Shown here piece after piece: positions 1-64,000 of a DNA stretch of 64,000 nucleotides. Numbering within the stretch: the stretch's first letter is position 1; the number at the start of each line of letters is the position of its first letter. The stretch spans positions 868,001 to 932,000 of the forward strand of contig NZ_LR216287.1 of NCBI RefSeq assembly GCF_900696045.1. The letters run 5' to 3'. The position numbers and the translations under genes were made by a program. Origin of the DNA: Candidatus Nitrosocosmicus franklandus (GTDB taxonomy: Archaea > Thermoproteota > Nitrososphaeria > Nitrososphaerales > Nitrososphaeraceae). Under the pieces are notes generated by a model. It was given only the letters and a program-made list of their open reading frames with translations, was not told where the DNA came from and made no database searches.

Positions 1-873
1 GCAGTCAAAGCAGGGATTGTTTTTACAGTGGCAGCGGGAAACGGAGCAAAGGATGCCCATAATTTCTCACCAGCAAATAATCCTAATGTAATTGCGGTAT
101 CAGCAATAGGCGATAGCGATGGAAAGTGTGGTTCAAAAGGACCAAGCACAGGCTATGGAAGTGACGATACACTATCTAGTTTTAGCAATTATGGCTCAAT
201 AGTTGATATTGCAGCCCCTGGAGCAAAGATCTATTCTACTTACAAGGGTAACACTTATGCTACAATTAGCGGAACAAGCATGGCATCACCACATGTTGCT
301 GGCGCTGCGGCCTTATTCATGGCCAAAAGCCCAGATGCATCTCCTTCAACTGTGTATAATGAATTGATAAATAAGGGTACAACTGCAAGTACAACTTGCG
401 ATGGGAACGGGCACGGATACTTTACTGGCGACAAAGATCAATTTAGAGAGCCGCTTTTATATGTAAGAAATATTGGGGTAACAGACAGTCCGGTAGTCGT
501 ACAACAACCACCAAAAGCAGATGCAGGACCTGATCAGACGGTAAATAGCGGTAGTACAGTAAGGCTCGATGGTAGTCGCAGCTCTGATCCAAATAATTCT
601 CCATTAACATATTCCTGGACTCAAGCCTCTGGTCCCTCGGTCACTTTGAGTGACTCTTCCTCTCAGAGTCCAACATTTAGGGCACCAGAAACCTCTACAA
701 CAACAAATCTTGTCTTTGAACTCGAGGTGACAAATAATAACAACATAAAAAGTGAACGCGATAATGTCAGAATTACGGTGCAACCCACAAATAACAACCC
801 CAGCAACGGAAATAGTATTTGCAATCTACTTGGCGACGGATCATCACTTCGAAATTTCTTTGGGTGTAGGTAA
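1..873 (+). CDS. Subtilisin-like serine protease (S8), 3' part, with C-terminal PKD/REJ-like domain
   Basis: The reading frame is open from base 1, so the gene starts left of the window and its Asp and His catalytic regions are missing. The visible part has the oxyanion-hole motif AAGN (codons 11-14) and the catalytic serine block [11 protein letters not shown], with the Ser codon at 277-279. After the protease fold comes a PKD/REJ-like module from about base 520 ([17 protein letters not shown], then TFRAPE), as in secreted archaeal proteases and surface proteins. It ends in a short Cys-containing tail. It probably acts outside the cell, but the signal peptide is off-window. A decayed paralog of the C-terminal module lies at 5470-5978. 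The family is certain; the substrate is unknown. Confidence 0.9.
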
Positions 874-1568
874 GTGGTCACATTTCCCCATGTTTTTTTC
901 ATGTGCTATATCAGGTGCTATAGCATGTTGTTTAACTTAGCAATATATCCAAAACACCCGGATAAATCATTAATACTCTTAATAACCCCCTCTGATTTAA
1001 AACAAGACAAAAAACAATATTCCATAATAATAAAAAATAGAAATGTACCTATGCCAATGTTGAACAATTCACATCATGTGTATATGTGAAAGCCTACTGG
1101 ATCATTCTAACCCTGTGATTTCTTTATACAGACCACATGGTTTTTTTATTTGTTAATTTGACAAGAAGAAACATAATAAATCTCAGTATATATATGAAGT
1201 ACTGGATTTGAACCCTTCCCGTTTTCGACCGCACTTCGTATTCGTCATGTATATTTTTAGAAAACAAATGGCCAAACAAAATATGACTCCATCTTCGTTA
1301 AACACTGCTATCTCCCGCAACTGGTTGGTAAACCGTTTCGGGTTGCGGGCAAACTGAATAAATTACTCGACTTAATAACGAGATATCAAGTCAAAAGGTA
1401 AATTACTAAACTAAATCTATTCACAATACTGTCAAATAAACACTGGTTGATAGTTGTTCAGGAAGTATAACGAATTCTCTATAGTGAATATGTATTACCA
1501 TAGCAAATTCTTTGCAACACAACCACATTATAAAGGCACAGAACCAAAACTAATAAAATACGAAATAA
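874..1568. other. Gene-free stretch with a degraded tRNA 3' end and hairpin
   Basis: No convincing gene is seen in these 0.7 kb. Two features stand out. At 1195-1220 there is a degenerate tRNA T-arm and acceptor end on the minus strand. At 1314-1349 there is a hairpin with 8-bp arms CCCGCAAC and GTTGCGGG. About 115 bp starting at 1197 can be aligned with 4763-4887. Confidence 0.5.
1195..1312 (-). repeat. Degraded att-like repeat A (tRNA-Gly 3'-end remnant plus flank)
   Basis: Read on the minus strand, 1195-1220 contains GGGTTCAAATCC and TACTTC, a decayed match to the 3' end of the intact tRNA-Gly at 24862-24936. The match continues beyond the tRNA part. The next roughly 90 bp align with the flank of repeat B (shared block ATCTTCGTTAAACACT at about 1291-1306 and 4864-4879). 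The two are therefore direct repeats of a longer unit, as left by successive integrations at a tRNA gene. No intact tRNA can be folded here. Confidence 0.6.
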
Positions 1569-2135
1569 CTAAGATGAAGAAGGAATTCCCACCATAACCA
1601 TATGGTCCGAATATTTAACCCATACTCCAGTTTGTCTTAATGTCTGAAGTATTATCTTTATCTTGGTTGAAATATATTTGCTAAATTTGAGACCCATGTC
1701 AAACTGAATCTTGATGACGATTTGATTTGCATCATCTTCATCAATCCTATAATTAAAACCTGAAATTTTAAGCCAGGTTAGCAAATAGTCAACATAATGA
1801 GAGATTGAAGATTTTTCACGAAAAATCTCTATAGTATCCACAAAATGATGTTGAGCAAAATTATCAATTATTCTATTTAACGTTTCATCAGAAAGTTGTT
1901 CTACAATGTCACTATAGAGAAACTTATTGACATGACACATGCCGGCCAGGATGGCCGGCATGTGCCATTTAATATATGACTTTACTATCCGATTTAGAAG
2001 TGTATTGACACTCTCCATGTTTAATTCTGATTCGCTGCGTAATTCATCAAGTATCGCCTTGTCAAATCGCAAAGTAATACTCTCACTAACTTTTTTGCGA
2101 TACAGGTGTTGTCCGTTCATCATGATTTTAGACAT
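1569..2135 (-). CDS. Hypothetical protein with ribbon-helix-helix-like N-terminus
   Basis: This 188-aa protein is not assigned to a named family. Residues about 15-55 (ESITLRFDKAILDELRSE, then NTLLNRIVKSYIKWH) have the strand-helix-helix look of CopG/Arc-type DNA-binding proteins, which would make it a regulator of unknown target. The rest is mixed alpha/beta without recognisable catalytic motifs and ends in VMVGIPSSS. Codons near residues 57-68 contain a perfect 12-bp-arm palindrome (1936-1964), odd for coding DNA. It is transcribed divergently from the secreted protein at 2246; the 110-bp gap presumably holds both promoters. The start is ATG. Confidence 0.6.
   Translation of the reverse strand: MSKIMMNGQHLYRKKVSESITLRFDKAILDELRSESELNMESVNTLLNRIVKSYIKWHMPAILAGMCHVNKFLYSDIVEQLSDETLNRIIDNFAQHHFVDTIEIFREKSSISHYVDYLLTWLKISGFNYRIDEDDANQIVIKIQFDMGLKFSKYISTKIKIILQTLRQTGVWVKYSDHMVMVGIPSSS
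1936..1964. repeat. Perfect GC-rich palindrome inside a coding region
   Basis: The arms CACATGCCGGCC and GGCCGGCATGTG are exact reverse complements around the 5-base loop AGGAT. The element is much more GC-rich than its surroundings and lies inside the 1569-2135 gene, where it encodes the HMPAILAGMCH segment. It could be a small inserted palindromic element or an operator. Confidence 0.7.
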
Positions 2136-2245
2136 ATAAAAACATCATCAATCAAGTATAATAATGTTGTACAATGTATGACTTTGCATTAAATAATTGC
2201 AACTAATTCATACTCGATAAATAACTAGGATATCTAAGGAAAATA

Positions 2246-2887
2246 ATGACAAAAACTGAACGCTTGTTACTAGCAAGTACAGTGATGTTTACTGCAGCAA
2301 TTCTTTTGACTATGTCAATGAATAACAATAATGTTGTTATCGCTCAACCAACCGGAGGGATAAATACATTTAGTGCTGAAGGCTATATGGGAAATCTCGT
2401 ATTGTCACCTGAAGCCATGCAAAAATTAAATGCTTCTCAGGATACCAATTTGAATTTTGTAATAGGTGGAGATTGGAGCCTCGATGTGTCAAACGGACAA
2501 GTACAAGACTTTAAAATCGAGCTAAACAGACATTCATTATTAGGTCACGAAGTTGAAACTCACGTAATAGAAGGATTAACCGATGTCACTCCAGTAACAA
2601 ACATTACAGGAAATAACGAGATTGTCTTGGTTGGCAATAATACACAATTTAAGGGGCTAGCTGATATCCGAACAGTAGAAACAGGTAATGTATGGGAAGA
2701 TGTTCCAATTATAGCATATTTGATCAACGGACATATTTTGAACATATCCTTTGATGCAGCAAAAACTGAAGGACATTTCGTGAATCTTCCATTGATGGGT
2801 GTGGTAACATCATTAACAGAAGGTAACAGCAGTAGCAGTGGTGGTGGTGGTGGTGGTAATCAAGCAAACTCAACAGATCCTCAATGA
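2246..2887 (+). CDS. Secreted hypothetical protein with Gly/Ser tail
   Basis: This 213-aa protein begins with a clear signal peptide: Lys/Arg near the start, a hydrophobic core at residues about 8-22, and a probable cleavage around VIAQP. The mature part (about 38-190) looks like a beta-rich extracellular domain with no catalytic motif I recognise. The C-terminus is low complexity, with a serine run and then six glycines. The start ATG is preceded by an AAGGA-like sequence (about 2236-2240). Its divergent neighbour is the RHH-like protein. It is probably an exported or cell-surface protein; function is unknown. Confidence 0.75.
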   Translation: MTKTERLLLASTVMFTAAILLTMSMNNNNVVIAQPTGGINTFSAEGYMGNLVLSPEAMQKLNASQDTNLNFVIGGDWSLDVSNGQVQDFKIELNRHSLLGHEVETHVIEGLTDVTPVTNITGNNEIVLVGNNTQFKGLADIRTVETGNVWEDVPIIAYLINGHILNISFDAAKTEGHFVNLPLMGVVTSLTEGNSSSSGGGGGGNQANSTDPQ

Positions 2888-3163
2888 GTCACATCTCTTT
2901 ATTTTTCGATTTCTATAGTTTTTTGACTTCTCACTTGATAGTTCATTTCCGCAATTAGTGAGACTTTTATTTCAGTGATTAAGCTGTAGGTATTTGAACA
3001 AATTTTTTGTTATAATCTTTCATCGTGATAAAAACCTAAGCATAAATAGAATCCTTGTTCAAAGTTTTTGCATACATAGGTAACTCTACGGTTTTAGTAG
3101 ATTATTGGATTCCTCATAAATATTAGTGTTGTAGAGGGTTCCCTTCCTCTCCGAAAACTATTA

Positions 3164-3445
3164 TTACAATGAATTACATTCTGACGCTTTATCCATTATT
3201 GGCATTAATTCAAGTGGTAAATTTACTTCGTTTACTGTTTTATTGCTTTTATTCTTGATTGAACAGTATTCTTTGGCAAATTCAAAACTCATGGATTTAA
3301 TTCCAGAAAAATCTAATATAATCTCAGTATAAGGAACATTTATTAATGTTTTATCTAATTCTTCGCGAGTATCTGGTCCCATGGTCAAGGTGGAAGAGAA
3401 TACATCTTTCATATATTCAACATACACTACTGACATTCCAATCAT
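3164..3445 (-). CDS. STAS-like (DUF4325-type) small protein
   Basis: This 93-aa protein contains a segment, EIILDFSGIKSMSFEFAKEY (residues about 42-61), that fits the core of STAS-like DUF4325 proteins. In these a beta strand ends in a conserved Asp and is followed by a Ser/Phe-containing helix. Such domains often act as small regulatory or scaffold partners, for example next to anti-sigma-type kinases, but no partner is nearby. It lies alone between a secreted protein and a broken hydrolase. The family call is tentative. Confidence 0.55.
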   Translation of the reverse strand: MIGMSVVYVEYMKDVFSSTLTMGPDTREELDKTLINVPYTEIILDFSGIKSMSFEFAKEYCSIKNKSNKTVNEVNLPLELMPIMDKASECNSL

Positions 3446-3898
3446 AATAAAAGACGCAGCTGATTAGTTGTACCTATTTCTGCTAATTGTTATTATGTCA
3501 TTGCTAACAAAGAATACAGAATAAGAATCACAGTATGGAAATAGGTAGGTAAATCAATTTTAATAATTACATCACATAATATTACATGATGAGCTTCTCA
3601 AGTATCTTGTTTTCAGGAGGAGGGAAGTGCTATTATTCAAATCATAACGATTGAATCATAGTATACTTCACTAACAGAGTACCCAATTCCAGATGATAAA
3701 ATTTAGTATTGTTCTAAAAGATGGTAAGCACCGACACTTTTTAACTTGGAATTAATCTCTCTGGAGGATTGAAATCGACATATACTCTGTAGCAACGACA
3801 TGAACTTAAGGTCTGCAATTCAATTTCGGAAATGTAATTAGTAAATCTAGTGTCCGATTATCATTATATAGAAACAATCTGTCATTTGTTGTAGTATT
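3446..3898. other. Gene-free AT-rich stretch
   Basis: I see no gene, RNA or repeat here in either strand that I can support. Confidence 0.4.
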
Positions 3899-4659
3899 TT
3901 ATTGTGTAATTGCAGTAGTCACGGCTTTTTTTATCATCTGTGGAGTATTCTCAAGTATGGGACTTGACTGGTATGTTAACAAAAGTTCATCAACTTTTGG
4001 ATTCAAGAGTCTCTTTGTAGATATAATAGAGGTTTCGTAATCTCTTGTTACTGCAGCTGGAGGAATAAAGAGTCCCCCAATATTTAGAATAGAATTAAAA
4101 AGAACATCACCTAAGATGAGGATTCGACGCTCTCTATCATACATACAAATATGGCCCCGTGTATGACAGGTGTATGGATAACTTGAAGTGTGTGTCCTAT
4201 AGTGTCACCATCTTTTAATAGCTCATCAATTACAATTGGACCAACATTCATGTTGCCGAACTTTCTTGCTACTTTGTCAATACTAGTTTCCATTATCTTT
4301 AAAACATGTTCAATGGCCACTCTATCAGGTTGACCTGGATACTGCAATTCGTGTGACAAGTACATGGCCTCTATCTAATGTGAATATATTTTGGCACTCG
4401 TCTTTAGCTTTAGCTTTAGCTCATTAGCAGCCTCAACATCATCTGGATGCAGATGTGTAAGAACAATTCGATTTATATCATTAATATCAACACCCATATT
4501 TGACAAGTAGGGCTCGAACATTGGAATGCTGTATCTAAAACACCTGCCAACAAGAGTATAGTCTTTAGGATTCGCCTCAATAAGATAGGACACCATTCCT
4601 ACTGTCGGTATTGGATGATCTAACCCATCGATAAAGTGCACTCGGACAATTTCAACCAC
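3899..4659 (-). pseudogene. Broken metallo-beta-lactamase-fold hydrolase
   Basis: The protein is spread over two frames. From 4659 it reads a normal MBL N-terminus with metal motif THLHPDDVEA, the usual THxHxDH with the last His already lost. An in-frame TAG at 4375-4377 interrupts it, and the same frame continues to about 4130. There a 1-nt frameshift moves the rest (CMYDRERRILILGDVLFN, with the metal-ligand Asp) into another frame down to 3899. The second His region reads IHTPVIHG instead of HTPGHTxG. With a stop, a frameshift and lost ligands, this gene is dead. It lies in the decaying island. Confidence 0.8.
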
Positions 4660-4761
4660 ATATATAACAGTTCATCCTCAGCAATAGGGATTTTGCTATA
4701 AAACGCAAAAATATTGCAAATACGTTGTTCTTATAGTGGATAAAAACCCAGAATGAGCGAA

Positions 4762-4887
4762 TGCGAAGTGTGGGATTTGAACCTGCGATCCCGCCTTTTG
4801 CCCCCACTTAGCTTACGGCCATGTGTATCATTAGTAAACGAGGGGCCAAATAAACACCACTCTATCTTCGTTAAACACTCCTATCGT
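4762..4887 (-). repeat. Degraded att-like repeat B (tRNA-Gly 3'-end remnant plus flank)
   Basis: On the minus strand, 4762-4793 reads GGGATCGCAGGTTCAAATCC and then CACACTTCGCA. This differs from the 3' end of the intact tRNA-Gly (24862-24936) at only a couple of positions. The flank to 4887 aligns with repeat A. Directly after it, on the plus strand, about 4861-4941 encodes RLDINKIITKRIRPMLEE, a truncated copy of the 43-aa protein at 22332-22463. The repeat therefore carries an integrated-element end, not just tRNA sequence. Confidence 0.7.
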
Positions 4888-4941
4888 CTTGACATTAACA
4901 AAATAATAACAAAGAGGATAAGACCGATGTTGGAAGAATAG
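4861..4941 (+). pseudogene. Truncated copy of the 43-aa element protein
   Basis: The translation ends RLDINKIITKRIRPMLEE and stop. It matches RPDIKEIITKRIRPVLEG in the small protein at 22332-22463, but lacks a proper start and the last residues. It sits directly beside att-like repeat B and is probably a remnant of the same kind of mobile element. Confidence 0.5.
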
Positions 4942-4969
4942 ACTAAGGAAATATTTTAGATAAATAACC

Positions 4970-5380
4970 TCACATTAACTTATAACCGCTGCATATATAG
5001 GAATTGCTTTGGGAATCATATCCTCCGTCCAATAAACAGACCAGTCCATCAAGTTCTTTCAGATCCTTGTCATCAGTAAAGTATGTTCGTATTATGTAAT
5101 TCTTACCTCCTTTACTAGTGTCTTTTCCAACAAATGTAATTTCCTGACCCTTTTCAGTGGTAAATATTCCTTGCCAGTTTGAAATAGATACACCATTTCT
5201 ATATATTGTTGAATTTCCCCGACCTCTTATTATTCCACCTGGAAATACACCTATACCAGTTATCTTTCCACTCCAACTACTTTCCCGGTTTATGATTCCT
5301 GAGTTCTTGTCTTCGGATACAATTTTACTATCTTCTGGTTTATCCACTTCTTCAAATAACTTGTTTTCTTTGGAAATCAT
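4970..5380 (-). CDS. Hypothetical protein, small beta-rich
   Basis: This 136-aa protein is not recognised. Residues 1-35 are charged and probably disordered. From about residue 36 it is beta-rich with alternating Gly and hydrophobic residues (GKITGIGVFPGGIIRGRGNS, then ISNWQGIFTTEKGQEITFVG). This pattern recalls small lipocalin-like or allene-oxide-cyclase-like barrels common in soil archaea. There are two cysteines in the last third (GLVCLLDGG and YICSGYKLM). No signal peptide is seen, so it is probably cytoplasmic. The start is ATG. Confidence 0.6.
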   Translation of the reverse strand: MISKENKLFEEVDKPEDSKIVSEDKNSGIINRESSWSGKITGIGVFPGGIIRGRGNSTIYRNGVSISNWQGIFTTEKGQEITFVGKDTSKGGKNYIIRTYFTDDKDLKELDGLVCLLDGGYDSQSNSYICSGYKLM

Positions 5381-5469
5381 TCATTTATATTCAGAGTAGA
5401 GGATTATTAAATATCGTTATCCCCTTAAGGCTATCTATATAACTATATTAAGATAATATTGGAAAATCC

Positions 5470-5978
5470 TCGTTGATCGTTAAACCGGTTGCAAACGGAG
5501 GTCCTAACTAATCAGTTAGTAGTAACGATATAATTCAATTGGATGGCAGTAATAGTTCAGACCCAAATGGCTCTCAATTAGACTACTTTTGGAACCAAAC
5601 TTCAGGACCCGAAGTCACTTTGAATGATCCTACTTCTTCAAATCCAACATTTACCGCACCTAATGTAATTGAGCAAACGGATCTAATCTTTCAATTAACT
5701 GCGACCAATGAAGAATGTGTCGTTAGCGAACCCGACGAAGTAGTAATAACTGTTAACCTGTAGTAAATCCGCCACCCAATCAGGAACCCAAAACAATAGA
5801 AGATCTTTTGAAAGGCATAACCCAGAATCCTTTGGATGTAACAAACTCTATTGATTCCGCAAATCAAATCAGAGATATCTTGACAGACAATAAACCCGAC
5901 AATGACAAGCTAGTTTGTGATTTGATAAAGCGCGAGAATGAATTAACATCAAACATCAGAGAAATGTTAAAGTGTTAG
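5470..5978 (+). pseudogene. Decayed PKD/REJ-domain fragment, paralog of the subtilase tail
   Basis: The reading frame KPVANGGPN, stop, SVSSNDIIQLDGSNSSDPNG closely parallels the C-terminal module of the protease at 1-873 (ADAGPDQTV and [11 protein letters not shown]). A TAA sits where the paralog has Gln (GPDQ), near 5511. A second lesion near 5757 shifts the frame: the PKD module ends at TVNL, while the downstream sequence PPPNQEPKTIEDLLKGITQN to EMLKC and stop (5976-5978) is in another frame. No protease domain precedes it. It is a broken relic of a secreted protein. Confidence 0.75.
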
Positions 5979-6141
5979 AAAAGTATGGTCTTGCATCTGA
6001 GCGGCGTGGATAAGATGCAAGACCCCTATGAAATTATCAGTTATTTGATACTGCGATTTTGCGCTTATAAACAAAATTTATCTCCAATCATGTTTAACTA
6101 TGGATACAGGTTAGTGTTGGACAGCCGTACTAATTCACTCA

Positions 6142-6497
6142 AGTATTTTCTTTATGTGTTTCCTTATTCTAGACCATACTTGTTTGGCAGCGTAGTCCAT
6201 AGGTCTTATTTCTGATTCCTTTAGTTTCCCATATCTTTGATACTTGTGAGCAAATACTGTCTAAAATCTATTTACGACCTCTTTTCTATCGGTTCCAACA
6301 ACAATAGCTTCAGTATTATTTATTGCGTCGTCATGCAGAAGCTCATTTGTTGGTATCTTGACTATCCCCAAGTGAATATCAACGGGAATCGAATAAAACT
6401 CATATGCGTCAATCGGGTCCGGTTGAAACAGGAAGTTGGGCATATTGTATGAGTTCCAGAGTGTCGATATAAAGTAAATAGTCCGTGATCATTAACA
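6142..6497 (-). pseudogene. Unrecognised broken gene with one internal stop
   Basis: On the minus strand one frame reads IYFISTLWNSYNMPNFLFQP, continues through IPVDIHLGIVKIPTNELLHD to EVVNRF, meets a TAG near 6261, and continues in the same frame TVFAHKYQRYGKLKESEIRP to HIKKILE and a natural stop at about 6142. The sequence on both sides of the stop is protein-like and the frame never changes, so a nonsense mutation fits best. I do not recognise the family. IPVDIH distantly resembles the helix-hairpin-helix glycosylase PVDxHV motif, but this is weak. Confidence 0.55.
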
Positions 6498-6873
6498 TCT
6501 CCATTTTATTAACTAGCAAAATATCATTAATCTACTCGTTGTTGGTATCTGTAGACTTGGATTATGCCTAATTAGTTTAATGACATTCGAAGTTTAGGAT
6601 GAATATAGTCACTTTTAAACTATGTTTAATGATGATAGAATAATGAACTTGATTGAAAGTGAAACACCGTATAAGGTAGTAGCCAGAATATGTGGATGTA
6701 AGGAAAGAGGAAAAAGTGTTTCATATCGTGTTCTTGAAAATTGAAAATGATTCCTCAAATTTACAGTATTTTGTTAGCCAAAGACGTCTTGCCGTATTTT
6801 ACTTTTCTTTCTATCCATGTCTTACTGATATTTATCCCTAATAACCATTTAAAGAAAGGATGGAAGTTATTAT
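6498..6873. other. Intergenic stretch upstream of the flavoprotein
   Basis: It holds one short frame at 6622-6744 (MFNDDRIMNLIESETPYKVV, 40 aa) that could be a fragment of a small helix-turn-helix protein but cannot be supported. The last part should contain the promoter of the 6874 gene. A GGATGGAAG sequence precedes its ATG. Confidence 0.35.
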
Positions 6874-8550
6874 ATGAGCAATGACCTCAGGAGACTTCCG
6901 TTTACTAGATCTCATGTTGAGCGAACCTTTCCTAAATTAACTGTTAAACAGGTTGGTCGAATACGAAAGCACGGTCATATACGTGTAATTAAAGCTGGAG
7001 AAATTTTGGTCGAGCAGGGCGATAACATCGTTCCTTTTTTTGTAATTGAATCTGGCAAAATCGAGGTTCTTCGTCCCTCAGGTAAAATTGAAACCCTTAT
7101 TACTACCTTCCACGGCTTTGGTCAATTTACAGGAGGAGTCGATATGCTCTCTGGACGTCGTGCCCTTTTTCGTGCACGTGTGACAAAATCAGGTAACGTA
7201 ATTGAAATGGATCGTCAACAAGTAATGGCTTTGCTTCAAAGTGATCCCGAAATAGGGGAGATCTTGATGCGTGCATTCATTCTTCGAAGTGTAGAATTGA
7301 GGGCTGCTGGAGTTGGTGATGTTGTGCTCATTGGTTCTCCCAATTCTGCTCGTACATTTCAGATTAAGGAATTTCTCACACGAAACGGACATCCATATCA
7401 ATACATAGATCTTGAACATGATTCAGAGGTACAAAATCTATTAGATAATTTCCATATTGATATCAACGATATACCCGTTCTGATTTATCGGGGTAAGTTA
7501 GTACTGAAAAATCCCAATAACCAGCAAGTGGCGGACACTTTGGGATTTAATGAAACAATTAATCAGACCTCAGTGAGGGACCTCGTTATAATAGGTGCTG
7601 GTCCGTCTGGATTAGCTGCAGCAGTTTATGGATCTTCTGAAGGACTTGACGTTTTAGTGCTAGAAGCCAGTTTGCCTGGTGGCCAAGCGGGTTCAAGTTC
7701 AAAAATTGAAAATTATCTGGGATTTCCAACTGGTGTCTCGGGTCTAGAACTTACAAATAGAGCCTACACGCAAGCACAAAAGTTTGGTGCAGAAATACTT
7801 ATCACCAAAGGTATAAGACTCGCCTGTGATGGCAAACCATACATAGTTGAAAGTGAGAGTGGTGCTCGAATACCTACTCGAACCATAATCATTGCCACTG
7901 GAGCAAAATATAGGAAGCCACACTTAAGAAACCTTGAGCGTTTTGAAGGTATGGGTGTTTACTATGGTGCTTCCTTTTTGGAATCTCAATTCTGCAAAGG
8001 CAAGGAAATAATTGTGATTGGTGGAGGAAACGCAGCTGGCCAGACTGCTGTATTTTTATCCGAATCAGCAAAGCATGTACATATGCTCATTAGATCTGCC
8101 GCCTTGGCCGAGAACATGTCACGATACCTTGTACGCCGAATTGAAGATAATTCCAAAATAGTACTTCATACTAACACAGAGATAATAACACTTGAAGGCG
8201 ATACTCACCTTGAATCTGTTGAGTGGCAAAACCACATAACTAATAAAATAGAGAAGCATCGTATTAGGAATGTGTTTGTAATGGCAGGCGCTGTTCCAAA
8301 CACAACCTGGCTTGACGGCCGTTTCGCTCTCGATTCAAAAGGCTTTATCAAGACCGGTTCTGATCTGTTACCAGAATATCTAAATACAGTGGGCTGGCCC
8401 ATTGCCCGACAACCATACTCATTTGAGACCAGCTTACCTGGAATATTTGCTGTTGGTGATGTTCGAGCTGGCAGCATCAAGAGGATTGCATCTGTGGTTG
8501 GAGAAGGATCAGTTGCCATTTCATTTATTCACAATGTGCTTAAAGAATAA
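6874..8550 (+). CDS. Thioredoxin-reductase-like FAD/NAD(P) oxidoreductase with N-terminal cyclic-nucleotide-binding domain
   Basis: This 558-aa protein has three parts. Residues about 20-140 form a cNMP-binding-like beta barrel (FVIESGKIEVL, then FGQFTGG). Residues about 150-230 look like a thioredoxin-type domain (VVLIGSPNSARTFQIKEFL, DINDIPVLIYRGK). From about 240 there is a TrxB-like flavoenzyme: FAD motif GAGPSGLAAAVYG, ATGA near 340, NAD(P)H motif VIGGGNAAGQ near 380, and GIFAVGDV near 525. The redox CxxC of true thioredoxin reductases is absent; that region reads YYGASFLESQFCKGK. It probably transfers electrons from NAD(P)H to an unknown acceptor, sensed or gated by the N-terminal domain. 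The gene is intact and stands alone. Confidence 0.9.
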   Translation: MSNDLRRLPFTRSHVERTFPKLTVKQVGRIRKHGHIRVIKAGEILVEQGDNIVPFFVIESGKIEVLRPSGKIETLITTFHGFGQFTGGVDMLSGRRALFRARVTKSGNVIEMDRQQVMALLQSDPEIGEILMRAFILRSVELRAAGVGDVVLIGSPNSARTFQIKEFLTRNGHPYQYIDLEHDSEVQNLLDNFHIDINDIPVLIYRGKLVLKNPNNQQVADTLGFNETINQTSVRDLVIIGAGPSGLAAAVYGSSEGLDVLVLEASLPGGQAGSSSKIENYLGFPTGVSGLELTNRAYTQAQKFGAEILITKGIRLACDGKPYIVESESGARIPTRTIIIATGAKYRKPHLRNLERFEGMGVYYGASFLESQFCKGKEIIVIGGGNAAGQTAVFLSESAKHVHMLIRSAALAENMSRYLVRRIEDNSKIVLHTNTEIITLEGDTHLESVEWQNHITNKIEKHRIRNVFVMAGAVPNTTWLDGRFALDSKGFIKTGSDLLPEYLNTVGWPIARQPYSFETSLPGIFAVGDVRAGSIKRIASVVGEGSVAISFIHNVLKE

Positions 8551-9126
8551 CAGATTGAATAGATTATAAAGCTAATAGTAATAATTGGAAACTACTTTAT
8601 TAGCTCGTAAGGATCATATAATTCGGGTGTTTGTTTATCGAACGTCGTTTAAATCCCATCTTGATGTTGTCCTAGTTCCTCAATGTTCTATCTGTCATAA
8701 AGGCCTAAATTCTAATTATATTAGAGTAGGCGCCAAGAATCTTTCATGAAAGTAGACATATCCTGTATCGCTTGTGATATTTACTATTCACCTGACTTTC
8801 AAAAACAATACACTATAATGCAAAAACAGTATGCTGTCTAGACTAGTTATAACCTTAATTATACCCAAAATCATACGGGCCCGATGGGCTTCAGGACGAT
8901 ATCAGTCCCTTAAGGTAAATTCCTTATCCTTTATACCGAATGCAAATTAGATGTATTACATGATATTTCACAGATTAGATAAATTTATTTCTCCTATCGG
9001 AAATGCTCCAAAACTAAATCAAATTACGCAAGCACATATGCGAACGATTTTAATAAAGAGGTCTCTAATCCTGTGTATTCTACCAGGAAAGCCCCTTGGT
9101 TAAGCAAAATAAGGAGAAAAAAGCAT
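8551..9126. other. Gene-free intergenic stretch
   Basis: No gene is seen. A short GC-rich patch around 8876-8900 (GGGCCCGATGGGC) can form a small hairpin, too short to interpret. The sequence just before 9127 carries the ribosome-binding site of the next gene. Confidence 0.35.
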
Positions 9127-9678
9127 ATGTATGCTCTGACTATGAAAAACGTTGTAGCCATAATCGGAAGCGCCACGGCGTCATCGGCCAATCATAAATT
9201 GATGGAATACCTTCGGTCAGAAGCTAGAGATATTTTCCAGGTAATGTTATACGAACGGCTGAAAACATTGCCGCACTTTGACCCGGATCTATCTCTAGAA
9301 CAAACCCCATCAGAAATTGTTGAGTTGCGCAATCTTATCCAAGATGCGGATGGAGTCATAATTAGTACGCCGGAGTACTTGTTCAGTATACCTTCGGGAT
9401 TAAAGAACGCCATAGAATGGTGTGTGACCACTACAGTCTTTTCTGGAAAACCCTTAGGAATCATCACTGCTTCCACTAGCGGAATCAAAGGTCATGAAGA
9501 ATTGCAGTTGATCATGCGTACCCTTATGGCGACCTTTACGCCTGAAACCACTTTATTGATCCAGGGTATTAAGGGAAAAATTGATGCATGCGGTACTATT
9601 ATCGATATCCAGACTCGTGAAAGCCTACAGCGCTTCATAATAGCCTTGTTTTCGTTAATTGATGCTAGAATCCATTAG
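9127..9678 (+). CDS. NADPH-dependent FMN reductase (flavodoxin-like)
   Basis: This 183-aa protein has the NADPH-dependent FMN reductase fold. It opens with a strand and phosphate-binding loop (VVAIIGSATASSANHKL). The family's TPEYLFSIPSGLKNAIEWC motif follows at about residues 79-97. It reduces FMN or quinone-type substrates with NADPH in the cytoplasm. The start at 9127 is chosen because AAGGAG (9111-9116) lies 10 bases upstream. The frame is open further upstream to 9073, but there is no such signal there. It is a stand-alone gene between two long gene-free stretches. Confidence 0.85.
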   Translation: MYALTMKNVVAIIGSATASSANHKLMEYLRSEARDIFQVMLYERLKTLPHFDPDLSLEQTPSEIVELRNLIQDADGVIISTPEYLFSIPSGLKNAIEWCVTTTVFSGKPLGIITASTSGIKGHEELQLIMRTLMATFTPETTLLIQGIKGKIDACGTIIDIQTRESLQRFIIALFSLIDARIH

Positions 9679-10089
9679 GATAGTAAATCCGTCGACGGCT
9701 GGCAGTTAGGGAAAATATTAGATACTGATAATTATGTATAAAAATTCAAAACATATTTAAAAGAATTGCACGGGAACGTACGGCAATATCAAAATTCAGT
9801 GGGCTTTGAATCCACGAGGTATATGGGATCTGTATCTATTATTTATTGTATAAATTCAATGATTTTAGTTAAACAAGGGTGTGATTTGTAAGGGTGAAAA
9901 GTTTGGAATCAATTCATTAGCGACGATGAGTTTTAATTCCAATATAAATTGGTTATGGGTTAGCTTCGCATTAATAGATAAGGTAGTGAAGGATTGAAGT
10001 AATTTGTTGGTTGCTAATCATTTATGATAATATACGATCCATTCTATCTGAATGGAGTGGACATTGGGTTTACTAATGTAAAAATATTG
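9679..10089. other. Gene-free AT-rich stretch
   Basis: I find no supportable gene, RNA gene or repeat here. Confidence 0.35.
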
Positions 10090-10221
10090 TTATCTTTGTG
10101 TCCTATTTCTATAGAATACATTTCTATGGGATGTCGTACAGTATCCACAAAAATCTACAATACCGGGTTTGCCATGACACATGCATTCGCAATTATTTCC
10201 TAATGAAAATCTTTGTTTCAC
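10090..10221 (-). CDS. Possible small zinc-binding protein
   Basis: This 43-aa frame with a GTG start contains CECMCH and then CGYC (CxCxxCH, 11 residues, CxxC). That spacing suits a single small zinc site and is unlikely by chance in such a short frame. An A/T-rich TATA-like stretch (around 10240-10255 on the minus strand) lies at a suitable distance upstream. Similar tiny Cys-rich proteins occur elsewhere in the window (12144, 13790, 22063). The function is unknown, and it may be a fragment. Confidence 0.4.
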   Translation of the reverse strand: MKQRFSLGNNCECMCHGKPGIVDFCGYCTTSHRNVFYRNRTQR

Positions 10222-10970
10222 AATTCTATATGGGGTCCATAGCTTATAATATTATGTAATGATTTGGCTTTAGTATAATGGTTATATGAAACTGGGTCAT
10301 AGTCAAGCAACCATATCTTGACACTGTGGTAGGATACTGTGGCAATAGTAAATTGCTAGGAAATTTGCATTTAGCAATATATACAACCTTTTGAGGAATA
10401 CCCCAATTAATATGTTAAGAGTAAATTATTGGTAAAAATACAACAAAGCAAAATAGTATAGATATATTATCGGTGACACATATGTTAATTCTTGTTTACT
10501 ATAATGTGCTTATGGCTTTAAGATATATGGATGCTTAATTTACTATTATTAGTATTAAAATTTTTTGATTTTTTTTATTTCAAAATAATTAGTTCTCTTA
10601 GAGTTTAGTAAATCTTTAATTGATTATTTATGCTTTATTACTCATTATAATTTGTAATAACTGAAAATGAAAATAATAAAAAGAGCGGAGATTGTGGAGA
10701 AGATCATTGAATATTTTATTAACTGTATTCTGTAAAGTTTTACCATTTTAGTCTAACATACATGACATTCATATAATTTTGACCCTTTCAATATCGTTCT
10801 TGTAAATGTAAAATCCAATTTTTTTAAATAAAACCACAGATGTTAGAATTCAACTCTTAATAATTCAAAAATTAACTTTTAGACTACTTTTAAAATTTAG
10901 ATAATTGTGCGAAGATATGTAGAGAATTAAATGGCAAAAAACCAATTCAGCTAGATTGATCATTATGCAA
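10222..10970. other. Very AT-rich gene-free stretch
   Basis: About 0.75 kb of extremely A+T-rich sequence without any supportable gene. It separates the FMN reductase area from the radical SAM gene. Confidence 0.35.
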
Positions 10971-11936
10971 TTAATTTTTCAAACCCTGGGCCACCAAAAT
11001 GGAATAACATCCTACACCACATTTTTCACAAATCGGTTTAAGTGCCTTAGAATCAGAACTTCCTATACAACAGGGTTGCTTTGTCTCTCCTTTGTGATCT
11101 ATAGAGAGAATTGCCCAAGAAGGACAGTCAATAGGAGTAGTCTTGGTACCACCCCCTGATCCTTTCATTAACTGGAGTTGTTCATCTGTGTTCATAATAA
11201 AATCAGGATACCTTTTTCTTAATTCAATTATGTTGTCAACCACCTTACTTCTATTCTCTCCAAATGGAAGCCAAAGAGGATCATTATCATCAAACGGTGT
11301 GTGAAACTGAAATCCAATTTTATTGATAGTTCCTTTCCATTCTGCAATTAAATCCTCTACAGTCTTGTAATTCAGTGAATTTATAGTCATAGTTATCCAA
11401 ATATCTTTCCAAGCAGGTTTGCCATTTCTAGGGGGTCCTGCTATATAGTCTAAAATATTTTTCTTTGTTTTTGCATATGCTCCTTTACCTCTTATGCTAT
11501 CGTGTATTTGTTCAGTACCATCTAGAGAGACCCAGTAAAAGTAAAGATTTTTGAATTGTGGTAACGGATAGGTCCCATTTGTTACCACACATATACGTCT
11601 AGGCATTTCGTCACAGAAAGTTTTGACTACATCTTGCCTCAGCAAGGGCTCTCCTCCTACAAGAGTAACCACGTATACGTGATGTTTTTTGAAAGTATCA
11701 TTGATTAATTTCCTCCAATCCTCTACACTTAATTCGTCTTTTTCATTTCTTCTGGTTTTCCACCAATAACAATGAGAACAATGAAGGTTACATATGTTGA
11801 TAATATCTGCAGACCCATAAATGAAAGGTTTTGTTTTAAACAGCTTAATGGATACGTATTTGCTGAGCATACTAAAATGAATAGGGAAATCTCTGATAAT
11901 GTCAGTTATGCCCAATCCATATACAAGATCTACCAA
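10971..11936 (-). CDS. Radical SAM protein with C-terminal cysteine cluster (SPASM-like)
   Basis: This 321-aa protein carries the radical SAM [4Fe-4S] motif CNLHCSHC (Cys 49, 53, 56). The SAM-binding GGEPLL motif follows about 45 residues later and VVTNGT after that. The C-terminal part has a second Cys set (CPSW, QPCC, CEKCGVGC), as in SPASM or HpnH-like enzymes that bind extra iron-sulfur clusters. Such enzymes modify peptides or lipids by radical chemistry. No substrate gene lies next to it, so the reaction cannot be named. The gene is intact, unlike many island neighbours, with a long spacer on both sides. Confidence 0.85.
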   Translation of the reverse strand: MVDLVYGLGITDIIRDFPIHFSMLSKYVSIKLFKTKPFIYGSADIINICNLHCSHCYWWKTRRNEKDELSVEDWRKLINDTFKKHHVYVVTLVGGEPLLRQDVVKTFCDEMPRRICVVTNGTYPLPQFKNLYFYWVSLDGTEQIHDSIRGKGAYAKTKKNILDYIAGPPRNGKPAWKDIWITMTINSLNYKTVEDLIAEWKGTINKIGFQFHTPFDDNDPLWLPFGENRSKVVDNIIELRKRYPDFIMNTDEQLQLMKGSGGGTKTTPIDCPSWAILSIDHKGETKQPCCIGSSDSKALKPICEKCGVGCYSILVAQGLKN

Positions 11937-12143
11937 TAATACTCATATACTTGTACATTTGATATTATATTAAGAATATTATCTCTTTGTTTAGTGACTT
12001 GCTTTAAGATTTGAATAAACTAGGATGTTTCATTGAAACATTCCCTACTCAAGAGAAATGGTTGATAATTAGTATAATGGATAAAAAAGTGCCACCATAT
12101 TAAATGATGTTAAATCCCACTCATAAAATAGGCCCGCGAATGT

Positions 12144-12359
12144 TCAGGACAAATCTATAAAATCCTCTAGTAAATATTGATTTAAGTGACTTCTGGAGCA
12201 ATTAAACATCAAATTAGAATCATTTTTGGATTCTGTCTTAAGTTCATTCATATTAGATATGTATATTGCATTAAAAATTATACCGCAGGTTTTACATTTT
12301 AACATTAACATAGGCATTTTATATCTTAAAGTGCTAAACTCCTTATTAACCACTATCAT
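12144..12359 (-). CDS. Small zinc-ribbon-like hypothetical protein
   Basis: This 71-aa protein has CKTCG near residues 22-26 and FNCSRSHLNQ near residues 52-61, which together could bind one zinc. The frame begins at 12359 with ATG, but MPMLMLKCKTCG (ATG at 12317) is an equally good start, because homologous small proteins usually begin just before the first Cys pair. Function is unknown. A role in nucleic acid or protein binding is only a guess from the zinc site. Confidence 0.55.
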   Translation of the reverse strand: MIVVNKEFSTLRYKMPMLMLKCKTCGIIFNAIYISNMNELKTESKNDSNLMFNCSRSHLNQYLLEDFIDLS

Positions 12360-12721
12360 CTCTAAGTAGGGTAATACTAAGTTAATTTTTGATTACAAAT
12401 TGTTATTTGAATTGTTACTTAGTAATGAATGAGTGTATCGTCAAATTGGAAGTAGACGTAACGGGGATTCATTTTATTTTAGGGTTGAATTGGTGTATAA
12501 CATATACTTTAAGCGAAATACGCCATCATTTCCTTAATAGGTACAATTGCGTATGTTATATGTGCAAAACGAAAAATTTACTAATGGTTTAATGATGTCA
12601 ACACATTCACTTTACAAGGCTATTGCAGCCAATGAGATAGAAGATCAAGTCATAGATGCTTTTTGTAGTAAAAAAAACGCCTGATAGTATTGTACCATAA
12701 ATTTAAGGTAAATGATTGTAG
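12360..12721. other. Intergenic stretch
   Basis: Open frames here are short and not protein-like. One 30-aa frame at 12592-12684 (MMSTHSLYKAIAANEIEDQV) could be a gene fragment but cannot be identified. Confidence 0.3.
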
Positions 12722-13072
12722 ATGACGCAATTAATTGGAAATAGTGAACTAAAAAAGTATCATTTAGATCGAAATGATATACTACTATCAGCAAATTCAG
12801 GTTTTGGGATAGAGCTTGTTGGGGACAAAACTACTAACGAAACTGCTTTGAACATATTTCCTAATTCCCTATTTAACAAGAAAGTTAGTTTATCGGACAA
12901 TAGCTTTGTAGGATTTATGATGGAGACTACTGATTCAAAAGTAGTAGTTTTTGGAGATTATGAACAAAGATACGATATTCCAAAATCAAAAGCAAAGCAA
13001 GTTGATGATAATAACATAATAATCGATATGGATTGGAATGAGTTTGTTTCGTATAAGGTAAATAGTATCTAA
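12722..13072 (+). CDS. PRC-barrel-like small protein, single module
   Basis: This 116-aa protein has one copy of a module also found twice in the protein at 14177: SLFNKKV, then VGFMMETTDSKVVVFGDY, then RYDIPKSKAKQV. The alternating beta pattern and the D/ExxxVVFG and RYDIP blocks resemble PRC-barrel or DUF2171-type proteins, which often bind RNA, proteins or tetrapyrroles. About 45 N-terminal residues precede the module. It is one of two paralogs in 2 kb. The molecular role is unknown. Confidence 0.6.
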   Translation: MTQLIGNSELKKYHLDRNDILLSANSGFGIELVGDKTTNETALNIFPNSLFNKKVSLSDNSFVGFMMETTDSKVVVFGDYEQRYDIPKSKAKQVDDNNIIIDMDWNEFVSYKVNSI

Positions 13073-13135
13073 ATTACTAAGATCTGATTATGCCACATAT
13101 AAAGGCGACAAATTGGAAAACTATTCTATCGTTCT

Positions 13136-13571
13136 ATGATGGATAAAATAAAGAAATGGTTTGATGAAGCGCCTGATTTGTCTTACAGAGAAGAAGAAAA
13201 AGATAATCTCCATCCAAGCCTATATTACAGATTATGGATCTTTTTTAGTAACAGCAAAACGATCTCGATAACTTTAGATTACTTTAAAAATTATGCAATT
13301 CAAAACTGCGTGGTCGCAGGTTGGCATTGGAGGCTTGACAATATAGATAAAGAAAGCACCAAGTAGCATAAAAAGCACAAAAATAAAGCAACAATTTATT
13401 AAATCCTTAAATGATATTTATAAAGATAAGAACTTTAAAATCACAGCAGATTTTAATGGGAAATATTTTAACAATATCTCTATTAGTAAGGATTTACTGT
13501 TAGAAAATTTGACTCAAAGTTATTTTTTTGAATGCCTCCTAGACCTCTCTCTCTTGCATGGGAATTTGTAA
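13136..13571 (+). pseudogene. Frameshifted hypothetical gene
   Basis: The first frame (MMDKIKKWFDEAPDLSYREE to KESTK, stop at 13364-13366) is followed at once by a second frame. That one continues protein-like sequence (SIKSTKIKQQFIKSLNDIYK, then FNGKYFNNISISKDLLLENL) to a TAA at 13569-13571. Together they would give about 144 aa. A single frameshift near 13350-13365 explains the break. The family is not recognised. Confidence 0.45.
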
Positions 13572-13789
13572 TGAATAATTTTGATTTCCGAAACATTCAA
13601 AGAAAGAAATTGATTCTCAGGTGAAACATCTCTTGTGTTTGTTAATTGTGTCTACCAACTTTCGTTCAACAATATATACAAATACTAGAGAAGATTATCT
13701 CATTCTTGATACTTTGCCTGGTTTCCTAGTGGGTATTATATCATACCAGACTACTTGATGGTTAATAACCTATGATACCATTCTTTAAT

Positions 13790-13927
13790 GTGAGTAAATT
13801 AAATAGTCTTCAAATATCTATCTGCAAAAACTGCATCCATTCGAAGGTTGAACACAGAAATGAACCACATGGTCCAAAATTTTACGATCACAGATGTCTA
13901 CTCTGTAAGTGTCCTCAATTTACCTAA
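13790..13927 (+). CDS. Small zinc-binding protein (two CxxC)
   Basis: This 45-aa frame starts with GTG and contains CKNC and CLLCKC separated by about 26 residues, with His residues between. It looks like a minimal zinc ribbon. It is too short to place in a family. The second Cys pair lies close to the C-terminus (CKCPQFT), so it may be complete. Confidence 0.45.
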   Translation: MSKLNSLQISICKNCIHSKVEHRNEPHGPKFYDHRCLLCKCPQFT

Positions 13928-14176
13928 CATTTGCAATAGAATTATAGTTAATCAGCTTTAATATCTGAAATTGGTAGGAGTGAACTTTTTATGAAGATAT
14001 ATTTACCCATTTTCCTATATTTAATTTTGTTATCAATATTAGTAATATATACATCTATTTAAAATAAATAAAGGATTTTCATTCATACTACATTCAAAAG
14101 TAGCTAAACTATCAGGCTGTCAATGATTTATGAACTATAACAAACGAAAATTGGTCATATACATTTACTAAATACC

Positions 14177-14779
14177 GTGAAATACATAATTAAGTTAACA
14201 GAATCGATTAGTGACTCTTCATCTAACTTAAATAGATTGAAATGTTTCCTAATATATATGACGTCAGGCAAATATTTCAATAGAGGAGTAAAAACAATAG
14301 ACAAATCAGACATAGGTTTTGTGGTAAAAGAAACACCTGACAAGGTTATTGTATTTGGTGGCAAAAATGAAAGATACGATATTCCGATTAACGAAATTCA
14401 ACAAGTAGGAGCTAATGTATTAATAGGATTGAAATATGATCAAGTTGAAAAGTATTATGTATCAAGAGAATCTCCTTTACCGGCAAGCAGAACAGAGCCT
14501 TGGGAGACAGATGATAAACAGGTAGATTTAGCAACATATGAAGGAAAATATCCAAGTGGGCTATTTAATAAAGGAGTGAGGGCAAAGAACGAAGATCATG
14601 TAGGTCATGTTCTTAAAGAGTCAAAAGATACGATAGTTGTTTTCGGAGAATCCGATATAAGATACGACATTCCAAAATCTGAAATATATCAAGTTGGTAT
14701 GAATGTAATTTTAAAGGTTGACTTTTCTGGATTCGATAAATACAAAGTTAACAAAAGTAAGCCATTTCCTGCTGATTAG
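14177..14779 (+). CDS. PRC-barrel-like protein with two tandem modules
   Basis: This 200-aa protein contains two copies of the module seen once at 12722-13072. Copy 1 is at about 30-95 (YFNRGVKTIDKSDIGFVVKE, VIVFGG, ERYDIPINEIQQVG). Copy 2 is at about 128-192 (LFNKGVRAKNEDHVGHVLKE, IVVFGE, IRYDIPKSEIYQVG). The linker LPASRTEPWETDD is probably flexible. The first 27 residues of the open frame are not protein-like, so ATG at 14258 (MTSGKYFNRG) is a better start. The two local genes probably arose by duplication; function is unknown. Confidence 0.6.
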   Translation: MKYIIKLTESISDSSSNLNRLKCFLIYMTSGKYFNRGVKTIDKSDIGFVVKETPDKVIVFGGKNERYDIPINEIQQVGANVLIGLKYDQVEKYYVSRESPLPASRTEPWETDDKQVDLATYEGKYPSGLFNKGVRAKNEDHVGHVLKESKDTIVVFGESDIRYDIPKSEIYQVGMNVILKVDFSGFDKYKVNKSKPFPAD

Positions 14780-14935
14780 TTGTGAAATCACTCCTGCTGT
14801 CTCAAACAGAGATATAACCGTTACTATCCATGTGTAGTATTTTTGGCAGGATTGGTTCCTAAGGTTGACAGGGGTCTAATATCATATTTTTAAAAGAAGC
14901 AATCAGATCTAGTTATAGAAAATATTAATTTAGAG

Positions 14936-15148
14936 TTAATTACTTACAAATAAACCACAAATATTTCCAGTAGAATTATTTATATAATTCCATTCAATAC
15001 TTCCAATATCTAGGTTTTTGAATTTTCTTCTAGTTTGTAAATTGAGATTTTGATACACTTCTCCTATTATTATATGATTTGGTTTAGCAAAATTTGTTAT
15101 TTTTGAAGCTATATTTATCGTATATCCAAGAATGTCTAAGCGTGGGTT
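14936..15148 (-). pseudogene. C-terminal fragment of an adenylate/guanylate cyclase-type protein
   Basis: On the minus strand the translation reads PRLDILGYTINIASKITNFA, then KPNHIIIGEVYQNL and on to GNICGLFVSN with a natural stop. This matches the C-terminal part of class III cyclase domains (D-x-x-G-x-x-x-N-x-A-x-K and x-I-x-I-G-x-x-x-Y). An in-frame stop precedes it at 15149-15151, and the catalytic N-terminal half is absent from the surrounding sequence. It is a truncated relic. Confidence 0.6.
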
Positions 15149-15595
15149 TTACGTATAATATTGCTATTTCTTTCTTCATTTATAGTAGCTGGATTGGATG
15201 TGTCATTAATTTTCTTTGCATTTGGTTCATGTTTATTTTTATTAATATTTACTGTATCAGGTCTTAAACCATATTGGACTATCACATTTTCTCTTATATC
15301 AATGCCTATCGGAATTCTGTATAGGAACCGACATCAATTAGTATTTACATATTAAAACATATTGTTAGGGTCGCGACCGGTGGGTTTAGTAATAGATATA
15401 TTACGAGTCCAAATTATTCTCTTGATATTTCATTATGCTGTATAATTCAGTAACCAAACTAGTAAACTTCTAAATTGCTAAGTTCTTAAAGACCGATCGA
15501 TTAGGAATAGACTTGTATCAAATAGTAATTAAATGATGTTTAGATGGTTACTTTATTATAGATTTATAATATCATATATTTATAACTCATGAACT
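15149..15595. other. Intergenic stretch
   Basis: It contains a hydrophobic open frame at 15161-15355 that lacks an ATG and cannot be supported. It also contains the 10-bp palindrome GGTCGCGACC at 15369-15378, the only GC-rich spot. Confidence 0.3.
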
Positions 15596-16639
15596 CTAGT
15601 CTTGGACGGGTTTTGCTTCATATACCATATTAACCTGGGTTTGTATCGTTAATTGGAACTTCTTGAATCCAGCTTTCTCCATAACCTCTGCAATTTTAGC
15701 TTGTCCAGCTTGGGCTCCTAGTGCAAGCCCATTGTTAGCCATCGAGCTTAACACACATGCACAGGCTGAACCCGCAAACATGATCCTTCCTAACGGATTT
15801 AGATTATCCTCTAAATTATCATTAGCAGAAGGTTCAACAAGCATCATTGTTCCGTTCTCTTTTAAAGATTTCAAAGCATGATATGCAGCTCCTACTGGAT
15901 CATCCATATCGTGAAGTGCATCATAAATTGTTATAAGATCATATTTGGTATCTGGAGCAAGCAGAGGGTAATCTTTTGCCGATTGGATTTCAAAGGTTAT
16001 TCGCTTTTCTCCTAATCCTTCTTTTTGAGCTAGATTCCTTGCCCTATCTATTGAAGGACCATGGTTATCAAATCCAACAAACTTTGAATTCGGATATGCT
16101 TTAGCCATAATAATGGTGGATAACCCGTGTCCGCATCCTACATCTGCAACTATTGCACCTCTTCTTAGCTTCTCTTCCACCTTACCATTCCCCAAAGAAG
16201 GTATCCATGAGGATATTATGTTTGCACGATAATTTGGTCCGAAAAACCTTTCTGTCCCTTCAAAAAGATCATGATCATGTTCTCCCCATGCAAGTCCTTT
16301 TCCAGTCTTAAATGCCGTAGATATTTTTTCCACATCCTTAAAATAGGCTGAAGCCGCCTGAAATCCTCCAAGTAAATAGATTGGACTATTTTCATTGGCT
16401 AATACCATGGCATGTTCTTGTGGAAATCTGTATCTTTTTGTTTCTTTGTCATAAATTACGTAGCCACCTGCTGCCTGGTTTGCAAGCCATTCTCTAATAC
16501 ATCTTTCAGAAGTTCCTGTTATTCTTGACAATTCATTGGAGTCCAAGGGTTTGTTTGCACTTGCTAAAGCCTCGTATAATCCAAGTCTGTCTCCAACGTT
16601 TACCATAACTGAACTCAATGAAACGGCTAAATCTTCCAT
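15596..16639 (-). CDS. SAM-dependent class I methyltransferase with N-terminal winged helix
   Basis: This 347-aa protein has a winged-helix-like region at about 10-80 (LGLYEALASANKPLDSNELS, TSERCIREWLANQAAGGYV), typical of small-molecule O/C/N-methyltransferases of the Rv2258c type. A class I methyltransferase fold follows, with SAM motif VADVGCGHGLSTIIMAKAYP at about 164-183 and the D-ALHDMDDP acceptor-side motif near 242-250. The acceptor is unknown. It is divergent from a TetR regulator. The 108-140 bp between them contains a near-perfect 18-bp palindrome (16700-16717), so the pair likely forms a repressor-controlled unit. Confidence 0.85.
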   Translation of the reverse strand: MEDLAVSLSSVMVNVGDRLGLYEALASANKPLDSNELSRITGTSERCIREWLANQAAGGYVIYDKETKRYRFPQEHAMVLANENSPIYLLGGFQAASAYFKDVEKISTAFKTGKGLAWGEHDHDLFEGTERFFGPNYRANIISSWIPSLGNGKVEEKLRRGAIVADVGCGHGLSTIIMAKAYPNSKFVGFDNHGPSIDRARNLAQKEGLGEKRITFEIQSAKDYPLLAPDTKYDLITIYDALHDMDDPVGAAYHALKSLKENGTMMLVEPSANDNLEDNLNPLGRIMFAGSACACVLSSMANNGLALGAQAGQAKIAEVMEKAGFKKFQLTIQTQVNMVYEAKPVQD

Positions 16640-16699
16640 TACTTTTTCTGCAAATTGGTGTAGTTTTGATTCGTCTATTTTGTTTTGTTTTAAATTTTG

Positions 16700-16717
16700 A
16701 TTGAACGTACATTCAAT
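16700..16717. promoter_or_regulatory. Probable TetR operator palindrome
   Basis: ATTGAACGTACATTCAAT is an 18-bp inverted repeat with one mismatched pair around the centre GTAC. It lies between the divergent methyltransferase and TetR genes and touches a TATA-like TTTATAAA at 16717-16724. A weaker copy, TTGA-GTAT-TCAA, is at 16747-16758. Binding by the adjacent TetR protein would block both promoters. This is inferred from position and symmetry. Confidence 0.65.
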
Positions 16718-16779
16718 TTATAAAGATATCTTAATAAACCTTTTGATTGAGTATTCAAACAAATAATATATGGGATGAA

Positions 16780-17409
16780 ATGATAGTCAGATTATTGTCA
16801 CGAGCCAAACTAAAGGAAGAAAAATCTCAACTAATCATAAATACCGCATTAAAGGTTTTCGCAGAAAAGGGGTATGATAATGCAACCATCGCTGACATAG
16901 CAAAGTCCGCAAAAGTAAGTATGGGATTGCCTCTCTACTACTTTTCCAATAAAGAGGAGTTGGCGTGTCAAGCTTTGGAGTTAAGTTCAGATCAAATAAC
17001 CAATTCAATTCTCAATGCGGTAACAGGAAACTCTCCAGAAGAAATATCTACAAGTTTAATAAACGCTTTTAGAAAAAATATCAGACTTTATCCTGATTTT
17101 TATCCTTTTTATTTTGAAATGTGGTCGGCTAGTAGAAGAAATAAAAAAATTAAACGCGTGTTTAAAACTGCATTGGATAATACTATCAATGCTACCAAAG
17201 AAATATTGATTAATTCTCAAAAAAGAGGTTGTTTATCTATAGGTTTAGAAGACATAGAGAGTATTTCAATTTCTCTAGTTTCGAAAGTTGATGGATTAGG
17301 TCTAATGCTCATACAATATCCCCAACTTATCGAAAATGAAAATATTTGGAGAATGGCCAAGAAAATGTGTCTATCAGTGCTTGACAATAAAATTGAAGAT
17401 TTGAAATGA
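16780..17409 (+). CDS. TetR/AcrR family transcriptional regulator
   Basis: This protein of about 209 aa has an N-terminal TetR helix-turn-helix: IINTALKVFAEKGYDNATIA, then SAKVSMGLPLYYFSNKEELA. An all-helical ligand-binding domain follows. The open frame reaches upstream to a TTG at 16747, but that codon lies inside a palindrome half-site and close to the expected transcription start. ATG at 16780 is therefore preferred. It is divergent from the methyltransferase at 15596-16639 and most likely represses it and itself through the palindrome at 16700-16717. The inducer is unknown. Confidence 0.85.
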   Translation: MIVRLLSRAKLKEEKSQLIINTALKVFAEKGYDNATIADIAKSAKVSMGLPLYYFSNKEELACQALELSSDQITNSILNAVTGNSPEEISTSLINAFRKNIRLYPDFYPFYFEMWSASRRNKKIKRVFKTALDNTINATKEILINSQKRGCLSIGLEDIESISISLVSKVDGLGLMLIQYPQLIENENIWRMAKKMCLSVLDNKIEDLK

Positions 17410-18097
17410 TCGTTGATCCCATGGTAACTATAGGCGTGAAAAGTTATGGTTCCTATAAGGAGGAAAGATGAGATATGACCTGTATTGACATACTACCTAT
17501 ATTGACTTATTAATATATGATCAAGATAGACTAGTTGGCCCTATTTACTTGATATAATTTTTCAAATACTTTCCAATATTTCATATCGATTAAGATGAGT
17601 CGTTTCAGAACAAAAGGTCTTATATAGTGCTCAAAATGCAATCAAGTAGGAGGAATTAAACATAAAACTTGAAGAAAATGATCAAGTGCATCAAAAATGA
17701 GCATTATATCATCACTTCACAGTTCAGTCATGCTATCACCATTTAATACTCTGGATAATCAAAATAGAACTAGACTTGCGAGGTAGTGGATACAACTTGG
17801 AATTTTGAAGAAATGACTGACCAGTAGCATATGATTCGTACAATAATAAATTCTTAAATATTTCAAGTAAATTTCGATATTTATCAAAAAAGATATCATG
17901 AAAAACAATTACAACAAAATCTACCAAAAATAGAAAATTATCTCGACTCAAATAGCATAGCCAAATTTCATAGGACTGAAGTCATTCTACTGTAATCAAA
18001 AAATAAGAGAAAATGTTAGTACTTCTTCTCAGAAATATCTTACTATTTATTTCTATCGATTAGTTAATAAATTAATAGAAAATATTATGTATCATTG
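17410..18097. other. Gene-free stretch
   Basis: No supportable gene. A minus-strand open frame at 17736-17951 is not protein-like. AGGAGG occurs near 17648 but leads only to a 12-codon frame without a start. Confidence 0.35.
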
Positions 18098-19066
18098 ATG
18101 TATATTAAAGTATCACTAAAAATAACTATTATTATATTAATGGTGGGGATTTTGGCCGTGCCACCAACGATATTGCAGAGCTCACATGCGCAAGCGAATA
18201 CGGAATTTGAAAATACTATCCTGAATATTCACAACCAAGAGCGAGCTGAAGTTAATGTTCCAGCGCTCTCCTGGAGTAACAATCTTGCCGCCGACGCCCA
18301 GATTTGGGCTAACCATCTGACGACGCTAGGCCTCAAAGCTGGCGATTTGCCGCCTCATGATCCGAGCAATAGTGAGGGCGAGAATCTTTGGATGGGTACC
18401 GCGGGTGCCGATTCTACGGCCGAACAGGTCCAGAGCTGGGTCGCCGAAAAGAATAATTATGTTCCTGGAACCCCTATTCCCGCTGAAACCAATGAAGGAG
18501 ACCTCGTGACCGGTCATTACACACAGATGGTCTGGAGTAGCACTACCGAGGTCGGTTGCGCAACCGCTACTGGTGGTGGTTTAGCCTTTTTGGTGTGTCG
18601 CTACAGCCCACCTGGCAACTTTGTGGGACAGGTGCCGTTTGGCCCCGGTTCAACGGCTTCACTTGCTGACCAAGGTACAGGAACTTCACCAGGGAACACA
18701 TTTGTACCCGCTGACCAAGGTACAGGAACTTCACCAGGGAACACATTTGTACCCGCTGACCAAGGTACAGGAACTTCACCAGGGAACACATTTGTACCTG
18801 CGGAAGAAAATGCAGGCGCCAATAATAACGGGAACGACGACGGAGGAGATAATAACGGGAACGACGACGGAGGAGATAATAACGGGAACGACGACGGAGG
18901 AGATAATAACGGGAACGACGACGGAGGAGATAATAACGGGAACGACGACGGAGGAGATAATAACGGGAACGACGACGGAGGAGATAATAACGGGAACGAC
19001 GACGGAGGAGATAATAACGGGAACGACGACGGAGGAGATAATAACGGGAACGACGACCAAAATTAA
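18098..19066 (+). CDS. Secreted CAP-domain (SCP/PR-1-like) protein with tandem-repeat tail
   Basis: This 322-aa protein starts at ATG 18098 with a signal peptide (hydrophobic residues about 8-26, probable cleavage after SHAQA). Residues about 38-180 are a CAP domain: ILNIHNQERAEVNVPALSWS, GENLWMG, GHYTQMVWSSTTEVGCA and LVCRYSPPGN. Together these carry the family's His/Glu pocket and signature. Three perfect 15-aa repeats follow (unit starting ADQGTGTSPGN), then eight perfect 9-aa Asn/Asp/Gly repeats (NNGNDDGGD) and a partial ninth. The CAP part is visibly more GC-rich than its surroundings, and a bacterial-style hairpin terminator follows. Both suggest acquisition from bacteria. It is probably extracellular; activity is unknown. 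Confidence 0.92.
   Translation: MYIKVSLKITIIILMVGILAVPPTILQSSHAQANTEFENTILNIHNQERAEVNVPALSWSNNLAADAQIWANHLTTLGLKAGDLPPHDPSNSEGENLWMGTAGADSTAEQVQSWVAEKNNYVPGTPIPAETNEGDLVTGHYTQMVWSSTTEVGCATATGGGLAFLVCRYSPPGNFVGQVPFGPGSTASLADQGTGTSPGNTFVPADQGTGTSPGNTFVPADQGTGTSPGNTFVPAEENAGANNNGNDDGGDNNGNDDGGDNNGNDDGGDNNGNDDGGDNNGNDDGGDNNGNDDGGDNNGNDDGGDNNGNDDGGDNNGNDDQN
18666..18800 (+). repeat. Three 45-bp coding tandem repeats
   Basis: Three consecutive units of 45 bp (each containing CAAGGTACAGGAACTTCACC) encode the linker of the CAP protein. They are essentially identical at the DNA level, which implies recent expansion or active homogenisation. Confidence 0.85.
18827..19056 (+). repeat. 27-bp coding tandem repeat array, eight full units plus one partial
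   Basis: The unit (GATAATAACGGGAACGACGA plus CGGAGGA) repeats without visible mismatch and encodes NNGNDDGGD in the CAP protein tail. It is an in-frame minisatellite. Its copy number is expected to vary between strains. Confidence 0.9.
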
Positions 19067-19090
19067 AGAAGGATAAGTAGCCTTCTTTTT
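19065..19090 (+). terminator. Hairpin terminator after the CAP gene
   Basis: The arms AAAGAAGG (19065-19072) and CCTTCTTT (19081-19088) form an 8-bp stem with an 8-base loop running into a T stretch. It directly overlaps the stop codon of the CAP gene. The layout resembles a bacterial intrinsic terminator. Confidence 0.6.
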
Positions 19091-19525
19091 CATTTCAGTT
19101 CTGTACTAGTTGTCTATTATTTAAGGTCAGCAAGCTGTGGATAATTTAGGAAAATTAACTACTGAAAGAGGTAACATCTATGGATTTAGACCACCTTTGA
19201 CTGACAAGGTAGTCAGGTCAATAAGGAGTCGTTTCTTACCTAACTAACCAGACCAATTAAGAAAATGGCATTATTGTAAGTAGTTATCTTTTCTCATCAA
19301 TAGTCACGTCGAATATTTCATGCTATCCCCTATATGGCCTTCAATCACACAGTTAATGTCTGATCCTTCGTCCTAATTTATCGCTACAAGTTTGCTTCAG
19401 GCTTAGATAGTCGTGGCATATGTTTTATGTTTCATTAATATTCTTTACTACATTCTTGATTATCGTCTTGAAAATTATTTCTGTGACTTGGGGATTTGGA
19501 ATTAGACCCGGTTCTTTTATAGATT
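19091..19525. other. Gene-free stretch
   Basis: Nothing recognisable is seen apart from short random frames. Confidence 0.3.
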
Positions 19526-19890
19526 CTTAACAGTCCTCCTTAGTAGCTCTCTGAGTTCCGGCGTTGTATAAAAATAACATTATTTCTTCGTCGTAATTGT
19601 CAATATCACGGAATGAAGGTACAAATGCTCTTTCTGGTGTATCGTAATAGGGAAGCAGATATTCATCTGTGGATTCCTATTCGTTCAGATTCTTGGCTCT
19701 TCCTGCCCTGATTCTGATTCTGAATCAACTTCACCTTCAATGCCGTCAACAGAAGCGGCAACAAAATTGCCGCGTGTAGATGACATAATCATACTCAAGA
19801 TTGTTGTAAGAAGCACAACTTCGACTTTTACTCGTTTATAATTCTCCTGCTGTATTGCTAAATGCTTTGTTGAATAATCCTTAATTCCCT
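19526..19890 (-). pseudogene. Decayed small secreted or anchored protein
   Basis: On the minus strand a protein-like frame reads IKDYSTKHLAIQQENYKRVK, then VEVVLLTTILSMIMSSTRGN and FVAASVDGIEGEVDSESES to a stop. The following bases in another frame continue STDEYLLPYYDTPERAFVPS and FRDIDNYDEEIMLFLYNAG to TKEDC and a stop. One frameshift and one stop around 19690 separate the parts. The first part contains a membrane or signal-like segment followed by an acidic tail. No family is recognised. Confidence 0.4.
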
Positions 19891-20415
19891 ATGATTTCTA
19901 TACTTGTTACTTTATATTCTTCTAAACAGGTTATGCAATGATACATTTATCATCTTCTCTTTTACCATGTTCTAAATCCTGGTGACATATACATGCTCAC
20001 TAAACATTCTTTTGATTGATAAAAGGCCGTTTCAGTCATCCATCTACAACCATATTTCCCTTTTATTTCACTTCTACTTCAACAGATCCTCTTTTAGTTC
20101 ACCTTATTGGTTCCTTGCTCTTTAACCTGTTGTTATTTGGTGAAACAAATTTCTTTCTTACCTTTGAGCCCGGTTTTATCTTTTTATCCACTAGACTCTA
20201 GAAATTCATATAGGACTCATTGAGTCCATCATCTAGTACTAATTTTACCTTTGTCATGTTTGATTTACTGATTGAATTATCTAAAACATGGTTGACCAGT
20301 TTCTTGCACCCTGTTATTATATACTCTCTCTTCGATTATCTCTAGAGCAAAGATTTCTTTGGGCTTTAATTTCAGGATGGGATTATGTGGCCTCTTTTAC
20401 AGTAAATTTTTTATA

Positions 20416-20913
20416 ATGACAAACTATCTTTTAAATATGAAAAACTATAAGACGATTTTTATAATTGTATTTTTCTTGGTTGTTACATCAGTATATGTCC
20501 CATTCCTTACCCATCAGGATACGCTTGCATCTACTGCTAATATAGATCCTCGGGATCCTGCATTTATGAGTCAGGAAGAATGGGAACAGATACAGCAACA
20601 ACTTGCAGCTGAAGAGGCAGAGCGACAGGCTGAACAGCTAAAAATCCAACAACAACAAGAGTTGCTAGAACAGAAACAAGCAGCTTGTCAATCAGGCGAG
20701 CTATTTGATCAAGCAACTGAAAGTTGTCGACCAGCCACTTGTCCGGATGGGACTGTGAGTGTTCAATGCCTCCCTCCACTCGAGACACAGCAATTAGTTC
20801 AACAGGATGTTGGTCAACAGGTAAGTGAGGATCAAAAGATAAATGAAGAAACAAACCAGACAACTGAAGAAATTGTGACTGAAGACACGGGAAGCGAAGT
20901 GAGTTCAAACTAA
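20416..20913 (+). CDS. Secreted or membrane-anchored coiled-coil hypothetical protein
   Basis: The protein (165 aa from ATG 20416, or 158 aa from ATG 20437) begins with a strong hydrophobic signal segment (YKTIFIIVFFLVVTSVYVPF). A glutamine- and glutamate-rich coiled coil follows (EEWEQIQQQLAAEEAERQAE onward). A short Cys-rich knot comes next, with four Cys within about 30 residues (ACQSG, ESCRPATCPDG, VQCLPP). It ends in an acidic Thr/Ser-rich tail. The open frame upstream of 20416 is not signal-like, so the internal ATG is preferred. It is an exported protein of unknown role. Confidence 0.65.
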   Translation: MTNYLLNMKNYKTIFIIVFFLVVTSVYVPFLTHQDTLASTANIDPRDPAFMSQEEWEQIQQQLAAEEAERQAEQLKIQQQQELLEQKQAACQSGELFDQATESCRPATCPDGTVSVQCLPPLETQQLVQQDVGQQVSEDQKINEETNQTTEEIVTEDTGSEVSSN

Positions 20914-21026
20914 GAATTGTCTAGGTTATTTTGAGAACAATGACCAAGGCGAGTTTATGTCTAATTTGTATATGATGGACGATTAAACCTCTTAATGTCC
21001 ATTCGTATAATGTCTAGTAGATTGTA

Positions 21027-21656
21027 ATGGTGTTTATCTTTCAGAAGGGGGGCGAACGACCCGATCAAACACTTTGGAGTAATTCTAAAGAGTTAGTTCA
21101 AAAACAACAGGAAATATTTAACAAGCTCTGGGACTTGGCTATTCCATTATCGGTTCGCAAGAAAGAGATAGAACTGGAAGTTAGTACCACTTTCCTTCAA
21201 AGAGCATTTACAGGAATTGACCAAATCCAAAGTGAGATAAGCTCCTTAATGCTTCTTTGTAAAAACGAACCGACAATATTTTCCTCAAGTACGGTCCTTA
21301 ACCACATTCAGAACAATAGTAAATTGTTGAATTTCTTCCCAGAATTACTTGAAAAGGAGATAATAATCAAAATTCTTACAGACAATAAAGACAAATATTT
21401 TATGAATCAAATCAATGCAATCAACAATAATTGTTCATCTAAACCTATTCATCTAAATTATTCGAACAACGTAGGAAACCTTGAACAAATGGTTATGATA
21501 TTTGATAATAGATATCTACTTCATATTCAATATAATCGACAAAATAAATTAGTCGCTAGTTTCTCAAATGAAGACTATGTTGTGTTAGTTAAAGAAATTT
21601 TGTTTGAAAAATGTTGGAACGAAGTTGAGAGCTTGGCTTCCATTACAAGAAAATGA
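21027..21656 (+). CDS. Stand-alone sensor-type domain like that of thaumarchaeal histidine kinases
   Basis: This 209-aa protein contains KQQEIFNKLWDLAIPLSVRKKEIE at about residues 28-51, and in the last third VMIFDNRYLLHIQYN and EILFEKCWNEVESLA. This arrangement resembles the N-terminal regulatory domain that precedes PAS/histidine-kinase parts in soil thaumarchaeotes (F-x-x-L-W-D-x-A-I-P motif, C-terminal F-E-x-L-W). No kinase domain follows, and the middle is more divergent than usual. It may be a stand-alone regulator or a kinase remnant. The family assignment comes from memory of motif style. Confidence 0.5.
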   Translation: MVFIFQKGGERPDQTLWSNSKELVQKQQEIFNKLWDLAIPLSVRKKEIELEVSTTFLQRAFTGIDQIQSEISSLMLLCKNEPTIFSSSTVLNHIQNNSKLLNFFPELLEKEIIIKILTDNKDKYFMNQINAINNNCSSKPIHLNYSNNVGNLEQMVMIFDNRYLLHIQYNRQNKLVASFSNEDYVVLVKEILFEKCWNEVESLASITRK

Positions 21657-21757
21657 AACTCGATTATAGATTCAGATATTTGATTGTTAAATAAATTCAC
21701 TTTACATGTTAATAGTCATTCTAGTGCCATTTTAGATTCAATTACCCCTTGTGTTGT

Positions 21758-21781
21758 CCAAAGGCCCGCTCAGGCCTTTGG
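21758..21781. terminator. GC-rich hairpin between convergent genes
   Basis: The arms CCAAAGGCC and GGCCTTTGG pair perfectly around the loop CGCTCA. The hairpin lies between the gene ending at 21656 (+) and the frame ending at 21857 (-), so it could stop transcription from both sides. Confidence 0.5.
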
Positions 21782-21856
21782 GCTTATCTAATTCATAATT
21801 TAGTTGATGGATGATTCAGTTTGCTATATCATTAGAGAAATACAATAGATTTTGTG

Positions 21857-22052
21857 TCACCCGGCAGGCCAAGATATAGTAAAACCACAATTGACAGTCG
21901 CTCCTCCTAAGCCTGAGCCAAGACTGGTACCTCCTGTACTACAAGTAAGTGAAACTCCTGGCTTTTTCTTTTGCCTTATCATAGTCACCAGCAATCGCTT
22001 TTAATATATTATTTATTTGATTCTTTACTTCTGTTTTTGTTTCAGGACTCAT
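21857..22052 (-). pseudogene. Frameshifted small hypothetical gene
   Basis: From ATG (22050-22052) the frame reads MSPETKTEVKNQINNILKAI to AKEKARSFTYL and stop. The adjacent frame continues with KPGVSLTCSTGGTSLGSGLG and GATVNCGFTISWPAG to a stop at 21857-21859. A one-base shift at about AKEK joins them into a 64-residue protein with two Cys. Its two halves are both protein-like, so this is more likely a broken gene than chance. The family is unknown. Confidence 0.45.
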
Positions 22053-22062
22053 TTTACTCGAA

Positions 22063-22284
22063 TCAATAACGCTTTATCGTTTCTTCCCGGTACTTTTTCC
22101 TCATTTCCCAACCACGAAAGGACCTTGTTCTTAGTTTATAGTTACAGCATGGACAATGCGTATTTTCATTCCAATTGATAAAAATCTCACAAACACTACA
22201 CCTTTTCTGACCTTCGTTATATCTTGAAGGAATTTCGTGGTTTCTCTTAGCCTTATACCCAACACATATTCCACTACAACTCAT
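22063..22284 (-). CDS. Conserved-type zinc-ribbon hypothetical protein
   Basis: This 73-aa protein begins MSCSGICVGYKAKR and has KRCSVCEIFI and CPCCNYKLRTR, a two-CxxC zinc ribbon preceded by a Cys/Gly start. Proteins of this shape occur repeatedly in soil thaumarchaeotes, often beside mobile elements, but no function is known to me. It lies 10 bases upstream of the frameshifted gene at 21857-22052 on the same strand and just downstream of the 43-aa gene and the dead integrase. All are probably parts of one integrated element. Confidence 0.75.
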   Translation of the reverse strand: MSCSGICVGYKAKRNHEIPSRYNEGQKRCSVCEIFINWNENTHCPCCNYKLRTRSFRGWEMRKKYREETIKRY

Positions 22285-22331
22285 ATCGAATAGAACGGGA
22301 AAATTGATCTTTGGTGGGAATAAATATGTAC

Positions 22332-22463
22332 TTAATTTAACAATTCCTCCATTAACCCCTCTAAGACCGGCCTAATCCTCTTTGTAATTATCTCCTTTAT
22401 GTCAGGTCTATAGTAGTGATTCAAAATAGGACTAATCTTTTTCTCAAGTGTATCTAGTGTCAT
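22332..22463 (-). CDS. Small element protein (43 aa)
   Basis: The ATG-started frame encodes MTLDTLEKKISPILNHYYRP, DIKEIITKRIRPVLEG and LMEELLN. A truncated copy is seen at 4861-4941 beside att-like repeat B. Two related copies in one window, each beside a tRNA-derived repeat or an integrase, indicate a real gene carried by the integrating element. It is helical and basic in the middle. Function is unknown. Confidence 0.55.
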   Translation of the reverse strand: MTLDTLEKKISPILNHYYRPDIKEIITKRIRPVLEGLMEELLN

Positions 22464-22620
22464 TGACCCATTTCTTTATTGCTTAGAATCGATGTAATTT
22501 TCTTAGTAAAGGTTATAGATTGATATCAATTCTTATCATCTTAAGTTTTAGAAAATAGTCTTGATTTCAATTTGTTGTAAAGTAAATCATCTCTGAATCG
22601 TGTACTATTAATTAGGATTC

Positions 22621-23745
22621 TTAATTACCAGAAACTGGATCTCTAGAAATAAATTTGGACATTGCCTTACCATATTGTTTAGTGAGCTTGTCAAGTTCGT
22701 GAACAAGGTAATGTTTTGCCGATATCGACTTGGCTCTACCAGCAAGTACTTCAGCTCCCCTATCTCCCATCTCAGACCTACATAATATATTATAATGGAA
22801 CTTGTGTAAGTCTTTCAACAATACTTTATTATCAGTATGACTCTTTATCATGAGATGAGTTACGTTTCTTTCCGATTTGCCTGCCTTCCCAATACTTTGT
22901 ATTCATTCCAGACCTTTAATGGTATAATAGTAAAGAAAGCGCATTTCTGGCCAACTATTCTATTTAGTACTAAAAAGACATAATTGCCCTTTACCACCAA
23001 ATGAAGTTTATTACAATCACATCCAGATAGTACATCACAGATTGGAGTTTCATGAGCGTATGTCATCTCCTCGCCCCTTAGTCCACTAAATAAGGCAAAA
23101 CGAGTAATCGTCCCTATTTCGCCTTCTAGCTCTAAAACCTTGTAGATCATAGCGTCTATAAATCCATCATCAGCAATCCAGACCCGATCATGAATTCTTA
23201 CATTCTTGTTCACCTCATACCTCTTAATTATCTCCTCAATCAGAATCTTTAACTCGGGATTCTGAAACTTCCTATCATAATATTGCCCGAACTTTCTCAT
23301 AGCGTCGCATATCCACGCCCTATTGTGGCCTGACTCCGAGGCAATGAGTTCGGGCTTGGTGAAGAATATGTCAACAAACCTTTCATAATATCTAACTAGG
23401 TCTCTGGCATGTTTTGTAGTTTTATACTTCTTTAGATATCCGCTAAGCATATCTTCTCTGTCAATATTTCTATAGAAAGTAGGAGTTACTTGACCTGTCA
23501 AGGGGTCAGTTATTCCTTTCTCTCAACCTCTGGATGAGTTTAGTTGCCTGTTCATTGCTAGTATGTTTTGGCCAATTACCATCTATTCAAGCATTTAGGA
23601 ACCCCCCTACGGTCTTGAAACCTTCTTGGTCCAATTTGTAATTTAATGTGTTTAATTTCTCACGTCTAACTCGAGCAGAGAAAATAAGCCAATCCCCACT
23701 AGCTTTCTGTTTCTTTATCTCATTACGGGCAATTGTCTCACTCAA
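22621..23745 (-). pseudogene. Dead tyrosine recombinase (archaeal integrase)
   Basis: Read leftward, the protein starts SETIARNEIKKQKASGDWLI and runs to VGGFLNA, where a TGA (23587-23589) stands in place of probably Trp. It continues IDGNWPKHTSNEQATKLIQR, shifts frame near 23520 into LTGQVTPTFYRN, and runs through a catalytic-domain core (FALFSGLRGEEMTYAHE, with the first Arg). It then shifts again near 22865 into VTHLMIKSH and the C-terminal part (MGDRGAEVLAGRAKSISAKH onward). That part carries the RAKSISAKHY region expected to hold the His/Arg and Tyr residues. One stop and two frameshifts mean it cannot act. It lies next to tRNA-derived repeats and a tRNA gene, as expected for a tRNA-targeting integrase. 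Confidence 0.85.
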
Positions 23746-23802
23746 TAGACCCCTTCATACGCTTTTGCACTATTAGAACATTTTCATGATCTTTCAAATG
23801 GA

Positions 23803-23854
23803 ATGTAAACATAATTACGAGCGCATTTGGGATATGTAAACAATTATGTAAACA
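23803..23854 (+). repeat. ATGTAAACA arm-like repeats, group 1
   Basis: ATGTAAACA occurs exactly at 23803-23811, 23834-23842 and 23846-23854, with AATTACGAGC at 23813-23822. The same two motifs recur at 24662-24692. Short iterated motifs beside a tRNA-derived core, next to an integrase gene, fit arm-type recombinase binding sites. Confidence 0.5.
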
Positions 23855-23881
23855 ATTTGTAAAAATCATGCACGAAGCAAG

Positions 23882-23935
23882 TGTGAAGTACGGGATTTGA
23901 ACCCGCTCGCGTTTGCTAGCCGTAGGCTCGCAAAC
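23882..23935 (-). repeat. Degraded att-like repeat C with hairpin
   Basis: On the minus strand 23882-23905 reads GCGGGTTCAAATCCCGTACT and then TCACA, a T-arm plus acceptor end almost identical to the intact tRNA-Gly. Where the anticodon arm should be there is a longer hairpin at 23911-23935 (GTTTGC and GCAAAC arms, inner AGCC/GGCT, loop GTA). The D-arm and 5' acceptor strand are missing, so it is not a working tRNA. Confidence 0.65.
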
Positions 23936-24148
23936 TAGGCTCGTTACGGGTTCAAAAGATGTCCTAATGTCTGACAGCATATATCTTATTGTGTAAACTT
24001 GATTGTTGTGTTAGCATTCTCGATGTTGATTTGTTTTTGTTAAATATTATTTATGATAGAGGCGAATCAAGCAACTGATCGGAATTTTTCGAAAACAGCT
24101 TTGCAAGCATAATCGTAACACTAAATATCTATATTAAACGTATTAAAA
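23936..24148. other. Gene-free stretch
   Basis: No gene seen. It separates att-like repeat C from the hairpin cluster. Confidence 0.35.
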
Positions 24149-24260
24149 ATTGCACCGGAGGTGAAAAAAGTCGAATAAGACTGAGAACGGCGAATTCCCA
24201 GATTAACCCATCCTCCCCAGGAATCAGGTTAATTATCCCCTATTTTTTCACCTTTGCAAT
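24149..24260. repeat. Long imperfect inverted repeat, candidate structured RNA 1
   Basis: The ends ATTGCA (24149-24154) and TGCAAT (24255-24260) pair. Then, past a small internal loop, AGGTGAAAAAA (24159-24169) pairs perfectly with TTTTTTCACCT (24243-24253). Inside, ATTAACC (24202-24208) pairs with GGTTAAT (24227-24233), closing a small CCT/AGG hairpin. This is a long-range stem enclosing at least one branch, like a small structured RNA or a palindromic mobile remnant. No known RNA family was recognised. Confidence 0.5.
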
Positions 24261-24357
24261 TAATGAATAACGACGAGATAAGTATTGTCATTTATTCATT
24301 GCATATATTATCCACACGATCTTATAAAAACGTTGATCAGATCGATTATTCATTAAT
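24259..24357. repeat. 12-bp perfect inverted repeat
   Basis: ATTAATGAATAA (24259-24270) and TTATTCATTAAT (24346-24357) are exact reverse complements. A partial extra copy, TTATTCATT, is at 24292-24300. A TATA-like CTTATAAAAA lies inside at 24321-24330. Confidence 0.6.
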
Positions 24358-24393
24358 GGAAATATAATTAAACTAATTTCCAAAATCTTAATG

Positions 24394-24423
24394 TTTATAA
24401 ATACGTTTTTGGGTAATTTACCC
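24394..24423 (+). promoter_or_regulatory. TATA box plus operator-like palindrome
   Basis: TTTATAAATA at 24394-24403 is a good archaeal TATA box. The perfect palindrome GGGTAA-T-TTACCC (24411-24423) lies between it and the expected start of transcription near 24427. That position is where archaeal repressors usually bind. The only thing downstream is the hairpin pair below, so this would drive an RNA, not a protein. Confidence 0.5.
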
Positions 24424-24426
24424 AAC

Positions 24427-24540
24427 ATATGTCATAGGAATGGAGTAATACGAAACTCGTCATTTCGTACCATTCCTATGTGAGGCCTAGGCGCGAGGAT
24501 TACTTCTTATCTCGTCGTGGTTTTTTGCGCCTAGGCCTCC
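24427..24540 (+). ncRNA. Candidate structured non-coding RNA with two strong adjacent hairpins
   Basis: Hairpin 1 (24433-24480) has an 11-bp stem CATAGGAATGG/CCATTCCTATG, a 5-base AGTAA bulge, a 7-bp stem TACGAAA/TTTCGTA and the loop CTCGTCA. One base later, hairpin 2 (24482-24539) has a 13-bp perfect stem GAGGCCTAGGCGC/GCGCCTAGGCCTC. It encloses a 6-bp stem CGAG(G)AT/ATCTCG, followed by GTCGTGG and a T6 run. CTCGTC occurs in both. Together with the TATA box at 24394 this looks like a transcribed RNA. Strand and ends are inferred; the alternative is a DNA-level recombination or replication structure. Confidence 0.5.
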
Positions 24541-24602
24541 GCGTAATAATTCATATTGATTCATTAAAATAGAGAAACAATCTATTTCATATCATTAATA
24601 CC

Positions 24603-24621
24603 CCGCCCCCTGCGGGGGCGG
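24603..24621. repeat. Very GC-rich short hairpin
   Basis: CCGCCCCC and GGGGGCGG pair around TGC in otherwise AT-rich DNA. It could act as a terminator-like block for the RNA upstream or as a remnant boundary. Confidence 0.5.
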
Positions 24622-24661
24622 TCAATTGGTTTGGAGAGAAACCATAACCCAAATGTCTACA

Positions 24662-24692
24662 AATTACGAGCATATGTAAACATATGTAAACA
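24662..24692 (+). repeat. ATGTAAACA arm-like repeats, group 2
   Basis: AATTACGAGC (24662-24671) is followed by ATGTAAACA at 24674-24682 and 24684-24692, copying the arrangement at 23803-23854. A further CGTAAACA lies at 24852-24859, just before the tRNA 3' end. Confidence 0.5.
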
Positions 24693-24725
24693 TTCTAAAA
24701 TAATGCAAATACCTAAGGTGAAAAA

Positions 24726-24754
24726 TACGAGCTTCCCAAGCTCGGGATCGCGGG
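24726..24754 (+). repeat. Inverted 29-bp copy of the tRNA-Gly anticodon arm
   Basis: These 29 bases (TACGAGCTTCCCAAGCTCGG and the next nine) equal the anticodon arm and variable region of the tRNA-Gly gene, but on the opposite strand (tRNA counterpart 24882-24910). The two copies face each other across 127 bp. Upstream CCTAAGGT also resembles the end of the tRNA D-arm. Neither acceptor strand is present, so it is a fragment. Confidence 0.8.
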
Positions 24755-24861
24755 CAAGAAAAAGCTAATTGACGAGAAAAACCAACCAAACAAGGAGAAA
24801 ATACGTTCACAGTATTGGTAAAATAGAGTCTATGTATGAGCATTAGAAGCTCGTAAACAAG

Positions 24862-24936
24862 TGCGAAGTGCGGGATTTGAACCCGCGATCCCGAGCTTGG
24901 GAAGCTCGTACCTTAACCAGGCTGGGCCAACTTCGC
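24862..24936 (-). tRNA. tRNA-Gly (anticodon CCC)
   Basis: A complete 75-nt cloverleaf is on the minus strand. The acceptor strands GCGAAGT/ACTTCGC pair over 7 bp with discriminator A. The anticodon stem CGAGC/GCTCG encloses the loop TTCCCAA (anticodon CCC, glycine). The T-arm GCGGG-TTCAAAT-CCCGC is perfect. CCA is not encoded and there is no intron. Degraded copies of its 3' end at 1195, 4762 and 23882 mark it as the integration site of the island to its left. Confidence 0.92.
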
Positions 24937-24982
24937 TCAGAGTAAAATTAGTTAATTAATCGATATTAATAACTTATCTTCA

Positions 24983-25616
24983 TTACTTGTAACTATTCCA
25001 AATTTTGCCCTTTCGAAATGCAATTTTTCTTGCCGAACTCATATCTCGAATACCACCACGATTCTTTTCTGTACCTTGTCTTATAGAGGTGCCAAATTCA
25101 TCAACAATTTCTATTATGATTTTGTCTTTAAAGTTAGAATTGAGGATCCCAGCGATTTGACGTGATACATCTAGACCCCCATCACCTATTCTGACAATTT
25201 TTGTTGGAGAATCAATAGATGATAATATGAAACTAATCCTTTCAATAGTAGCATGTACAGACGACGTTATAATTTTATCGAGTTCAAACTGACAATACAT
25301 TATTGAGATCCCAATCCTTTTTCCAGGATCGATACCAATCACTAGTTGTTCCTTTGCAGGTCCATAATAACCCACACAGCTTTGCAGAATCTTGGCCTTG
25401 ATAGATAAAGGATACTTCTCCAATTGAGTGTCTAGAAATACATTATCTCTATTTACAATTCTTGATTCGTCATTGGTGGTAATAATAACTCTTCCGTTTG
25501 AATGAGCTGCCTCCTCAGGGGACAAAGATAGATATCGCAGGTCGAGTGATTTTAGAACGCTTACAATTCGATAATAAGATCTTCCTGAAACTGTAGCAAC
25601 AATAACTGGTGGACAA
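24983..25616 (-). CDS. RNase H-fold / RuvC-like hypothetical protein
   Basis: The core VIGIDPGKRIGISIMY is the first strand and Asp motif of RuvC/RNase-H-like nucleases. IGDGGLDVSRQIAGI and IVDEFGTS supply later acidic residues. It is probably an archaeal Holliday-junction-resolvase-like or DUF460-type protein. The only canonical start in frame is TTG at 25525 (180 aa). However, the frame is protein-like for about 30 codons further upstream (PPVIVATVSGRSYYRIVSVL, LKSLDLRYLSL), back to 25616 or so without ATG, GTG or TTG. I give the longer extent. The true start is either a rare codon or has been lost. The gene adjoins the tRNA. Confidence 0.65.
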
Positions 25617-25849
25617 CTTGTTAGGTTGAACGTTTGTGTTGTTATATTTTATTTTGTCTTCACAAGACTATTAAAGATTACGCAAAATTTTTGTGGTCAC
25701 ACTTAAGAATATAATTAGATCCGAAATGGTCAGTAGAGGATATTTAATACCCGTATAGATTTTTTCTACTAGCTACTCGTTGAAAATTTAAGGATGACTT
25801 AGCTTTTCCACAATTTTAATTCAAGAACATATTTTTATTAAAAATAATA

Positions 25850-26188
25850 TTAGACAGTTAAATTCAATATCGCTTGTGCAATATCTCCCTTCGTGTCAGT
25901 AAGAGCTACTATCGCCTTTTCTTTCGATACGTTTGCCTGCTGCATTACTAGTACAACATCTTCTTCTTTAAACGAAGGAACTTCTCTCTTGGTTTCTTCA
26001 ATATCACTAGCAACTACTTGAAATATAGTACTATCTTTTCCTTTCATTTCAACTACTTGAGGTTTCTTGAGGTAAATCTCCTTAACATCAGTCTTAATTA
26101 TTACTTCTTCTACAGATCCCAAATCCTTCATATCCAAACCCATTCGGTCAAGCATCCTTCGCATATCTCTATTGCCTGAACGCATCAT
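25850..26188 (-). CDS. nac: Nascent polypeptide-associated complex protein (archaeal NAC)
   Basis: The protein of about 112 aa has an N-terminal NAC domain (RRMLDRMGLDMKDLGSVEEV, KPQVVEMKGKDSTIFQVV) and a C-terminal UBA domain (EDVVLVMQQANVSKEKAIVA, KGDIAQAILNLTV). This is the standard archaeal NAC-alpha layout. It binds nascent chains at the ribosome exit as a homodimer. ATG 26188 is preferred. A GTG at 26197 overlaps the stop of the upstream PUA gene by one to three bases, so the two are co-transcribed. Confidence 0.93.
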   Translation of the reverse strand: MMRSGNRDMRRMLDRMGLDMKDLGSVEEVIIKTDVKEIYLKKPQVVEMKGKDSTIFQVVASDIEETKREVPSFKEEDVVLVMQQANVSKEKAIVALTDTKGDIAQAILNLTV

Positions 26189-26196
26189 TAAAATCA

Positions 26197-26715
26197 CTAC
26201 GTACTTCTGCTTTTTATTCCTTCTCTAATCTTTACGCCTATACCACGAATCTGAAGAATGCCATTGGATTTCCGCGACTGTTCATTCGCCATCTGAGCAA
26301 AGTAACTAGATGAAAACAGCGAGCGACCTACTGCCAAAATTGATTGATTGCTATCGATGATTGCAACTTCAGAGCCACATCTGACGCACGAACCGCAATG
26401 TGACACATGTTTTACAAATAAAGATCTACCTTCAGAAACAAAAGGTATTGCGTCTTGTACTGGTACAATGCAGTGTTGTAGAAATGGCTTGTGTCGTATA
26501 AACAATCTTGCACCAAAAATCGTCAAAGCGATACCACCATCGGATCGAAAGGTCCCGATTAACTTTTCATTCATGCTAAAGCTTTTAATTTTCCCAGTTT
26601 TCTTTGAATACTCAATCTCCAAATTCTCTGAGAGTAAAGAGCTGGTCCTAGGACCAAATATAAAATCCACATGAGAACGGATCTTTTCGTAAGGGTTGAC
26701 AAACAATTGTTTCAA
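26197..26715 (-). CDS. PUA-domain RNA-binding protein
   Basis: This 172-aa protein ends in a PUA domain (about 85-160): VPVQDAIPFVSEGRSLFVKH, then AVGRSLFSSSYF, with the GxAVGRS-type turn. It also has an HCGSCVRCGSEV cysteine motif typical of archaeosine-transglycosylase/pseudouridine-synthase-associated PUA proteins. It probably binds tRNA or rRNA, as part of RNA modification or ribosome biogenesis. No catalytic domain is present. It is the first gene of a two-gene operon with NAC. Confidence 0.8.
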   Translation of the reverse strand: MKQLFVNPYEKIRSHVDFIFGPRTSSLLSENLEIEYSKKTGKIKSFSMNEKLIGTFRSDGGIALTIFGARLFIRHKPFLQHCIVPVQDAIPFVSEGRSLFVKHVSHCGSCVRCGSEVAIIDSNQSILAVGRSLFSSSYFAQMANEQSRKSNGILQIRGIGVKIREGIKSRST

Positions 26716-27173
26716 TTAAATGATTAAATTTACTAACACAACAATAAAAACCAATTAGAACATAATTTTGTTCGATGTTATTACAATATTAATTACCATA
26801 TTTCAAAGGCAAAGTTTGTTTTATAAGCGAATTTACTTATTCATATATTATATGAGTAATTAATTAAAAATTTGTAGCCCAAGTGTCAACTATGTAAATA
26901 CGTTTTAAAATTAGTAGAATTAATATTATTATATACACAATTGTTTATAAACATAATAATTTGAATTGGCAGGTACCATTATTCATCCTAAAGATATGAT
27001 TGTTTAAACCAAGGTATAACAAAAGTCTGCTAGGCGAACAAAGAGTATTCAAATATCAAATATAACTACCCTGAAATGAAGTTAAACCGTTTTGTTCTAC
27101 TATTCGATCCACTATCTGGAAATAAGTCACTGACAAAGCCTAATAAATTAGATCCGGCTATTCATCCATACAT
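26716..27173. other. Divergent intergenic region
   Basis: No gene is seen. These 0.46 kb of very AT-rich DNA separate the divergent PUA/NAC operon and the aMBF1 gene and should carry both promoters. Confidence 0.4.
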
Positions 27174-27719
27174 ATGGTTTCTTTTTGTGAATTATGTGGA
27201 AAACATACCGATGTAAGCAAAAAAGTAATTATTGAAAAATCCATATTCAATGTTTGCTTATCATGCTCAAAAAGAGGTAAACCAGTAGAACCAACAAACA
27301 CCTTACGTAATACCTCAGTATCAAGAGCTACATCAACTGCCATCAACCAGACATCTAGGTCGGCGTATACCTCATTTACAGGTAAAGGCATATCACCAAG
27401 CTCAAGAAACCCCTATAATCGTAAATTAATATCTACCCCACCCAAGATTAAACCACCACCTCTCAAAAAAATTGATATGATGGACGAAATGATACTGGTT
27501 CCTGAATTCCCCTCAATAATAAGAAATGCTAGAACTAAAAAGGGTCTTACACATGATCAACTAGGTCAAAAAATAAATGAGAAGGTAACATTAATTCGGA
27601 AAATTGAAACAGGGTCCATAAGACCAGATGAAATTTTAGCAAAAAAACTAGAGAGATTTTTAGGAATTAAACTTTACGTCAATGCCAATGAACAAGATTT
27701 AGATGAAGAAGAACCTTAG
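27174..27719 (+). CDS. Archaeal multiprotein bridging factor 1 (aMBF1)
   Basis: This 181-aa protein has an N-terminal zinc ribbon (FCELCGK and CLSCSKRG). A Ser/Thr/Pro-rich linker follows (about 40-100), then a classical HTH_3 domain (IIRNARTKKGLTHDQLGQKI, RKIETGSIRPDEILAKKLER). This is the layout of archaeal MBF1. It is expected to associate with the translation or transcription machinery. It starts a plus-strand run with the tRNA methyltransferase at 27760. Confidence 0.92.
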   Translation: MVSFCELCGKHTDVSKKVIIEKSIFNVCLSCSKRGKPVEPTNTLRNTSVSRATSTAINQTSRSAYTSFTGKGISPSSRNPYNRKLISTPPKIKPPPLKKIDMMDEMILVPEFPSIIRNARTKKGLTHDQLGQKINEKVTLIRKIETGSIRPDEILAKKLERFLGIKLYVNANEQDLDEEEP

Positions 27720-27759
27720 ATAGGGATCGTAACTTAGATTGAGAAAAATCTGAAATGAA

Positions 27760-28344
27760 TTGTTAGAAGAAAAAAGCAAGTCTTCTATTAGTATCCCTCA
27801 GAAATCCTCGTTCAAAGTATCGGTCCTAAGGATCGGTCACAGGCTAGTAAGAGACGACAGAACAACAACTCATGCTGTACTTGTATCACGCGCACTCGGC
27901 TGTGAACGAATCTATATGACAGATGTTGATGATGAGATAAAAAATACCCTAAAGAAAGTCAATAAAAGATGGGGAGGTGAAAATGAGTTCCAACTCGAAA
28001 TAATAGACAATTGGAAGCAGATAATTAGAAACTGGAAAGCGAGTAATGGAATTGTCGTTCATCTTACAATGTATGGATGCCTGATAAATGAAGAAATTGC
28101 CGAAATAAGAGCATTGGATCGGGATATATTAGTGGTTATCGGTGCAGAAAAAGTTCCAAAGGAAGTCTATTTTTTGGCCGATTACAATATTGCTATTGGA
28201 AATCAACCTCACTCAGAAATTGCATCCTTGGCAATTTTTCTCGATAGAATATTTGAAGGCAGGCAATTTGATAGAAAATTGACTAATGAATCGATGAGGA
28301 TTGTTCCTACTGAAAAGGGAAAGAATGTAATCAAAATTAAGTAG
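27760..28344 (+). CDS. trm56: tRNA (cytidine-56-2'-O)-methyltransferase
   Basis: This 194-aa protein of the SPOUT class has the aTrm56 signature VLRIGHRLVRDDRTTTHAVL and, at the C-terminal knot, VVIGAEKVPKEVYFLADYNI and AIGNQPHSEIASLAIFLDR. The enzyme methylates the 2'-hydroxyl of C56 in the T-loop of tRNAs and is archaeal. The start is TTG at 27760, 40 bases after aMBF1. The first 18 residues are extra and low-complexity, so the real start could be later. Confidence 0.93.
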   Translation: MLEEKSKSSISIPQKSSFKVSVLRIGHRLVRDDRTTTHAVLVSRALGCERIYMTDVDDEIKNTLKKVNKRWGGENEFQLEIIDNWKQIIRNWKASNGIVVHLTMYGCLINEEIAEIRALDRDILVVIGAEKVPKEVYFLADYNIAIGNQPHSEIASLAIFLDRIFEGRQFDRKLTNESMRIVPTEKGKNVIKIK

Positions 28345-28538
28345 ACATTGAAATCCGTCTAACAGAATATGAGTAACACCTGTTCATATATGTGTATGGA
28401 CACTCATCCCAACAATCTTTGGTATGATTGAATAGTTTGATCGGATTTCGGAATAAGATAAAAACGAGAGTGAATTCTTATATAATTAGATTATACTAAA
28501 CATTACCGCAAGGAATAAAAAAAATATAAGGATATCAT

Positions 28539-28808
28539 ATGGAATTGATGGATGATACGCAGCTTAGAGCTAAAAGGACCAGGATTAAAATACTAAGAGC
28601 GATTGTGAAAAAGAACGGGTCTGCCTGTTTTTCTGAGATCAGATCTATTACGGGCTTGTCAACTGGTTCCATTTATTATCATCTAGAAAGAATGAAAAAT
28701 TATGTTTTAAAGAATTCAAAACATTATGTTATAACCAAAGAAGGAATTGATTTGTTGGTTGAATTAGACAAAAAGAAGGACTTTGTACTATCTAAAAAAC
28801 CAATCTAG
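28539..28808 (+). CDS. Winged-helix transcriptional regulator (ArsR-like)
   Basis: This 89-aa protein is a single winged helix: RIKILRAIVKKNGSACFSEI, STGSIYYHLERMKNYV and the wing KHYVITKEGIDLL. It carries no ligand domain. A TATA-like TTATATAA near 28479 and an ATAAGGATATC before the ATG support this start. It ends 3 bases before the convergent purP gene. Target genes are unknown. Confidence 0.8.
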   Translation: MELMDDTQLRAKRTRIKILRAIVKKNGSACFSEIRSITGLSTGSIYYHLERMKNYVLKNSKHYVITKEGIDLLVELDKKKDFVLSKKPI

Positions 28809-28810
28809 TA

Positions 28811-29893
28811 CTACGTAGTAACCAACTCAATTTTAGACAAATCTTTTGCTTTGTTAATCTCAAGAGCTATTCGTCTACCCATGCTCATTGGAACGTCATA
28901 TAACAAATCAGAATATGGAGAGCCTGAAATATACAGATTGGTTCCAGCTACTATTCGGGCAGAGAACTCAAATGCTGTAAAGTTGGCGTTATTATCATAA
29001 ACACCCTCAATACAAAATGGGCCAGGAATCCCAGGTGGTACCAGCTTTCGAGATGCGTTTACGAATCGTTCACCCATACTATAGACTTCAGGTAGCAAAG
29101 ATTCCCTTAATACAATAGGTATGTTGCCAACCACTGTATAAGATGGTTCAATAGTAGCAGATAATTGATACTTTGATGGTATTCTACCTATAGCGTCGAT
29201 GTCGGTCTCGTATCTTCTATCAATACCTAATAATTCTAGTTCATTATTTATAGGAGAATAGAAATATTGGAGATAAACTGGAACGCCATTAGCATATTTT
29301 TGAATAAACAAATCTTCCTCAGATCTGATTGTTTTGGACTCGATCAAGAGTCGGGCTTGATCCTCGAACTCCTTTCTATTAGTAACGAGAAAATACCCCT
29401 TACCGCCCGCTGCACCGTGTAATTTCACTATACACAGGCCATCTATTTCATGTTTAGACTCAAGCTGAATTGGAGAGTGCATATCAGATTCATTCATCAA
29501 CTGTTGTTTCAGAACTCTGTCAGATTCCCAACGTAAGATCCATTTATTACCAAATATTGGAATCTTTATATTTTCCAGCGCAGCCATATCCAATGTGGAT
29601 ATCAAGGTGCCATGTGGGATCAAAATCGGATTAAACCTCGTAATCAGATCTGTCTGAAAATCGGCATTAGTAATTTCGTTAAAACTTTTTACAGATATTA
29701 GATGATCGATAAACTTGAATCGCTTGTACATATCAACACGCTTTTCATCGCATACTAGTAAGGTTTCAAATCCTTCATCTTTAGCACCCTTTAAAACTTG
29801 GAGTGAGCAATGCGATCCCAGAGTCATTATGGTTAATTTACCGTCTATGTCTATGTCGTTTTGTACTTTGTTTTGACTATCTACCACTGCCAT
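28811..29893 (-). CDS. purP: FAICAR synthetase (archaeal purine biosynthesis)
   Basis: This 360-aa ATP-grasp enzyme converts AICAR, formate and ATP to FAICAR, the archaeal replacement for the PurH transformylase step. Features include an N-terminal Rossmann-like part (IMTLGSHCSLQVLKGAKDEG), the ATP-grasp glycine loop KLHGAAGGKGYFLV, the PurP block LLGIDRRYETDIDAIGRIPS, and a C-terminal metal/ATP site (GPFCIEGVYD, FEFSARIVAGTNLY). Length is normal. It is convergent with the winged-helix gene and divergent from the NUDIX gene at 30102. Confidence 0.95.
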   Translation of the reverse strand: MAVVDSQNKVQNDIDIDGKLTIMTLGSHCSLQVLKGAKDEGFETLLVCDEKRVDMYKRFKFIDHLISVKSFNEITNADFQTDLITRFNPILIPHGTLISTLDMAALENIKIPIFGNKWILRWESDRVLKQQLMNESDMHSPIQLESKHEIDGLCIVKLHGAAGGKGYFLVTNRKEFEDQARLLIESKTIRSEEDLFIQKYANGVPVYLQYFYSPINNELELLGIDRRYETDIDAIGRIPSKYQLSATIEPSYTVVGNIPIVLRESLLPEVYSMGERFVNASRKLVPPGIPGPFCIEGVYDNNANFTAFEFSARIVAGTNLYISGSPYSDLLYDVPMSMGRRIALEINKAKDLSKIELVTT

Positions 29894-30101
29894 GTTATTG
29901 ATTTGTATCCACCGCTTATTACTTGAAATTTCAGCTGGAATTAAATTTTTTTGTTATTAAAATTAGCATAATAGCATTATGGATTCGATGAATAGAGTTA
30001 TTGTTTTACAATTAGAAATAAGTCTTCAATTCTGATCTGATGCCAACCTTTGTTTTCCATCATTTAGTACATATAAGCCGAAAATAACCTTGAATTTGAT
30101 A

Positions 30102-30662
30102 ATGTCCGAAGAAGGTTATAATATCATAAATAGGAAGATAATTCACGACGGTCCAGTAAAGCTAAGAATCGATTCATTTGTTTTTAGGGGAAAGACTTTC
30201 GAAAAGGAGGTCGTTGAGCACAGTCCATCGGTGGGAATAATTCCTAAAATCAGTGAAGAAGAAATATTACTAATAAGACAATTCAGGCATGCGGTAAATA
30301 GGTATTTGATAGAAATACCAGCTGGTAAGATCGAACATAATGAATTACCTCATGAGGCCGCCAAAAGAGAATTGGCCGAAGAGACAGGATATTCAGGGAT
30401 ATTGCAACCTTTAACTAAATGTTTTTTGGCCCCAAGTTACGATACAGAACTAATGCATTTTTTTATTGCCTGTGATCTAACTAAGTTAAAGCAGTCCAGT
30501 AACATGGATGAGGACGAAAACATTACAACTATGAATGTCAAAATAAAAGATGCAATAAAATATTGTTATGATGGAACGATAACCGATTGTAAAACGGTGT
30601 CAGCAATTTTACTTTATTATCTTATTCTGAGTGGTGAGCACAAGATAATTAATAATAATTGA
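30102..30662 (+). CDS. NUDIX hydrolase (ADP-ribose pyrophosphatase-like)
   Basis: This 186-aa protein has a complete Nudix box, GKIEHNELPHEAAKRELAEE followed by TGY (G-x5-E-x7-REUxEExGU). The upstream RQFRHAVNRYLIEIPAGKIE is typical of ADP-ribose pyrophosphatases. It hydrolyses a nucleoside diphosphate-sugar to AMP and sugar phosphate with Mg2+. ATG 30102 is preferred over an upstream TTG at 30090. It is convergent with the sugar kinase at 30674. Confidence 0.9.
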   Translation: MSEEGYNIINRKIIHDGPVKLRIDSFVFRGKTFEKEVVEHSPSVGIIPKISEEEILLIRQFRHAVNRYLIEIPAGKIEHNELPHEAAKRELAEETGYSGILQPLTKCFLAPSYDTELMHFFIACDLTKLKQSSNMDEDENITTMNVKIKDAIKYCYDGTITDCKTVSAILLYYLILSGEHKIINNN

Positions 30663-30673
30663 GAAAACTCCAG

Positions 30674-32002
30674 TTAAATTGACTTGATATGGTCGATCAC
30701 CTGAGTAAGAGATGGGTCATCGTTGAACCGGTTTTCAACATGCAAAGACGCTAACAAATTTGCAAAACATAATTTTTCTCGATCATTGAACCCAACCAAC
30801 TGACCAAAAATAAAACCGGCATCCCAAGAATCTCCCGCTCCGCTAACAATTCTTATCTCGGAAGGAACAATTGAGGTAACAAACAGAACATTTTGGGTAT
30901 TATATTTTTGGCTTTTTATAGATATACCCGAAATGCTCCTACAATTAGCATCCTCATTATCATAAGCAGCATTAAAATCAGATTCAGGAGTACACATGAA
31001 CGACCCTTTTGTTGTATGTAGACATATACTCAAATTAAGAAATCTTGATAGGGTTCTTACTGATTTGCATACAACATCAATATTTTTTGGATAGGAATTA
31101 CTGTCAAAGATATCAAGATTAACAAAAGTGCTATCCACATTTCTCGTATCCTTCTTTTCAATGCTTTTGGAGTGGAGGCTGTTGGTTTTGTAGGCATGAT
31201 CTTTACAAGCATTTTTTTTGTCAAATATGATCTGCAAACTCTTAATCATCTGATTAAATTCATTTTCATTAATACTTAGAAAATTAATTAATTTGGAATT
31301 AATTTTTAAAACATTGATAAACTCAAAACATCTTTTTTCAATATCCGCTGGGTCAATAATATGAACTGAATGTGGAGAATTTGAAAAAACAGTTTGCAAC
31401 AAGTCAGTTCCCCTCAAATTAGAGGCCCAATTAGTTATCATCACAGCGTCAGAAGAGTTCAATGATGAGGTACGATTTTCATGTTTGAACATTTCTGGTC
31501 CAAAATTATCGTTGTCACCTACATCACTAACCATCACATTTGAAGGAGTACGAGTAGTTTGAGGGTTTGAAAATTCAAATATTGTTGAAAGACCATGTTT
31601 TCCTCTCTTGACGTACAAATTGACATGTTTCTTAAAAGGGGCAAATAGAGAATGTAAAATGCAATTACCAATCTCGTCTGCCACTGTATAAAGATCGATG
31701 CAAAAACCAAGCTTTGCAAGACAGTATGCCACGTTTACTGCATTCCCCCCTTTAATATCAATGCTAGAATACCCTCTTAAACTTCCTCCCCCTGCATTAA
31801 TTTTTTTCTGAATACCGTTGATGAATTTTGAGTAATCTGCAACTTCAATTTTCCTGTCAACAAAAAAATCTGGCATAACCGCAACCTTCGGTCGTTTATG
31901 GTTTTTTTTAATAGCCTCGAGTTGAGGCAACAGATTTTTTAGAACTTGTTTAATCTCTGAAAGTTCTACAATACGAGCAGTCGAAGAAATAGAGTCCATC
32001 AT
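30674..32002 (-). CDS. PfkB/ribokinase-family sugar kinase with insertion
   Basis: This 442-aa protein has the PfkB N-terminal signature GGNAVNVAYCLAKLG and the C-terminal signature GAGDSWDAGFIFGQL, whose Asp is the catalytic base. It phosphorylates a sugar or nucleoside with ATP; the substrate cannot be read. It is longer than the usual 300 or so residues, because of an extra N-terminal helix region and a polar insertion at about 275-375 (Asn/Ser/Lys-rich). It lies upstream of nothing obvious; the next gene left is convergent. Confidence 0.88.
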   Translation of the reverse strand: MMDSISSTARIVELSEIKQVLKNLLPQLEAIKKNHKRPKVAVMPDFFVDRKIEVADYSKFINGIQKKINAGGGSLRGYSSIDIKGGNAVNVAYCLAKLGFCIDLYTVADEIGNCILHSLFAPFKKHVNLYVKRGKHGLSTIFEFSNPQTTRTPSNVMVSDVGDNDNFGPEMFKHENRTSSLNSSDAVMITNWASNLRGTDLLQTVFSNSPHSVHIIDPADIEKRCFEFINVLKINSKLINFLSINENEFNQMIKSLQIIFDKKNACKDHAYKTNSLHSKSIEKKDTRNVDSTFVNLDIFDSNSYPKNIDVVCKSVRTLSRFLNLSICLHTTKGSFMCTPESDFNAAYDNEDANCRSISGISIKSQKYNTQNVLFVTSIVPSEIRIVSGAGDSWDAGFIFGQLVGFNDREKLCFANLLASLHVENRFNDDPSLTQVIDHIKSI

Positions 32003-32480
32003 TTTGATTTTTCCTTACTTTACTTAAAGATCCATGGATATCTTTTTCTCTTGTCGATCAATATATCTTGGTTTAACAGAATCATGTTCAACCCGACCTT
32101 AACTAATCTATATGCTATATTCATTGATTGATAGACATCAGATAAAAACGTGGCGAAATTTGCAGATGTAAGTTGAAGCTAGAGTTGTTGTCATTTGGAG
32201 TTAAATTTTCAGATTGGAGTATCACAATAGCTTCGGAAAGGAGTAAAATATCCAATCAATAATTTGTCATACTAAAAGTGAATAAATTGTTTAAAGGTCT
32301 ATAGTTTTACCGTGCATGTTCAAAAACGTAAAAAAATTCATCATTTATCATGAAAATCAAAATCGATCAAAAGTCAGTTCTCAACCAAAATAAATGAAAA
32401 ATAAACAAAAACCTGATTGGTTAAATAAAGGGTTGTTACGGGTGGACGGATGGTTAACTGGCAGTGCCAAGCCTGGCTGG
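32003..32480. other. Gene-free stretch downstream of the thermosome gene
   Basis: About 0.48 kb with no supportable gene. It contains the promoter of the sugar kinase on the left and the 3' end of the thermosome transcript on the right. Confidence 0.4.
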
Positions 32481-34175
<1,695 letters not shown>

Positions 34176-34223
34176 ACTCTCTCATATCACCTTAGTAGAA
34201 TGGTACAATTTTTTAATAAGCCC

Positions 34224-34232
34224 CTTTTATAG
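34224..34232 (-). promoter_or_regulatory. TATA box of the thermosome gene
   Basis: On the minus strand CTATAAAAG lies about 50 bases before the ATG at 34175, placing transcription start around 34200. AAGGTGAT just before the start codon can act as ribosome-binding site. Confidence 0.65.
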
Positions 34233-34309
34233 GTTTCACAAATTAATCATTACAACATTAGGGATCAGAAATTAAAAATAGATTTATCACAGCAAATAAA
34301 ATATTTAAT

Positions 34310-34744
34310 ATGAAATTTGACATCAAAAAAGGGGCCAAATACGACAGAAGGATAAAAGTAGAACACAACCAAACAACAAGTTTTCTGTGGGAGGGAGAAA
34401 ATGTGTTTTCAACACCATCAATGATTTCAGAAATGGAAGAGACTTGTAGGCTACTTCTAAAAGAGCAGTTTCTTAAATCTAAACCAGACTGGGACTCTGT
34501 TGGAACAATAGTTGACGTTAAACACATAGCTGCTACCCCGGTTGGAGCTGAAATACTATTGAAGGCAGAAGTGATTGAAACTGATGCTAGGAGAATATTA
34601 TTCAAGGTATCTGCAGAAGATAGATTGGAATTAATCGGTGAAGGCAGACATGAGAGATTCATCATCAATATTCCCAGATTCAAAGAAAGATTTTATCAAA
34701 AGGTAAAAAGACTAGACAACTTGAAAAACCCAAATCCTAATTAA
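34310..34744 (+). CDS. Hotdog-fold thioesterase (fluoroacetyl-CoA thioesterase-like)
   Basis: This 144-aa single hotdog domain has SFLWEGENVFSTPSMISEME, the FlK-type PS/T and E region. TVGTIVDVKHIAATPVGAEI in sequence terms starts at VGTIVDVKHIAATPVG, whose His is the family's catalytic-type residue. It probably hydrolyses a small acyl-CoA; the natural substrate is unknown. It is divergent from the thermosome gene with overlapping promoter space. Confidence 0.85.
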   Translation: MKFDIKKGAKYDRRIKVEHNQTTSFLWEGENVFSTPSMISEMEETCRLLLKEQFLKSKPDWDSVGTIVDVKHIAATPVGAEILLKAEVIETDARRILFKVSAEDRLELIGEGRHERFIINIPRFKERFYQKVKRLDNLKNPNPN

Positions 34745-35124
34745 TTCTAAAAGTGAATTTCTCAGTAGCAAGATGGTAAATAGCAAAATAATCTTAACAG
34801 GTGCTTCTGTTGACTAGCAATTGTATTAATACAGCAACAATAGTATTAGCAGTAGTAGTATTTGAACAAACCAAGATTGCCATTCAACATAATTAAAGCT
34901 AGACGCTCTAGAATTTAACATCATGAAAAAAGAAATAGAGATGATAAGGCATATTGGCAACTGGTCAATGTCAACGAATACATTTTCTATAGACTAGCCT
35001 CCCGAGATTGGGCAGCCATTATCACCAATACTGCTACCACTACTACCACCACTACTAGCGAATTAAGTCTTGTATTATATTCTGAATCTTATCAAAATAT
35101 TCAATAGTTTGAACATCAAGTTAT
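34745..35124. other. Gene-free stretch with simple triplet sequence
   Basis: No gene seen. CACTACTACC-type low-complexity sequence lies around 35035-35060. Confidence 0.35.
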
Positions 35125-36003
35125 TTAATGAAAAAATGCATCTACCATAAAGGCGATAAATAGAGCCGCTAGATAGGGACTACTAAATTTAAATACTAAC
35201 CAGGATGTTTTCTCGCTTGGTTTCATCAATAACCAAATAGACAAGAATATCATGATGATTCCAGATATAGATGCTGTCAAAAGATATATCAAACCAAATT
35301 GATTAAAAAAGAATGGTAATATGCTAAATATCACCATCATTAGGGTTGTTAATGCTATTATGCGTACGGATTTAGATTCACTTGATACAACCGGCAACAT
35401 AGGAACATTAGCTTTTTTGTAATCTTCTTTTACATGTAAAGCCAAACTCCAAATGTGAGTTGGGATCCAGAAAAATACCAATCCAGCCATTACAAATCCA
35501 ATTTCTACGTGTTGGAATGTTACTGCTATATACCCTATTAACGCAGGAGCCCCTCCAGAGAAGCCGCCAAGGATGATATTCCATTGGCTTGTTCGCTTTA
35601 ACCATTTACTATAAACGATGATATTATCAAATAATCCAAAAGCCATAAGGGCAAATGCCCAGATATTAATGAACCACGAACAAACAAGTGAAATGCCGGC
35701 TAACACAAGTCCAAAAATTAATGCATTTTTTGGAGAGATTCTTCCAGAAGGGATAGGACGTCCCTTAGTTCTCTCCATTATGGCATCTATATCCCTATCA
35801 TTATATCCAGTAAGCGTATCTGCTGCAGCAGAACCTGCAGCAATAGCTACAAATAGTAAAGTCCAAGTTAGCCAACTGACCTCAACGTCAAAAAGCCATG
35901 ATGCTGAGACTGCTGCACCTATAGCTGTGAAAACGAGTAGATACCAAATCTTTGGCTTAGTCAGTTCATAATAATTTTTAACTTGGTTACCTACTGTCTT
36001 CAT
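35125..36003 (-). CDS. ctaB: Protoheme IX farnesyltransferase (heme O synthase)
   Basis: This 292-aa membrane prenyltransferase of the UbiA family has NDRDIDAIMERTKGRPIPSG, the first Asp-rich prenyl-diphosphate site with its RTKxRP motif. The second site is represented by HIWSLALHVKEDYKKANVPM. About eight to nine transmembrane helices are visible. It attaches farnesyl to heme b to make heme O for terminal oxidases, as expected for an aerobe. ATG 36003 (MKTVGNQV) is preferred over a TTG four codons upstream. Confidence 0.95.
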   Translation of the reverse strand: MKTVGNQVKNYYELTKPKIWYLLVFTAIGAAVSASWLFDVEVSWLTWTLLFVAIAAGSAAADTLTGYNDRDIDAIMERTKGRPIPSGRISPKNALIFGLVLAGISLVCSWFINIWAFALMAFGLFDNIIVYSKWLKRTSQWNIILGGFSGGAPALIGYIAVTFQHVEIGFVMAGLVFFWIPTHIWSLALHVKEDYKKANVPMLPVVSSESKSVRIIALTTLMMVIFSILPFFFNQFGLIYLLTASISGIIMIFLSIWLLMKPSEKTSWLVFKFSSPYLAALFIAFMVDAFFH

Positions 36004-36083
36004 CTGTAAACCCAAAGGATCTAATAACCTACCATTATCTTATAATTAAAATAGTTATTTATATCTTGAGAGAACTAACTAAA

Positions 36084-36545
36084 CTATTTGGTCTCAGAAT
36101 TAGATATTACTTCTCTTGAAGTTTTCCTCATTTCAATAAAGGTCTCGGTTTTCTGAATTCCTTCAATTCGACCAACTTTTTCTGATATTATTTGATGCAT
36201 CTCATCGAGTGATCTAGCAGTCATTGTTACCAATACATCAAATCTTCCTGTGACCTCTGCAACCTCTCTAACTTCAGGAATCTTGAACAATTCGGTTAAT
36301 ACATTGTCGCGTAATTTAGAATCCATGGTGATCCCTGTTAGGGCCTTAACATTAAAACCCAAGGCCTCATCGTTGATTATTATTGTGAATTTTTTAATTA
36401 ATCCTCTTTTTACTAAGCGTTTGATTCTACTATAAACTACAGAAGAATTGATATTGATTTTTTTTGAAAGATTGGGTACAGATATGCTAGCATCTTTTGA
36501 CAGCTCACTCAATATCTTTAGATCAAGATCGTCGATTCTGCCCAT
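36084..36545 (-). CDS. Lrp/AsnC family transcriptional regulator
   Basis: The protein of about 153 aa has an N-terminal AsnC helix-turn-helix (RIDDLDLKILSELSKDASIS, NSSVVYSRIKRLVKRGLIKK) and a C-terminal RAM ligand-binding domain (LGFNVKALTGI, VREVAEVTGRFDVLVTMTAR). It probably senses an amino acid and controls metabolic genes. The neighbouring Asd and heme-O genes are candidates but this is only positional. ATG 36545 (MGRIDDL) is preferred over TTG 36554. Confidence 0.93.
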   Translation of the reverse strand: MGRIDDLDLKILSELSKDASISVPNLSKKININSSVVYSRIKRLVKRGLIKKFTIIINDEALGFNVKALTGITMDSKLRDNVLTELFKIPEVREVAEVTGRFDVLVTMTARSLDEMHQIISEKVGRIEGIQKTETFIEMRKTSREVISNSETK

Positions 36546-36630
36546 AATTTTCAAAAGATACTAATTTTTGGTGGTTAATAAATGTATAATTTTTATCTTT
36601 TGTATAAAGATTTTTAAATTTTAAAAAAAA

Positions 36631-37713
36631 TTATATAATTTTTTTAGTTTTAAGCAATTCAGCGAGCAAGACGGCACCCTTTGCGGAACCCATTTTTTCA
36701 TTGTGGGTCAAGAGTACATATTTTATCCCGTTTTCAAACACGGAATCTTTTCTAAGTCTTCCCACTACGGTGGTCATTCCGTTGTTTATTTCTCTGTCTA
36801 CACGGGGTTGGGGTCTTGTCGGATCATCACTAACTACTATATAATCTCTGGGAGCAGTAGGTAAATTCTTTATAGAAACTTTATCAGAAAATTCGATCAT
36901 CTTCTGCTTCACTGAAGATGGATCTGTGTTTTCATTAGTCTCAACGAAAACTACTTCTGTATGTCCATCAGAGACTGGAACCCTTGTACAAGTACAGCTA
37001 ACCTTGATGTCATTGACAGAAATTTCTTGGGAAGAATGATCATATTTGCCTAGGATTTTTTTCGTCTCTATCTGTACCTTTTCTTCCTCTTTTGGAATGT
37101 AAGGTATGACATTATCTAAAATATCCAAAGCTATTACACCTGGAGATCTCCCAGCACCAGAAAGTGCCTGCATTGAGGTCATAAAAACATTCTTGACGCC
37201 GAAACTATCAATAATGGGTTTCAATGTAATAGCTAATCCGGTAGTGGTACAATTAGGTAATGGGGCAATAAATCCCTTCCATTGTCGTTCTTTTTGCTGT
37301 TTTTTTAGAAGGTCAGCATGATCGTCATTAATTCCAGGAATCAATATAGGTACATCATTTTCATACCTAAATGCAGCGGCAGTACTTATTACAGGAACAT
37401 GTTGAGCTAATTTAGGTTCAATCACTTGTGCATCGTCTGATTCAAGAGCAGTAAATATTAAATCAAAATTTTTCGGATCAATATCATCGATTTTTGAAAC
37501 GATTTTATCTCTAACATATTCTGGCACTTGTTCTCTGTTGTGCCATTTAAGTATGCCCGATTGAGGGTCTCGTATTGCATCAATGTATTTCTTACCAGCA
37601 GATCTCTCAGAAGAAACGATATGGGTAAGGTCAAACCAAGGATGTTTATTCAGTGCAACTACGAATTCCTGGCCAACAGCACCAGTCGAACCGATTAACG
37701 CAACTTTCAGCAT
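36631..37713 (-). CDS. asd: Aspartate-semialdehyde dehydrogenase
   Basis: This 360-aa enzyme has the NADP-binding loop GSTGAVGQ (8-15), the catalytic Cys155 in LPNCTTTGLA, and the downstream Gly-rich SGAGRSPG and His-region GHTEVVFVET typical of archaeal/fungal-type ASADH. It reduces aspartyl-4-phosphate to the semialdehyde for Lys, Thr and Met synthesis. In some archaea paralogs act as malonyl- or succinyl-CoA reductase. The sequence alone cannot exclude that, and it would matter for the 3-hydroxypropionate/4-hydroxybutyrate cycle. Confidence 0.88.
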   Translation of the reverse strand: MLKVALIGSTGAVGQEFVVALNKHPWFDLTHIVSSERSAGKKYIDAIRDPQSGILKWHNREQVPEYVRDKIVSKIDDIDPKNFDLIFTALESDDAQVIEPKLAQHVPVISTAAAFRYENDVPILIPGINDDHADLLKKQQKERQWKGFIAPLPNCTTTGLAITLKPIIDSFGVKNVFMTSMQALSGAGRSPGVIALDILDNVIPYIPKEEEKVQIETKKILGKYDHSSQEISVNDIKVSCTCTRVPVSDGHTEVVFVETNENTDPSSVKQKMIEFSDKVSIKNLPTAPRDYIVVSDDPTRPQPRVDREINNGMTTVVGRLRKDSVFENGIKYVLLTHNEKMGSAKGAVLLAELLKTKKII

Positions 37714-37805
37714 ATAGAAGGGATATGAAATAGAACAATTAATAATCCTTTTTAAATAGGTTTTGAAATTAAAATTATTGATGTGTTTGGCACTTTCGGG
37801 TTAAA

Positions 37806-38939
37806 ATGAACAATAAAGAAAACATATTTTATTCAAATTTTCATGATTGTCGACATGGTGGATTCTACTCGGTAAATTGGCCCAAGAACCGAATTCAAAT
37901 AGATTTTAGTTCTAACCTAAACCCATTTGGAATATCAAGCAAGGTTCTATCAAAATTAAGAAATAACATTGCTCTGGCATATAACTATCCTGATCCTAAA
38001 TGTATCGACTTGAAGAAAAAGATCCTAGACTACATTGGATCTGAGAAAGATTTCGATATTAACCACAACCTGATAATCGGCAATGGAGCTACAGAACTGA
38101 TCCATTATTTTGCCTATACATTTGTAAGAAATAAAGCTCTTATTCCTGTTCCCACCTTTTGTGAGTACGAATTAGCTAGTAGGAACAAAGTATCTGCAGC
38201 CATTCACTATTCCTACTTAAGAGAAGATAACTTTATAATAGACTCAGATTCCATCATTAGAACTGCAAACAATCCTGAAAATGAGATTTCTTCATTATTT
38301 TTGTGTAATCCTAACAATCCCACCGGGAAGTTCTACGAGAGAGAAGTAACAGAAATCATTGAAAAAATAGACAAGAAAATTAAAATTCTTTTAGATGAAT
38401 CATTTATTGAATTTGTAGATTCTAAAAAGAAAAGTTCGAATAATCATTTTGTCGATTTAGTAAAAGAATACGAAAATCTAACGATCTTAAGATCCCTTAC
38501 CAAAACATTTGGACTGGCGGGTTTGAGAATAGGTTATGCAATATCTACTAAGGCTAATATAGATAAATTATCTCAACATTTAATCAGCTGGAATGTCAAT
38601 GGGCTTGCACAAATAGCAGGTATAGAGGCCTTGAAAGATAAGAAACATTTGAAATCAGTCATATCAAACAATAATTCTGAAAGAACCAGATTATTTAGTT
38701 TGTATAGTAAAAATGCAAAAATTAGAGCGATTCCGACAGACACCAATTTTTTTATGATCAAAATACTGGATTCTAAAATTAACTCAACTGCACTGAGAGA
38801 TAAATTGCTTAGAGAAAGTAAAATTCTTGTAAGGGATTGTAAGGATTTTACTGGCTTGAATGACAAATTCATTAGAGTGGCTATAAAGACTAGAAAAGAG
38901 AACGATACTTTAGTAAGATCTTTGGAGGCGGCATTATGA
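37806..38939 (+). CDS. cobD: CobD-type threonine-phosphate decarboxylase / HisC-like aminotransferase
   Basis: This 377-aa fold-type I PLP enzyme has SSNLNPFGISSKVLSKL, NGATELIHYFA, FLCNPNNPTGKFY and the PLP lysine block ILRSLTKTFGLAGLRIGYA. The family includes histidinol-phosphate aminotransferase and CobD. Its stop overlaps the start of cobQ by 4 bases (ATGA), and cbiB and cobS follow. CobD, which makes aminopropanol phosphate for the nucleotide loop of B12, is therefore the better call. HisC activity cannot be excluded. Confidence 0.85.
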   Translation: MNNKENIFYSNFHDCRHGGFYSVNWPKNRIQIDFSSNLNPFGISSKVLSKLRNNIALAYNYPDPKCIDLKKKILDYIGSEKDFDINHNLIIGNGATELIHYFAYTFVRNKALIPVPTFCEYELASRNKVSAAIHYSYLREDNFIIDSDSIIRTANNPENEISSLFLCNPNNPTGKFYEREVTEIIEKIDKKIKILLDESFIEFVDSKKKSSNNHFVDLVKEYENLTILRSLTKTFGLAGLRIGYAISTKANIDKLSQHLISWNVNGLAQIAGIEALKDKKHLKSVISNNNSERTRLFSLYSKNAKIRAIPTDTNFFMIKILDSKINSTALRDKLLRESKILVRDCKDFTGLNDKFIRVAIKTRKENDTLVRSLEAAL

Positions 38940-39874
38940 GGTCTAAATTGTTGATGATCCAGGGTACTTCGTCAGGTGTAGGAAAAAGTGTAATCGTTAC
39001 TGCTTTATGTAGAATTCTGACAAAGAAAGGATTCAAAGTAGCTCCTTTTAAATCACAGAACATGTCGTCATATATTTATAAAATTAGAGATTCAAATAAA
39101 GTAATAGCAAGGGCCCAGGCTATCCAGTCTTTGGCTTGCAGGACACATCCTGATCCTAATATGAATCCTATTTTGTTGCAGCCAATAGGAAATAACGAGA
39201 GCAGAGTCTACTTAAATGGAAAATTTTTCTGCAAAATGAAAGCACAAGAATATTATTCAGATTTTGTTCTTAAAACAGGGTTCAAATCAGCATTGAATGC
39301 ATTCAAAGAATTGCAAGAAATGCACGATATAATTATATTAGAAGGTGCTGGCTCTCCTGCTGAAATAAACATTCAAAAATATGACATTTCAAACATGCTT
39401 TTTGCTAGAAAAGTCAACTCGCCAGTAATTTTAGTTTCAGATATCGAAAGGGGTGGCTGTTTTGCAAGTATTTTAGGAACCATGTTTTTGCTGAAACCTA
39501 CCCATCAAAATTTGGTAAAGGGCATAATAATAAACAAGTTTCGTGGGGACAATAAGATATTATGGCCAGCTATAAGAAAAATAGAATACAAAGTTAAAAA
39601 ACCCGTATTGGGCATTATTCCTAAAATTAATCATAATATTCCTGAAGAGGACTCTCTAGATAGCAGCAGCAGCAATAAATGCGCGCAGGATAAGAAAAGT
39701 CGACAACTCGCCTTTGGCTTAAAGAGAAACACAAATCGAAATATTACTACAGGACATAATATAGATCGGTTTTCTTTCGATCAGGCTTCAGCAGAATTGG
39801 AAATTGATAGATTTTCGAACCTGGTAGAAAGTTCAATTAATTTTAGATACATAATGGAAAAAATCATCCAATGA
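38936..39874 (+). CDS. cobQ: Cobyric acid synthase lacking the glutamine amidotransferase domain
   Basis: This 312-aa protein has the CobQ/CbiP N-terminal ATPase domain: GTSSGVGKSV (10-19), PFKSQNMSSY, ARAQAIQSLA, NPILLQPIGN and LEGAGSPAEIN. It continues to the LGIIPKINHNIPEEDSLDSS end of that domain. Family members then have a glutaminase domain of about 200 residues with a catalytic Cys and His. Here there are only about 45 polar residues, followed by the typical last helix (ELEIDRFSNLVESSINFRYI). The frame is continuous, with no stop. The enzyme would have to use free ammonia for amidation of the corrin side chains. It overlaps cobD and is followed by cbiB. Confidence 0.85.
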   Translation: MRSKLLMIQGTSSGVGKSVIVTALCRILTKKGFKVAPFKSQNMSSYIYKIRDSNKVIARAQAIQSLACRTHPDPNMNPILLQPIGNNESRVYLNGKFFCKMKAQEYYSDFVLKTGFKSALNAFKELQEMHDIIILEGAGSPAEINIQKYDISNMLFARKVNSPVILVSDIERGGCFASILGTMFLLKPTHQNLVKGIIINKFRGDNKILWPAIRKIEYKVKKPVLGIIPKINHNIPEEDSLDSSSSNKCAQDKKSRQLAFGLKRNTNRNITTGHNIDRFSFDQASAELEIDRFSNLVESSINFRYIMEKIIQ

Positions 39875-39892
39875 AAAGGGACACTATACGAC

Positions 39893-40885
39893 ATGACAAT
39901 TGAGTTAATTGATGAGATCATACTCACCTTGTTAATTGCATTTTTAATAGATGGTTTTATAGGCGAACCGCCAAATAAAATACATCCTGTCGTCCAAATA
40001 GGCAAGATTATAGACACGGTTACAAAATTTACAAAAAACATTTCTCACAAAAAGGGAGAAAATTTTGAAAAATTTATGGGTTCGATACTAGCGATAGGAC
40101 TACCCAGCATGGTGGGTTTAATAGTTTATTTGATTAGTGTACAATCATTCCATATTTTAGGTACAGTCATATTCATCATACTCTCTTCTATAATATTGAA
40201 GGCCTCATTTTCAATAAGGGCTATGGATATTCACATCAATGACGTTATCACTGAACTAGATAACCATAATTTAGATATGGCTAGAAAAAAATTGGCAAAA
40301 ATTGTTAGCCGAGAAACTAGTACCCTATCAGAATCAAAAATACTCTCAGCGTGTATAGAATGTGTTGCAGAAAGCTTCGTGGATGGCGTACTTTCTCCAT
40401 TGTTCTATTACGGATTCTTGAACACTGCTGGAGCAATGGCCTATAGAACCTCAAATACACTTGATTCTATGATTGCATACAAAGAGGAATATTACATGCA
40501 TTATGGATGGATGGCAGCCAAATTAGATACTATAATGAATTTTGTTCCAGCAAGAATTTCTCCAGCGTTCTTAATTCCTGCCATTATAATCTGTAGAAAA
40601 GATTGGAAGAATGCAGTAATGATTTTGAAAAGAGACAGAAACAAGGTTGAAAGTTTCAATGCAGGTATTCCTATGGCCATAATGGCAGGTGGATTGAATA
40701 TCCAATTAGAAAAAACTAATCATTACAAACTAGGGGACATGAACGAAGAACTCTCTATCCAAAGATGCAAGATATCTTTGAAAATCACAAAAATTGCGGC
40801 TGCTATATGTGTAATAGGCTTTGTGATTCCTATTACAGTAATCCTTAATTATCTAGGATGGTGGAATGTATTTTTTGGTTTTTAG
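39893..40885 (+). CDS. cbiB: Adenosylcobinamide-phosphate synthase
   Basis: This 330-aa integral membrane protein has CbiB marks: LIDGFIGEPPNKIHPVVQIG near the N-terminus, IVSRETSTLSESKILSACIE, SFVDGVLSPLFYYGFLNTAG and AYRTSNTLDSMIAYK. It joins aminopropanol phosphate to adenosylcobyric acid. The last 20 bases overlap the start of cobS, so translation is coupled. Confidence 0.96.
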   Translation: MTIELIDEIILTLLIAFLIDGFIGEPPNKIHPVVQIGKIIDTVTKFTKNISHKKGENFEKFMGSILAIGLPSMVGLIVYLISVQSFHILGTVIFIILSSIILKASFSIRAMDIHINDVITELDNHNLDMARKKLAKIVSRETSTLSESKILSACIECVAESFVDGVLSPLFYYGFLNTAGAMAYRTSNTLDSMIAYKEEYYMHYGWMAAKLDTIMNFVPARISPAFLIPAIIICRKDWKNAVMILKRDRNKVESFNAGIPMAIMAGGLNIQLEKTNHYKLGDMNEELSIQRCKISLKITKIAAAICVIGFVIPITVILNYLGWWNVFFGF

Positions 40886-41621
40886 AAACCTCTTAGGTAT
40901 AATTGCATTTTTAACTATATTACCTGTATGGCGATCATCCCAGCATTTTGAAGTAGAAAACATTTCAAAAAATATGTTTTTGTTCCCATTAGTAGGATTA
41001 GTTATTGGATTTTTAACCATACCGATCGTATTAGCTTCGATATATTTTTTCAATCAGTATATTGCAGCATTTATAATCACCATTTTCCTGACGATATTGA
41101 CAGGAATACATCATACCGATGCGCTTGGGGATTTTGCTGATGGAATAATGGCCAAAGGAAGCAAGGAAAAAAAGTACAAAGTAATGCACGATCCTACAAT
41201 AGGCTCAGCTGGTGCAGTTGCAATAGCGACCTATATGCTTGGAATGACTTTGGCCATTTCTTCAATTTCAGGTATTGATAGATTACTGATAGCGATAATA
41301 GTCTCAGAGATAGTTGCGAAATATGTTATGGTATTACAAGCTTTTTCTAGCGACTCTGCATGGGAGGGATATAGCTCTCAATTTACAAAGAAAATGAAAT
41401 CGAAAAAAAAGATAATTGTAGCTACAGGTATTACGATTTTTCTTGTTCTAGTCATCTCGCATTCATACATCAGTATGGGAATTCAAATGCTAGTACTTGG
41501 TATAATTTGTTGTTTTATTATCATCTATATCTCAAATAGGAACTTTGGAGGAACCTCAGGAGATGTTATGGGGGCTACAAATGAAATTGTAAGATTGGTC
41601 TCATTGATTTCTGTATCTTAG
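40866..41621 (+). CDS. cobS: Adenosylcobinamide-GDP ribazoletransferase (cobalamin synthase)
   Basis: This 251-aa membrane protein has about seven helices. It carries the Asp-rich metal motif HTDALGDFADGIMAKGSKEK (family HxDGLADxxDG) and HDPTIGSAGAVAIA. It joins the lower-ligand nucleotide to adenosylcobinamide-GDP at the membrane. It overlaps cbiB by 20 bases. The start ATG gives a normal first membrane helix. Confidence 0.95.
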   Translation: MYFLVFRNLLGIIAFLTILPVWRSSQHFEVENISKNMFLFPLVGLVIGFLTIPIVLASIYFFNQYIAAFIITIFLTILTGIHHTDALGDFADGIMAKGSKEKKYKVMHDPTIGSAGAVAIATYMLGMTLAISSISGIDRLLIAIIVSEIVAKYVMVLQAFSSDSAWEGYSSQFTKKMKSKKKIIVATGITIFLVLVISHSYISMGIQMLVLGIICCFIIIYISNRNFGGTSGDVMGATNEIVRLVSLISVS

Positions 41622-41812
41622 TTCTTTATTGTATCATCAATAATGTGACATGAACCACAACGGCAGTACGCTTTAAAAATTGTTAAGGAGTTTCTTTCTA
41701 GATATAATTTCTTGTTAAATGTTTATTCAAGATATAGCATTATCCCTTAATGCAAAGTTGATAGATAAGAAATGTAATTCATTATCAAAAAGTAATAAAC
41801 TTAATATTAATA

Positions 41813-42664
41813 ATGCAATCATTCACTAGAAAACAGTCAAAAATATGGAGTTTGCTAGGTAGAAGGCACGGGAGAAAGTTGGTAGTAAATTATAAGAATG
41901 TTTGTGTCCTCATGTGCGGAGGCAAAGGTAGTCGAATAAATACTTCTTCCAATACCTTGGGAAAAAAGATAGAAAAACCCCTCATACCAATAAATAACAA
42001 GCCACTAATTGAGTATACCATAGATGCAATATTAAACTCAAAGAAACCGTTTAAAATTTTTGCTGCTGTAAGTAGTAACACAAAAGAAACTGAAGATTTT
42101 ATCAAATACAATTATTCTGATAGAATAACGGTTTTAAGAACACAAGGTAAAGGTTATTCAAAAGATTTTGCCAATTTAATACATTATTTTATAAATAAAT
42201 CCTACACAAAAGAACAAGAAAAACGTTATACTCGAAATGATAATATTTTAAAAAGAATCAAGACTCAAGATGGAATTTTTGAGTGTTCAAAGATATTGTT
42301 TTTGCCAATTGACTTGCCTCTGATTTCTACAAAAACTGTTGAAAATATCGCGGAATTAAAACAGCAAACGCCATTAATTTCGTTAGTCATAGATAAAAAC
42401 ATAATTATAGAATATGGGCTTCTTCCTACACCTTATGCTGTAAGTATAGACAATAAGGACTATTGCCATACAGGAATAGCAGTAGCAAGTCTAGCACTCT
42501 TTAGTAGCAAAGTTACAAAAATTACGAGTTCTAAAATAGAAGAGGAATCCATCATTTTTAATGATCCTGAACTTGCTTTTAATGTCAACACTATTGATGA
42601 CCTCTCTAAAGTCAAAGAGTATTTTTCTAGAAACTATGAATTGAAAAAACCAGAAACAGATTAA
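41813..42664 (+). CDS. cobY: Archaeal GTP:adenosylcobinamide-phosphate guanylyltransferase
   Basis: This 283-aa nucleotidyltransferase has the motif LMCGGKGSRI, the KPLIPINNKPLIEYTI block and LFLPIDLPLIS. These mark CobY/MobA-type GTP transferases and, in this context, CobY, the archaeal stand-in for CobU. The N-terminal 25 residues and a Lys-rich insertion make it longer than the usual 200 or so. It is 190 bases after cobS and may have its own promoter. It overlaps the convergent S27e gene by 4 bases. Confidence 0.85.
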   Translation: MQSFTRKQSKIWSLLGRRHGRKLVVNYKNVCVLMCGGKGSRINTSSNTLGKKIEKPLIPINNKPLIEYTIDAILNSKKPFKIFAAVSSNTKETEDFIKYNYSDRITVLRTQGKGYSKDFANLIHYFINKSYTKEQEKRYTRNDNILKRIKTQDGIFECSKILFLPIDLPLISTKTVENIAELKQQTPLISLVIDKNIIIEYGLLPTPYAVSIDNKDYCHTGIAVASLALFSSKVTKITSSKIEEESIIFNDPELAFNVNTIDDLSKVKEYFSRNYELKKPETD

Positions 42665-42858
42665 TCTAATGTTTCTAGTATCTTGCCAATTATTTTTGCT
42701 TGCCCACCAGTATTTATAAGGAGTTCTGAATTGCATGATGGACATAAAATTGTCTTTGTACTATAAGTATACAACACTTTAACGTTCTTGCAAGATTCAC
42801 ATTCAACTTTTACAAAGTTACTACGGGGTTTTGGAATCATTATATTATGTTTTTTCAT
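42661..42858 (-). CDS. rps27e: Ribosomal protein S27e
   Basis: This 65-aa zinc-ribbon protein of the small subunit has VECESCKNVKVLYTY and ILCPSCNSELLINTGGQAKI, the two CxxC pairs with the conserved TGGxA turn. It follows L44e on the same strand (36-base gap), the usual archaeal L44e-S27e pair. Confidence 0.96.
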   Translation of the reverse strand: MKKHNIMIPKPRSNFVKVECESCKNVKVLYTYSTKTILCPSCNSELLINTGGQAKIIGKILETLD

Positions 42859-42894
42859 CTTAAATCACCACTAGATTCGTTCCATTTATTTTCG

Positions 42895-43173
42895 TTAAGC
42901 TTGAATTTCTAATTTTCTAATACGCATTCCTTGTTTCATCGTCTTTCTTTGACATGCTTTACATGTGTATCTTAGAGTTACCTTTTTGGTAGTCTTAGCA
43001 GTCCTTTTTAATTCTGGAAATTTTTGACCACCATATCCCTTTTTATCCTCAGCGTGACGTCTGGCACCTTGAGCACCTTTTCTATCTTTGCCCTTCTTAT
43101 ATGTGGAAACAGCTTGAATTGTATGAGTCTTACATTTTGGGCAAAATTTGCGCAGCTCCTTCTGCATCTTCAT
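42895..43173 (-). CDS. rpl44e: Ribosomal protein L44e
   Basis: The protein of about 92 aa has FCPKCKTHTIQAV and YTCKACQRKTMKQGMRIRKL, the zinc site of L44e (L42A) near the E-site tRNA. A Lys/Arg-rich middle (RKGAQGARRHAEDKKGYGGQ) is typical. ATG 43173 (MKMQKELRKFC) is preferred to a TTG two codons earlier. Confidence 0.96.
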   Translation of the reverse strand: MKMQKELRKFCPKCKTHTIQAVSTYKKGKDRKGAQGARRHAEDKKGYGGQKFPELKRTAKTTKKVTLRYTCKACQRKTMKQGMRIRKLEIQA

Positions 43174-43380
43174 ACACAAAATTTGCTATTTAGGGTAATT
43201 TAAATTAAATATATTAATTTGCTGAAATTGACAAAAGTTTTGTGGTAAAAAAAATGTGAAATTACCTGTTCAAGATAATAAAATATTAGATGGTGAGTTG
43301 TATTTATTGTATAATCTCTTAATAAGGATAGAAATAATTCAATACAAAGCTTATATAGATGCATGGTCTATTACCCCCTA

Positions 43381-43503
43381 ATGATGTCGTTCTTACAAAT
43401 TGTATTAGAACCTGAAGCTTTTGGGGTATGGATACCGTTAGCAGTTGGTTTAGGAATTGGTCTAGTTTATGCGTTAGCATCAGCAGCGCGAAGGGCACGT
43501 TAA
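43381..43503 (+). CDS. Single-helix small membrane protein
   Basis: The 40-aa frame starts ATGATG and encodes MMSFLQIVLEPEAFGVWIPL, AVGLGIGLVYALASAARRAR and stop. It has one Gly/Ala-rich transmembrane helix and a basic C-terminus, which would stay in the cytoplasm. It sits alone in the gap between the divergent L44e and the Nep1 gene, with A/T-rich promoter-like sequence before it. Function is unknown. Its regular composition makes a real gene likely. Confidence 0.6.
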   Translation: MMSFLQIVLEPEAFGVWIPLAVGLGIGLVYALASAARRAR

Positions 43504-43512
43504 GATAATTTT

Positions 43513-44199
43513 TTAACCCAAAACCTTTTTTTCATACTCATATAATAGTCTCGAAATTACTACATGGGACTCTAATCCCATGTCGGAGATAGAATATTTC
43601 TTATCAAAATACACATCTACGCTTTTAGAAAAATAGCCTTTTGGAAATCCTCCTATGATAACGCATGGATTGGTAAACTGAGAAAGATCCATGGTAATCG
43701 ATTCAAGATTTCTATAATTACCGGTGGTTGAAAATCCTACTACAGAATCAGATTTTATGACTTCTTTTATCAGATATCCAATATTCATTTCAGATGTCAT
43801 TTCTAGCAATATTTTTCCGTCATCTGAGACTATTTTCTTATTCTTAAGAAGATTAAGCATTAATCCCTCGAATCGCATGTATGATTTTGGAATTCTAACA
43901 TCATCCCCTACCAGAATAACGTTATTATCAATAGTGTGAATAAAAACCTTCAGCATATTTTTACGATATAGTGGAGTGGCCAGTGCATTTACTAATGCAA
44001 TGTGAAGGATATCAGGTCGTCCTCTTTTATGAAGGTCTGCCATCCCTGAAGAAACCATAGCAAAATGATGAAAGGATCTATCCAACAGAATATCTGTAGG
44101 TCCTTTATTAAAACGGCGCATTTTTTTAAGTGAATGATGTTTATATAAATTAAGAGGAATAGTTTCGATCGAAGCATCGGCAATTATCAGACTTAGCAA
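43513..44199 (-). CDS. nep1: 16S rRNA pseudouridine N1-methyltransferase Nep1 (Emg1)
   Basis: This 228-aa SPOUT methyltransferase has DILLDRSFHHFAM, HKRGRPDILHIALVNALATP (the family's RPD-x-x-H signature), VFIHTIDNNVILVGDDVRIP, and the C-terminal knot PCVIIGGFPKGYFSKSVD. It methylates a pseudouridine of small-subunit rRNA and helps its assembly. It is divergent from the RNase P gene, within a translation-related cluster. Confidence 0.95.
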   Translation of the reverse strand: MLSLIIADASIETIPLNLYKHHSLKKMRRFNKGPTDILLDRSFHHFAMVSSGMADLHKRGRPDILHIALVNALATPLYRKNMLKVFIHTIDNNVILVGDDVRIPKSYMRFEGLMLNLLKNKKIVSDDGKILLEMTSEMNIGYLIKEVIKSDSVVGFSTTGNYRNLESITMDLSQFTNPCVIIGGFPKGYFSKSVDVYFDKKYSISDMGLESHVVISRLLYEYEKKVLG

Positions 44200-44279
44200 A
44201 TATTACAAAAGTAGGAGAGTTGGAAATTATTTAAAGATATATATAGATTGTGGAGCTCATGTATGTAAAATAATAGTTA

Positions 44280-44588
44280 ATGAAAAAGAGCATCGCTAAA
44301 CAAATAGCCTTTCAACGGGTGAAAAATTTGATAGATACCGCACTTTATTCCAGCGATGAATTTGCATTGGATCATATCAAAATAGCAAGGAAGATCATAT
44401 CAAAATACAAATTAAAAATCCCTTTTGAATACAAAATCCTCTTTTGTAAGAATTGTAAAAGGTATATCGTACCAGGTAAAGATTCAAGAATAAGAATTGG
44501 CAGGTCGAATACAAAAGCTCTTAGAATTACATGCAAATATTGTAATCATACATATAGAAAAGTGATAGAAAAAATATCTCATAATTGA
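44280..44588 (+). CDS. rnp4: RNase P protein subunit Rpp21 (Rnp4)
   Basis: This 102-aa protein has an N-terminal helical region (AKQIAFQRVKNLIDTALYSS, HIKIARKIISKYKLKIP) and a zinc ribbon CKNC...CKYC with the R-I-R-I-G-R motif between. This is the Rpr2/Rpp21 layout. It binds RNase P RNA with Rpp29 and takes part in tRNA 5' processing. It lies 80 bases from divergent nep1. Confidence 0.92.
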   Translation: MKKSIAKQIAFQRVKNLIDTALYSSDEFALDHIKIARKIISKYKLKIPFEYKILFCKNCKRYIVPGKDSRIRIGRSNTKALRITCKYCNHTYRKVIEKISHN

Positions 44589-44747
44589 ATTGAAAAAACC
44601 ATTCTAAAATAAACGTAAGTTAAGCTAAATCAAGACGAAAAACAACAAACCATCCAGCAATAGTGACTTTATTTATATCAAAGTAAATGAGAACATAAAG
44701 AAGAAGGATTATAAGGGAAAATTGTAGAATTCATCATGTAATAGTAA

Positions 44748-45200
44748 ATGGCTAAGGTATTTGATGTTCCAGCAAACGAATTGATATCAAAATTAACGGA
44801 GCAGTTAAAAAAAGATAAGAAAATAAACCCTCCAGAATGGGCCAGCTATGTAAAAACTGGTCCACATGTAGAAAAAGTTCCGCAAAATAGAGACTGGTGG
44901 TATACAAGATGTGCTTCGCTAGCAAGAAAGGTATATTTACATGGCCCTATTGGAATATCAGATTTAAAAAGTTACTATGGAGGAAGGAAAAGAATAGGAT
45001 ATAATTTGGATCACCATAAAGATGCCGGTGGTGCAATAATTAGAAAGGCATTGCAACAATTAGAATTATCTGGATATGTTGAGAAGAAAGCAAAAGGCAG
45101 AGTTATATCAAACGAAGGGATGAAAAGACTAGACAGACTAGCCACTGAAATTTTCAAAGAAATATCAAAGATGGACAAGAATTTAGAACGATATGCATAA
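44748..45200 (+). CDS. rps19e: Ribosomal protein S19e
   Basis: This 150-aa protein has DVPANELISKLTEQLKKD, PPEWASYVKTGPHVEKVPQN, DWWYTRCASLARKVYLHGPI, YGGRKRIG and GGAIIRKALQQLELSGYVEK, all in S19e order. It is needed for small-subunit maturation. It is followed after 12 bases by the PDCD5-like gene, a usual archaeal pairing. Confidence 0.97.
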   Translation: MAKVFDVPANELISKLTEQLKKDKKINPPEWASYVKTGPHVEKVPQNRDWWYTRCASLARKVYLHGPIGISDLKSYYGGRKRIGYNLDHHKDAGGAIIRKALQQLELSGYVEKKAKGRVISNEGMKRLDRLATEIFKEISKMDKNLERYA

Positions 45201-45212
45201 GGGAGTATAAAC

Positions 45213-45506
45213 ATGTCAGGTCTACCTCAATCTCATCAACCCTCAGATGATGAAATCAAAAGACAACAGGCCGAAGCAGAGGCAATGAAGCAAAGAGCAC
45301 TAGCAATGTTGTTAGATTCGGAGGCAAGACAGAGACTTACAAATATAAAAATGGTAAAACCAGAACTTGCTGCAGCAGTCGAAAATTATCTAATTAATGC
45401 AGCTACTACAGGACGGCTAAATAGAGCCCTCACCGATAACGAGTTAAAACAAATACTGTTGACTTTACAACAACCAAAGAGAGAGTTTAAGATTAACAGA
45501 AGATAA
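45213..45506 (+). CDS. PDCD5-like DNA-binding protein
   Basis: This 97-aa helical protein has EAEAMKQRALAMLLDSEARQ, RLTNIKMVKPELAAAVENYL and LTDNELKQILLTLQQPKREF, the PDCD5/TFAR19 family. Archaeal members are small basic nucleic-acid-binding proteins of uncertain role. It follows S19e directly and is probably co-transcribed with it. Confidence 0.95.
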   Translation: MSGLPQSHQPSDDEIKRQQAEAEAMKQRALAMLLDSEARQRLTNIKMVKPELAAAVENYLINAATTGRLNRALTDNELKQILLTLQQPKREFKINRR

Positions 45507-45599
45507 CCTCAAAATTATCTTTCTTTCAAATTCAAAATCATAAAAAGTAATCTTCATTTTTGAGTTAACTATATTAAGCTTTTAAAACATCATCCTCCC

Positions 45600-46649
45600 A
45601 TGAAAGCAGCTGTATTTAGAGAGTATAACAAAGATCCAACCAAAGTAGTGAAAATTGAAGACATTGATGTCCCAAAAATAAGACCTAATGAAGTTTTGAT
45701 TAAAGTTGAATCTTCAGCATACAATTATAATGATTTATGGGCAATTTGGGGAGAGCCAGTTAAGACTCCACTTCCCCATATATCTGGAAGTGATGTTGCA
45801 GGAACAGTGGTAGAGATTGGTCAAGATGTGACCAAATTTAAAGTGGGAGATAGAGTTGTATCTCACTCTAACATGAGTTGCAGGGTGTGCGATCAGTGCA
45901 CATCAGGCAGAGAATATGATTGCAAAGAAAGACAAATTTGGGGATTTCAGACAGGTCCCTTATGGGGTGGATTTGCACAATATACACATCTTCCGGAAGT
46001 TAATGTTGCAAAATTGCCAGATAATGTTTCATTTGATGATGCGGCCGCGGTGTCTATGGTAGGCATGACATCCTGGCATATGCTGGTTGGACGTGCTAAA
46101 ATTATTCCAGGTCAAACCGTTTTGATAATGGGAGGAACAAGCGGAGTAGGAATGGTAGGGATTCAAATTGCAAAATTATACAATTGTAATGTAATTGCAA
46201 CAGCTGGAAATCAGCAAAAAATGGATAAATGTTTAGAATTGGGCGCGGATCATGTAGTAAATCACAGGGAAGCTGACTGGTACAAAAAGGTAAGAGAGAT
46301 CACAAAGAAAGAAGGCGTCGACGTCGTATTTGAACACATTGGAAAGAACGTATTTCCGCAAGAGGTAGGCTTACTAAAGATGGGCGGTACCCTCGTAGCA
46401 ACAGGAGCCACAACTGGGTATGATTCAACCATCGATTTGAGGTATTTGTTCTTTAAGGGAACTAATCTATTGGGCTCAACACAGGGAACCAAAGCAGAAT
46501 TAGAACAAGTAATTTATTGGACAAGCAAGGGAAAAATAAAACCAGTCATTCACACATCATTGCCCTTTTCCAATATGGTTGAAGGTCATGTGATGATGGC
46601 CGGTGCTGAACAGATAGGAAAGATAATTACTAATCCCCAAAAACTTTAA
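45600..46649 (+). CDS. Zinc-containing MDR alcohol dehydrogenase / quinone or acryloyl-CoA reductase type
   Basis: This 349-aa protein has the GroES-like domain GSDVAGTVVEIGQDVTKFKV, the structural zinc cluster CRVCDQCTSGREYDC (C-x2-C-x2-C-x7-C), and the NADP-binding loop MGGTSGVGMVGIQIAKLY. It reduces or oxidises a small carbonyl or enoyl substrate with NADP(H). Related MDR enzymes serve as crotonyl- or acryloyl-CoA reductases. That would fit the 3-hydroxypropionate/4-hydroxybutyrate cycle of ammonia-oxidising archaea, but the substrate is not readable. A CitE-like lyase follows after 29 bases. Confidence 0.88.
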   Translation: MKAAVFREYNKDPTKVVKIEDIDVPKIRPNEVLIKVESSAYNYNDLWAIWGEPVKTPLPHISGSDVAGTVVEIGQDVTKFKVGDRVVSHSNMSCRVCDQCTSGREYDCKERQIWGFQTGPLWGGFAQYTHLPEVNVAKLPDNVSFDDAAAVSMVGMTSWHMLVGRAKIIPGQTVLIMGGTSGVGMVGIQIAKLYNCNVIATAGNQQKMDKCLELGADHVVNHREADWYKKVREITKKEGVDVVFEHIGKNVFPQEVGLLKMGGTLVATGATTGYDSTIDLRYLFFKGTNLLGSTQGTKAELEQVIYWTSKGKIKPVIHTSLPFSNMVEGHVMMAGAEQIGKIITNPQKL

Positions 46650-46678
46650 TTTTTTATATTATTATCAGTATTAGCATA

Positions 46679-47575
46679 GTGGGAAGCTCAAGAAGTTTAA
46701 TTTTTATTCCAGGAAATAACCAAAGATTTTTAGAAAAATCCAAAGGCATTAATTCAGATATTATCTGCTATGACCTAGAGGATTCTGTCCCACTAGGAGA
46801 AAAAGATGTAGCTAGAAAATTAATCGCGACAAAAATTAGTGAATTGAATAGTAATAATATGGAAATAAATAATGAAAGAATTATAGCCGTAAGAACCAAT
46901 TCTCCCGATTCAAAGCAGATACCAGCAGATTTGGAAAAAATTGTAATTAAAGGAATAGATGCAATAGTTATACCAAAAGTAAATGAAGCATCACAAGTAT
47001 CAGAAATTTCAGATCTGATAGACAGACTAGAAGCTGAAAGAAATATTCCAAAAGGACATTTAAGGATTATGCCCTCAATTGAGTCAGCGTTAGGTGTGGT
47101 CAATACATTTGAAATAGCAAGGTGTAATGAGAGAATCTCTTCGGTGGTTTTTGGAATTTTCGATTTCCTTCACGATATGAAAATCGACAGTTATTACAAC
47201 GATATACAAGGTAGTTATGTTTACGGACGTAGTAAAGTACCTGTGGATGCAAGAGCGGCCGGTGTTGATTCTATTGATTGCATATGGCAAGACATCAACG
47301 ACACAAATGGGTTAATTAATGATCTAAAGTTAGGAAAAAACTATGGATATAATGGCAAGTGTATTATCCATCCATCTCAAATTGATCATGTTCACAGAGT
47401 ATTTAGTCCATCCAAACAGGAAATAGAATGGGCAAAAAAAGTTGTAGAAGCATTAGATAACGCACAAAAGAACCTAGCTACAGGTGCAGTAAAATTAGAA
47501 GGAAAAATGATTGACGCAGTTCACTATAAACAAGCAAAAAGGATTCTAGAATCCATTAAAGAAAATACAATATAA
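46679..47575 (+). CDS. HpcH/HpaI aldolase family, CitE-like (citrate/malyl-CoA lyase beta type)
   Basis: This 298-aa TIM-barrel protein has SLIFIPGNNQRFLEKSK, the acidic metal site YDLEDSVPLGEK, IVIPKVNEASQVSEI, RIMPSIESALGVVNTFEIAR (metal Glu), FGIFDFLHDM and a C-terminal KCIIHPSQIDHVHRVFSPS. Such enzymes cleave or condense malyl-, citramalyl- or citryl-CoA. Free-standing archaeal CitE homologs are usually not citrate lyases, so the acyl substrate is open. It has a GTG start and follows the MDR dehydrogenase, possibly in one transcript. Confidence 0.88.
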   Translation: MGSSRSLIFIPGNNQRFLEKSKGINSDIICYDLEDSVPLGEKDVARKLIATKISELNSNNMEINNERIIAVRTNSPDSKQIPADLEKIVIKGIDAIVIPKVNEASQVSEISDLIDRLEAERNIPKGHLRIMPSIESALGVVNTFEIARCNERISSVVFGIFDFLHDMKIDSYYNDIQGSYVYGRSKVPVDARAAGVDSIDCIWQDINDTNGLINDLKLGKNYGYNGKCIIHPSQIDHVHRVFSPSKQEIEWAKKVVEALDNAQKNLATGAVKLEGKMIDAVHYKQAKRILESIKENTI

Positions 47576-47618
47576 TAATTTAAAAATATTCAAATTATAT
47601 TTTCGTATCTTTGTACTT

Positions 47619-48287
47619 GTGTTTACAGGAATTACTGAATATTTGGCGGTAATAGAAGATATACGCGAATCAGCTATAAAGAAAACCGACCCCTCCAAGA
47701 CAGAGACAAAAAGCAAAGGCAACCATCATACAGAAATCACAATACGACTCTACAAATCAAAAGGCATCAAAATAGGAGATAGTGTATCTGTTAGTGGAGT
47801 TTGTTTAACCGTCGCCAAGTTGGATGGAACCAAAGCTACGTTTCAAGTCATTGATGAGACAATGAACAAGACAAATTTTAAAGATTTGAAAAAAGGAGAT
47901 AGGGTCAATATTGAAAGAAGCCTTAGAGTGGGCGGCAGGATAGAAGGTCATTTCGTATTAGGGCATGTAGATGGTACAGGCATAATCAAAAGGATCGAAA
48001 AAGGTGATAAAGGAAGTAAGTTAAAAGTGAAAATCCCCAGTAAGGAACTTTTACCATTCATAGTCAAAAAAGGATCTATAGCAATTGATGGAGTAAGCCT
48101 CACAGTTGTTGATGTTAAAAATAGCATAGTTGAAATAGCGTTAATACCACATACCCTTAAGAATACAACTTTAGGATTGAAGAAAATTGATGACAGTGTA
48201 AATATCGAGATAGATATATTAGCACGATATCTAACAAAGATCTACCAATATTCTGGTAATAACAAGAAAAATAGTAAGATATATTAA
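47619..48287 (+). CDS. ribC: Riboflavin synthase, trimeric alpha-chain type
   Basis: This 222-aa protein has two lumazine-binding repeats: MFTGITE to GDSVSVSGVCLTV, and GGRIEGHFVLGHVDGTGIIK to SIAIDGVSLTVVDV. It converts two lumazine molecules to riboflavin. It is the bacterial/eukaryal type, not the pentameric archaeal RibC of methanogens. An extra Lys/Thr-rich insertion lies at about 20-40. It has a GTG start and is the first gene of a six-gene riboflavin operon. Confidence 0.94.
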   Translation: MFTGITEYLAVIEDIRESAIKKTDPSKTETKSKGNHHTEITIRLYKSKGIKIGDSVSVSGVCLTVAKLDGTKATFQVIDETMNKTNFKDLKKGDRVNIERSLRVGGRIEGHFVLGHVDGTGIIKRIEKGDKGSKLKVKIPSKELLPFIVKKGSIAIDGVSLTVVDVKNSIVEIALIPHTLKNTTLGLKKIDDSVNIEIDILARYLTKIYQYSGNNKKNSKIY

Positions 48288-48310
48288 CTTTAATGAACAA
48301 GTAAAATCAA

Positions 48311-49024
48311 TTGACCAAAATATTCGAGGCAGTAACCTCCCTGAGAGAAGGAAATTTTGTTCTGATTCATGATGATGATAATCGTGAAGATGAAGTTGAT
48401 ATGGTAATTTCTTCACAACATGTAGCTCCGAGGCATATCGCCACAATGCGAAAGGATGCCGGAGGATTAATTTGTACGGCAATATCAAAAGAAATATCCA
48501 ATAAATTAGGATTACCATTCATCTATGACGTGTTGAATATTTTTGGAACAGCAAATAAGACGATATCCCTAATAAATCAGAATAGTTCTCCATATGGGGA
48601 TAAACCTTCCTTTTCAATATCACTCAATCATGTCGATACTTATACTGGTATTACAGACAATGATCGGGCGCTAACTATTTCATCGTTAGCAAATATTTGT
48701 TCAGAATTGGCCAAAAGTATAGAACTAAATGCTCAAAAAGCAATTCTCGAAAAATTTCAAAAGAGTTTCAGGGCTCCGGGACATGTACCAATACTTATTG
48801 CATCTAAAGAATTATTGAATGAAAGAAAGGGTCATACAGAGATGTCAATTTTTCTCACAAAAATAGCAAACATGACAAATGTAACGACCATATGTGAAAT
48901 GTTAGATCCATATAATTACAAGGCCCTTTCATACAAAGATGCAGTCGAATATGCCAAAGAGAACAATCTCGTAATATTAGAAGCAAAAGAACTAATAACA
49001 TATGCCAAATCATATGGAAATTAG
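48311..49024 (+). CDS. ribB: 3,4-dihydroxy-2-butanone 4-phosphate synthase
   Basis: This 237-aa protein has IHDDDNREDEVDMVISSQHV (acidic metal/substrate loop), RHIATMRKDAGGLICTAISK, VDTYTGITDNDRALTISSLA and FRAPGHVPILIASKELLNER. It makes the four-carbon unit of lumazine from ribulose 5-phosphate. The start TTG lies 23 bases after ribC. The next gene, ribH, begins 2 bases after the stop. Confidence 0.95.
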   Translation: MTKIFEAVTSLREGNFVLIHDDDNREDEVDMVISSQHVAPRHIATMRKDAGGLICTAISKEISNKLGLPFIYDVLNIFGTANKTISLINQNSSPYGDKPSFSISLNHVDTYTGITDNDRALTISSLANICSELAKSIELNAQKAILEKFQKSFRAPGHVPILIASKELLNERKGHTEMSIFLTKIANMTNVTTICEMLDPYNYKALSYKDAVEYAKENNLVILEAKELITYAKSYGN

Positions 49025-49026
49025 TA

Positions 49027-49467
49027 ATGGAGGTTAGAATAGGGATTGTAGTCTCCGAATTTAACAGCGAGATAACAATCCCAATGCTTGATGAAGCAAA
49101 GAGATTTGCAAATAATCATACAGATTTAAAAATATCTTTTGTTTGTTTTGTCCCAGGTGTGTTTGACATGCCAATCATGATAGAAGAATTGCTAAAGAAA
49201 AAGAATGTTGATGCTGTGGTTACGCTAGGAGCTATAATAAAAGGAGAAACTAGTCATGACAGATTGATAGCAAGAGTTACTGCCAAATCAATTAATGAAC
49301 TTTCTCTAAAATATAGGAAACCAATATCTTTAGGTATAACTGGACCAGACATGACGTTTGAGCAGGCCGAGGCCAGGATAATACCTGTAACACAACATGC
49401 TATCAATACGGCACTAGTCATGACAAAAAGACTACGGGAAATAAGAAATACCAAAATAAAAAAATAA
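49027..49467 (+). CDS. ribH: 6,7-dimethyl-8-ribityllumazine synthase
   Basis: This 146-aa protein has GIVVSEFNSEITIPMLDEAK, VPGVFDMPIMIEELLKK, VVTLGAIIKGETSHDRLIAR (conserved KGxTxHD) and ITGPDMTFEQAEAR. It condenses the RibB product with the ribitylamino pyrimidine. It assembles as pentamers or icosahedra in the cytoplasm. Its position between ribB and arfA shows that both branches of the pathway are co-transcribed. Confidence 0.95.
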   Translation: MEVRIGIVVSEFNSEITIPMLDEAKRFANNHTDLKISFVCFVPGVFDMPIMIEELLKKKNVDAVVTLGAIIKGETSHDRLIARVTAKSINELSLKYRKPISLGITGPDMTFEQAEARIIPVTQHAINTALVMTKRLREIRNTKIKK

Positions 49468-49508
49468 GAGACCAAGAACAACTGTAGTGGTAAAAGTAGT
49501 AGATTAAG

Positions 49509-50300
49509 TTGACATGTCAGATAACAGTTATAAAATTAGAAGGTTATGGTAAGTGGACTCTAAAATTAGGAAGCGACAGAGAACACCAGTTGCAAATGCT
49601 GCAGGCATTTATGTATGCAGATCTACAAAAATACTTTTCAACAAAGAATGGTCTAGTATTTTCCAATCGATTCGATGAGTTTGTTGCAGTTACGAATCAA
49701 ATTTCGTTACCAGATCACAAGGAAATTCATGACAAAATTTCAAAGAAGAACAGCGAAATTGAAATTTCAATGACCATAGGAATTGGAAAAACACCGTTAG
49801 AATCTGATAAAAAAATATCAAAAATTAAAAAGGATAAAAAAAATCAAGTATTTGAGAACATTTTTGCACTTGAGCAAGAGCATTTACAACTCCAAGAAAG
49901 GAATATATCAAATTTACAATTACCTGAGAAAAACCTGAAAATAATACATATTGATGTAGATAGTTCTACCGCTTTGATCAAAAATCTTTCCACATACGAA
50001 ATTACAAATCTTTTATTAAAGCTCCATTTGAAAATTTCAGATCTGTTCTTAAAGGAAGAAAGCTTGACTTTCTTTTTAGGAGGAGACAACTTTATGGTGG
50101 TTGCCAGGTCCGGTCTTGATATCAACAAAATTACCTCAACAATCGATCAACTAATCAAATCATCAGGGATAAAGCTAAACTGTGGTATTGGTAATGGTAA
50201 TAATGCTAGGACAGCCGCCAAGTATGCTACAAAGTCACTAGATCAGATAAGAGAGTACAGGAAAAGTGGTAAAACATTAAATGTTTTTGAATCGAATTGA
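49509..50300 (+). CDS. arfA: GTP cyclohydrolase III (archaeal ArfA)
   Basis: This 263-aa protein has QITVIKLEGYGKWTLKLGSD, the REHQLQMLQAFMYADLQKYF helix, LVFSNRFDEFVAVTNQIS and the C-terminal half FFLGGDNFMVVARSG, GIKLNCGIGNGNNARTAAKY. It has the duplicated nucleotidyl-cyclase-like fold of ArfA. It opens GTP to a formylamino pyrimidine, the first step of archaeal riboflavin and F420 synthesis. The start is TTG. The next gene starts inside its stop codon (TTGA overlap). Confidence 0.93.
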   Translation: MTCQITVIKLEGYGKWTLKLGSDREHQLQMLQAFMYADLQKYFSTKNGLVFSNRFDEFVAVTNQISLPDHKEIHDKISKKNSEIEISMTIGIGKTPLESDKKISKIKKDKKNQVFENIFALEQEHLQLQERNISNLQLPEKNLKIIHIDVDSSTALIKNLSTYEITNLLLKLHLKISDLFLKEESLTFFLGGDNFMVVARSGLDINKITSTIDQLIKSSGIKLNCGIGNGNNARTAAKYATKSLDQIREYRKSGKTLNVFESN

Positions 50301-51715
50301 AAAAAACCATCATTAAAAATTCCCAGATTCTGTATGGAGAAGAACTAGAAGTAATTCAAAAAGGAGCAATTATTATTAACGAACATGGAATAATAGAAAA
50401 AGTAGTAAGAAAATCGAAGGAACTAGAATATGATATGTTGGGATCTAGTTCGACTGCAACAAAGACAGAGATCAGTATTATTGATGCAGAAGGCTTTGTG
50501 ATCATTCCAGGTTTCATAAATTCTCATACCCACATAGGAGATTCAATTGGAAAAGATATTGCGGCCAATTTGGATTTAAATAAAAGAATACACCCTCATT
50601 ATGGTATCAAAAAAACCATCCTTGAAAAGACTCCTGTTAATTATTTAATACAAATGATGAGAAATGCTGCCCTATCTATGCTTTACAAGGGCATAACTAC
50701 ATTTGTCGACTTTAGAGAAGGAGGTTTGGAAGGTATAAATTTGATGCAAAAAGCAACTAGAGATCTCCCAATAAAAAGAATTGTTTTAGGCAGGATTGAC
50801 TTTAATGATAAATATTATTACAAATCTACTGAAGGATATAGAAATTCTAATAATAAACAGGGCAACTCAACTGGAAATAACAAAATCCCATCTTTTTATC
50901 AACAAAAAATGCATAAAAATCGAATAAAAAACAAGGAGAACAAGAAGGAGGAACAAGAAAGGAACATAATCGACATAGGTAATAAAATATTAGAAAAATG
51001 CGAAGGCTTTGGGATAAGCGGAGCTAATGAATATACAGACTTAATGTTATCATTATATAGAAAAATAGTGCATGATATAAACTTAAAAAATTTAAACACA
51101 AATAGATCGAGGAAGTCACTTCTCGCAATTCATGCAGCCGAAGCACAAAGTACTGTAGAAGATTCCATAAAAAAATACAAAAAGACTGAAATCAAGAGAA
51201 CATTACAACTCCTAGATCCCGATATTTATATTCATGTTACTAACCCCACCAAATCGGATTTACGGTTATTACATAAACGTAGAAAAAAAATCATCGTTTG
51301 TCCCAGAGCAAACGGGATCTTAGGAGTAGGATTAGGACCAATTAAGAAAATGCTTGAATTGGATTTCTTATTGGGAATAGGAACAGATAACATCATGCTC
51401 AATTCTCCTGACATGTTTAAGGAAATGGATTTCCTGATAAAGAGTCAGAGAGCAATTGAAAAAAATACCATGTTTCTTAAACCCAAAGATATCTTAAAAA
51501 TGGCTACCGTAAACGGAGGAAAAATTTTTAATCTAAATACAGGATGCATTAAGAAAGGGTATTTAGCAGATTTATTATTTATAGATAGATATGATTTGGA
51601 CTTGTATCCACTATTTGATCTACATATGGCCTTAGTGAGTAGATGTACAGAAAAACAAGTGAAAGCAGTAATGATAAATGGCAAATTGACCAGCGGAAGT
51701 ATCCCTTTTGACTAA
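50297..51715 (+). CDS. Amidohydrolase-superfamily deaminase candidate in the riboflavin operon
   Basis: This 472-aa protein has the SAH/ATZ-type amidohydrolase plan: PGFINSHTHIGDS (metal His 77 and 79), LLAIHAAEAQSTVEDS (metal His), IYIHVTNPTKSDLRLL (His) and LLGIGTDNIMLNSPDMF (metal Asp). A Lys/Asn/Glu-rich insertion lies at about 170-225. Family members hydrolytically deaminate purines, pterins or S-adenosylhomocysteine. It is translationally coupled to arfA in front and overlaps or abuts arfC behind. That makes it a strong candidate for the pyrimidine deamination or deformylation step of this pathway, though this is inference from context only. Confidence 0.85.
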   Translation: MKKTIIKNSQILYGEELEVIQKGAIIINEHGIIEKVVRKSKELEYDMLGSSSTATKTEISIIDAEGFVIIPGFINSHTHIGDSIGKDIAANLDLNKRIHPHYGIKKTILEKTPVNYLIQMMRNAALSMLYKGITTFVDFREGGLEGINLMQKATRDLPIKRIVLGRIDFNDKYYYKSTEGYRNSNNKQGNSTGNNKIPSFYQQKMHKNRIKNKENKKEEQERNIIDIGNKILEKCEGFGISGANEYTDLMLSLYRKIVHDINLKNLNTNRSRKSLLAIHAAEAQSTVEDSIKKYKKTEIKRTLQLLDPDIYIHVTNPTKSDLRLLHKRRKKIIVCPRANGILGVGLGPIKKMLELDFLLGIGTDNIMLNSPDMFKEMDFLIKSQRAIEKNTMFLKPKDILKMATVNGGKIFNLNTGCIKKGYLADLLFIDRYDLDLYPLFDLHMALVSRCTEKQVKAVMINGKLTSGSIPFD

Positions 51716-51731
51716 AACAGGTAAACTCAAC

Positions 51732-52445
51732 ATGAGAGTGATACTAAACGCAGCAGCTAGTATTGATGGCAGAATCGCAACCTGCAAAGGAGATACAAAG
51801 ATATCTTCAGAATCGGATCTCCGACGAGTACACATATTGCGATCAAAAGTGGATGCAATTTTGGTAGGTATTACTACTGTAATCAAGGATAATCCCATGC
51901 TAACTGCTAGAAGGGTACAAAATAGAGAAAAAATATCCGAGACTAAAGACATGTCAAGAACAAACCCCATACGCATTATAGTCGATGGAAAAGCAAAGAT
52001 TTCTCTACATTCAACCATAGTTAAGACTGCTGATCGAATAGAAACCAGGATTGCAGTTACCAAGAATGCACCACCAAGAAAATTGAAACAGTTGGAAAAA
52101 TTAGGCTTGAAAGTTATGGTAATAGATCAGGATCCAGAAAAGCAAGGTAGAGTTGATCTAAAAAAACTGTTTGATTATCTAGAGCGTGATGGAATATCTA
52201 AAATTCTCGTAGAAGGAGGAGGTGAGATTAATTGGTCTTTAATAAAGAACAATCTTTTCGATGAACTAATTGTTACTATATCACCATTAATAATTGGCGG
52301 AAAAAACGCAATTTCATTGGTCGGAGGAAAAGGATATGACACAATAAACGAGTGTGCAAAGATAAAATTAACTAAGGTGCAGAAAAAAAATACTGGCGAA
52401 ATAGTACTATATTACAAAAACATAAAAAAAGATAAAATTAAGTAG
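51732..52445 (+). CDS. arfC: 2,5-diamino-6-ribosylamino-pyrimidinone phosphate reductase
   Basis: The protein of about 237 aa has MRVILNAAASIDGRIATCKG, HILRSKVDAILVGITTVIKD, NPMLTARR, NPIRIIVDGKAKIS and ISKILVEGGGEINWSLIKNN, the RibD-C/ArfC reductase fold. It reduces the ribosyl side chain with NADPH. The deaminase domain of bacterial RibD is absent. ATG 51732 with AGGT upstream is preferred to the in-frame TTG at 51708. It is the last gene of the operon and convergent with TFE. Confidence 0.93.
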   Translation: MRVILNAAASIDGRIATCKGDTKISSESDLRRVHILRSKVDAILVGITTVIKDNPMLTARRVQNREKISETKDMSRTNPIRIIVDGKAKISLHSTIVKTADRIETRIAVTKNAPPRKLKQLEKLGLKVMVIDQDPEKQGRVDLKKLFDYLERDGISKILVEGGGEINWSLIKNNLFDELIVTISPLIIGGKNAISLVGGKGYDTINECAKIKLTKVQKKNTGEIVLYYKNIKKDKIK

Positions 52446-52450
52446 TGAAT

Positions 52451-52966
52451 TTATCTTACTGAATCTGTGCTTAATTGCTCAATCTTATATCTGAGAGCAT
52501 CCTTTAGCTTGCTATTATCGACCATATTGAGAGGTTCTTTGCAATTGGGGCACTTGAAAAATAACTCTATAGCATAGTCAAATTTAATCCTGTCACATGC
52601 GGAATTGCCGCAGTGGTAAAATTCTGACGATTCTTCATATTCCAGTCTGTTTTGTAATCTTTCCAGAATTTTCCTCTTTTGATTATCGATAAAATTATCA
52701 ACGTGATCTCTTTTTGCCCTCCATCGATAGACAAACCAGCCCTTCTTCTCATCTTTGACCCGTATACCCGTTATCAATGCTTTTCCAAATAGGTCGTAGA
52801 GCACTTTGCGAATTATATTGATTCGAAGGCCAGTAGAAAGAGCTATTTCCTCATCTGTAGAGTCTTCGGCCTTTAATAATGCTTTAGCAACTTGTTGATA
52901 TTCGTCTCCGCCAATCAGAGATGCAATCTTTATAAAAGGATCTTCACTGCTGTCAACATTTTGCAT
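52451..52966 (-). CDS. tfe: Transcription factor TFE-alpha
   Basis: This 171-aa protein has an N-terminal winged helix (STDEEIALSTGLRINIIRKV, LYDLFGKALITGIRVKDEKK, GWFVYRWRAK) and a zinc ribbon (YHCGNSACDRIKFDYAIELF, FKCPNCKEPLNMV) joined by a long helix. This is the archaeal TFIIE-alpha homolog, which aids promoter opening by RNA polymerase. It is 5 bases from convergent arfC. Confidence 0.95.
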   Translation of the reverse strand: MQNVDSSEDPFIKIASLIGGDEYQQVAKALLKAEDSTDEEIALSTGLRINIIRKVLYDLFGKALITGIRVKDEKKGWFVYRWRAKRDHVDNFIDNQKRKILERLQNRLEYEESSEFYHCGNSACDRIKFDYAIELFFKCPNCKEPLNMVDNSKLKDALRYKIEQLSTDSVR

Positions 52967-53129
52967 GAAAGTAATATAACATCACATACAAAAGATATAT
53001 AGTTTTCCAAGTAGGAAAACCACCCAAAGAATTATGTTAAATTTATTCGACACATATCAACTGAGATGTATTATTAGCTAACTTTTAATACTACAAGCTT
53101 AAGCGCACGATTTTCCATCATACCGCCCA

Positions 53130-53600
53130 GTTACGCTAATTTAATGATTGAAAGAAGACAAGCATTGTCCACAAGTAGGTCATTTAAAGAGCACCACTGG
53201 GTTATTAACAACTCGATTTAGCCGATACTCGGTAATAAAGAGATCAATGATTTGATTTTCTTTGAAATAATTTTCTATGAACACAAACTCGTCAATATCG
53301 ATAGCTGAGAAGTTGTAATTTAGTAATTTTTATGAGAAAAGTTTCCTCTTTTGCAATATTGTTGTAGAACCTTTTAGCAAGCCTATTTATGTCGATAGGC
53401 GGTATCATTAGGTTAATGACACCAATGGTTGAATTTAGTTAAACCATAATATTAGAGATAAATCTGCAAAATTAGCATCATTTGAAGTGACTAGGATATT
53501 ATTGACAAAATCAGCCTAATTTCATTTGCTACAGACAGGTGAGCAACAACCAATTCTACTCCAATTGCCATAAAGAAAAGTATTATTATGAAAATACATT
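53130..53600 (-). pseudogene. Decayed coding remnants, possibly PIN-like toxin and zinc ribbon
   Basis: Two minus-strand pieces are protein-like. One at about 53500-53560 reads ADFVNNILVTSNDANFADLS, close to the core of DUF5615/PIN-like proteins (VTxDxDFxxL), preceded and followed by stops. Another at about 53150-53330 reads AIDIDEFVFIENYFKENQII, DLFITEYRLNRVVNNPVVLF and, after a stop, PTCGQC. No intact gene is left. The identification is tentative. Confidence 0.35.
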
Positions 53601-53786
53601 AATCCAAAGTATTTTTCCCCCACTACCTCTTACCAAACAATATCTTATCGCATAACTCCGACCTATAGTATTAAAATGGCACACCAAAAAAGAACATAAT
53701 CATTAAATCCATACTACCATCATGGAAACAAACAATGAAGTAAATGACAAATCAACCAATAAATCAAAATACAAATAATAAATTGA

Positions 53787-54695
53787 TCAGTTTCCAAGTC
53801 CAGAATTTATTTCTTCTAAAAAGTCATATATCACAGAGTAATCCATCTCTCTTTTATCAGGTTTCTTATTTGCGGCTCTAAATAATTGTTGAGACATACT
53901 AGTCATTGGTAATACCAATCCTAGATCATGAGACATATTCATTACTAGATCGATATCTTTTAACATGTTCTTTAGAAAAAATGAAGGAGGGTATTCGTGG
54001 TTTATCATCATCTGGCCTTTACGTTCGCTTATCCCTGTCTTAAGCTTAGTAAGATTAAGTATCTTTAAATATAGATTAGGATCTATGCCGCTGTGTTTAG
54101 CCAAGATTAAGCCCTCAGAAAGAGCTAGAGTAATTATAGCGATATTCAGATTTAGTGCTAACTTTACGCTATTTGATAATCCGTTGATTTTTCCCAAGTA
54201 AAATACATGTTTAGAGAAATATTCCAATACAGGGTAAACTCTTTCATAAGATCCCTTGTTTCCGGATACAAGAGATATTAGTTCTCCTTTCCTTGCATCG
54301 CTCGGTCCACCCATTACCGGAACGCTCAAAAATGAAAAACCCTGTTTCTTGTCTAACATATCTGCGCATTTAGCAGATTGTTTTGGAGTTACAGTAGTAC
54401 AATCTATTATAACTACACTGTTGTTACTACTATTTATGATACCATTTTCACCAACCAACACGTTCCTCAAAGAGTCATAATTGGTAACACATGTAATTAC
54501 GAACTGTGAATGATCCGTCAATGAACATGGGGAACTAAATATCTTTGCACCTTGTTTTTCTAGACCTCCGAGTTTTGTTTTGTTCCTTGCATAGATATTT
54601 ACTTTGAGATGGCTAGATAGCAATCGTTCTATAATGCTTCTACCTAACATTCCTACTCCTATTACGCCAATAGATATATCGCTATGCGTAGACAT
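53787..54695 (-). CDS. Beta-hydroxyacid dehydrogenase (3-hydroxyisobutyrate dehydrogenase family)
   Basis: This 302-aa protein has the NAD(P) loop IGVIGVGMLGRSIIERLL, the substrate-binding segment FLSVPVMGGPSDARKGELIS and the catalytic lysine segment GLSNSVKLALNLNIAIITLA. It ends in the usual all-helical domain. It oxidises a 3-hydroxy acid or reduces the semialdehyde. Related enzymes act on tartronate semialdehyde, succinic semialdehyde or 3-hydroxypropionate. The exact substrate is open. It stands alone. Confidence 0.9.
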   Translation of the reverse strand: MSTHSDISIGVIGVGMLGRSIIERLLSSHLKVNIYARNKTKLGGLEKQGAKIFSSPCSLTDHSQFVITCVTNYDSLRNVLVGENGIINSSNNSVVIIDCTTVTPKQSAKCADMLDKKQGFSFLSVPVMGGPSDARKGELISLVSGNKGSYERVYPVLEYFSKHVFYLGKINGLSNSVKLALNLNIAIITLALSEGLILAKHSGIDPNLYLKILNLTKLKTGISERKGQMMINHEYPPSFFLKNMLKDIDLVMNMSHDLGLVLPMTSMSQQLFRAANKKPDKREMDYSVIYDFLEEINSGLGN

Positions 54696-54799
54696 ACTTA
54701 TCTTTCAGTTCAGTCAGGCTGTTTTAAATGTATGTTTATCATGGCTGATCAACCATTTAGAATAAATAGAAATCATATTAATAATTAGATGGCTAAAGA

Positions 54800-55252
54800 A
54801 TGACTTTTACTTTATTGATCGGAAATAACTTTATATCTAGCGGTCCGAAAAACGTTAAATATAATGATAAAATCCTGTTCAGTTTGGATCAGGATCCATC
54901 GTCAAATAATCCCACTATCTCAGTAAATGTAATTAATCAAAGTAACGATCAAATTGTCAATGTTGAAAAAAATGTACTCAAAAAATGCTCTTCAGAATTG
55001 ACAATAAAAAAATCAGAACCGCAACATATACTTGTTATTGATAAATCTGGAGAAATAATTTTTGAATCTAGAATTCTAGATAGCAAAACGATTCTTGTAA
55101 GCGGAATCTTTTATATTGATGATGCAAAATTAACGATCACACAAAATTATATAATCTTACCAAATAAAAAATGGATAATGCATGATCGAGTAGATTCAAA
55201 AGGTGAAGATATAGCTATCACCAATGATGGGATACTTCCCCTACTAAGATGA
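54800..55252 (+). CDS. Hypothetical protein
   Basis: This 150-aa protein is not recognised. It is beta-rich with short polar loops (ILFSLDQDPSSNNPTISVNV, ELTIKKSEPQHILVIDKSGE, IIFESRILDSKTILVSGIFY). It has a single Cys and no signal peptide or membrane segment. The composition matches chromosomal neighbours. It is convergent with the gene at 55280. Confidence 0.65.
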   Translation: MTFTLLIGNNFISSGPKNVKYNDKILFSLDQDPSSNNPTISVNVINQSNDQIVNVEKNVLKKCSSELTIKKSEPQHILVIDKSGEIIFESRILDSKTILVSGIFYIDDAKLTITQNYIILPNKKWIMHDRVDSKGEDIAITNDGILPLLR

Positions 55253-55279
55253 AAAGATAAAATCGCCAATGTTCTCCCT

Positions 55280-55666
55280 CTAACCGCGTTTCTCTTTATC
55301 TACTACCCAATTCCCGGACTTTTTCTTTAGAGTCAGTGTCCCAACATATTTTCCGCTGCTATATACTTTGCATATTTCCTGACTCATTCCAAAGAAAGAT
55401 TCAACTATATTTCCTTTCTTATGGTAGCCGGCCTCGACTACTTTTATGTTTAGCTTTGAGCTTACTTTTTTAATGGCATTTCTTGCTACACTCCACTCAC
55501 CATGCCATTCAACTAAATCAAAGGCTCCAAAGTTCAATGTAACAAGCTGCTTAGATGTGATAGAGATTTTGAGTGTTTTATTATTCTTGACAAGATATTC
55601 ATTAATCCATTTTAGAGCAACATCGCTCTTCCCTTTCTCAATTCCAAAGTTATTAGCACTGGCCAA
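55280..55666 (-). CDS. Hypothetical protein
   Basis: This 128-aa basic protein is not recognised. It contains ISITSKQLVTLNFGAFDLVE and WHGEWSVARNAIKKVSSKLN, and a C-terminal beta hairpin KYVGTLTLKKKSGNWVVDKE. No catalytic motif is seen. It is probably a cytoplasmic protein. Confidence 0.65.
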   Translation of the reverse strand: MASANNFGIEKGKSDVALKWINEYLVKNNKTLKISITSKQLVTLNFGAFDLVEWHGEWSVARNAIKKVSSKLNIKVVEAGYHKKGNIVESFFGMSQEICKVYSSGKYVGTLTLKKKSGNWVVDKEKRG

Positions 55667-55726
55667 AAGGATCAGATTAGAATAATATCCATCTCTATAA
55701 ATTCATAGATAAAGTGGGAAAAATCA

Positions 55727-56047
55727 TTATGGATTATCGATTCTTTTAAGCACATCCTCATAATTGGTTAAGGGTACAATCTTTATAGTATTGAAAGCAG
55801 ATATTCCAGATTCGATGCAAATTTGTTCTATTTGATGTGCACTATCTGCCTTTACCAATATGATCCATTCGTGTTCTAATACAGACATATAAAATCCATT
55901 AATTTCGCTGATACCATATCTTTCTGCATATAGTTGCATTTTGTTGTAAATTTCTTTGAAAACCTCCTTGCTAGCAGAATTATTAAGAGGGCAAGATTCT
56001 GGACTATGAACGGCAAAAATACCAAAGAGTTTAAAGGAACTCATCAA
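55727..56047 (-). CDS. Small ferredoxin-fold hypothetical protein (DUF3303-like)
   Basis: This 106-aa protein has a likely beta-alpha-beta ferredoxin-like plan: FKLFGIFAVHSPESCPLNNS, INGFYMSVLEHEWIILVKAD and FNTIKIVPLTNYEDVLKRID. The last segment resembles the end of DUF3303/YciI-type proteins (V-x-I-x-P-L-x-x-x-x-D). The role is unknown and the family call tentative. Confidence 0.55.
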   Translation of the reverse strand: MMSSFKLFGIFAVHSPESCPLNNSASKEVFKEIYNKMQLYAERYGISEINGFYMSVLEHEWIILVKADSAHQIEQICIESGISAFNTIKIVPLTNYEDVLKRIDNP

Positions 56048-56563
56048 TTATAGATTAGTTACCCCGTATATATTGAAATTCATCTTGATTTTACGATTAC
56101 CGTCCAATTAATCAAACAATACAACAAACAAAGAAAATTCGTATGTAAATAAGGAGATAGAACATAGTACCTATTCATGGATGATGACTATAGACAGGAT
56201 TAGAAAAGCGGTAACCATAATATAATAAATTCTCTTGTTTTAGGATACCTAACAATAATTTAATATAGCGACATCAAGCAAATAATTGAAATTTTTGGTA
56301 ATTTGACAAATCAAAAAACGAATTCGCAATATTAAACCAGATATGATGAACATGATAAAGGCAAGAGATTATTTTGATTGTTTTGTTACTCTGGCAATAC
56401 CATATGAGAACCATAATAGAAATAAAACCAGATGGACAGATTTAGGACAATAAGGTTAAAGCAGCAAATGGAAGACTTGAACAGTATGAATAATAGTATC
56501 AAATATAATTAACAGATAAATATCAGAATACTTTACCTACAAGAAGGTATTTTTATAAAAAAG
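56048..56563. other. Intergenic stretch
   Basis: No supportable gene. A 36-aa frame at 56344-56454 (MMNMIKARDYFDCFVTLAIP) could be a tiny gene or a remnant. Confidence 0.35.
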
Positions 56564-57412
56564 TTGAGCAATGAAACAAGATATAACAAGACATTAAAGT
56601 ATCTAATACTTTCAATAGTTTCAAGCATCCTAATTATTGATTTGACGATACTATCGATTCCTGATGCACATTTGCAGCATAGTGTTGCAATAGTCTCACT
56701 AAACATCGCAGCAATTATGGCAACTGCACTAGGCATCATAGCAGTATCAAGACATGGGTTAGGAGGAAATCATGGAAAATCATACTTATTCGTAACTGTA
56801 GGGATTGCACTATGGTTCTTGGCAGATCTGGGAATCTTGTATGCATATTTTGTGTTAAAAGTAGATGAATTCAAGCAAATATCATTACTGGACGTATTCT
56901 GGCTTTTAGGATATGTCTTCCTTGTGCTTCATTTAGTTTCGATAATAAAGACGATAAGAATCAGAAATCATACCATAACATTAACCATTCTATCTGGAGT
57001 TGTTATTGGATTTGTAATTTTAAATATCGTTAACCTTTTGCCTGATTTTGACCTTCCTACGTCAAATGACTTGCACCATTTTTTAACCAAAGAATATGAA
57101 TTTCAAGACGTTGTAATTACCATACTTTACCCCATACTTGATTTGAGTTTAATTGTTCCTTCAATTACAATCTTGTTGAATATTTATAAGGATTATCAAC
57201 ATGCGATACCCTGGATGCTAGCATCAATCTCATTACTTGTTAATGCCATAGCTGATAACGGATACACAATTCAATTTATTGATGGCAAAGCTTCGGCTAT
57301 GCCATGGGATCTCTTCTATATTGCAGATTTTATAATCATGTCAGGGGCGCTATTTTGGTACAATAAATATCACATTTCTGACCACATTCTTGCTAGGAAC
57401 GAAAAAAAATAA
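56564..57412 (+). CDS. Eight-helix membrane protein, unknown function
   Basis: This 282-aa protein has about eight hydrophobic helices, at roughly 11-30, 40-60, 74-95, 106-127, 137-158, 183-206, 215-233 and 253-271. A long periplasm-side or cytoplasmic loop carries LLPDFDLPTSNDLHHFLTKE. Conserved-looking polar residues lie inside helices (ADLGILYAYF, YPILDLSLIVPS, NAIADNGYTIQF). This looks like the membrane-sensor half of signalling proteins but no kinase or output domain is attached. The start is TTG at 56564. Confidence 0.7.
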   Translation: MSNETRYNKTLKYLILSIVSSILIIDLTILSIPDAHLQHSVAIVSLNIAAIMATALGIIAVSRHGLGGNHGKSYLFVTVGIALWFLADLGILYAYFVLKVDEFKQISLLDVFWLLGYVFLVLHLVSIIKTIRIRNHTITLTILSGVVIGFVILNIVNLLPDFDLPTSNDLHHFLTKEYEFQDVVITILYPILDLSLIVPSITILLNIYKDYQHAIPWMLASISLLVNAIADNGYTIQFIDGKASAMPWDLFYIADFIIMSGALFWYNKYHISDHILARNEKK

Positions 57413-57501
57413 AGATTTGAGATACATTTGAATACGAATTATGACATTTCAACTTCTCTATTTCTTGCAACCCATCATCATTAACCTTCATTGGTGTCAA
57501 T

Positions 57502-57687
57502 CTATTCTTCTTCCTCCTCCTCTTCCTCTTCCTCTTCCTCTTCTATTTCGTCAAAATCTATATCATTCAAATCATCATCATCTGTTACTTCATCATCGGT
57601 TTCATCTTCCTCGATATCGCTTTCATCATCTTGCAGTTCATGCGTTTCGTCCTTAATTTCATCACGTTCGGCGTCCTTATTGCTCAT
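57502..57687 (-). CDS. Small, extremely acidic protein ending in poly-Glu
   Basis: This 61-aa protein starts MSNKDAERDEIKDETHELQD and becomes almost purely Asp/Glu, ending in about thirteen Glu and a proper stop. The poly-Glu is encoded by a GAGGAA-type microsatellite. A TATA-like CTTATATAAT on the minus strand near 57715-57725 supports expression. It could act as a histone-like-protein or RNA-polymerase mimic, but this is a guess. The acidic stretch may simply be repeat expansion. Confidence 0.5.
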   Translation of the reverse strand: MSNKDAERDEIKDETHELQDDESDIEEDETDDEVTDDDDLNDIDFDEIEEEEEEEEEEEEE

Positions 57688-58589
57688 GATAGCGAAGAAA
57701 TTTGTTTGGCTGAATTATATAAGAATATTGAATCAAAAAATTGGTTGGTTGATTGTTTGATAGTAGAGTTATTAATATCAAGATATAGACTATAATATGC
57801 AAACCGTCTATGTATAGTTTCATTGCTTTAGATGAGTTTATGCATATCGAATCTCTTTTCCATCATAAATATCAACTTCCAATATTTTCAGCAAAATTGG
57901 GTGAACTTTCAAAAATATTGTTACTAATATTATCTATTATATACCATCCAGACCAATTTGTTCGAAAATACTATCATTTAAGTTGGCATAGTTAACGACA
58001 AAAAAAATTAAAGGATTGTTGTTTCGTTTAACTACAAAGTTAACAAAAACAAGAATTTCTGGTCCCATAGAATTCAATTTCAATAGATTGATGCCATCAT
58101 TACAGAATATCATCATCTTTATTAAGAATTTAGAATTAACAAGAACAACTAGAAAAGATAGTTTTAGTTCTACTTTTTTGTGCAGTTTGATATTTTATTT
58201 CTAAAAGTTTATTCGTATAGATTACACTTGGCAAGAGTTAGTGTTATTAATTAGTGATACAAGCGAAATTATAGCATAAGGTGTCAAGGATATTGGTTTG
58301 AACAACAGTTTGTATTAATCATGGATAAGAATATTCATCAGTCCTAAAATAATAATTTATTCTAAACAAATCGTGTGATTATCAATTAATTGAAGTCTTC
58401 GATCATACATCCTTAATTAATTAATCAAATTTAATGTTAGTCGTTTAATAGCACATGTCAATTATATCCAATACATATGCCAAGAATACACCATACTTGG
58501 TAAAAAGGCATCACAATACAGAAACAAGTTAGTATTTGAGATGAAAACTATTTCCATCAATTAAAGATATACTCTTTCAAAAACATGTT
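57688..58589. other. Gene-free AT-rich stretch of 0.9 kb
   Basis: Several short open frames exist but none is protein-like. No RNA gene or clear repeat is seen. Confidence 0.35.
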
Positions 58590-59327
58590 TTACATCATAT
58601 ATGGCCCGTTTATTCGAAGCCATCTCTTTTTCGTTTTATAATCTCCCATATTATCAGATACTAATTTCCAAAATCTATGTGAATGATTACGTTCAATCAA
58701 ATGGCTTAATTCATGCAAAATAACATATTCTATCACGTCTATTGGAGCTTTCAATAAATGGATATTCAGGTTTATAATATTACTATGGGTAGCGCTACCC
58801 CAACGACTTTTCAACTTTTTTAATAATACCTTTTTTGGAGTAACATTTAGAATTTGCGAATATCTTTCAATCAAGGGATTAAAAATAGATAAAGACATTC
58901 GATATAACCACTCTTCATATAATCGTTTAATATTGTTTTTTTTAGTATATATGATGAACTGGTCATTTGAAAACTCGAGCAAAGAAAGATCATATTCAAT
59001 AATCTTTAACGGATAGTTTTTCCCTAAATAAGGTAAAGTCGAATTAGTACTATATGTTGGCACTTTAATTGTTATATAAGGGTTATTTTGTTCACATATT
59101 CTTTGCTGGATCCAATTTGCCTTTCTTGTAATCAAAGACTCTATTTCCTGAATAGGAGTTGTCATGGGCACCTTTAAACTGACGAGGCCGTTAACTACTG
59201 AGATTTCACTTGTTTTTTTTCTTCTGTACGAGCGTATTACATGAAATTCCAGAACTTTGTTGTTATAAACTATTTTATGACTCGAGGATGAGACTAAAGG
59301 AGAAGATGAGCCTAAAAATTCCGACAT
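58590..59327 (-). CDS. YgjP-like (DUF45) zinc metallopeptidase
   Basis: This 245-aa protein has the WLSS/YgjP domain. The zinc motif VILHELSHLIERNHSHRFWK (HExxH with a third His) lies near residues 208-227, preceded by KLKSRWGSATHSNIINLNIH. The N-terminal beta part (SYRRKKTSEISVVNGLVSLK) is usual. These proteins are cytoplasmic SprT-like hydrolases of poorly known substrate, often linked to restriction or DNA repair loci. Here a translesion polymerase lies next on the same strand. Confidence 0.9.
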   Translation of the reverse strand: MSEFLGSSSPLVSSSSHKIVYNNKVLEFHVIRSYRRKKTSEISVVNGLVSLKVPMTTPIQEIESLITRKANWIQQRICEQNNPYITIKVPTYSTNSTLPYLGKNYPLKIIEYDLSLLEFSNDQFIIYTKKNNIKRLYEEWLYRMSLSIFNPLIERYSQILNVTPKKVLLKKLKSRWGSATHSNIINLNIHLLKAPIDVIEYVILHELSHLIERNHSHRFWKLVSDNMGDYKTKKRWLRINGPYMM

Positions 59328-59570
59328 GTTATAATAATAAGCAGAATACGAGTCTTCATTTTATAAATTTACAGATATAAAAGCAAAAATATCAAACAGT
59401 GATCCGCGTTAATAATAACAATAGAAACAAAATTCACCATATTCTTGATTAAATATTAGCTTCAAGAAGTTAATATTTCTGGATGACGTTTTTTGATCTA
59501 CAATCTCGAATCATCATTTAATGGCAAAGGCAATGTACTATGTGTACTGATTGCCAATGGAACTAAAGAA

Positions 59571-61742
59571 TTAAATAAAATCTAGTATTGATTTTTGGGA
59601 CCTTTTTTTATTAACGTCAATTCGTGATAAATTTGAAACCTTAATTCCCAATTTTCGTATATAACTAGGATATATTTTTCTCTTTATTGAATTATCATTA
59701 TTTGTTTTAACCTTCATATCCTCAAAATTGAACCGGTCTAGTAATAGTTCCATGACAGAACAAATACTATTTCTTGTTCTCTGATATGATGGAAAAGTGA
59801 ATTCACGAGTTTCGATTGAAAAATTAGTCCTCACTAGCTTTATTCCCACAGTCTTGAACTCATAACCCTTCCTCTCCAATCGTTTATGAATATCATCTGC
59901 AAGACTAGTAAGAAGGATTTTGAGAATTTCGTCTCTGTCATTAATTGGTTCCAACAAAGTTTCTTCTGTACTTAAAGAGATGTTATCTCCTCTTGGTATT
60001 ACTGGATCATTTTCTTTGCCGTTAGCAATTTGCCACATCCAAAGTCCATGTTTTTTCCCAAACTTTTCCAAAAGTATTTGAACGTCAGTTTGAGAGAGAT
60101 CACCTATTGTATTAATACCCATATCTTTCAAGGTTTTAGCGGTTTTGATTCCAATACCCGAAACTTGATCGACTTTGAGTTTTGATAAAAAGGTCATAGT
60201 GTTTTGAGGGTAAACTATAGTAAGACCATCAGGTTTTTGAAAATCTGAAGCAATTTTTGCAACCGATTTGTTGTTTGCCACGCCTATAGAACTCATTAAT
60301 CCGTTACACTGTTCTCGTATGGAATTTTTGATTTTTAGTGCGTATTCTTCCACTAAGGATTTACGTTCACTAGCGGATGAATGTTGATATGGTGTACCGG
60401 GCTGAAGTTTCGATAAGAAAATGGGATTTAGAATAGATTCTTTGTTTTCATTCATAGTCTCTTTGGAAAAAGATTCATCAAGCTGACCAAAATTATGTTG
60501 TGAAGATTTTTTCTGTTGCAACGTCATTAATTTCTTTGTGCAATCTATGAAAGCTTCGTCTATACTCGTTTGCTCAAGCACGTCTGCGTATTCTTCTAAT
60601 AATCGCATAACCTGTTGAGATATAGAATTATAATACTCTTTATCAACAGGTCGCAATATTAGGCCAGGACAAAGCTCTTTGGCTCTTGACAGAGACATTG
60701 CCGACCTGACTCCAAATTTTCGAGCTTCGTAGGAACAAGAAGCAACTGCACCTCTAGTTATGATTTCACCTTCCTTCTCAGGAGTCATTATTACAGCATG
60801 AGGCTTGCCTTTCAAGGAAGCATCCCTTAATTCTTCACATGCAGGGAAAAAGGCATTCATGTCTATATGCATCACAACTCTGCCTGACCATATCAAGGAG
60901 TCATTTTGGTCTTGTTGCATGGGTTCGAGATTAATGTCAGAATTCTGCTTTAATGACACTAGTTTTTGGAGCAATTTGGCAATGGGTGGATTTTTAGTAA
61001 TCATGATAGAATAGTCCAAGGAATCTATAGGACAGTTTGGGCGTTGTTTGTTTTCCATCGCTTTTTGTATTATCAAATCCAGATATCTAATGGCTGTTTG
61101 CTTATTGATGTAAGAACCACCAAAATCAAGTAAAATGAAATTAGAAGTAACTGCAGGATAATAGTATTGATGTGTTGAATTGGACCAAACAAATGATGAT
61201 TTGTATTTTTTTAGAATATTGTATGTTAATTCTTGATACCAATTACTACGTTTATGAAAATCAACTGCAACGGAATATCCATGATAGGCACACTTTGTCA
61301 AAGTTTCTTCAAGCCATTTACGGCCATTATTTTGGAGAGATACGTAAGACGGAGGAGACAAAATAACTACAAGAATTTTTTCTTCAATTGGATGCAAATC
61401 TTCCAAAAAACGTCCAAGTAGGTCACGATGATTATGATTGGTATTAATATTAGGTGGAGAAACAAATGGAGAGGAAGAGGGAGAGGAATAAGGTATAGCA
61501 GTTTTGTCTATAATTTTCTGAGGTATCCGTATAGAAAAACGAAAATTGTCTGGAGTATCATCTAACCATTTTTTTAACAGATATGAATTTGGCGTATAAG
61601 CACTATTTTCAAGATCTATATGAACAAAATTAAAAACATTTGAGTAGTATGAAAGATAGTTCGCAGGATCCAATCCATCTGGATAAAAGTTCTTTGCCCA
61701 TGTTTGACTTTTCCAGCCGTCGCATCCTATATAGAACTTCAT
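59571..61742 (-). CDS. DUF72 - DNA polymerase IV (DinB) fusion
   Basis: This 723-aa protein has two domains. Residues 1 to about 265 are DUF72 (MKFYIGCDGWKSQTWAKNFY, PDGLDPANYLSYYSNVFNFV, FRFSIRIPQKI, GYSVAVDFHKRSNWYQELT), a TIM-barrel family of unknown activity. From about 288 a Y-family polymerase follows: VMHIDMNAFFPACEELRD (first metal Asp), VASCSYEARKFGVRSAMSLS, QTSIDEAFIDC (second metal Asp/Glu), the helix-hairpin-helix KVDQVSGIGIKTAKTLKDMG and a little-finger domain. It ends KKRSQKSILDFI, which looks like a PCNA-binding QxxILxFI peptide. The frame is continuous. It does translesion synthesis; the attached domain may act on damaged DNA or the damage signal. Confidence 0.93.
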   Translation of the reverse strand: MKFYIGCDGWKSQTWAKNFYPDGLDPANYLSYYSNVFNFVHIDLENSAYTPNSYLLKKWLDDTPDNFRFSIRIPQKIIDKTAIPYSSPSSSPFVSPPNINTNHNHRDLLGRFLEDLHPIEEKILVVILSPPSYVSLQNNGRKWLEETLTKCAYHGYSVAVDFHKRSNWYQELTYNILKKYKSSFVWSNSTHQYYYPAVTSNFILLDFGGSYINKQTAIRYLDLIIQKAMENKQRPNCPIDSLDYSIMITKNPPIAKLLQKLVSLKQNSDINLEPMQQDQNDSLIWSGRVVMHIDMNAFFPACEELRDASLKGKPHAVIMTPEKEGEIITRGAVASCSYEARKFGVRSAMSLSRAKELCPGLILRPVDKEYYNSISQQVMRLLEEYADVLEQTSIDEAFIDCTKKLMTLQQKKSSQHNFGQLDESFSKETMNENKESILNPIFLSKLQPGTPYQHSSASERKSLVEEYALKIKNSIREQCNGLMSSIGVANNKSVAKIASDFQKPDGLTIVYPQNTMTFLSKLKVDQVSGIGIKTAKTLKDMGINTIGDLSQTDVQILLEKFGKKHGLWMWQIANGKENDPVIPRGDNISLSTEETLLEPINDRDEILKILLTSLADDIHKRLERKGYEFKTVGIKLVRTNFSIETREFTFPSYQRTRNSICSVMELLLDRFNFEDMKVKTNNDNSIKRKIYPSYIRKLGIKVSNLSRIDVNKKRSQKSILDFI

Positions 61743-62077
61743 TAGATTTTCCTATCCTTTTTAATCAAATTAAATCGAATTCTTTAATCAAAGTTTCTAT
61801 CTCAAAATTTTTGATTCAAAAAAAAATTGAATAATCAACAAGAAGCAAAACCGAATCCATTTTAAATATGATAATAGGTAGCAATAGCCACCCAAGGATC
61901 TTAATTCTCAAGAATAAATTAGATAATAAAAAGATCGTCGGCAGATAATAGAGTTTGATTCAATTATAAAAAATAGTAGAATTATCTAATACTAATTTGA
62001 TATATAATTAAGTTATATAGTATTCTTTAAAAATTTTAATAACATATATTCTTGTTAAAAAAAATACGAGTCAAATA
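61743..62077. other. Intergenic promoter region
   Basis: It is AT-rich, with no gene. TATATAAT and TATATAG around 61999-62020 lie about 60-80 bases before the secreted repeat protein and could be its promoter. Confidence 0.4.
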
Positions 62078-62746
62078 TTGCAGACTAAATTATCTCAATT
62101 AAAATATTCTTTAGTTTTTATGACTTTGTTAGCTAGTTTAACTTCAGTGTCTGTCTTGTCTAGCCATGAGTATATTGTACTTGCTACCAAAAATAACAAT
62201 GATCATTTGGATCAAATACAATCGGGATCACAAAACTCAAAGTGCGAAGCAGGAGAAGATAACAACAATTCATGCAATAATATCAGCATAAGTAGACAAG
62301 GAGGTGCGAGTAATGATAATGATGACAGTGGTAGTGGTAGTGGTAACATAGTACAAGTATCCAAACAAAACTCAAAGTGCGAAGCAGGAGAAGATAACAA
62401 CAATTCATGCAATAATATCAGCATAAGTAGACAAGGAGGTGCGAGTAATGATAATGATGACAGTGGTAGTGGTAGTGGTAACATAGTACAAGTATCCAAA
62501 CAAAACTCAAAGTGCGAAGCAGGAGAAGATAACAACAATTCATGCAATAATATCAGCATAAGTAGACAAGGAGGTGCGAGTAATGATAATGATGACAGTG
62601 GTAGTGGTAGTGGTAACATAGTACAAGTATCCAAACAAAACTCAAAGTGCGAAGCAGGAGAAGATAACAACAATTCATGCAATAATTTTAATATTCAGGA
62701 AATGATCGAAGACAAATTGAGGATGATAAGCGGCAGCAGACCATAA
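62078..62746 (+). CDS. Secreted protein of 45-residue tandem repeats
   Basis: The 222-aa protein begins (TTG 62078, or ATG 62120) with a signal peptide (LKYSLVFMTLLASLTSVSVL, probable cleavage after VLA). It then consists of three perfect 45-residue repeats and a partial fourth. Each contains KCEAGEDNNNSCNNISISRQ and a Gly/Ser/Asp spacer ending NIVQVSK. Two Cys per repeat, ten residues apart, probably form a local disulfide. The C-terminus is helical (IQEMIEDKLRMISGSRP). It is most likely a surface or extracellular protein. Confidence 0.8.
   Translation: MQTKLSQLKYSLVFMTLLASLTSVSVLSSHEYIVLATKNNNDHLDQIQSGSQNSKCEAGEDNNNSCNNISISRQGGASNDNDDSGSGSGNIVQVSKQNSKCEAGEDNNNSCNNISISRQGGASNDNDDSGSGSGNIVQVSKQNSKCEAGEDNNNSCNNISISRQGGASNDNDDSGSGSGNIVQVSKQNSKCEAGEDNNNSCNNFNIQEMIEDKLRMISGSRP
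62231..62686 (+). repeat. 135-bp perfect coding tandem repeats, three full and one partial
   Basis: Units begin at 62231, 62366, 62501 and 62636 (partial, 51 bp). No mismatch is seen between the three full units. They lie in frame inside the secreted protein. Identity at silent positions points to very recent duplication or gene conversion. Confidence 0.95.
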
Positions 62747-63316
62747 TGTCCAAAAATACTTGAGCATGAGAAGAGTCAATTGCTCATAATTCCGAATATT
62801 ACTCAGCTTTAGATCTTTGATGACGACTAGTTGTATCGTTAGCCAGTTTATGGCGAATTTTTAGGGAATATGATTCGAGTATAAGTAGATACTGTTTAAT
62901 GTATATTATTGTCCACTTTATCATTCTTGGTAGCGATCTTACTTTGAGATATTCTAAAATAGAAAAAGTAAATAAACAGTAATTGAATATCGCATTTTTA
63001 TTATATTTTTTGTTTAGACTATAATCAAAGCCATTCAAATCTCAATCGGAATAAATTATAACTATTGAGGTAACAGATATGCAAATCAGTGATTGCAATG
63101 GCTGCAGTTAAATAAATTTAGTTTTCTTTGTTTTAGAGGGGCATTAACAACAACAAGTATGGATTTGTCAAATTATATGAGGATCAATTGGCTATATGGA
63201 TTCAGCAATTAATCCCAAATTGAGAAATACCTTAGTTTAATACATGTTTAACACATTCTATAGCGTGTAGAAGAAAACGAAATCAGATAAAATATTGATA
63301 GTAAATCAGATTCGTA
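62747..63316. other. Gene-free stretch
   Basis: No supportable gene. A minus-strand open frame at 62799-63038 is not recognised. Confidence 0.35.
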
Positions 63317-63619
63317 CTATCTACCGCTAGAATTATTCACTTGACTGTCGTTAATTAATTCAGTCGAAATTGTAACCTTTCCATCGATTTTCCACTTTGC
63401 ACCTGCCTGATGTTTACCATCTGAACCCCCAGCTCTCTGGATCTCGATTTCCACATCGTCAAAAGTATAGGTTACTTGAAGATCCTTTCCCGTTAACTTG
63501 TCAATTATCTTAGAAATCATATCAGACCATTCTGACAGATGTTCTTTTGAAGTGCCTTTAGATTGATCAGAAGTGCTATAAGTATTTCCACTATCACTAG
63601 TGTTAGTAATTTCACTCAT
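63317..63619 (-). CDS. Small hypothetical protein
   Basis: This 100-aa protein is not assigned. It has a Ser/Thr-rich disordered start (1-30), then an ordered part with DMISKIIDKLTGKDLQVTYT, FDDVEIEIQRAGGSDGKHQA and GAKWKIDGKVTISTELIN. The alternating pattern suggests a small beta sheet. No signal peptide is seen. It lies next to an insertion sequence at the window edge. Confidence 0.6.
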   Translation of the reverse strand: MSEITNTSDSGNTYSTSDQSKGTSKEHLSEWSDMISKIIDKLTGKDLQVTYTFDDVEIEIQRAGGSDGKHQAGAKWKIDGKVTISTELINDSQVNNSSGR

Positions 63620-63675
63620 AAATAGTCATAACTATTATCGTTTAAATAGATATCACTCAAGTTCAAGGGCTCTGT

Positions 63676-64000
63676 TCAGTTAACAGGTTTTAATTCCTTG
63701 TTGTGATAGTCGACAAACAGGTTCAACCAGTTTTTTACGTGTTTTAGTTTGCAGTTCTTTAGCCTGCAGGGAAAGTAATCATCGAAACTTTCAGTTCTGT
63801 CCTTGATATACTGCATTGTTCTTTCAATCAAGTTTTTTTCATAGGAGGAATGGAGATGGTGTTCTAATTTAAGGAATTGACAAGCCATGGGATACCAAGT
63901 ACCACCATCTGTTGAAACTGGATGCTTTCCATAGTCTCTGACTATGTTTGACAGAAACCGTTCCGCAACAAACATGTTTCTCTCCTTAGAAATGGATAGT
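63676..64000 (-). mobile_element. IS transposase (IS6-like DDE), 3' part, cut by window edge
   Basis: The minus-strand frame is open to base 64000 and so continues outside. The visible part, VRDYGKHPVSTDGGTWYPMA, then ACQFLKLEHHLHSSYEKNLI and ERTMQYIKDRTESFDDYFPC, is the C-terminal half of a DDE transposase like those of IS6/IS240-type elements common in thaumarchaeotes. It has the D in STDGG and the E in LIERTMQYIKDR. Terminal repeats cannot be located because the other end is missing. Confidence 0.85.

Follow-up and report, generated by a model that had tools for sequence, protein, structure and literature searches.

A strong hairpin pair beside tRNA-Gly(CCC) of Candidatus Nitrosocosmicus franklandus as a possible part of a degenerate mobile element

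The window analysed here, a stretch of 64,000 nucleotides from the ammonia-oxidising archaeon Candidatus Nitrosocosmicus franklandus, contains two neighbouring hairpins whose location in gene-free DNA between copies of a tRNA end makes them most likely part of a degenerate mobile element. The favoured reading, given a probability of about 0.5, interprets the hairpins as DNA acting in cis within a mini-element that lacks an integrase, or within a remnant, inserted at a tRNA-Gly(CCC) integration hot spot. The word CTCGTC would be displayed in the hairpin loops as a site for the recombinase of the element or for an accessory or replication protein, the unit would have been mobile in the past, and with the neighbouring integrase inactivated the hairpins may by now be stranded. 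A candidate new RNA is thus reassigned to a putative mobile-element feature, and the proposed link between the loop words and an archaeal integrase is testable. The positions of the features are given in Table 1.

All of the sequence features reported in the first-pass annotation were found where it had placed them, including the GC-rich hairpin at 24603. The two main hairpins are separated by a single base. The Watson-Crick stems of hairpin 1 comprise 11 bp (outer) and 7 bp (inner), in agreement with the 18-bp two-part hairpin described earlier. Hairpin 2 had been described as 13 plus 6 bp; its 13-bp stem is perfect and encloses a 32-nt interior, but the inner stem rests mainly on G-U pairs and is extended in RNA folding, with only approximately 4 pairs added in DNA folding. 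CTCGTC had been noted in or near both loops and is present in both hairpins, with CTCGT at 24456 and 24511. The region 24424–24625 gave a fold z-score of -8.1 as RNA and -7.9 as DNA, and 0 of 200 shuffles folded as well. Hairpins 1 and 2 together rank first among the 120-nt folds of the window once GC content is corrected for, and their fold exceeds that of every 120-nt stretch in 20 congener loci. The strength of the hairpins is far beyond chance.

Table 1. Features of the tRNA-Gly(CCC) locus, in window coordinates.
Feature	Position	Strand	Remarks
Archaeal integrase pseudogene, three frames	22621–23745	-	intact congener homolog matches PF16795
Tandem ATGTAAACA repeats	23834–23854	.	adjoin integrase pseudogene
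Second tRNA-Gly 3'-end copy, att-like	23881–23906	-	adjoins integrase; part of 32-nt direct repeat, 91% identical
CGGGTTCAAA	23947–23956	+	joined to 24726–24754 at shared CGGG gives 35-nt perfect tRNA-Gly copy
Two further stems	24156–24305	+	z -5.0; second has GACGAG loop region complementary to CTCGTC of the hairpins
TATA-like TTTATAAATA	24394–24403	+	core TTTATAAA identical on both strands
Palindrome TTGGGTAATTTACCCAA, 17 nt in full	24409–24425	.	chance frequency
Hairpin 1	24433–24480	+	outer stem CATAGGAATGG/CCATTCCTATG, inner stem TACGAAA/TTTCGTA, loop with CTCGTC
Hairpin 2	24482–24539	+	perfect 13-bp stem GAGGCCTAGGCGC/GCGCCTAGGCCTC; loop holds CTTATCTCGTCGT
GC-rich hairpin CCGCCCCCTGCGGGGGCGG	24603–24621	+	
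Tandem ATGTAAACAT repeat	24674–24693	.	resembles integrase-side repeats
Inverted perfect 29-nt tRNA-Gly copy	24726–24754	+	anticodon arm to T stem
tRNA-Gly(CCC), intact	24861–24936	-	

The 13-nt word ACGACGAGATAAG (24270–24282), upstream of the hairpins, is complementary at all 13 positions to the CTTATCTCGTCGT of hairpin 2. At the DNA level the two form an inverted repeat of one word, and as RNA they could pair with each other. This complementarity, the stems at 24156–24305 and the att-like tRNA 3'-end copies on the flanks were absent from the first-pass annotation.

The hairpins lie inside a unit of approximately 950 bp (23907–24860) flanked on one side by tRNA-Gly(CCC) and on the other by a duplicate of the tRNA 3' end. 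The flanks carry a 32-nt direct repeat (23875–23906 and 24855–24886) with 91% identity, corresponding to the direct tRNA 3' repeats at both ends of an element that a tyrosine recombinase has inserted into a tRNA gene, while the unit has no integrase of its own inside it. The largest ORF of the unit is at most 65 aa, in line with the previous statement that no protein frame explains the hairpins, and no remnant of an integrase or of any cassette protein was detected between 23907 and 24860; both results support a mini-element. The neighbouring integrase had been called dead and is indeed broken, with an intact 365-aa integrase from a congener (L067:2206–3303) aligning to it in three separate pieces and frames. 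As the unit has no integrase and its neighbour is a pseudogene, the term "remnant or non-autonomous" applies, not that of an intact element.

Further support for a mini-element comes from sequences in the unit and on its flanks. The segment 23947–24754 has CGGG at either end, and joining the ends yields 35 nt of perfect tRNA-Gly, which would be the expected trace of a once-circular unit that had recombined in a tRNA-like site. The left end (23947–23956) counts against this reading, being only 10 nt and short enough that it could be an inverted half-copy typical of att-like sites. The second tRNA 3'-end copy abuts the integrase pseudogene, and in several congeners an integrase lies directly downstream of tRNA-Gly. 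The sequence that follows this copy is like that behind the real tRNA in integrase-adjacent congeners, for example CTTGCTTCGTGC in locus L032, and because of this resemblance the copy at 23881–23906 probably represents the older 3' end of the tRNA, which the addition of 23907–24860 displaced. The tandem ATGTAAACAT repeat is akin to the GTTTACA repeats flanking integrases in congeners, so that repeats of this type are common to the unit and to integrase-adjacent regions. The two tRNA-Gly 3' copies, the integrase-associated repeats and words and the adjoining pseudogene bear out the suggested tie to an integrated element. The tRNA-Gly(CCC) gene and its neighbour gene are conserved across the 14 further genomes of the genus, and the congeners differ behind the tRNA 3' end, several having an adjoining integrase and others single-gene segments.

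The CTCGT word is also enriched in the unit, again in support of a mini-element. CTCGT/ACGAG occurs 8 times in 23907–24860, where its frequency in the remainder of the window predicts 0.77 (about 10-fold enrichment), a count that was made post hoc and includes some copies in or near tRNA-derived sequence; CTCGTC occurs 4 times against 0.11 expected. In congeners the frequency of CTCGT reaches 5.5 per kb over the first 324 bp behind those tRNA-Gly genes that have an adjoining integrase, compared to a background of 0.71 per kb over all congener loci analysed, and the word was found 0 times at eight congener tRNA-Gly loci without an adjacent integrase. CTCGT is also contained in the anticodon stem of the tRNA (ACGAGC...GCTCG), and the anticodon stem-loop, which can be a core site, matches the core-site layout of archaeal tyrosine recombinases (reviewed in PMC8371274). 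These distributions are suggestive rather than conclusive, and the CTCGTC of both hairpins probably belongs to the integrase system. Against a mini-element, the words are putative protein sites only and were noticed after the fact; none of the CTCGT words of congeners was seen inside comparable hairpins.

The first-pass annotation had proposed a regulated small RNA, and a new structured RNA, at this position. On that reading an element-borne transcript of two or three stable hairpins would be driven by the TATA-like word at 24394 and controlled by a repressor on the palindrome. The strong RNA fold, the sensible spacing of the TATA-like word and the palindrome, and the G-U pairs that lengthen hairpin 2 in its RNA form are consistent with such a transcript, but the fold is equally exceptional as DNA, and the T6 run within hairpin 2 could in itself end archaeal transcription. 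The sequences named as TATA box and operator are present but occur at background frequency: TATA-like decamers are found in 4 places in the window, and palindromes of the TTGGGTAATTTACCCAA type number 12, compared to 9–16 in simulated sequence. The palindrome also has no close sister site in its own genome, where every other match has 2 mismatches and none has fewer, and an operator regulon was rejected on this basis.

The absence of a homolog among 70 family genomes leaves the small RNA without comparative support, the hairpins being unconserved as would be expected of element-specific DNA. BLAST of these genomes with the hairpins gave, besides the query itself, only short weak matches, and a single-sequence covariance model gave no homolog under stricter filters, so that the homologs with compensatory changes that define a conserved structured RNA family were not found. 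Over these genomes and over 21 loci, such a model recovered the query and a weak match on its own opposite strand. Pattern searches gave no match for hairpin 2 in the genome contigs or for either hairpin in viral contigs, and distant BLAST of phage and plasmid collections identified no relative of the hairpins. Rfam 15 at the gathering threshold found only the tRNA and nothing at the hairpins. The hairpins belong to no Rfam family and the label "conserved structured RNA" is inapplicable. Taken with the background frequency of the TATA-like word and palindrome, these results do not uphold the proposed RNA, which is considered rather unlikely. Guide RNAs were rejected by eye, the box C/D type for want of C/D motifs and the H/ACA type since no ACA box stands behind either stem.

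The hairpins might instead be debris without function, a pair of strong inverted repeats that a rearrangement or a decayed insertion left behind, at a locus that is rich in inverted tRNA fragments and holds a dead integrase; congeners also have ORF-less cassettes. This explanation is judged improbable, as no other copy of the hairpin sequence was found in the genome itself and, by general reasoning, long perfect stems decay fast in the absence of selection or a recent origin.

A genus-wide search for the tRNA-Gly 3' end, followed by reading of the loci, revealed tandem copies of this end in congeners, with up to seven within 26 kb in one genome and many spaced 0.6–2.5 kb apart. Such arrays occur behind tRNA-Gly(CCC) and elsewhere (loci L056–L075, e.g. 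L057, L062:247–5391, L060:2049–4239 and L064:2210–4297); in the window, copies of the 3' end are located at 4762, 23882 and 24862. Of the 43 tRNA-Gly-derived sites, 20 are bordered upstream by the inverted half-copy ATTTGAAC (compared to 4.7% of random places), 19 downstream by ATTTGAACC (compared to 1.9%) and 22 are adjoined by GGGATC (compared to 0.5%). Most of the short segments contain one main gene, encoding alpha/beta hydrolases, SnoaL-like, ABM-domain, collagen-like or ferredoxin-like proteins, among others. Several of the products start with an apparent signal peptide when inspected by eye, and similar cassettes with approximately 90% protein identity are shared between different species. 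Tandem cassettes between conserved palindromic sites, as in integrons, are therefore present in congeners; the arrays resemble integron cassette arrays and the sites are candidate recombination sites. It would be conceivable, if hardly probable, that an integron-like platform is built on tRNA-Gly in ammonia-oxidising archaea and that the unit is one of its cassettes, devoid of genes, with the hairpins as recombination or regulatory sites whose folded loops carry CTCGTC, the word of the integrase.

Like integrons (attC/IntI), the congener arrays have tandem, mostly single-gene cassettes and imperfect palindromic sites at one locus; unlike integrons, their sites are tRNA-derived and the tRNA-Gly-adjacent integrase matches the archaeal phage integrase family PF16795. 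Integrons have been reported in some archaea since 2019. Among the papers searched there was no account of tRNA-Gly cassette arrays, and the tandem, mostly single-gene cassettes at a single tRNA in ammonia oxidisers that are brought to light here merit separate study. In the 2019 thaumarchaeal survey, mobile integrons were among the element classes undetected in archaea (PMC6563490). The cryptic integrated elements of Thaumarchaeota described there share with this locus a tyrosine integrase, tRNA genes and tRNA-derived direct repeats, and tandem integration is known for them, but they measure 2.6–98 kb and contain genes, while the present unit is approximately 0.95 kb, gene-free and has strong hairpins (Krupovic et al., 2019; PMC6563490). 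The tRNA-targeting archaeal tyrosine recombinases of the SSV1, pNOB8 and pT26-2 types likewise target the tRNA 3' end, and loss of the integrase after integration has been described (PMC8371274); in contrast to those types, the att-like copies at this locus span chiefly the part from the T arm to the 3' end, and the integrase of this group only modestly matches PF16795.

The hairpins could also be initiator or primase sites in the replication signal of a small element that was once circular (approximately 0.8 kb, 23947–24754), or of a larger one of which a stub remains. An ORF-less att-bounded segment dense in hairpins would suit this reading, as would the uninterrupted tRNA-Gly sequence that its ends form when joined into a circle. 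It is very unlikely, however, given that no replication gene was identified alongside and that the searches of phage, plasmid and viral collections found no similar element.

Other repeats and hairpins were observed in the window and in congeners. The hairpin GTCTTGCAT...ATGCAAGAC at 5987–6024 has a partly conserved loop, GCGTGGA, and is present in 5 copies in its own genome and in 9 of 70 family genomes, with 0 matches for the reversed control. Its core is also found in the same genome at C1:436290–436325, and at L062:7818–7862 and L063:491–531; it is a candidate for a repeated structured element or for the end of an insertion sequence. A perfect 13-bp hairpin with a 3-nt loop (CACATGCCGGCCA-GGA-TGGCCGGCATGTG) lies at 1936–1964 within a 188-aa ORF. 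A strong fold in the congener locus L068:130–290, unrelated to the hairpins of the window, arises from repeats of TGTCAGGGT together with inverted units resembling ACCCTTGACA. Predicted secreted proteins with tandem coding repeats are encoded at 18621–19093 and 62212–62746 (GNDDGGDNN and QNSKCEAGEDNNNSCNN).

Follow-up and report, generated by a model that had tools for sequence, protein, structure and literature searches.

A probable pyrimidine deaminase of the archaeal riboflavin and F420 pathways, encoded between arfA and arfC

Background

What is the role of an amidohydrolase gene that lies between arfA and arfC in a run of riboflavin genes of Candidatus Nitrosocosmicus franklandus? For the deamination step, where the archaeal pathways to flavins and F420 have a gap, PMC8305020 (in extract) offers predictions only; citing Rodionova 2017, the same extract describes three gaps in haloarchaeal riboflavin synthesis and candidates for two of them. 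The archaeal order of events is said to be reduction first and deamination second (PMC3403918, in extract). A preliminary description of the locus had proposed that the amidohydrolase carries out either a deamination or a deformylation of the pathway. Here we examine this proposal using family models, active-site residues, gene order and co-occurrence. The window is the whole stretch of 64,000 nucleotides that was analysed (contig NZ_LR216287.1), and coordinates refer to it unless a locus is named; other genomes and loci are designated by G and L numbers.

The riboflavin gene run

On its + strand the window carries the run ribE-ribB-ribH-arfA-amidohydrolase-arfC, and a TFE-alpha gene follows arfC on the - strand. 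The genes of the run are:

47619-48287, + strand: ribE, bacterial-type riboflavin synthase (TIGR00187, 200.6 bits; NF006767, 207.1 bits; both above cut-off)
48311-49024, + strand: ribB (TIGR00506, 209.8 bits, above cut-off)
49027-49467, + strand: ribH, lumazine synthase (TIGR00114, 113.4 bits, above cut-off)
49509-50300, + strand: arfA, GTP cyclohydrolase III (PF05165 (GCH_III), 171.4 bits, above cut-off; NF002587, 161.4 bits, below its cut-off of 306)
50297-51715, + strand: amidohydrolase (PRK07213 family), proposed 2,5-diamino-6-ribitylamino-pyrimidinone 5'-phosphate deaminase (NF005552, synteny, co-occurrence)
51708-52445 (longest ORF), + strand: arfC, 2,5-diamino-6-(ribosylamino)-4(3H)-pyrimidinone 5'-phosphate reductase (TIGR01508, 204 bits, above the cut-off of 186.45)

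The amidohydrolase ORF encodes 472 amino acids from a TTG start, and the ORF coordinates bear out the four-base overlap described earlier, as its initial TTGA is shared with the 3' end of arfA. At the other end, the longest arfC ORF (TTG at 51708) overlaps the amidohydrolase by eight bases, while the in-frame ATG at 51732 leaves a short gap instead; either way, the statement that the amidohydrolase abuts arfC is a fair one. The word 'fused', which was also used, is not, as the genes are merely adjacent and there is no protein fusion. arfC matches bacterial RibD in the reductase half only (positions 143-334 of 343), in agreement with the remark that the deaminase domain of RibD is missing from it. 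The operon of riboflavin enzymes can likewise be followed from ribE to arfC, but the claim that it contains only such enzymes may go too far: genes for a zinc dehydrogenase (45600-46649) and an HpcH/HpaI aldolase (46679-47575) lie close upstream of ribE, also on the + strand, and the transcription unit may thus extend beyond the riboflavin genes. By eye, both of these genes apparently also precede ribE in G257 (L135:7107-8499), which suggests a wider conserved block. The riboflavin synthase of the window (47619-48287) is of the bacterial RibE type, and in similar runs G080 and G148 have the archaeal RibC type. An Rfam scan of positions 45000-54000 returned nothing at the gathering score. When the amidohydrolase was used as a query against its own 2.84-Mb genome, the sole match was itself.

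Family and active-site residues

The protein matches Pfam Amidohydro_1 (E = 9.5e-44) and exceeds the curated cut-off of NF005552 (PRK07213, named 'chlorohydrolase'; 337.3 against 294 bits). By contrast, it falls far short of the cut-offs of models for deaminases that act on SAH/MTA, guanine, 8-oxoguanine and aminofutalosine: it scores 69.7 against 779 with the SAH/MTA deaminase model (NF012037), 63.1 against 375.4 with the guanine deaminase model (TIGR02967) and 96.4 against 522 with NF005557. The ArfB model NF033501 was absent among the 25 of 37 families listed for the protein. The solved chains nearest to A2, a profile built from 29 relatives of the amidohydrolase, included AtzA, TM0936 and its relatives, an MTA/SAH deaminase, and guanine deaminases. 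A contig search with the protein gave four loci: three close relatives, labelled Nitrososphaeraceae (two) and Nitrosopumilus sp. (one), and a 27% partial match on a Bacteroidia contig.

The residue pattern of the base deaminases of the amidohydrolase superfamily, which we take to be COG0402-like, comprises HxH, H and D as metal ligands, HxxE, and a second catalytic H; it is present in 22 of 22 aligned sequences. H77, H79, H279, E282, H313, N339 and D364 are common to the family and to all 11 controls, which are non-family amidohydrolases from the same phylum. Further positions are specific to the family. The features of the protein, with counts over the 22 aligned sequences and the 11 controls, are:

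50525-50533, + strand: H77-T78-H79, first metal-binding motif, both H invariant in the 22-sequence alignment
50540-50542, + strand: D82, family-specific (family 22/22, controls 0/11)
50609-50611, + strand: K105, invariant in the family (22/22; K in this column in 3/11 controls)
50717-50719, + strand: E141 in the motif DFREGG, family-specific (family 22/22, controls 0/11)
about 50822-50974, + strand: lineage-specific low-complexity insert, approximately residues 176-226, absent from relatives of about 370-420 amino acids
51131-51142, + strand: H279 to E282, HxxE, metal ligand and catalytic acid/base; H279 and E282 are invariant and align with H and E of AtzA and TM0936
51233-51235, + strand: H313, active-site histidine, invariant in the alignment
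51305-51307, + strand: R337 in the motif CPRxN, family-specific (family 22/22, controls 0/11; W in L149)
51386-51391, + strand: D364, metal ligand, and N365, family-specific (family 22/22; N365 in 0/11 controls)
51641-51643, + strand: R449, family-specific (family 21/22, controls 0/11)

Exceptions within the family are the W at R337 in L149, and D (L129) or K (L153) in place of R449. Over 126 best-match loci, a tally that includes some genomes more than once, the set D82/K105/E141/R337/N365/R449 is complete in 110 and has one change in three; the remainder are G134, with two changes, the 11 controls and one fragment. Lower-scoring relatives that fall below the NF005552 cut-off carry the same signature, and outside the host's order this cut-off was passed in the 200-genome set (see below) by G079, G169 and G242 only. 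The insert at about 50822-50974 is rich in lysine and asparagine, and the shorter relatives are without it. An AlphaFold model of the amidohydrolase with three relatives was poor (pLDDT 46.6) and was not used, so that what we say of the pocket is drawn from the alignment.

Gene order

The arrangement arfA-amidohydrolase-arfC, on a single strand, was found in 101 of the 105 genomes of the host's order whose loci were read, a count which excludes the fragments G010, G028 and G260; G063, seen by coordinates only, fits. A first set comprised 54 loci. Two came from other lineages, and the other 52, made up of the best-scoring loci and five more, each represent a different genome of the order. All 52 genomes of the order had the arrangement on one strand, and the two other loci (L026, L034) had amidohydrolase-arfC. 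In a second set of 53 further genomes of the order, which took in most of the matches left over, 49 had it; in the other four (L223, L240, L247, L253) the contig breaks off close by and one neighbour is visible, which is arfC in three and arfA in one. Spacing is wider in a few places: the gap between amidohydrolase and arfC reaches 1.1 and 1.6 kb in L011 and L249, and 402 bases separate arfA from the amidohydrolase in L259 (G286). The arrangement is not a matter of chance but a real and tightly conserved feature, and the conservation in relatives that the preliminary description had looked for is there.

Outside the order, gene order was assessed by coordinates in 43 carriers of the family. 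The amidohydrolase adjoins arfA in ten of these (G148, G096, G088, G179, G227, G185, G233, G141, G127 and G155) and arfC in seven (G181, G187, G163, G136, G169, G079 and G242). G080 has the run arfC-arfA-ribB-ribC-ribH-amidohydrolase, with the amidohydrolase last. The gene lies about 1.8 kb from arfA, divergently, in G104 and G215, about 11 and 8 kb from arfC in G120 and G072, and not near arfA or arfC in G173, G177, G183, G197, G207 and G146; neither arfA nor arfC was detected in G067. In all 14 genomes of a Sulfolobus-like family (f12) it is more than 200 kb from arfA and arfC or on another contig. Linkage to arfA or arfC therefore recurs in distant lineages, save in these 14 genomes, where co-occurrence and residues are what speaks for a deaminase because the gene is unlinked.

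Co-occurrence with arfA and arfC

We counted the three genes in 200 genomes of the phylum, requiring at least 100 bits for an arfC match and at least 268 bits for a member of the amidohydrolase family; the best genome below the latter threshold scores 172.8 bits. arfA was found in 71 genomes (omitting G203, whose weak match is below cut-off), arfC in 84 (omitting weaker matches) and the family in 74. Among the genomes with both arfA and arfC, 69 of 70 carry the family, and outside the host's order 38 of 39 do so. The exception, G134, has a diverged match of 159.5 bits which keeps D82, K105, E141 and N365 and is without R337 and R449. The association is strong by Fisher's exact test (P = 2e-46 overall, 4e-31 outside the order), but these values are descriptive only, as they overstate independence among related genomes, and profile A2, which includes rows from 26 of the 74 carriers, also bears on them.

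Departures from joint presence occur in both directions. Five carriers lack the arfA and arfC pair (G163, G067, G169, G146 and G079): arfC is absent in G146 and G067, and arfA is undetected in G163, G067, G079 and G169. Conversely, 12 of the 84 genomes with an arfC-like gene have no strong family member, and 11 of the 12 are also without arfA. The reductase of such genomes may serve another pathway. Four of the 12 (G140, G154, G190, G208) have weak matches, of 23-31 bits, to the deaminase half of RibD. L176-L182 (G220, G175, G154, G208, G190, G140 and G112) hold an ArfC-like reductase in genomes without arfA and the amidohydrolase. Read by eye, the arfC-like loci of these seven genomes and of G110 and G134 show no obvious riboflavin cluster.

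A search of 121 relatives with the amidohydrolase gave no match in 24. We applied the RibD model to 20 of the no-match and nine weak-match relatives and found a match to the reductase half (ArfC-like) in G286 only, where the family gene adjoins the ArfC-like gene; nine other tested relatives gave weak matches only, of at most 40 bits, to the deaminase half. Joint absence may reflect single losses or missing contigs, because the genes are neighbours. G026, from the same family as the host (2.5 Mb in one contig, 99% complete), gave no match to the amidohydrolase and none to RibD/ArfC.

Proximity to FO-synthase genes

Several loci outside the order place the amidohydrolase near genes of F420 synthesis. 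G169 and G079, in which no GCH_III match was found, have the run amidohydrolase-arfC-cofG-cofH, and the run in G242 reads amidohydrolase-arfC-PF02633-cofG; the arfC-amidohydrolase genes of G181 and G187 face a convergent cofG-cofH pair encoded on the opposite strand. All of these FO-synthase genes score above cut-off (cofG 426-463 bits, cofH 508-542 bits). FO is made from tyrosine and 5-amino-6-ribitylaminouracil, the latter being common to riboflavin synthesis (PMC8498797, in extract). Since FO synthesis consumes this compound, the amidohydrolase belongs to the trunk of both pathways; the gene runs would place its action at or before the intermediate common to riboflavin and F420. Directly upstream of the run in G169 is a gene for a DUF447 / flavin-reductase-like protein (L137:2905-3549), and by eye a DUF447-like ORF (L180:544-1224) also lies near the arfC-like gene of G190.

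Deamination or deformylation

Two steps were put forward for the protein, and the genomes contain other candidates for each to a different extent. For deamination, bifunctional RibD exceeds its cut-off in none of the 200 genomes. The best matches to its deaminase half, of up to 45.5 bits, are in genomes other than the host's own, where a single match of 22.7 bits falls on a 173-residue PF00383 (CDA-type) protein that is nearest to ComEB, although below the cut-off of the ComEB model. A gene only loosely conserved, alongside a complete arfB and an established deaminase at other loci, had been named as the outcome that would speak against the proposal; instead, the one CDA-type match of the genome is ComEB-like, and conservation is tight.

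For deformylation, the amidohydrolase might itself be a formamide hydrolase that acts on the ArfA product in place of canonical ArfB. Amidohydrolases can cleave amides, the gene directly follows arfA here and adjoins it in the ten genomes outside the order, and the canonical ArfB model NF033501 exceeds its cut-off in none of the 200 genomes. However, ArfB presumably belongs to PF02633, and a PF02633 (creatininase-family) protein is encoded by all 31 members of the order among the 200 genomes, with one match each in 30. The preliminary description had asked whether relatives lack arfB and a known deaminase: neither RibD nor canonical ArfB exceeds its cut-off in the set, and PF02633 proteins are present. 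The host has one intact copy (L055), which is its sole NF033501 match (29.6 bits against 180), and a second at G000:C1:590732-591459 (L056, L057) with in-frame stops, apparently a decayed gene. Moreover, a PF02633 gene adjoins arfC in G242 and arfA in G136, adjoins and converges on the amidohydrolase in G080, and lies within about 1.5 kb of arfC in eight f12 loci, and the genomes with these arf-linked copies also have the family amidohydrolase. A formamide hydrolase would, in addition, have the residue set of base deaminases and leave the deaminase slot empty. We therefore regard this reading as improbable.

The deformylase slot is probably filled by the PF02633 protein. A creatininase-annotated protein, BrbF, is a proven deformylase of the ArfA product and is described as being without sequence similarity to ArfB (PMC9478397, in extract). 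Six loci of the order with the intact PF02633 gene were read. In five (L055:1477-3209, L157, L158, L159 and L161) the gene comes immediately after a PurU-like gene, and in the sixth, L160, a PurU-like match lies about 1.8 kb away; the PurU-like (formyl-tetrahydrofolate deformylase) ORF of the host scores 254 bits with PRK06027, above cut-off. This neighbourhood gives a mild hint of formyl chemistry. The assignment is indirect, because canonical ArfB exceeds its cut-off nowhere in the set and because, when 48 PF02633 proteins were placed in a tree, the six from the order grouped in a supported clade of their own while the arf-linked copies did not form a single clade.

Taken together, 'deaminase' is much better supported than 'deformylase'. 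The deamination half of the original proposal is strongly supported by the base-deaminase residues, the absence of any RibD match above cut-off, the co-occurrence and the runs with arfC and FO-synthase genes, and the deformylation half is made less likely by the PF02633 proteins and their coexistence with the amidohydrolase where they are arf-linked.

Discussion

We consider it highly likely, from comparative sequence evidence, that the amidohydrolase deaminates the pyrimidine intermediate in archaeal riboflavin/F420 synthesis. Because in archaea deamination is said to come after reduction and PF02633 probably deformylates, the best candidate substrate is the deformylated and reduced product of ArfC, and the best candidate step is deamination at C2. 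A putative metal ion held by H77, H79, H279 and D364 would activate a water molecule, E282 and H313 would assist its attack, and the water would displace the C2 amino group of 2,5-diamino-6-(ribitylamino)-4(3H)-pyrimidinone 5'-phosphate, presumably yielding 5-amino-6-(ribitylamino)uracil 5'-phosphate and ammonia. K105, R337 and R449 may help to bind the phosphate or the ribityl chain. Guanine deaminase performs the same chemistry on the same 2-amino-4-oxo-pyrimidine pattern.

We also think it likely that deamination in the archaeal riboflavin/F420 trunk is generally the work of the family with the D82-K105-E141-R337-N365-R449 signature, as a fold-level replacement of RibD/Rib2, including in the lineages in which the gene lies outside the operon and in the two that have no detectable arfA, where the gene is found beside arfC and FO-synthase genes.

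Two further readings leave deformylation aside. The protein could be a common deaminase of SAH/MTA/5'-deoxyadenosine or guanine that lies in the operon by coincidence, and it does belong to the same branch of the superfamily and has weaker matches to those models. This is very unlikely, as its scores are far below the curated cut-offs, D82, E141, R337, N365 and R449 are all missing from the 11 control amidohydrolases, which do have the catalytic residues, and an incidental position leaves both the synteny (101 of 105) and the co-occurrence (69 of 70) unexplained. It is equally hard to credit another role in the pathway, such as repair or salvage of damaged intermediates, with an unrecognised protein as the deaminase: the reaction is a prediction and a deaminase of other sequence could exist, but near one-to-one presence with arfA and arfC, the catalytic residues and the FO-synthase runs fit a core step better.

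The concept of such a deaminase is probably already in print as a prediction. Table 6 of PMC8305020, in the extract available, lists HVO_1235 as an arfB candidate and places a further prediction, HVO_2483/MJ0699, after arfC; the step is not named there, and its place in the table suggests that deamination is meant. NF005552 matches were obtained in ten control genomes, M. jannaschii and H. volcanii among them, with two controls above cut-off, as a result at genome level. Our literature search found no published assay of the reaction of the family, and no earlier account of the residue signature, the phylum-wide co-occurrence or the FO-synthase runs, some of which Rodionova 2017 may contain. 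What the genomes add is that they point to one gene per genome, a likely substrate and candidate residues. If the assignment is true, a new name could be given to the genes that many archaea carry under the annotation 'chlorohydrolase' or 'amidohydrolase', and the deamination was solved in archaea with a protein fold unlike that of bacteria and fungi.

Among known systems, the HVO_2483/MJ0699 prediction (Rodionova 2017, in PMC8305020) is likewise a candidate for a gap in the archaeal pathway. The window protein is a member of PRK07213 (NF005552), a family named chlorohydrolase for which the evidence presented here points to a deaminase of the flavin/F420 pathway. The formamidases ArfB and BrbF act in the same pathway but are of a creatininase-like family, and the PF02633 protein is encoded separately in the host genome. 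The TM0936-type proteins, presumably SAH/MTA deaminases by activity, the guanine deaminases and AtzA have metal-binding and catalytic residues that align with those of the window protein, whereas D82, E141, R337, N365 and R449 mark the family (none in the 11 phylum controls). The N-terminal domain of RibD and fungal Rib2 catalyse, in this pathway, a step of the kind proposed here, and arfC of the window corresponds to the reductase half only; the RibD/Rib2 deaminase domain, however, has the CDA fold and is unrelated to the amidohydrolase.
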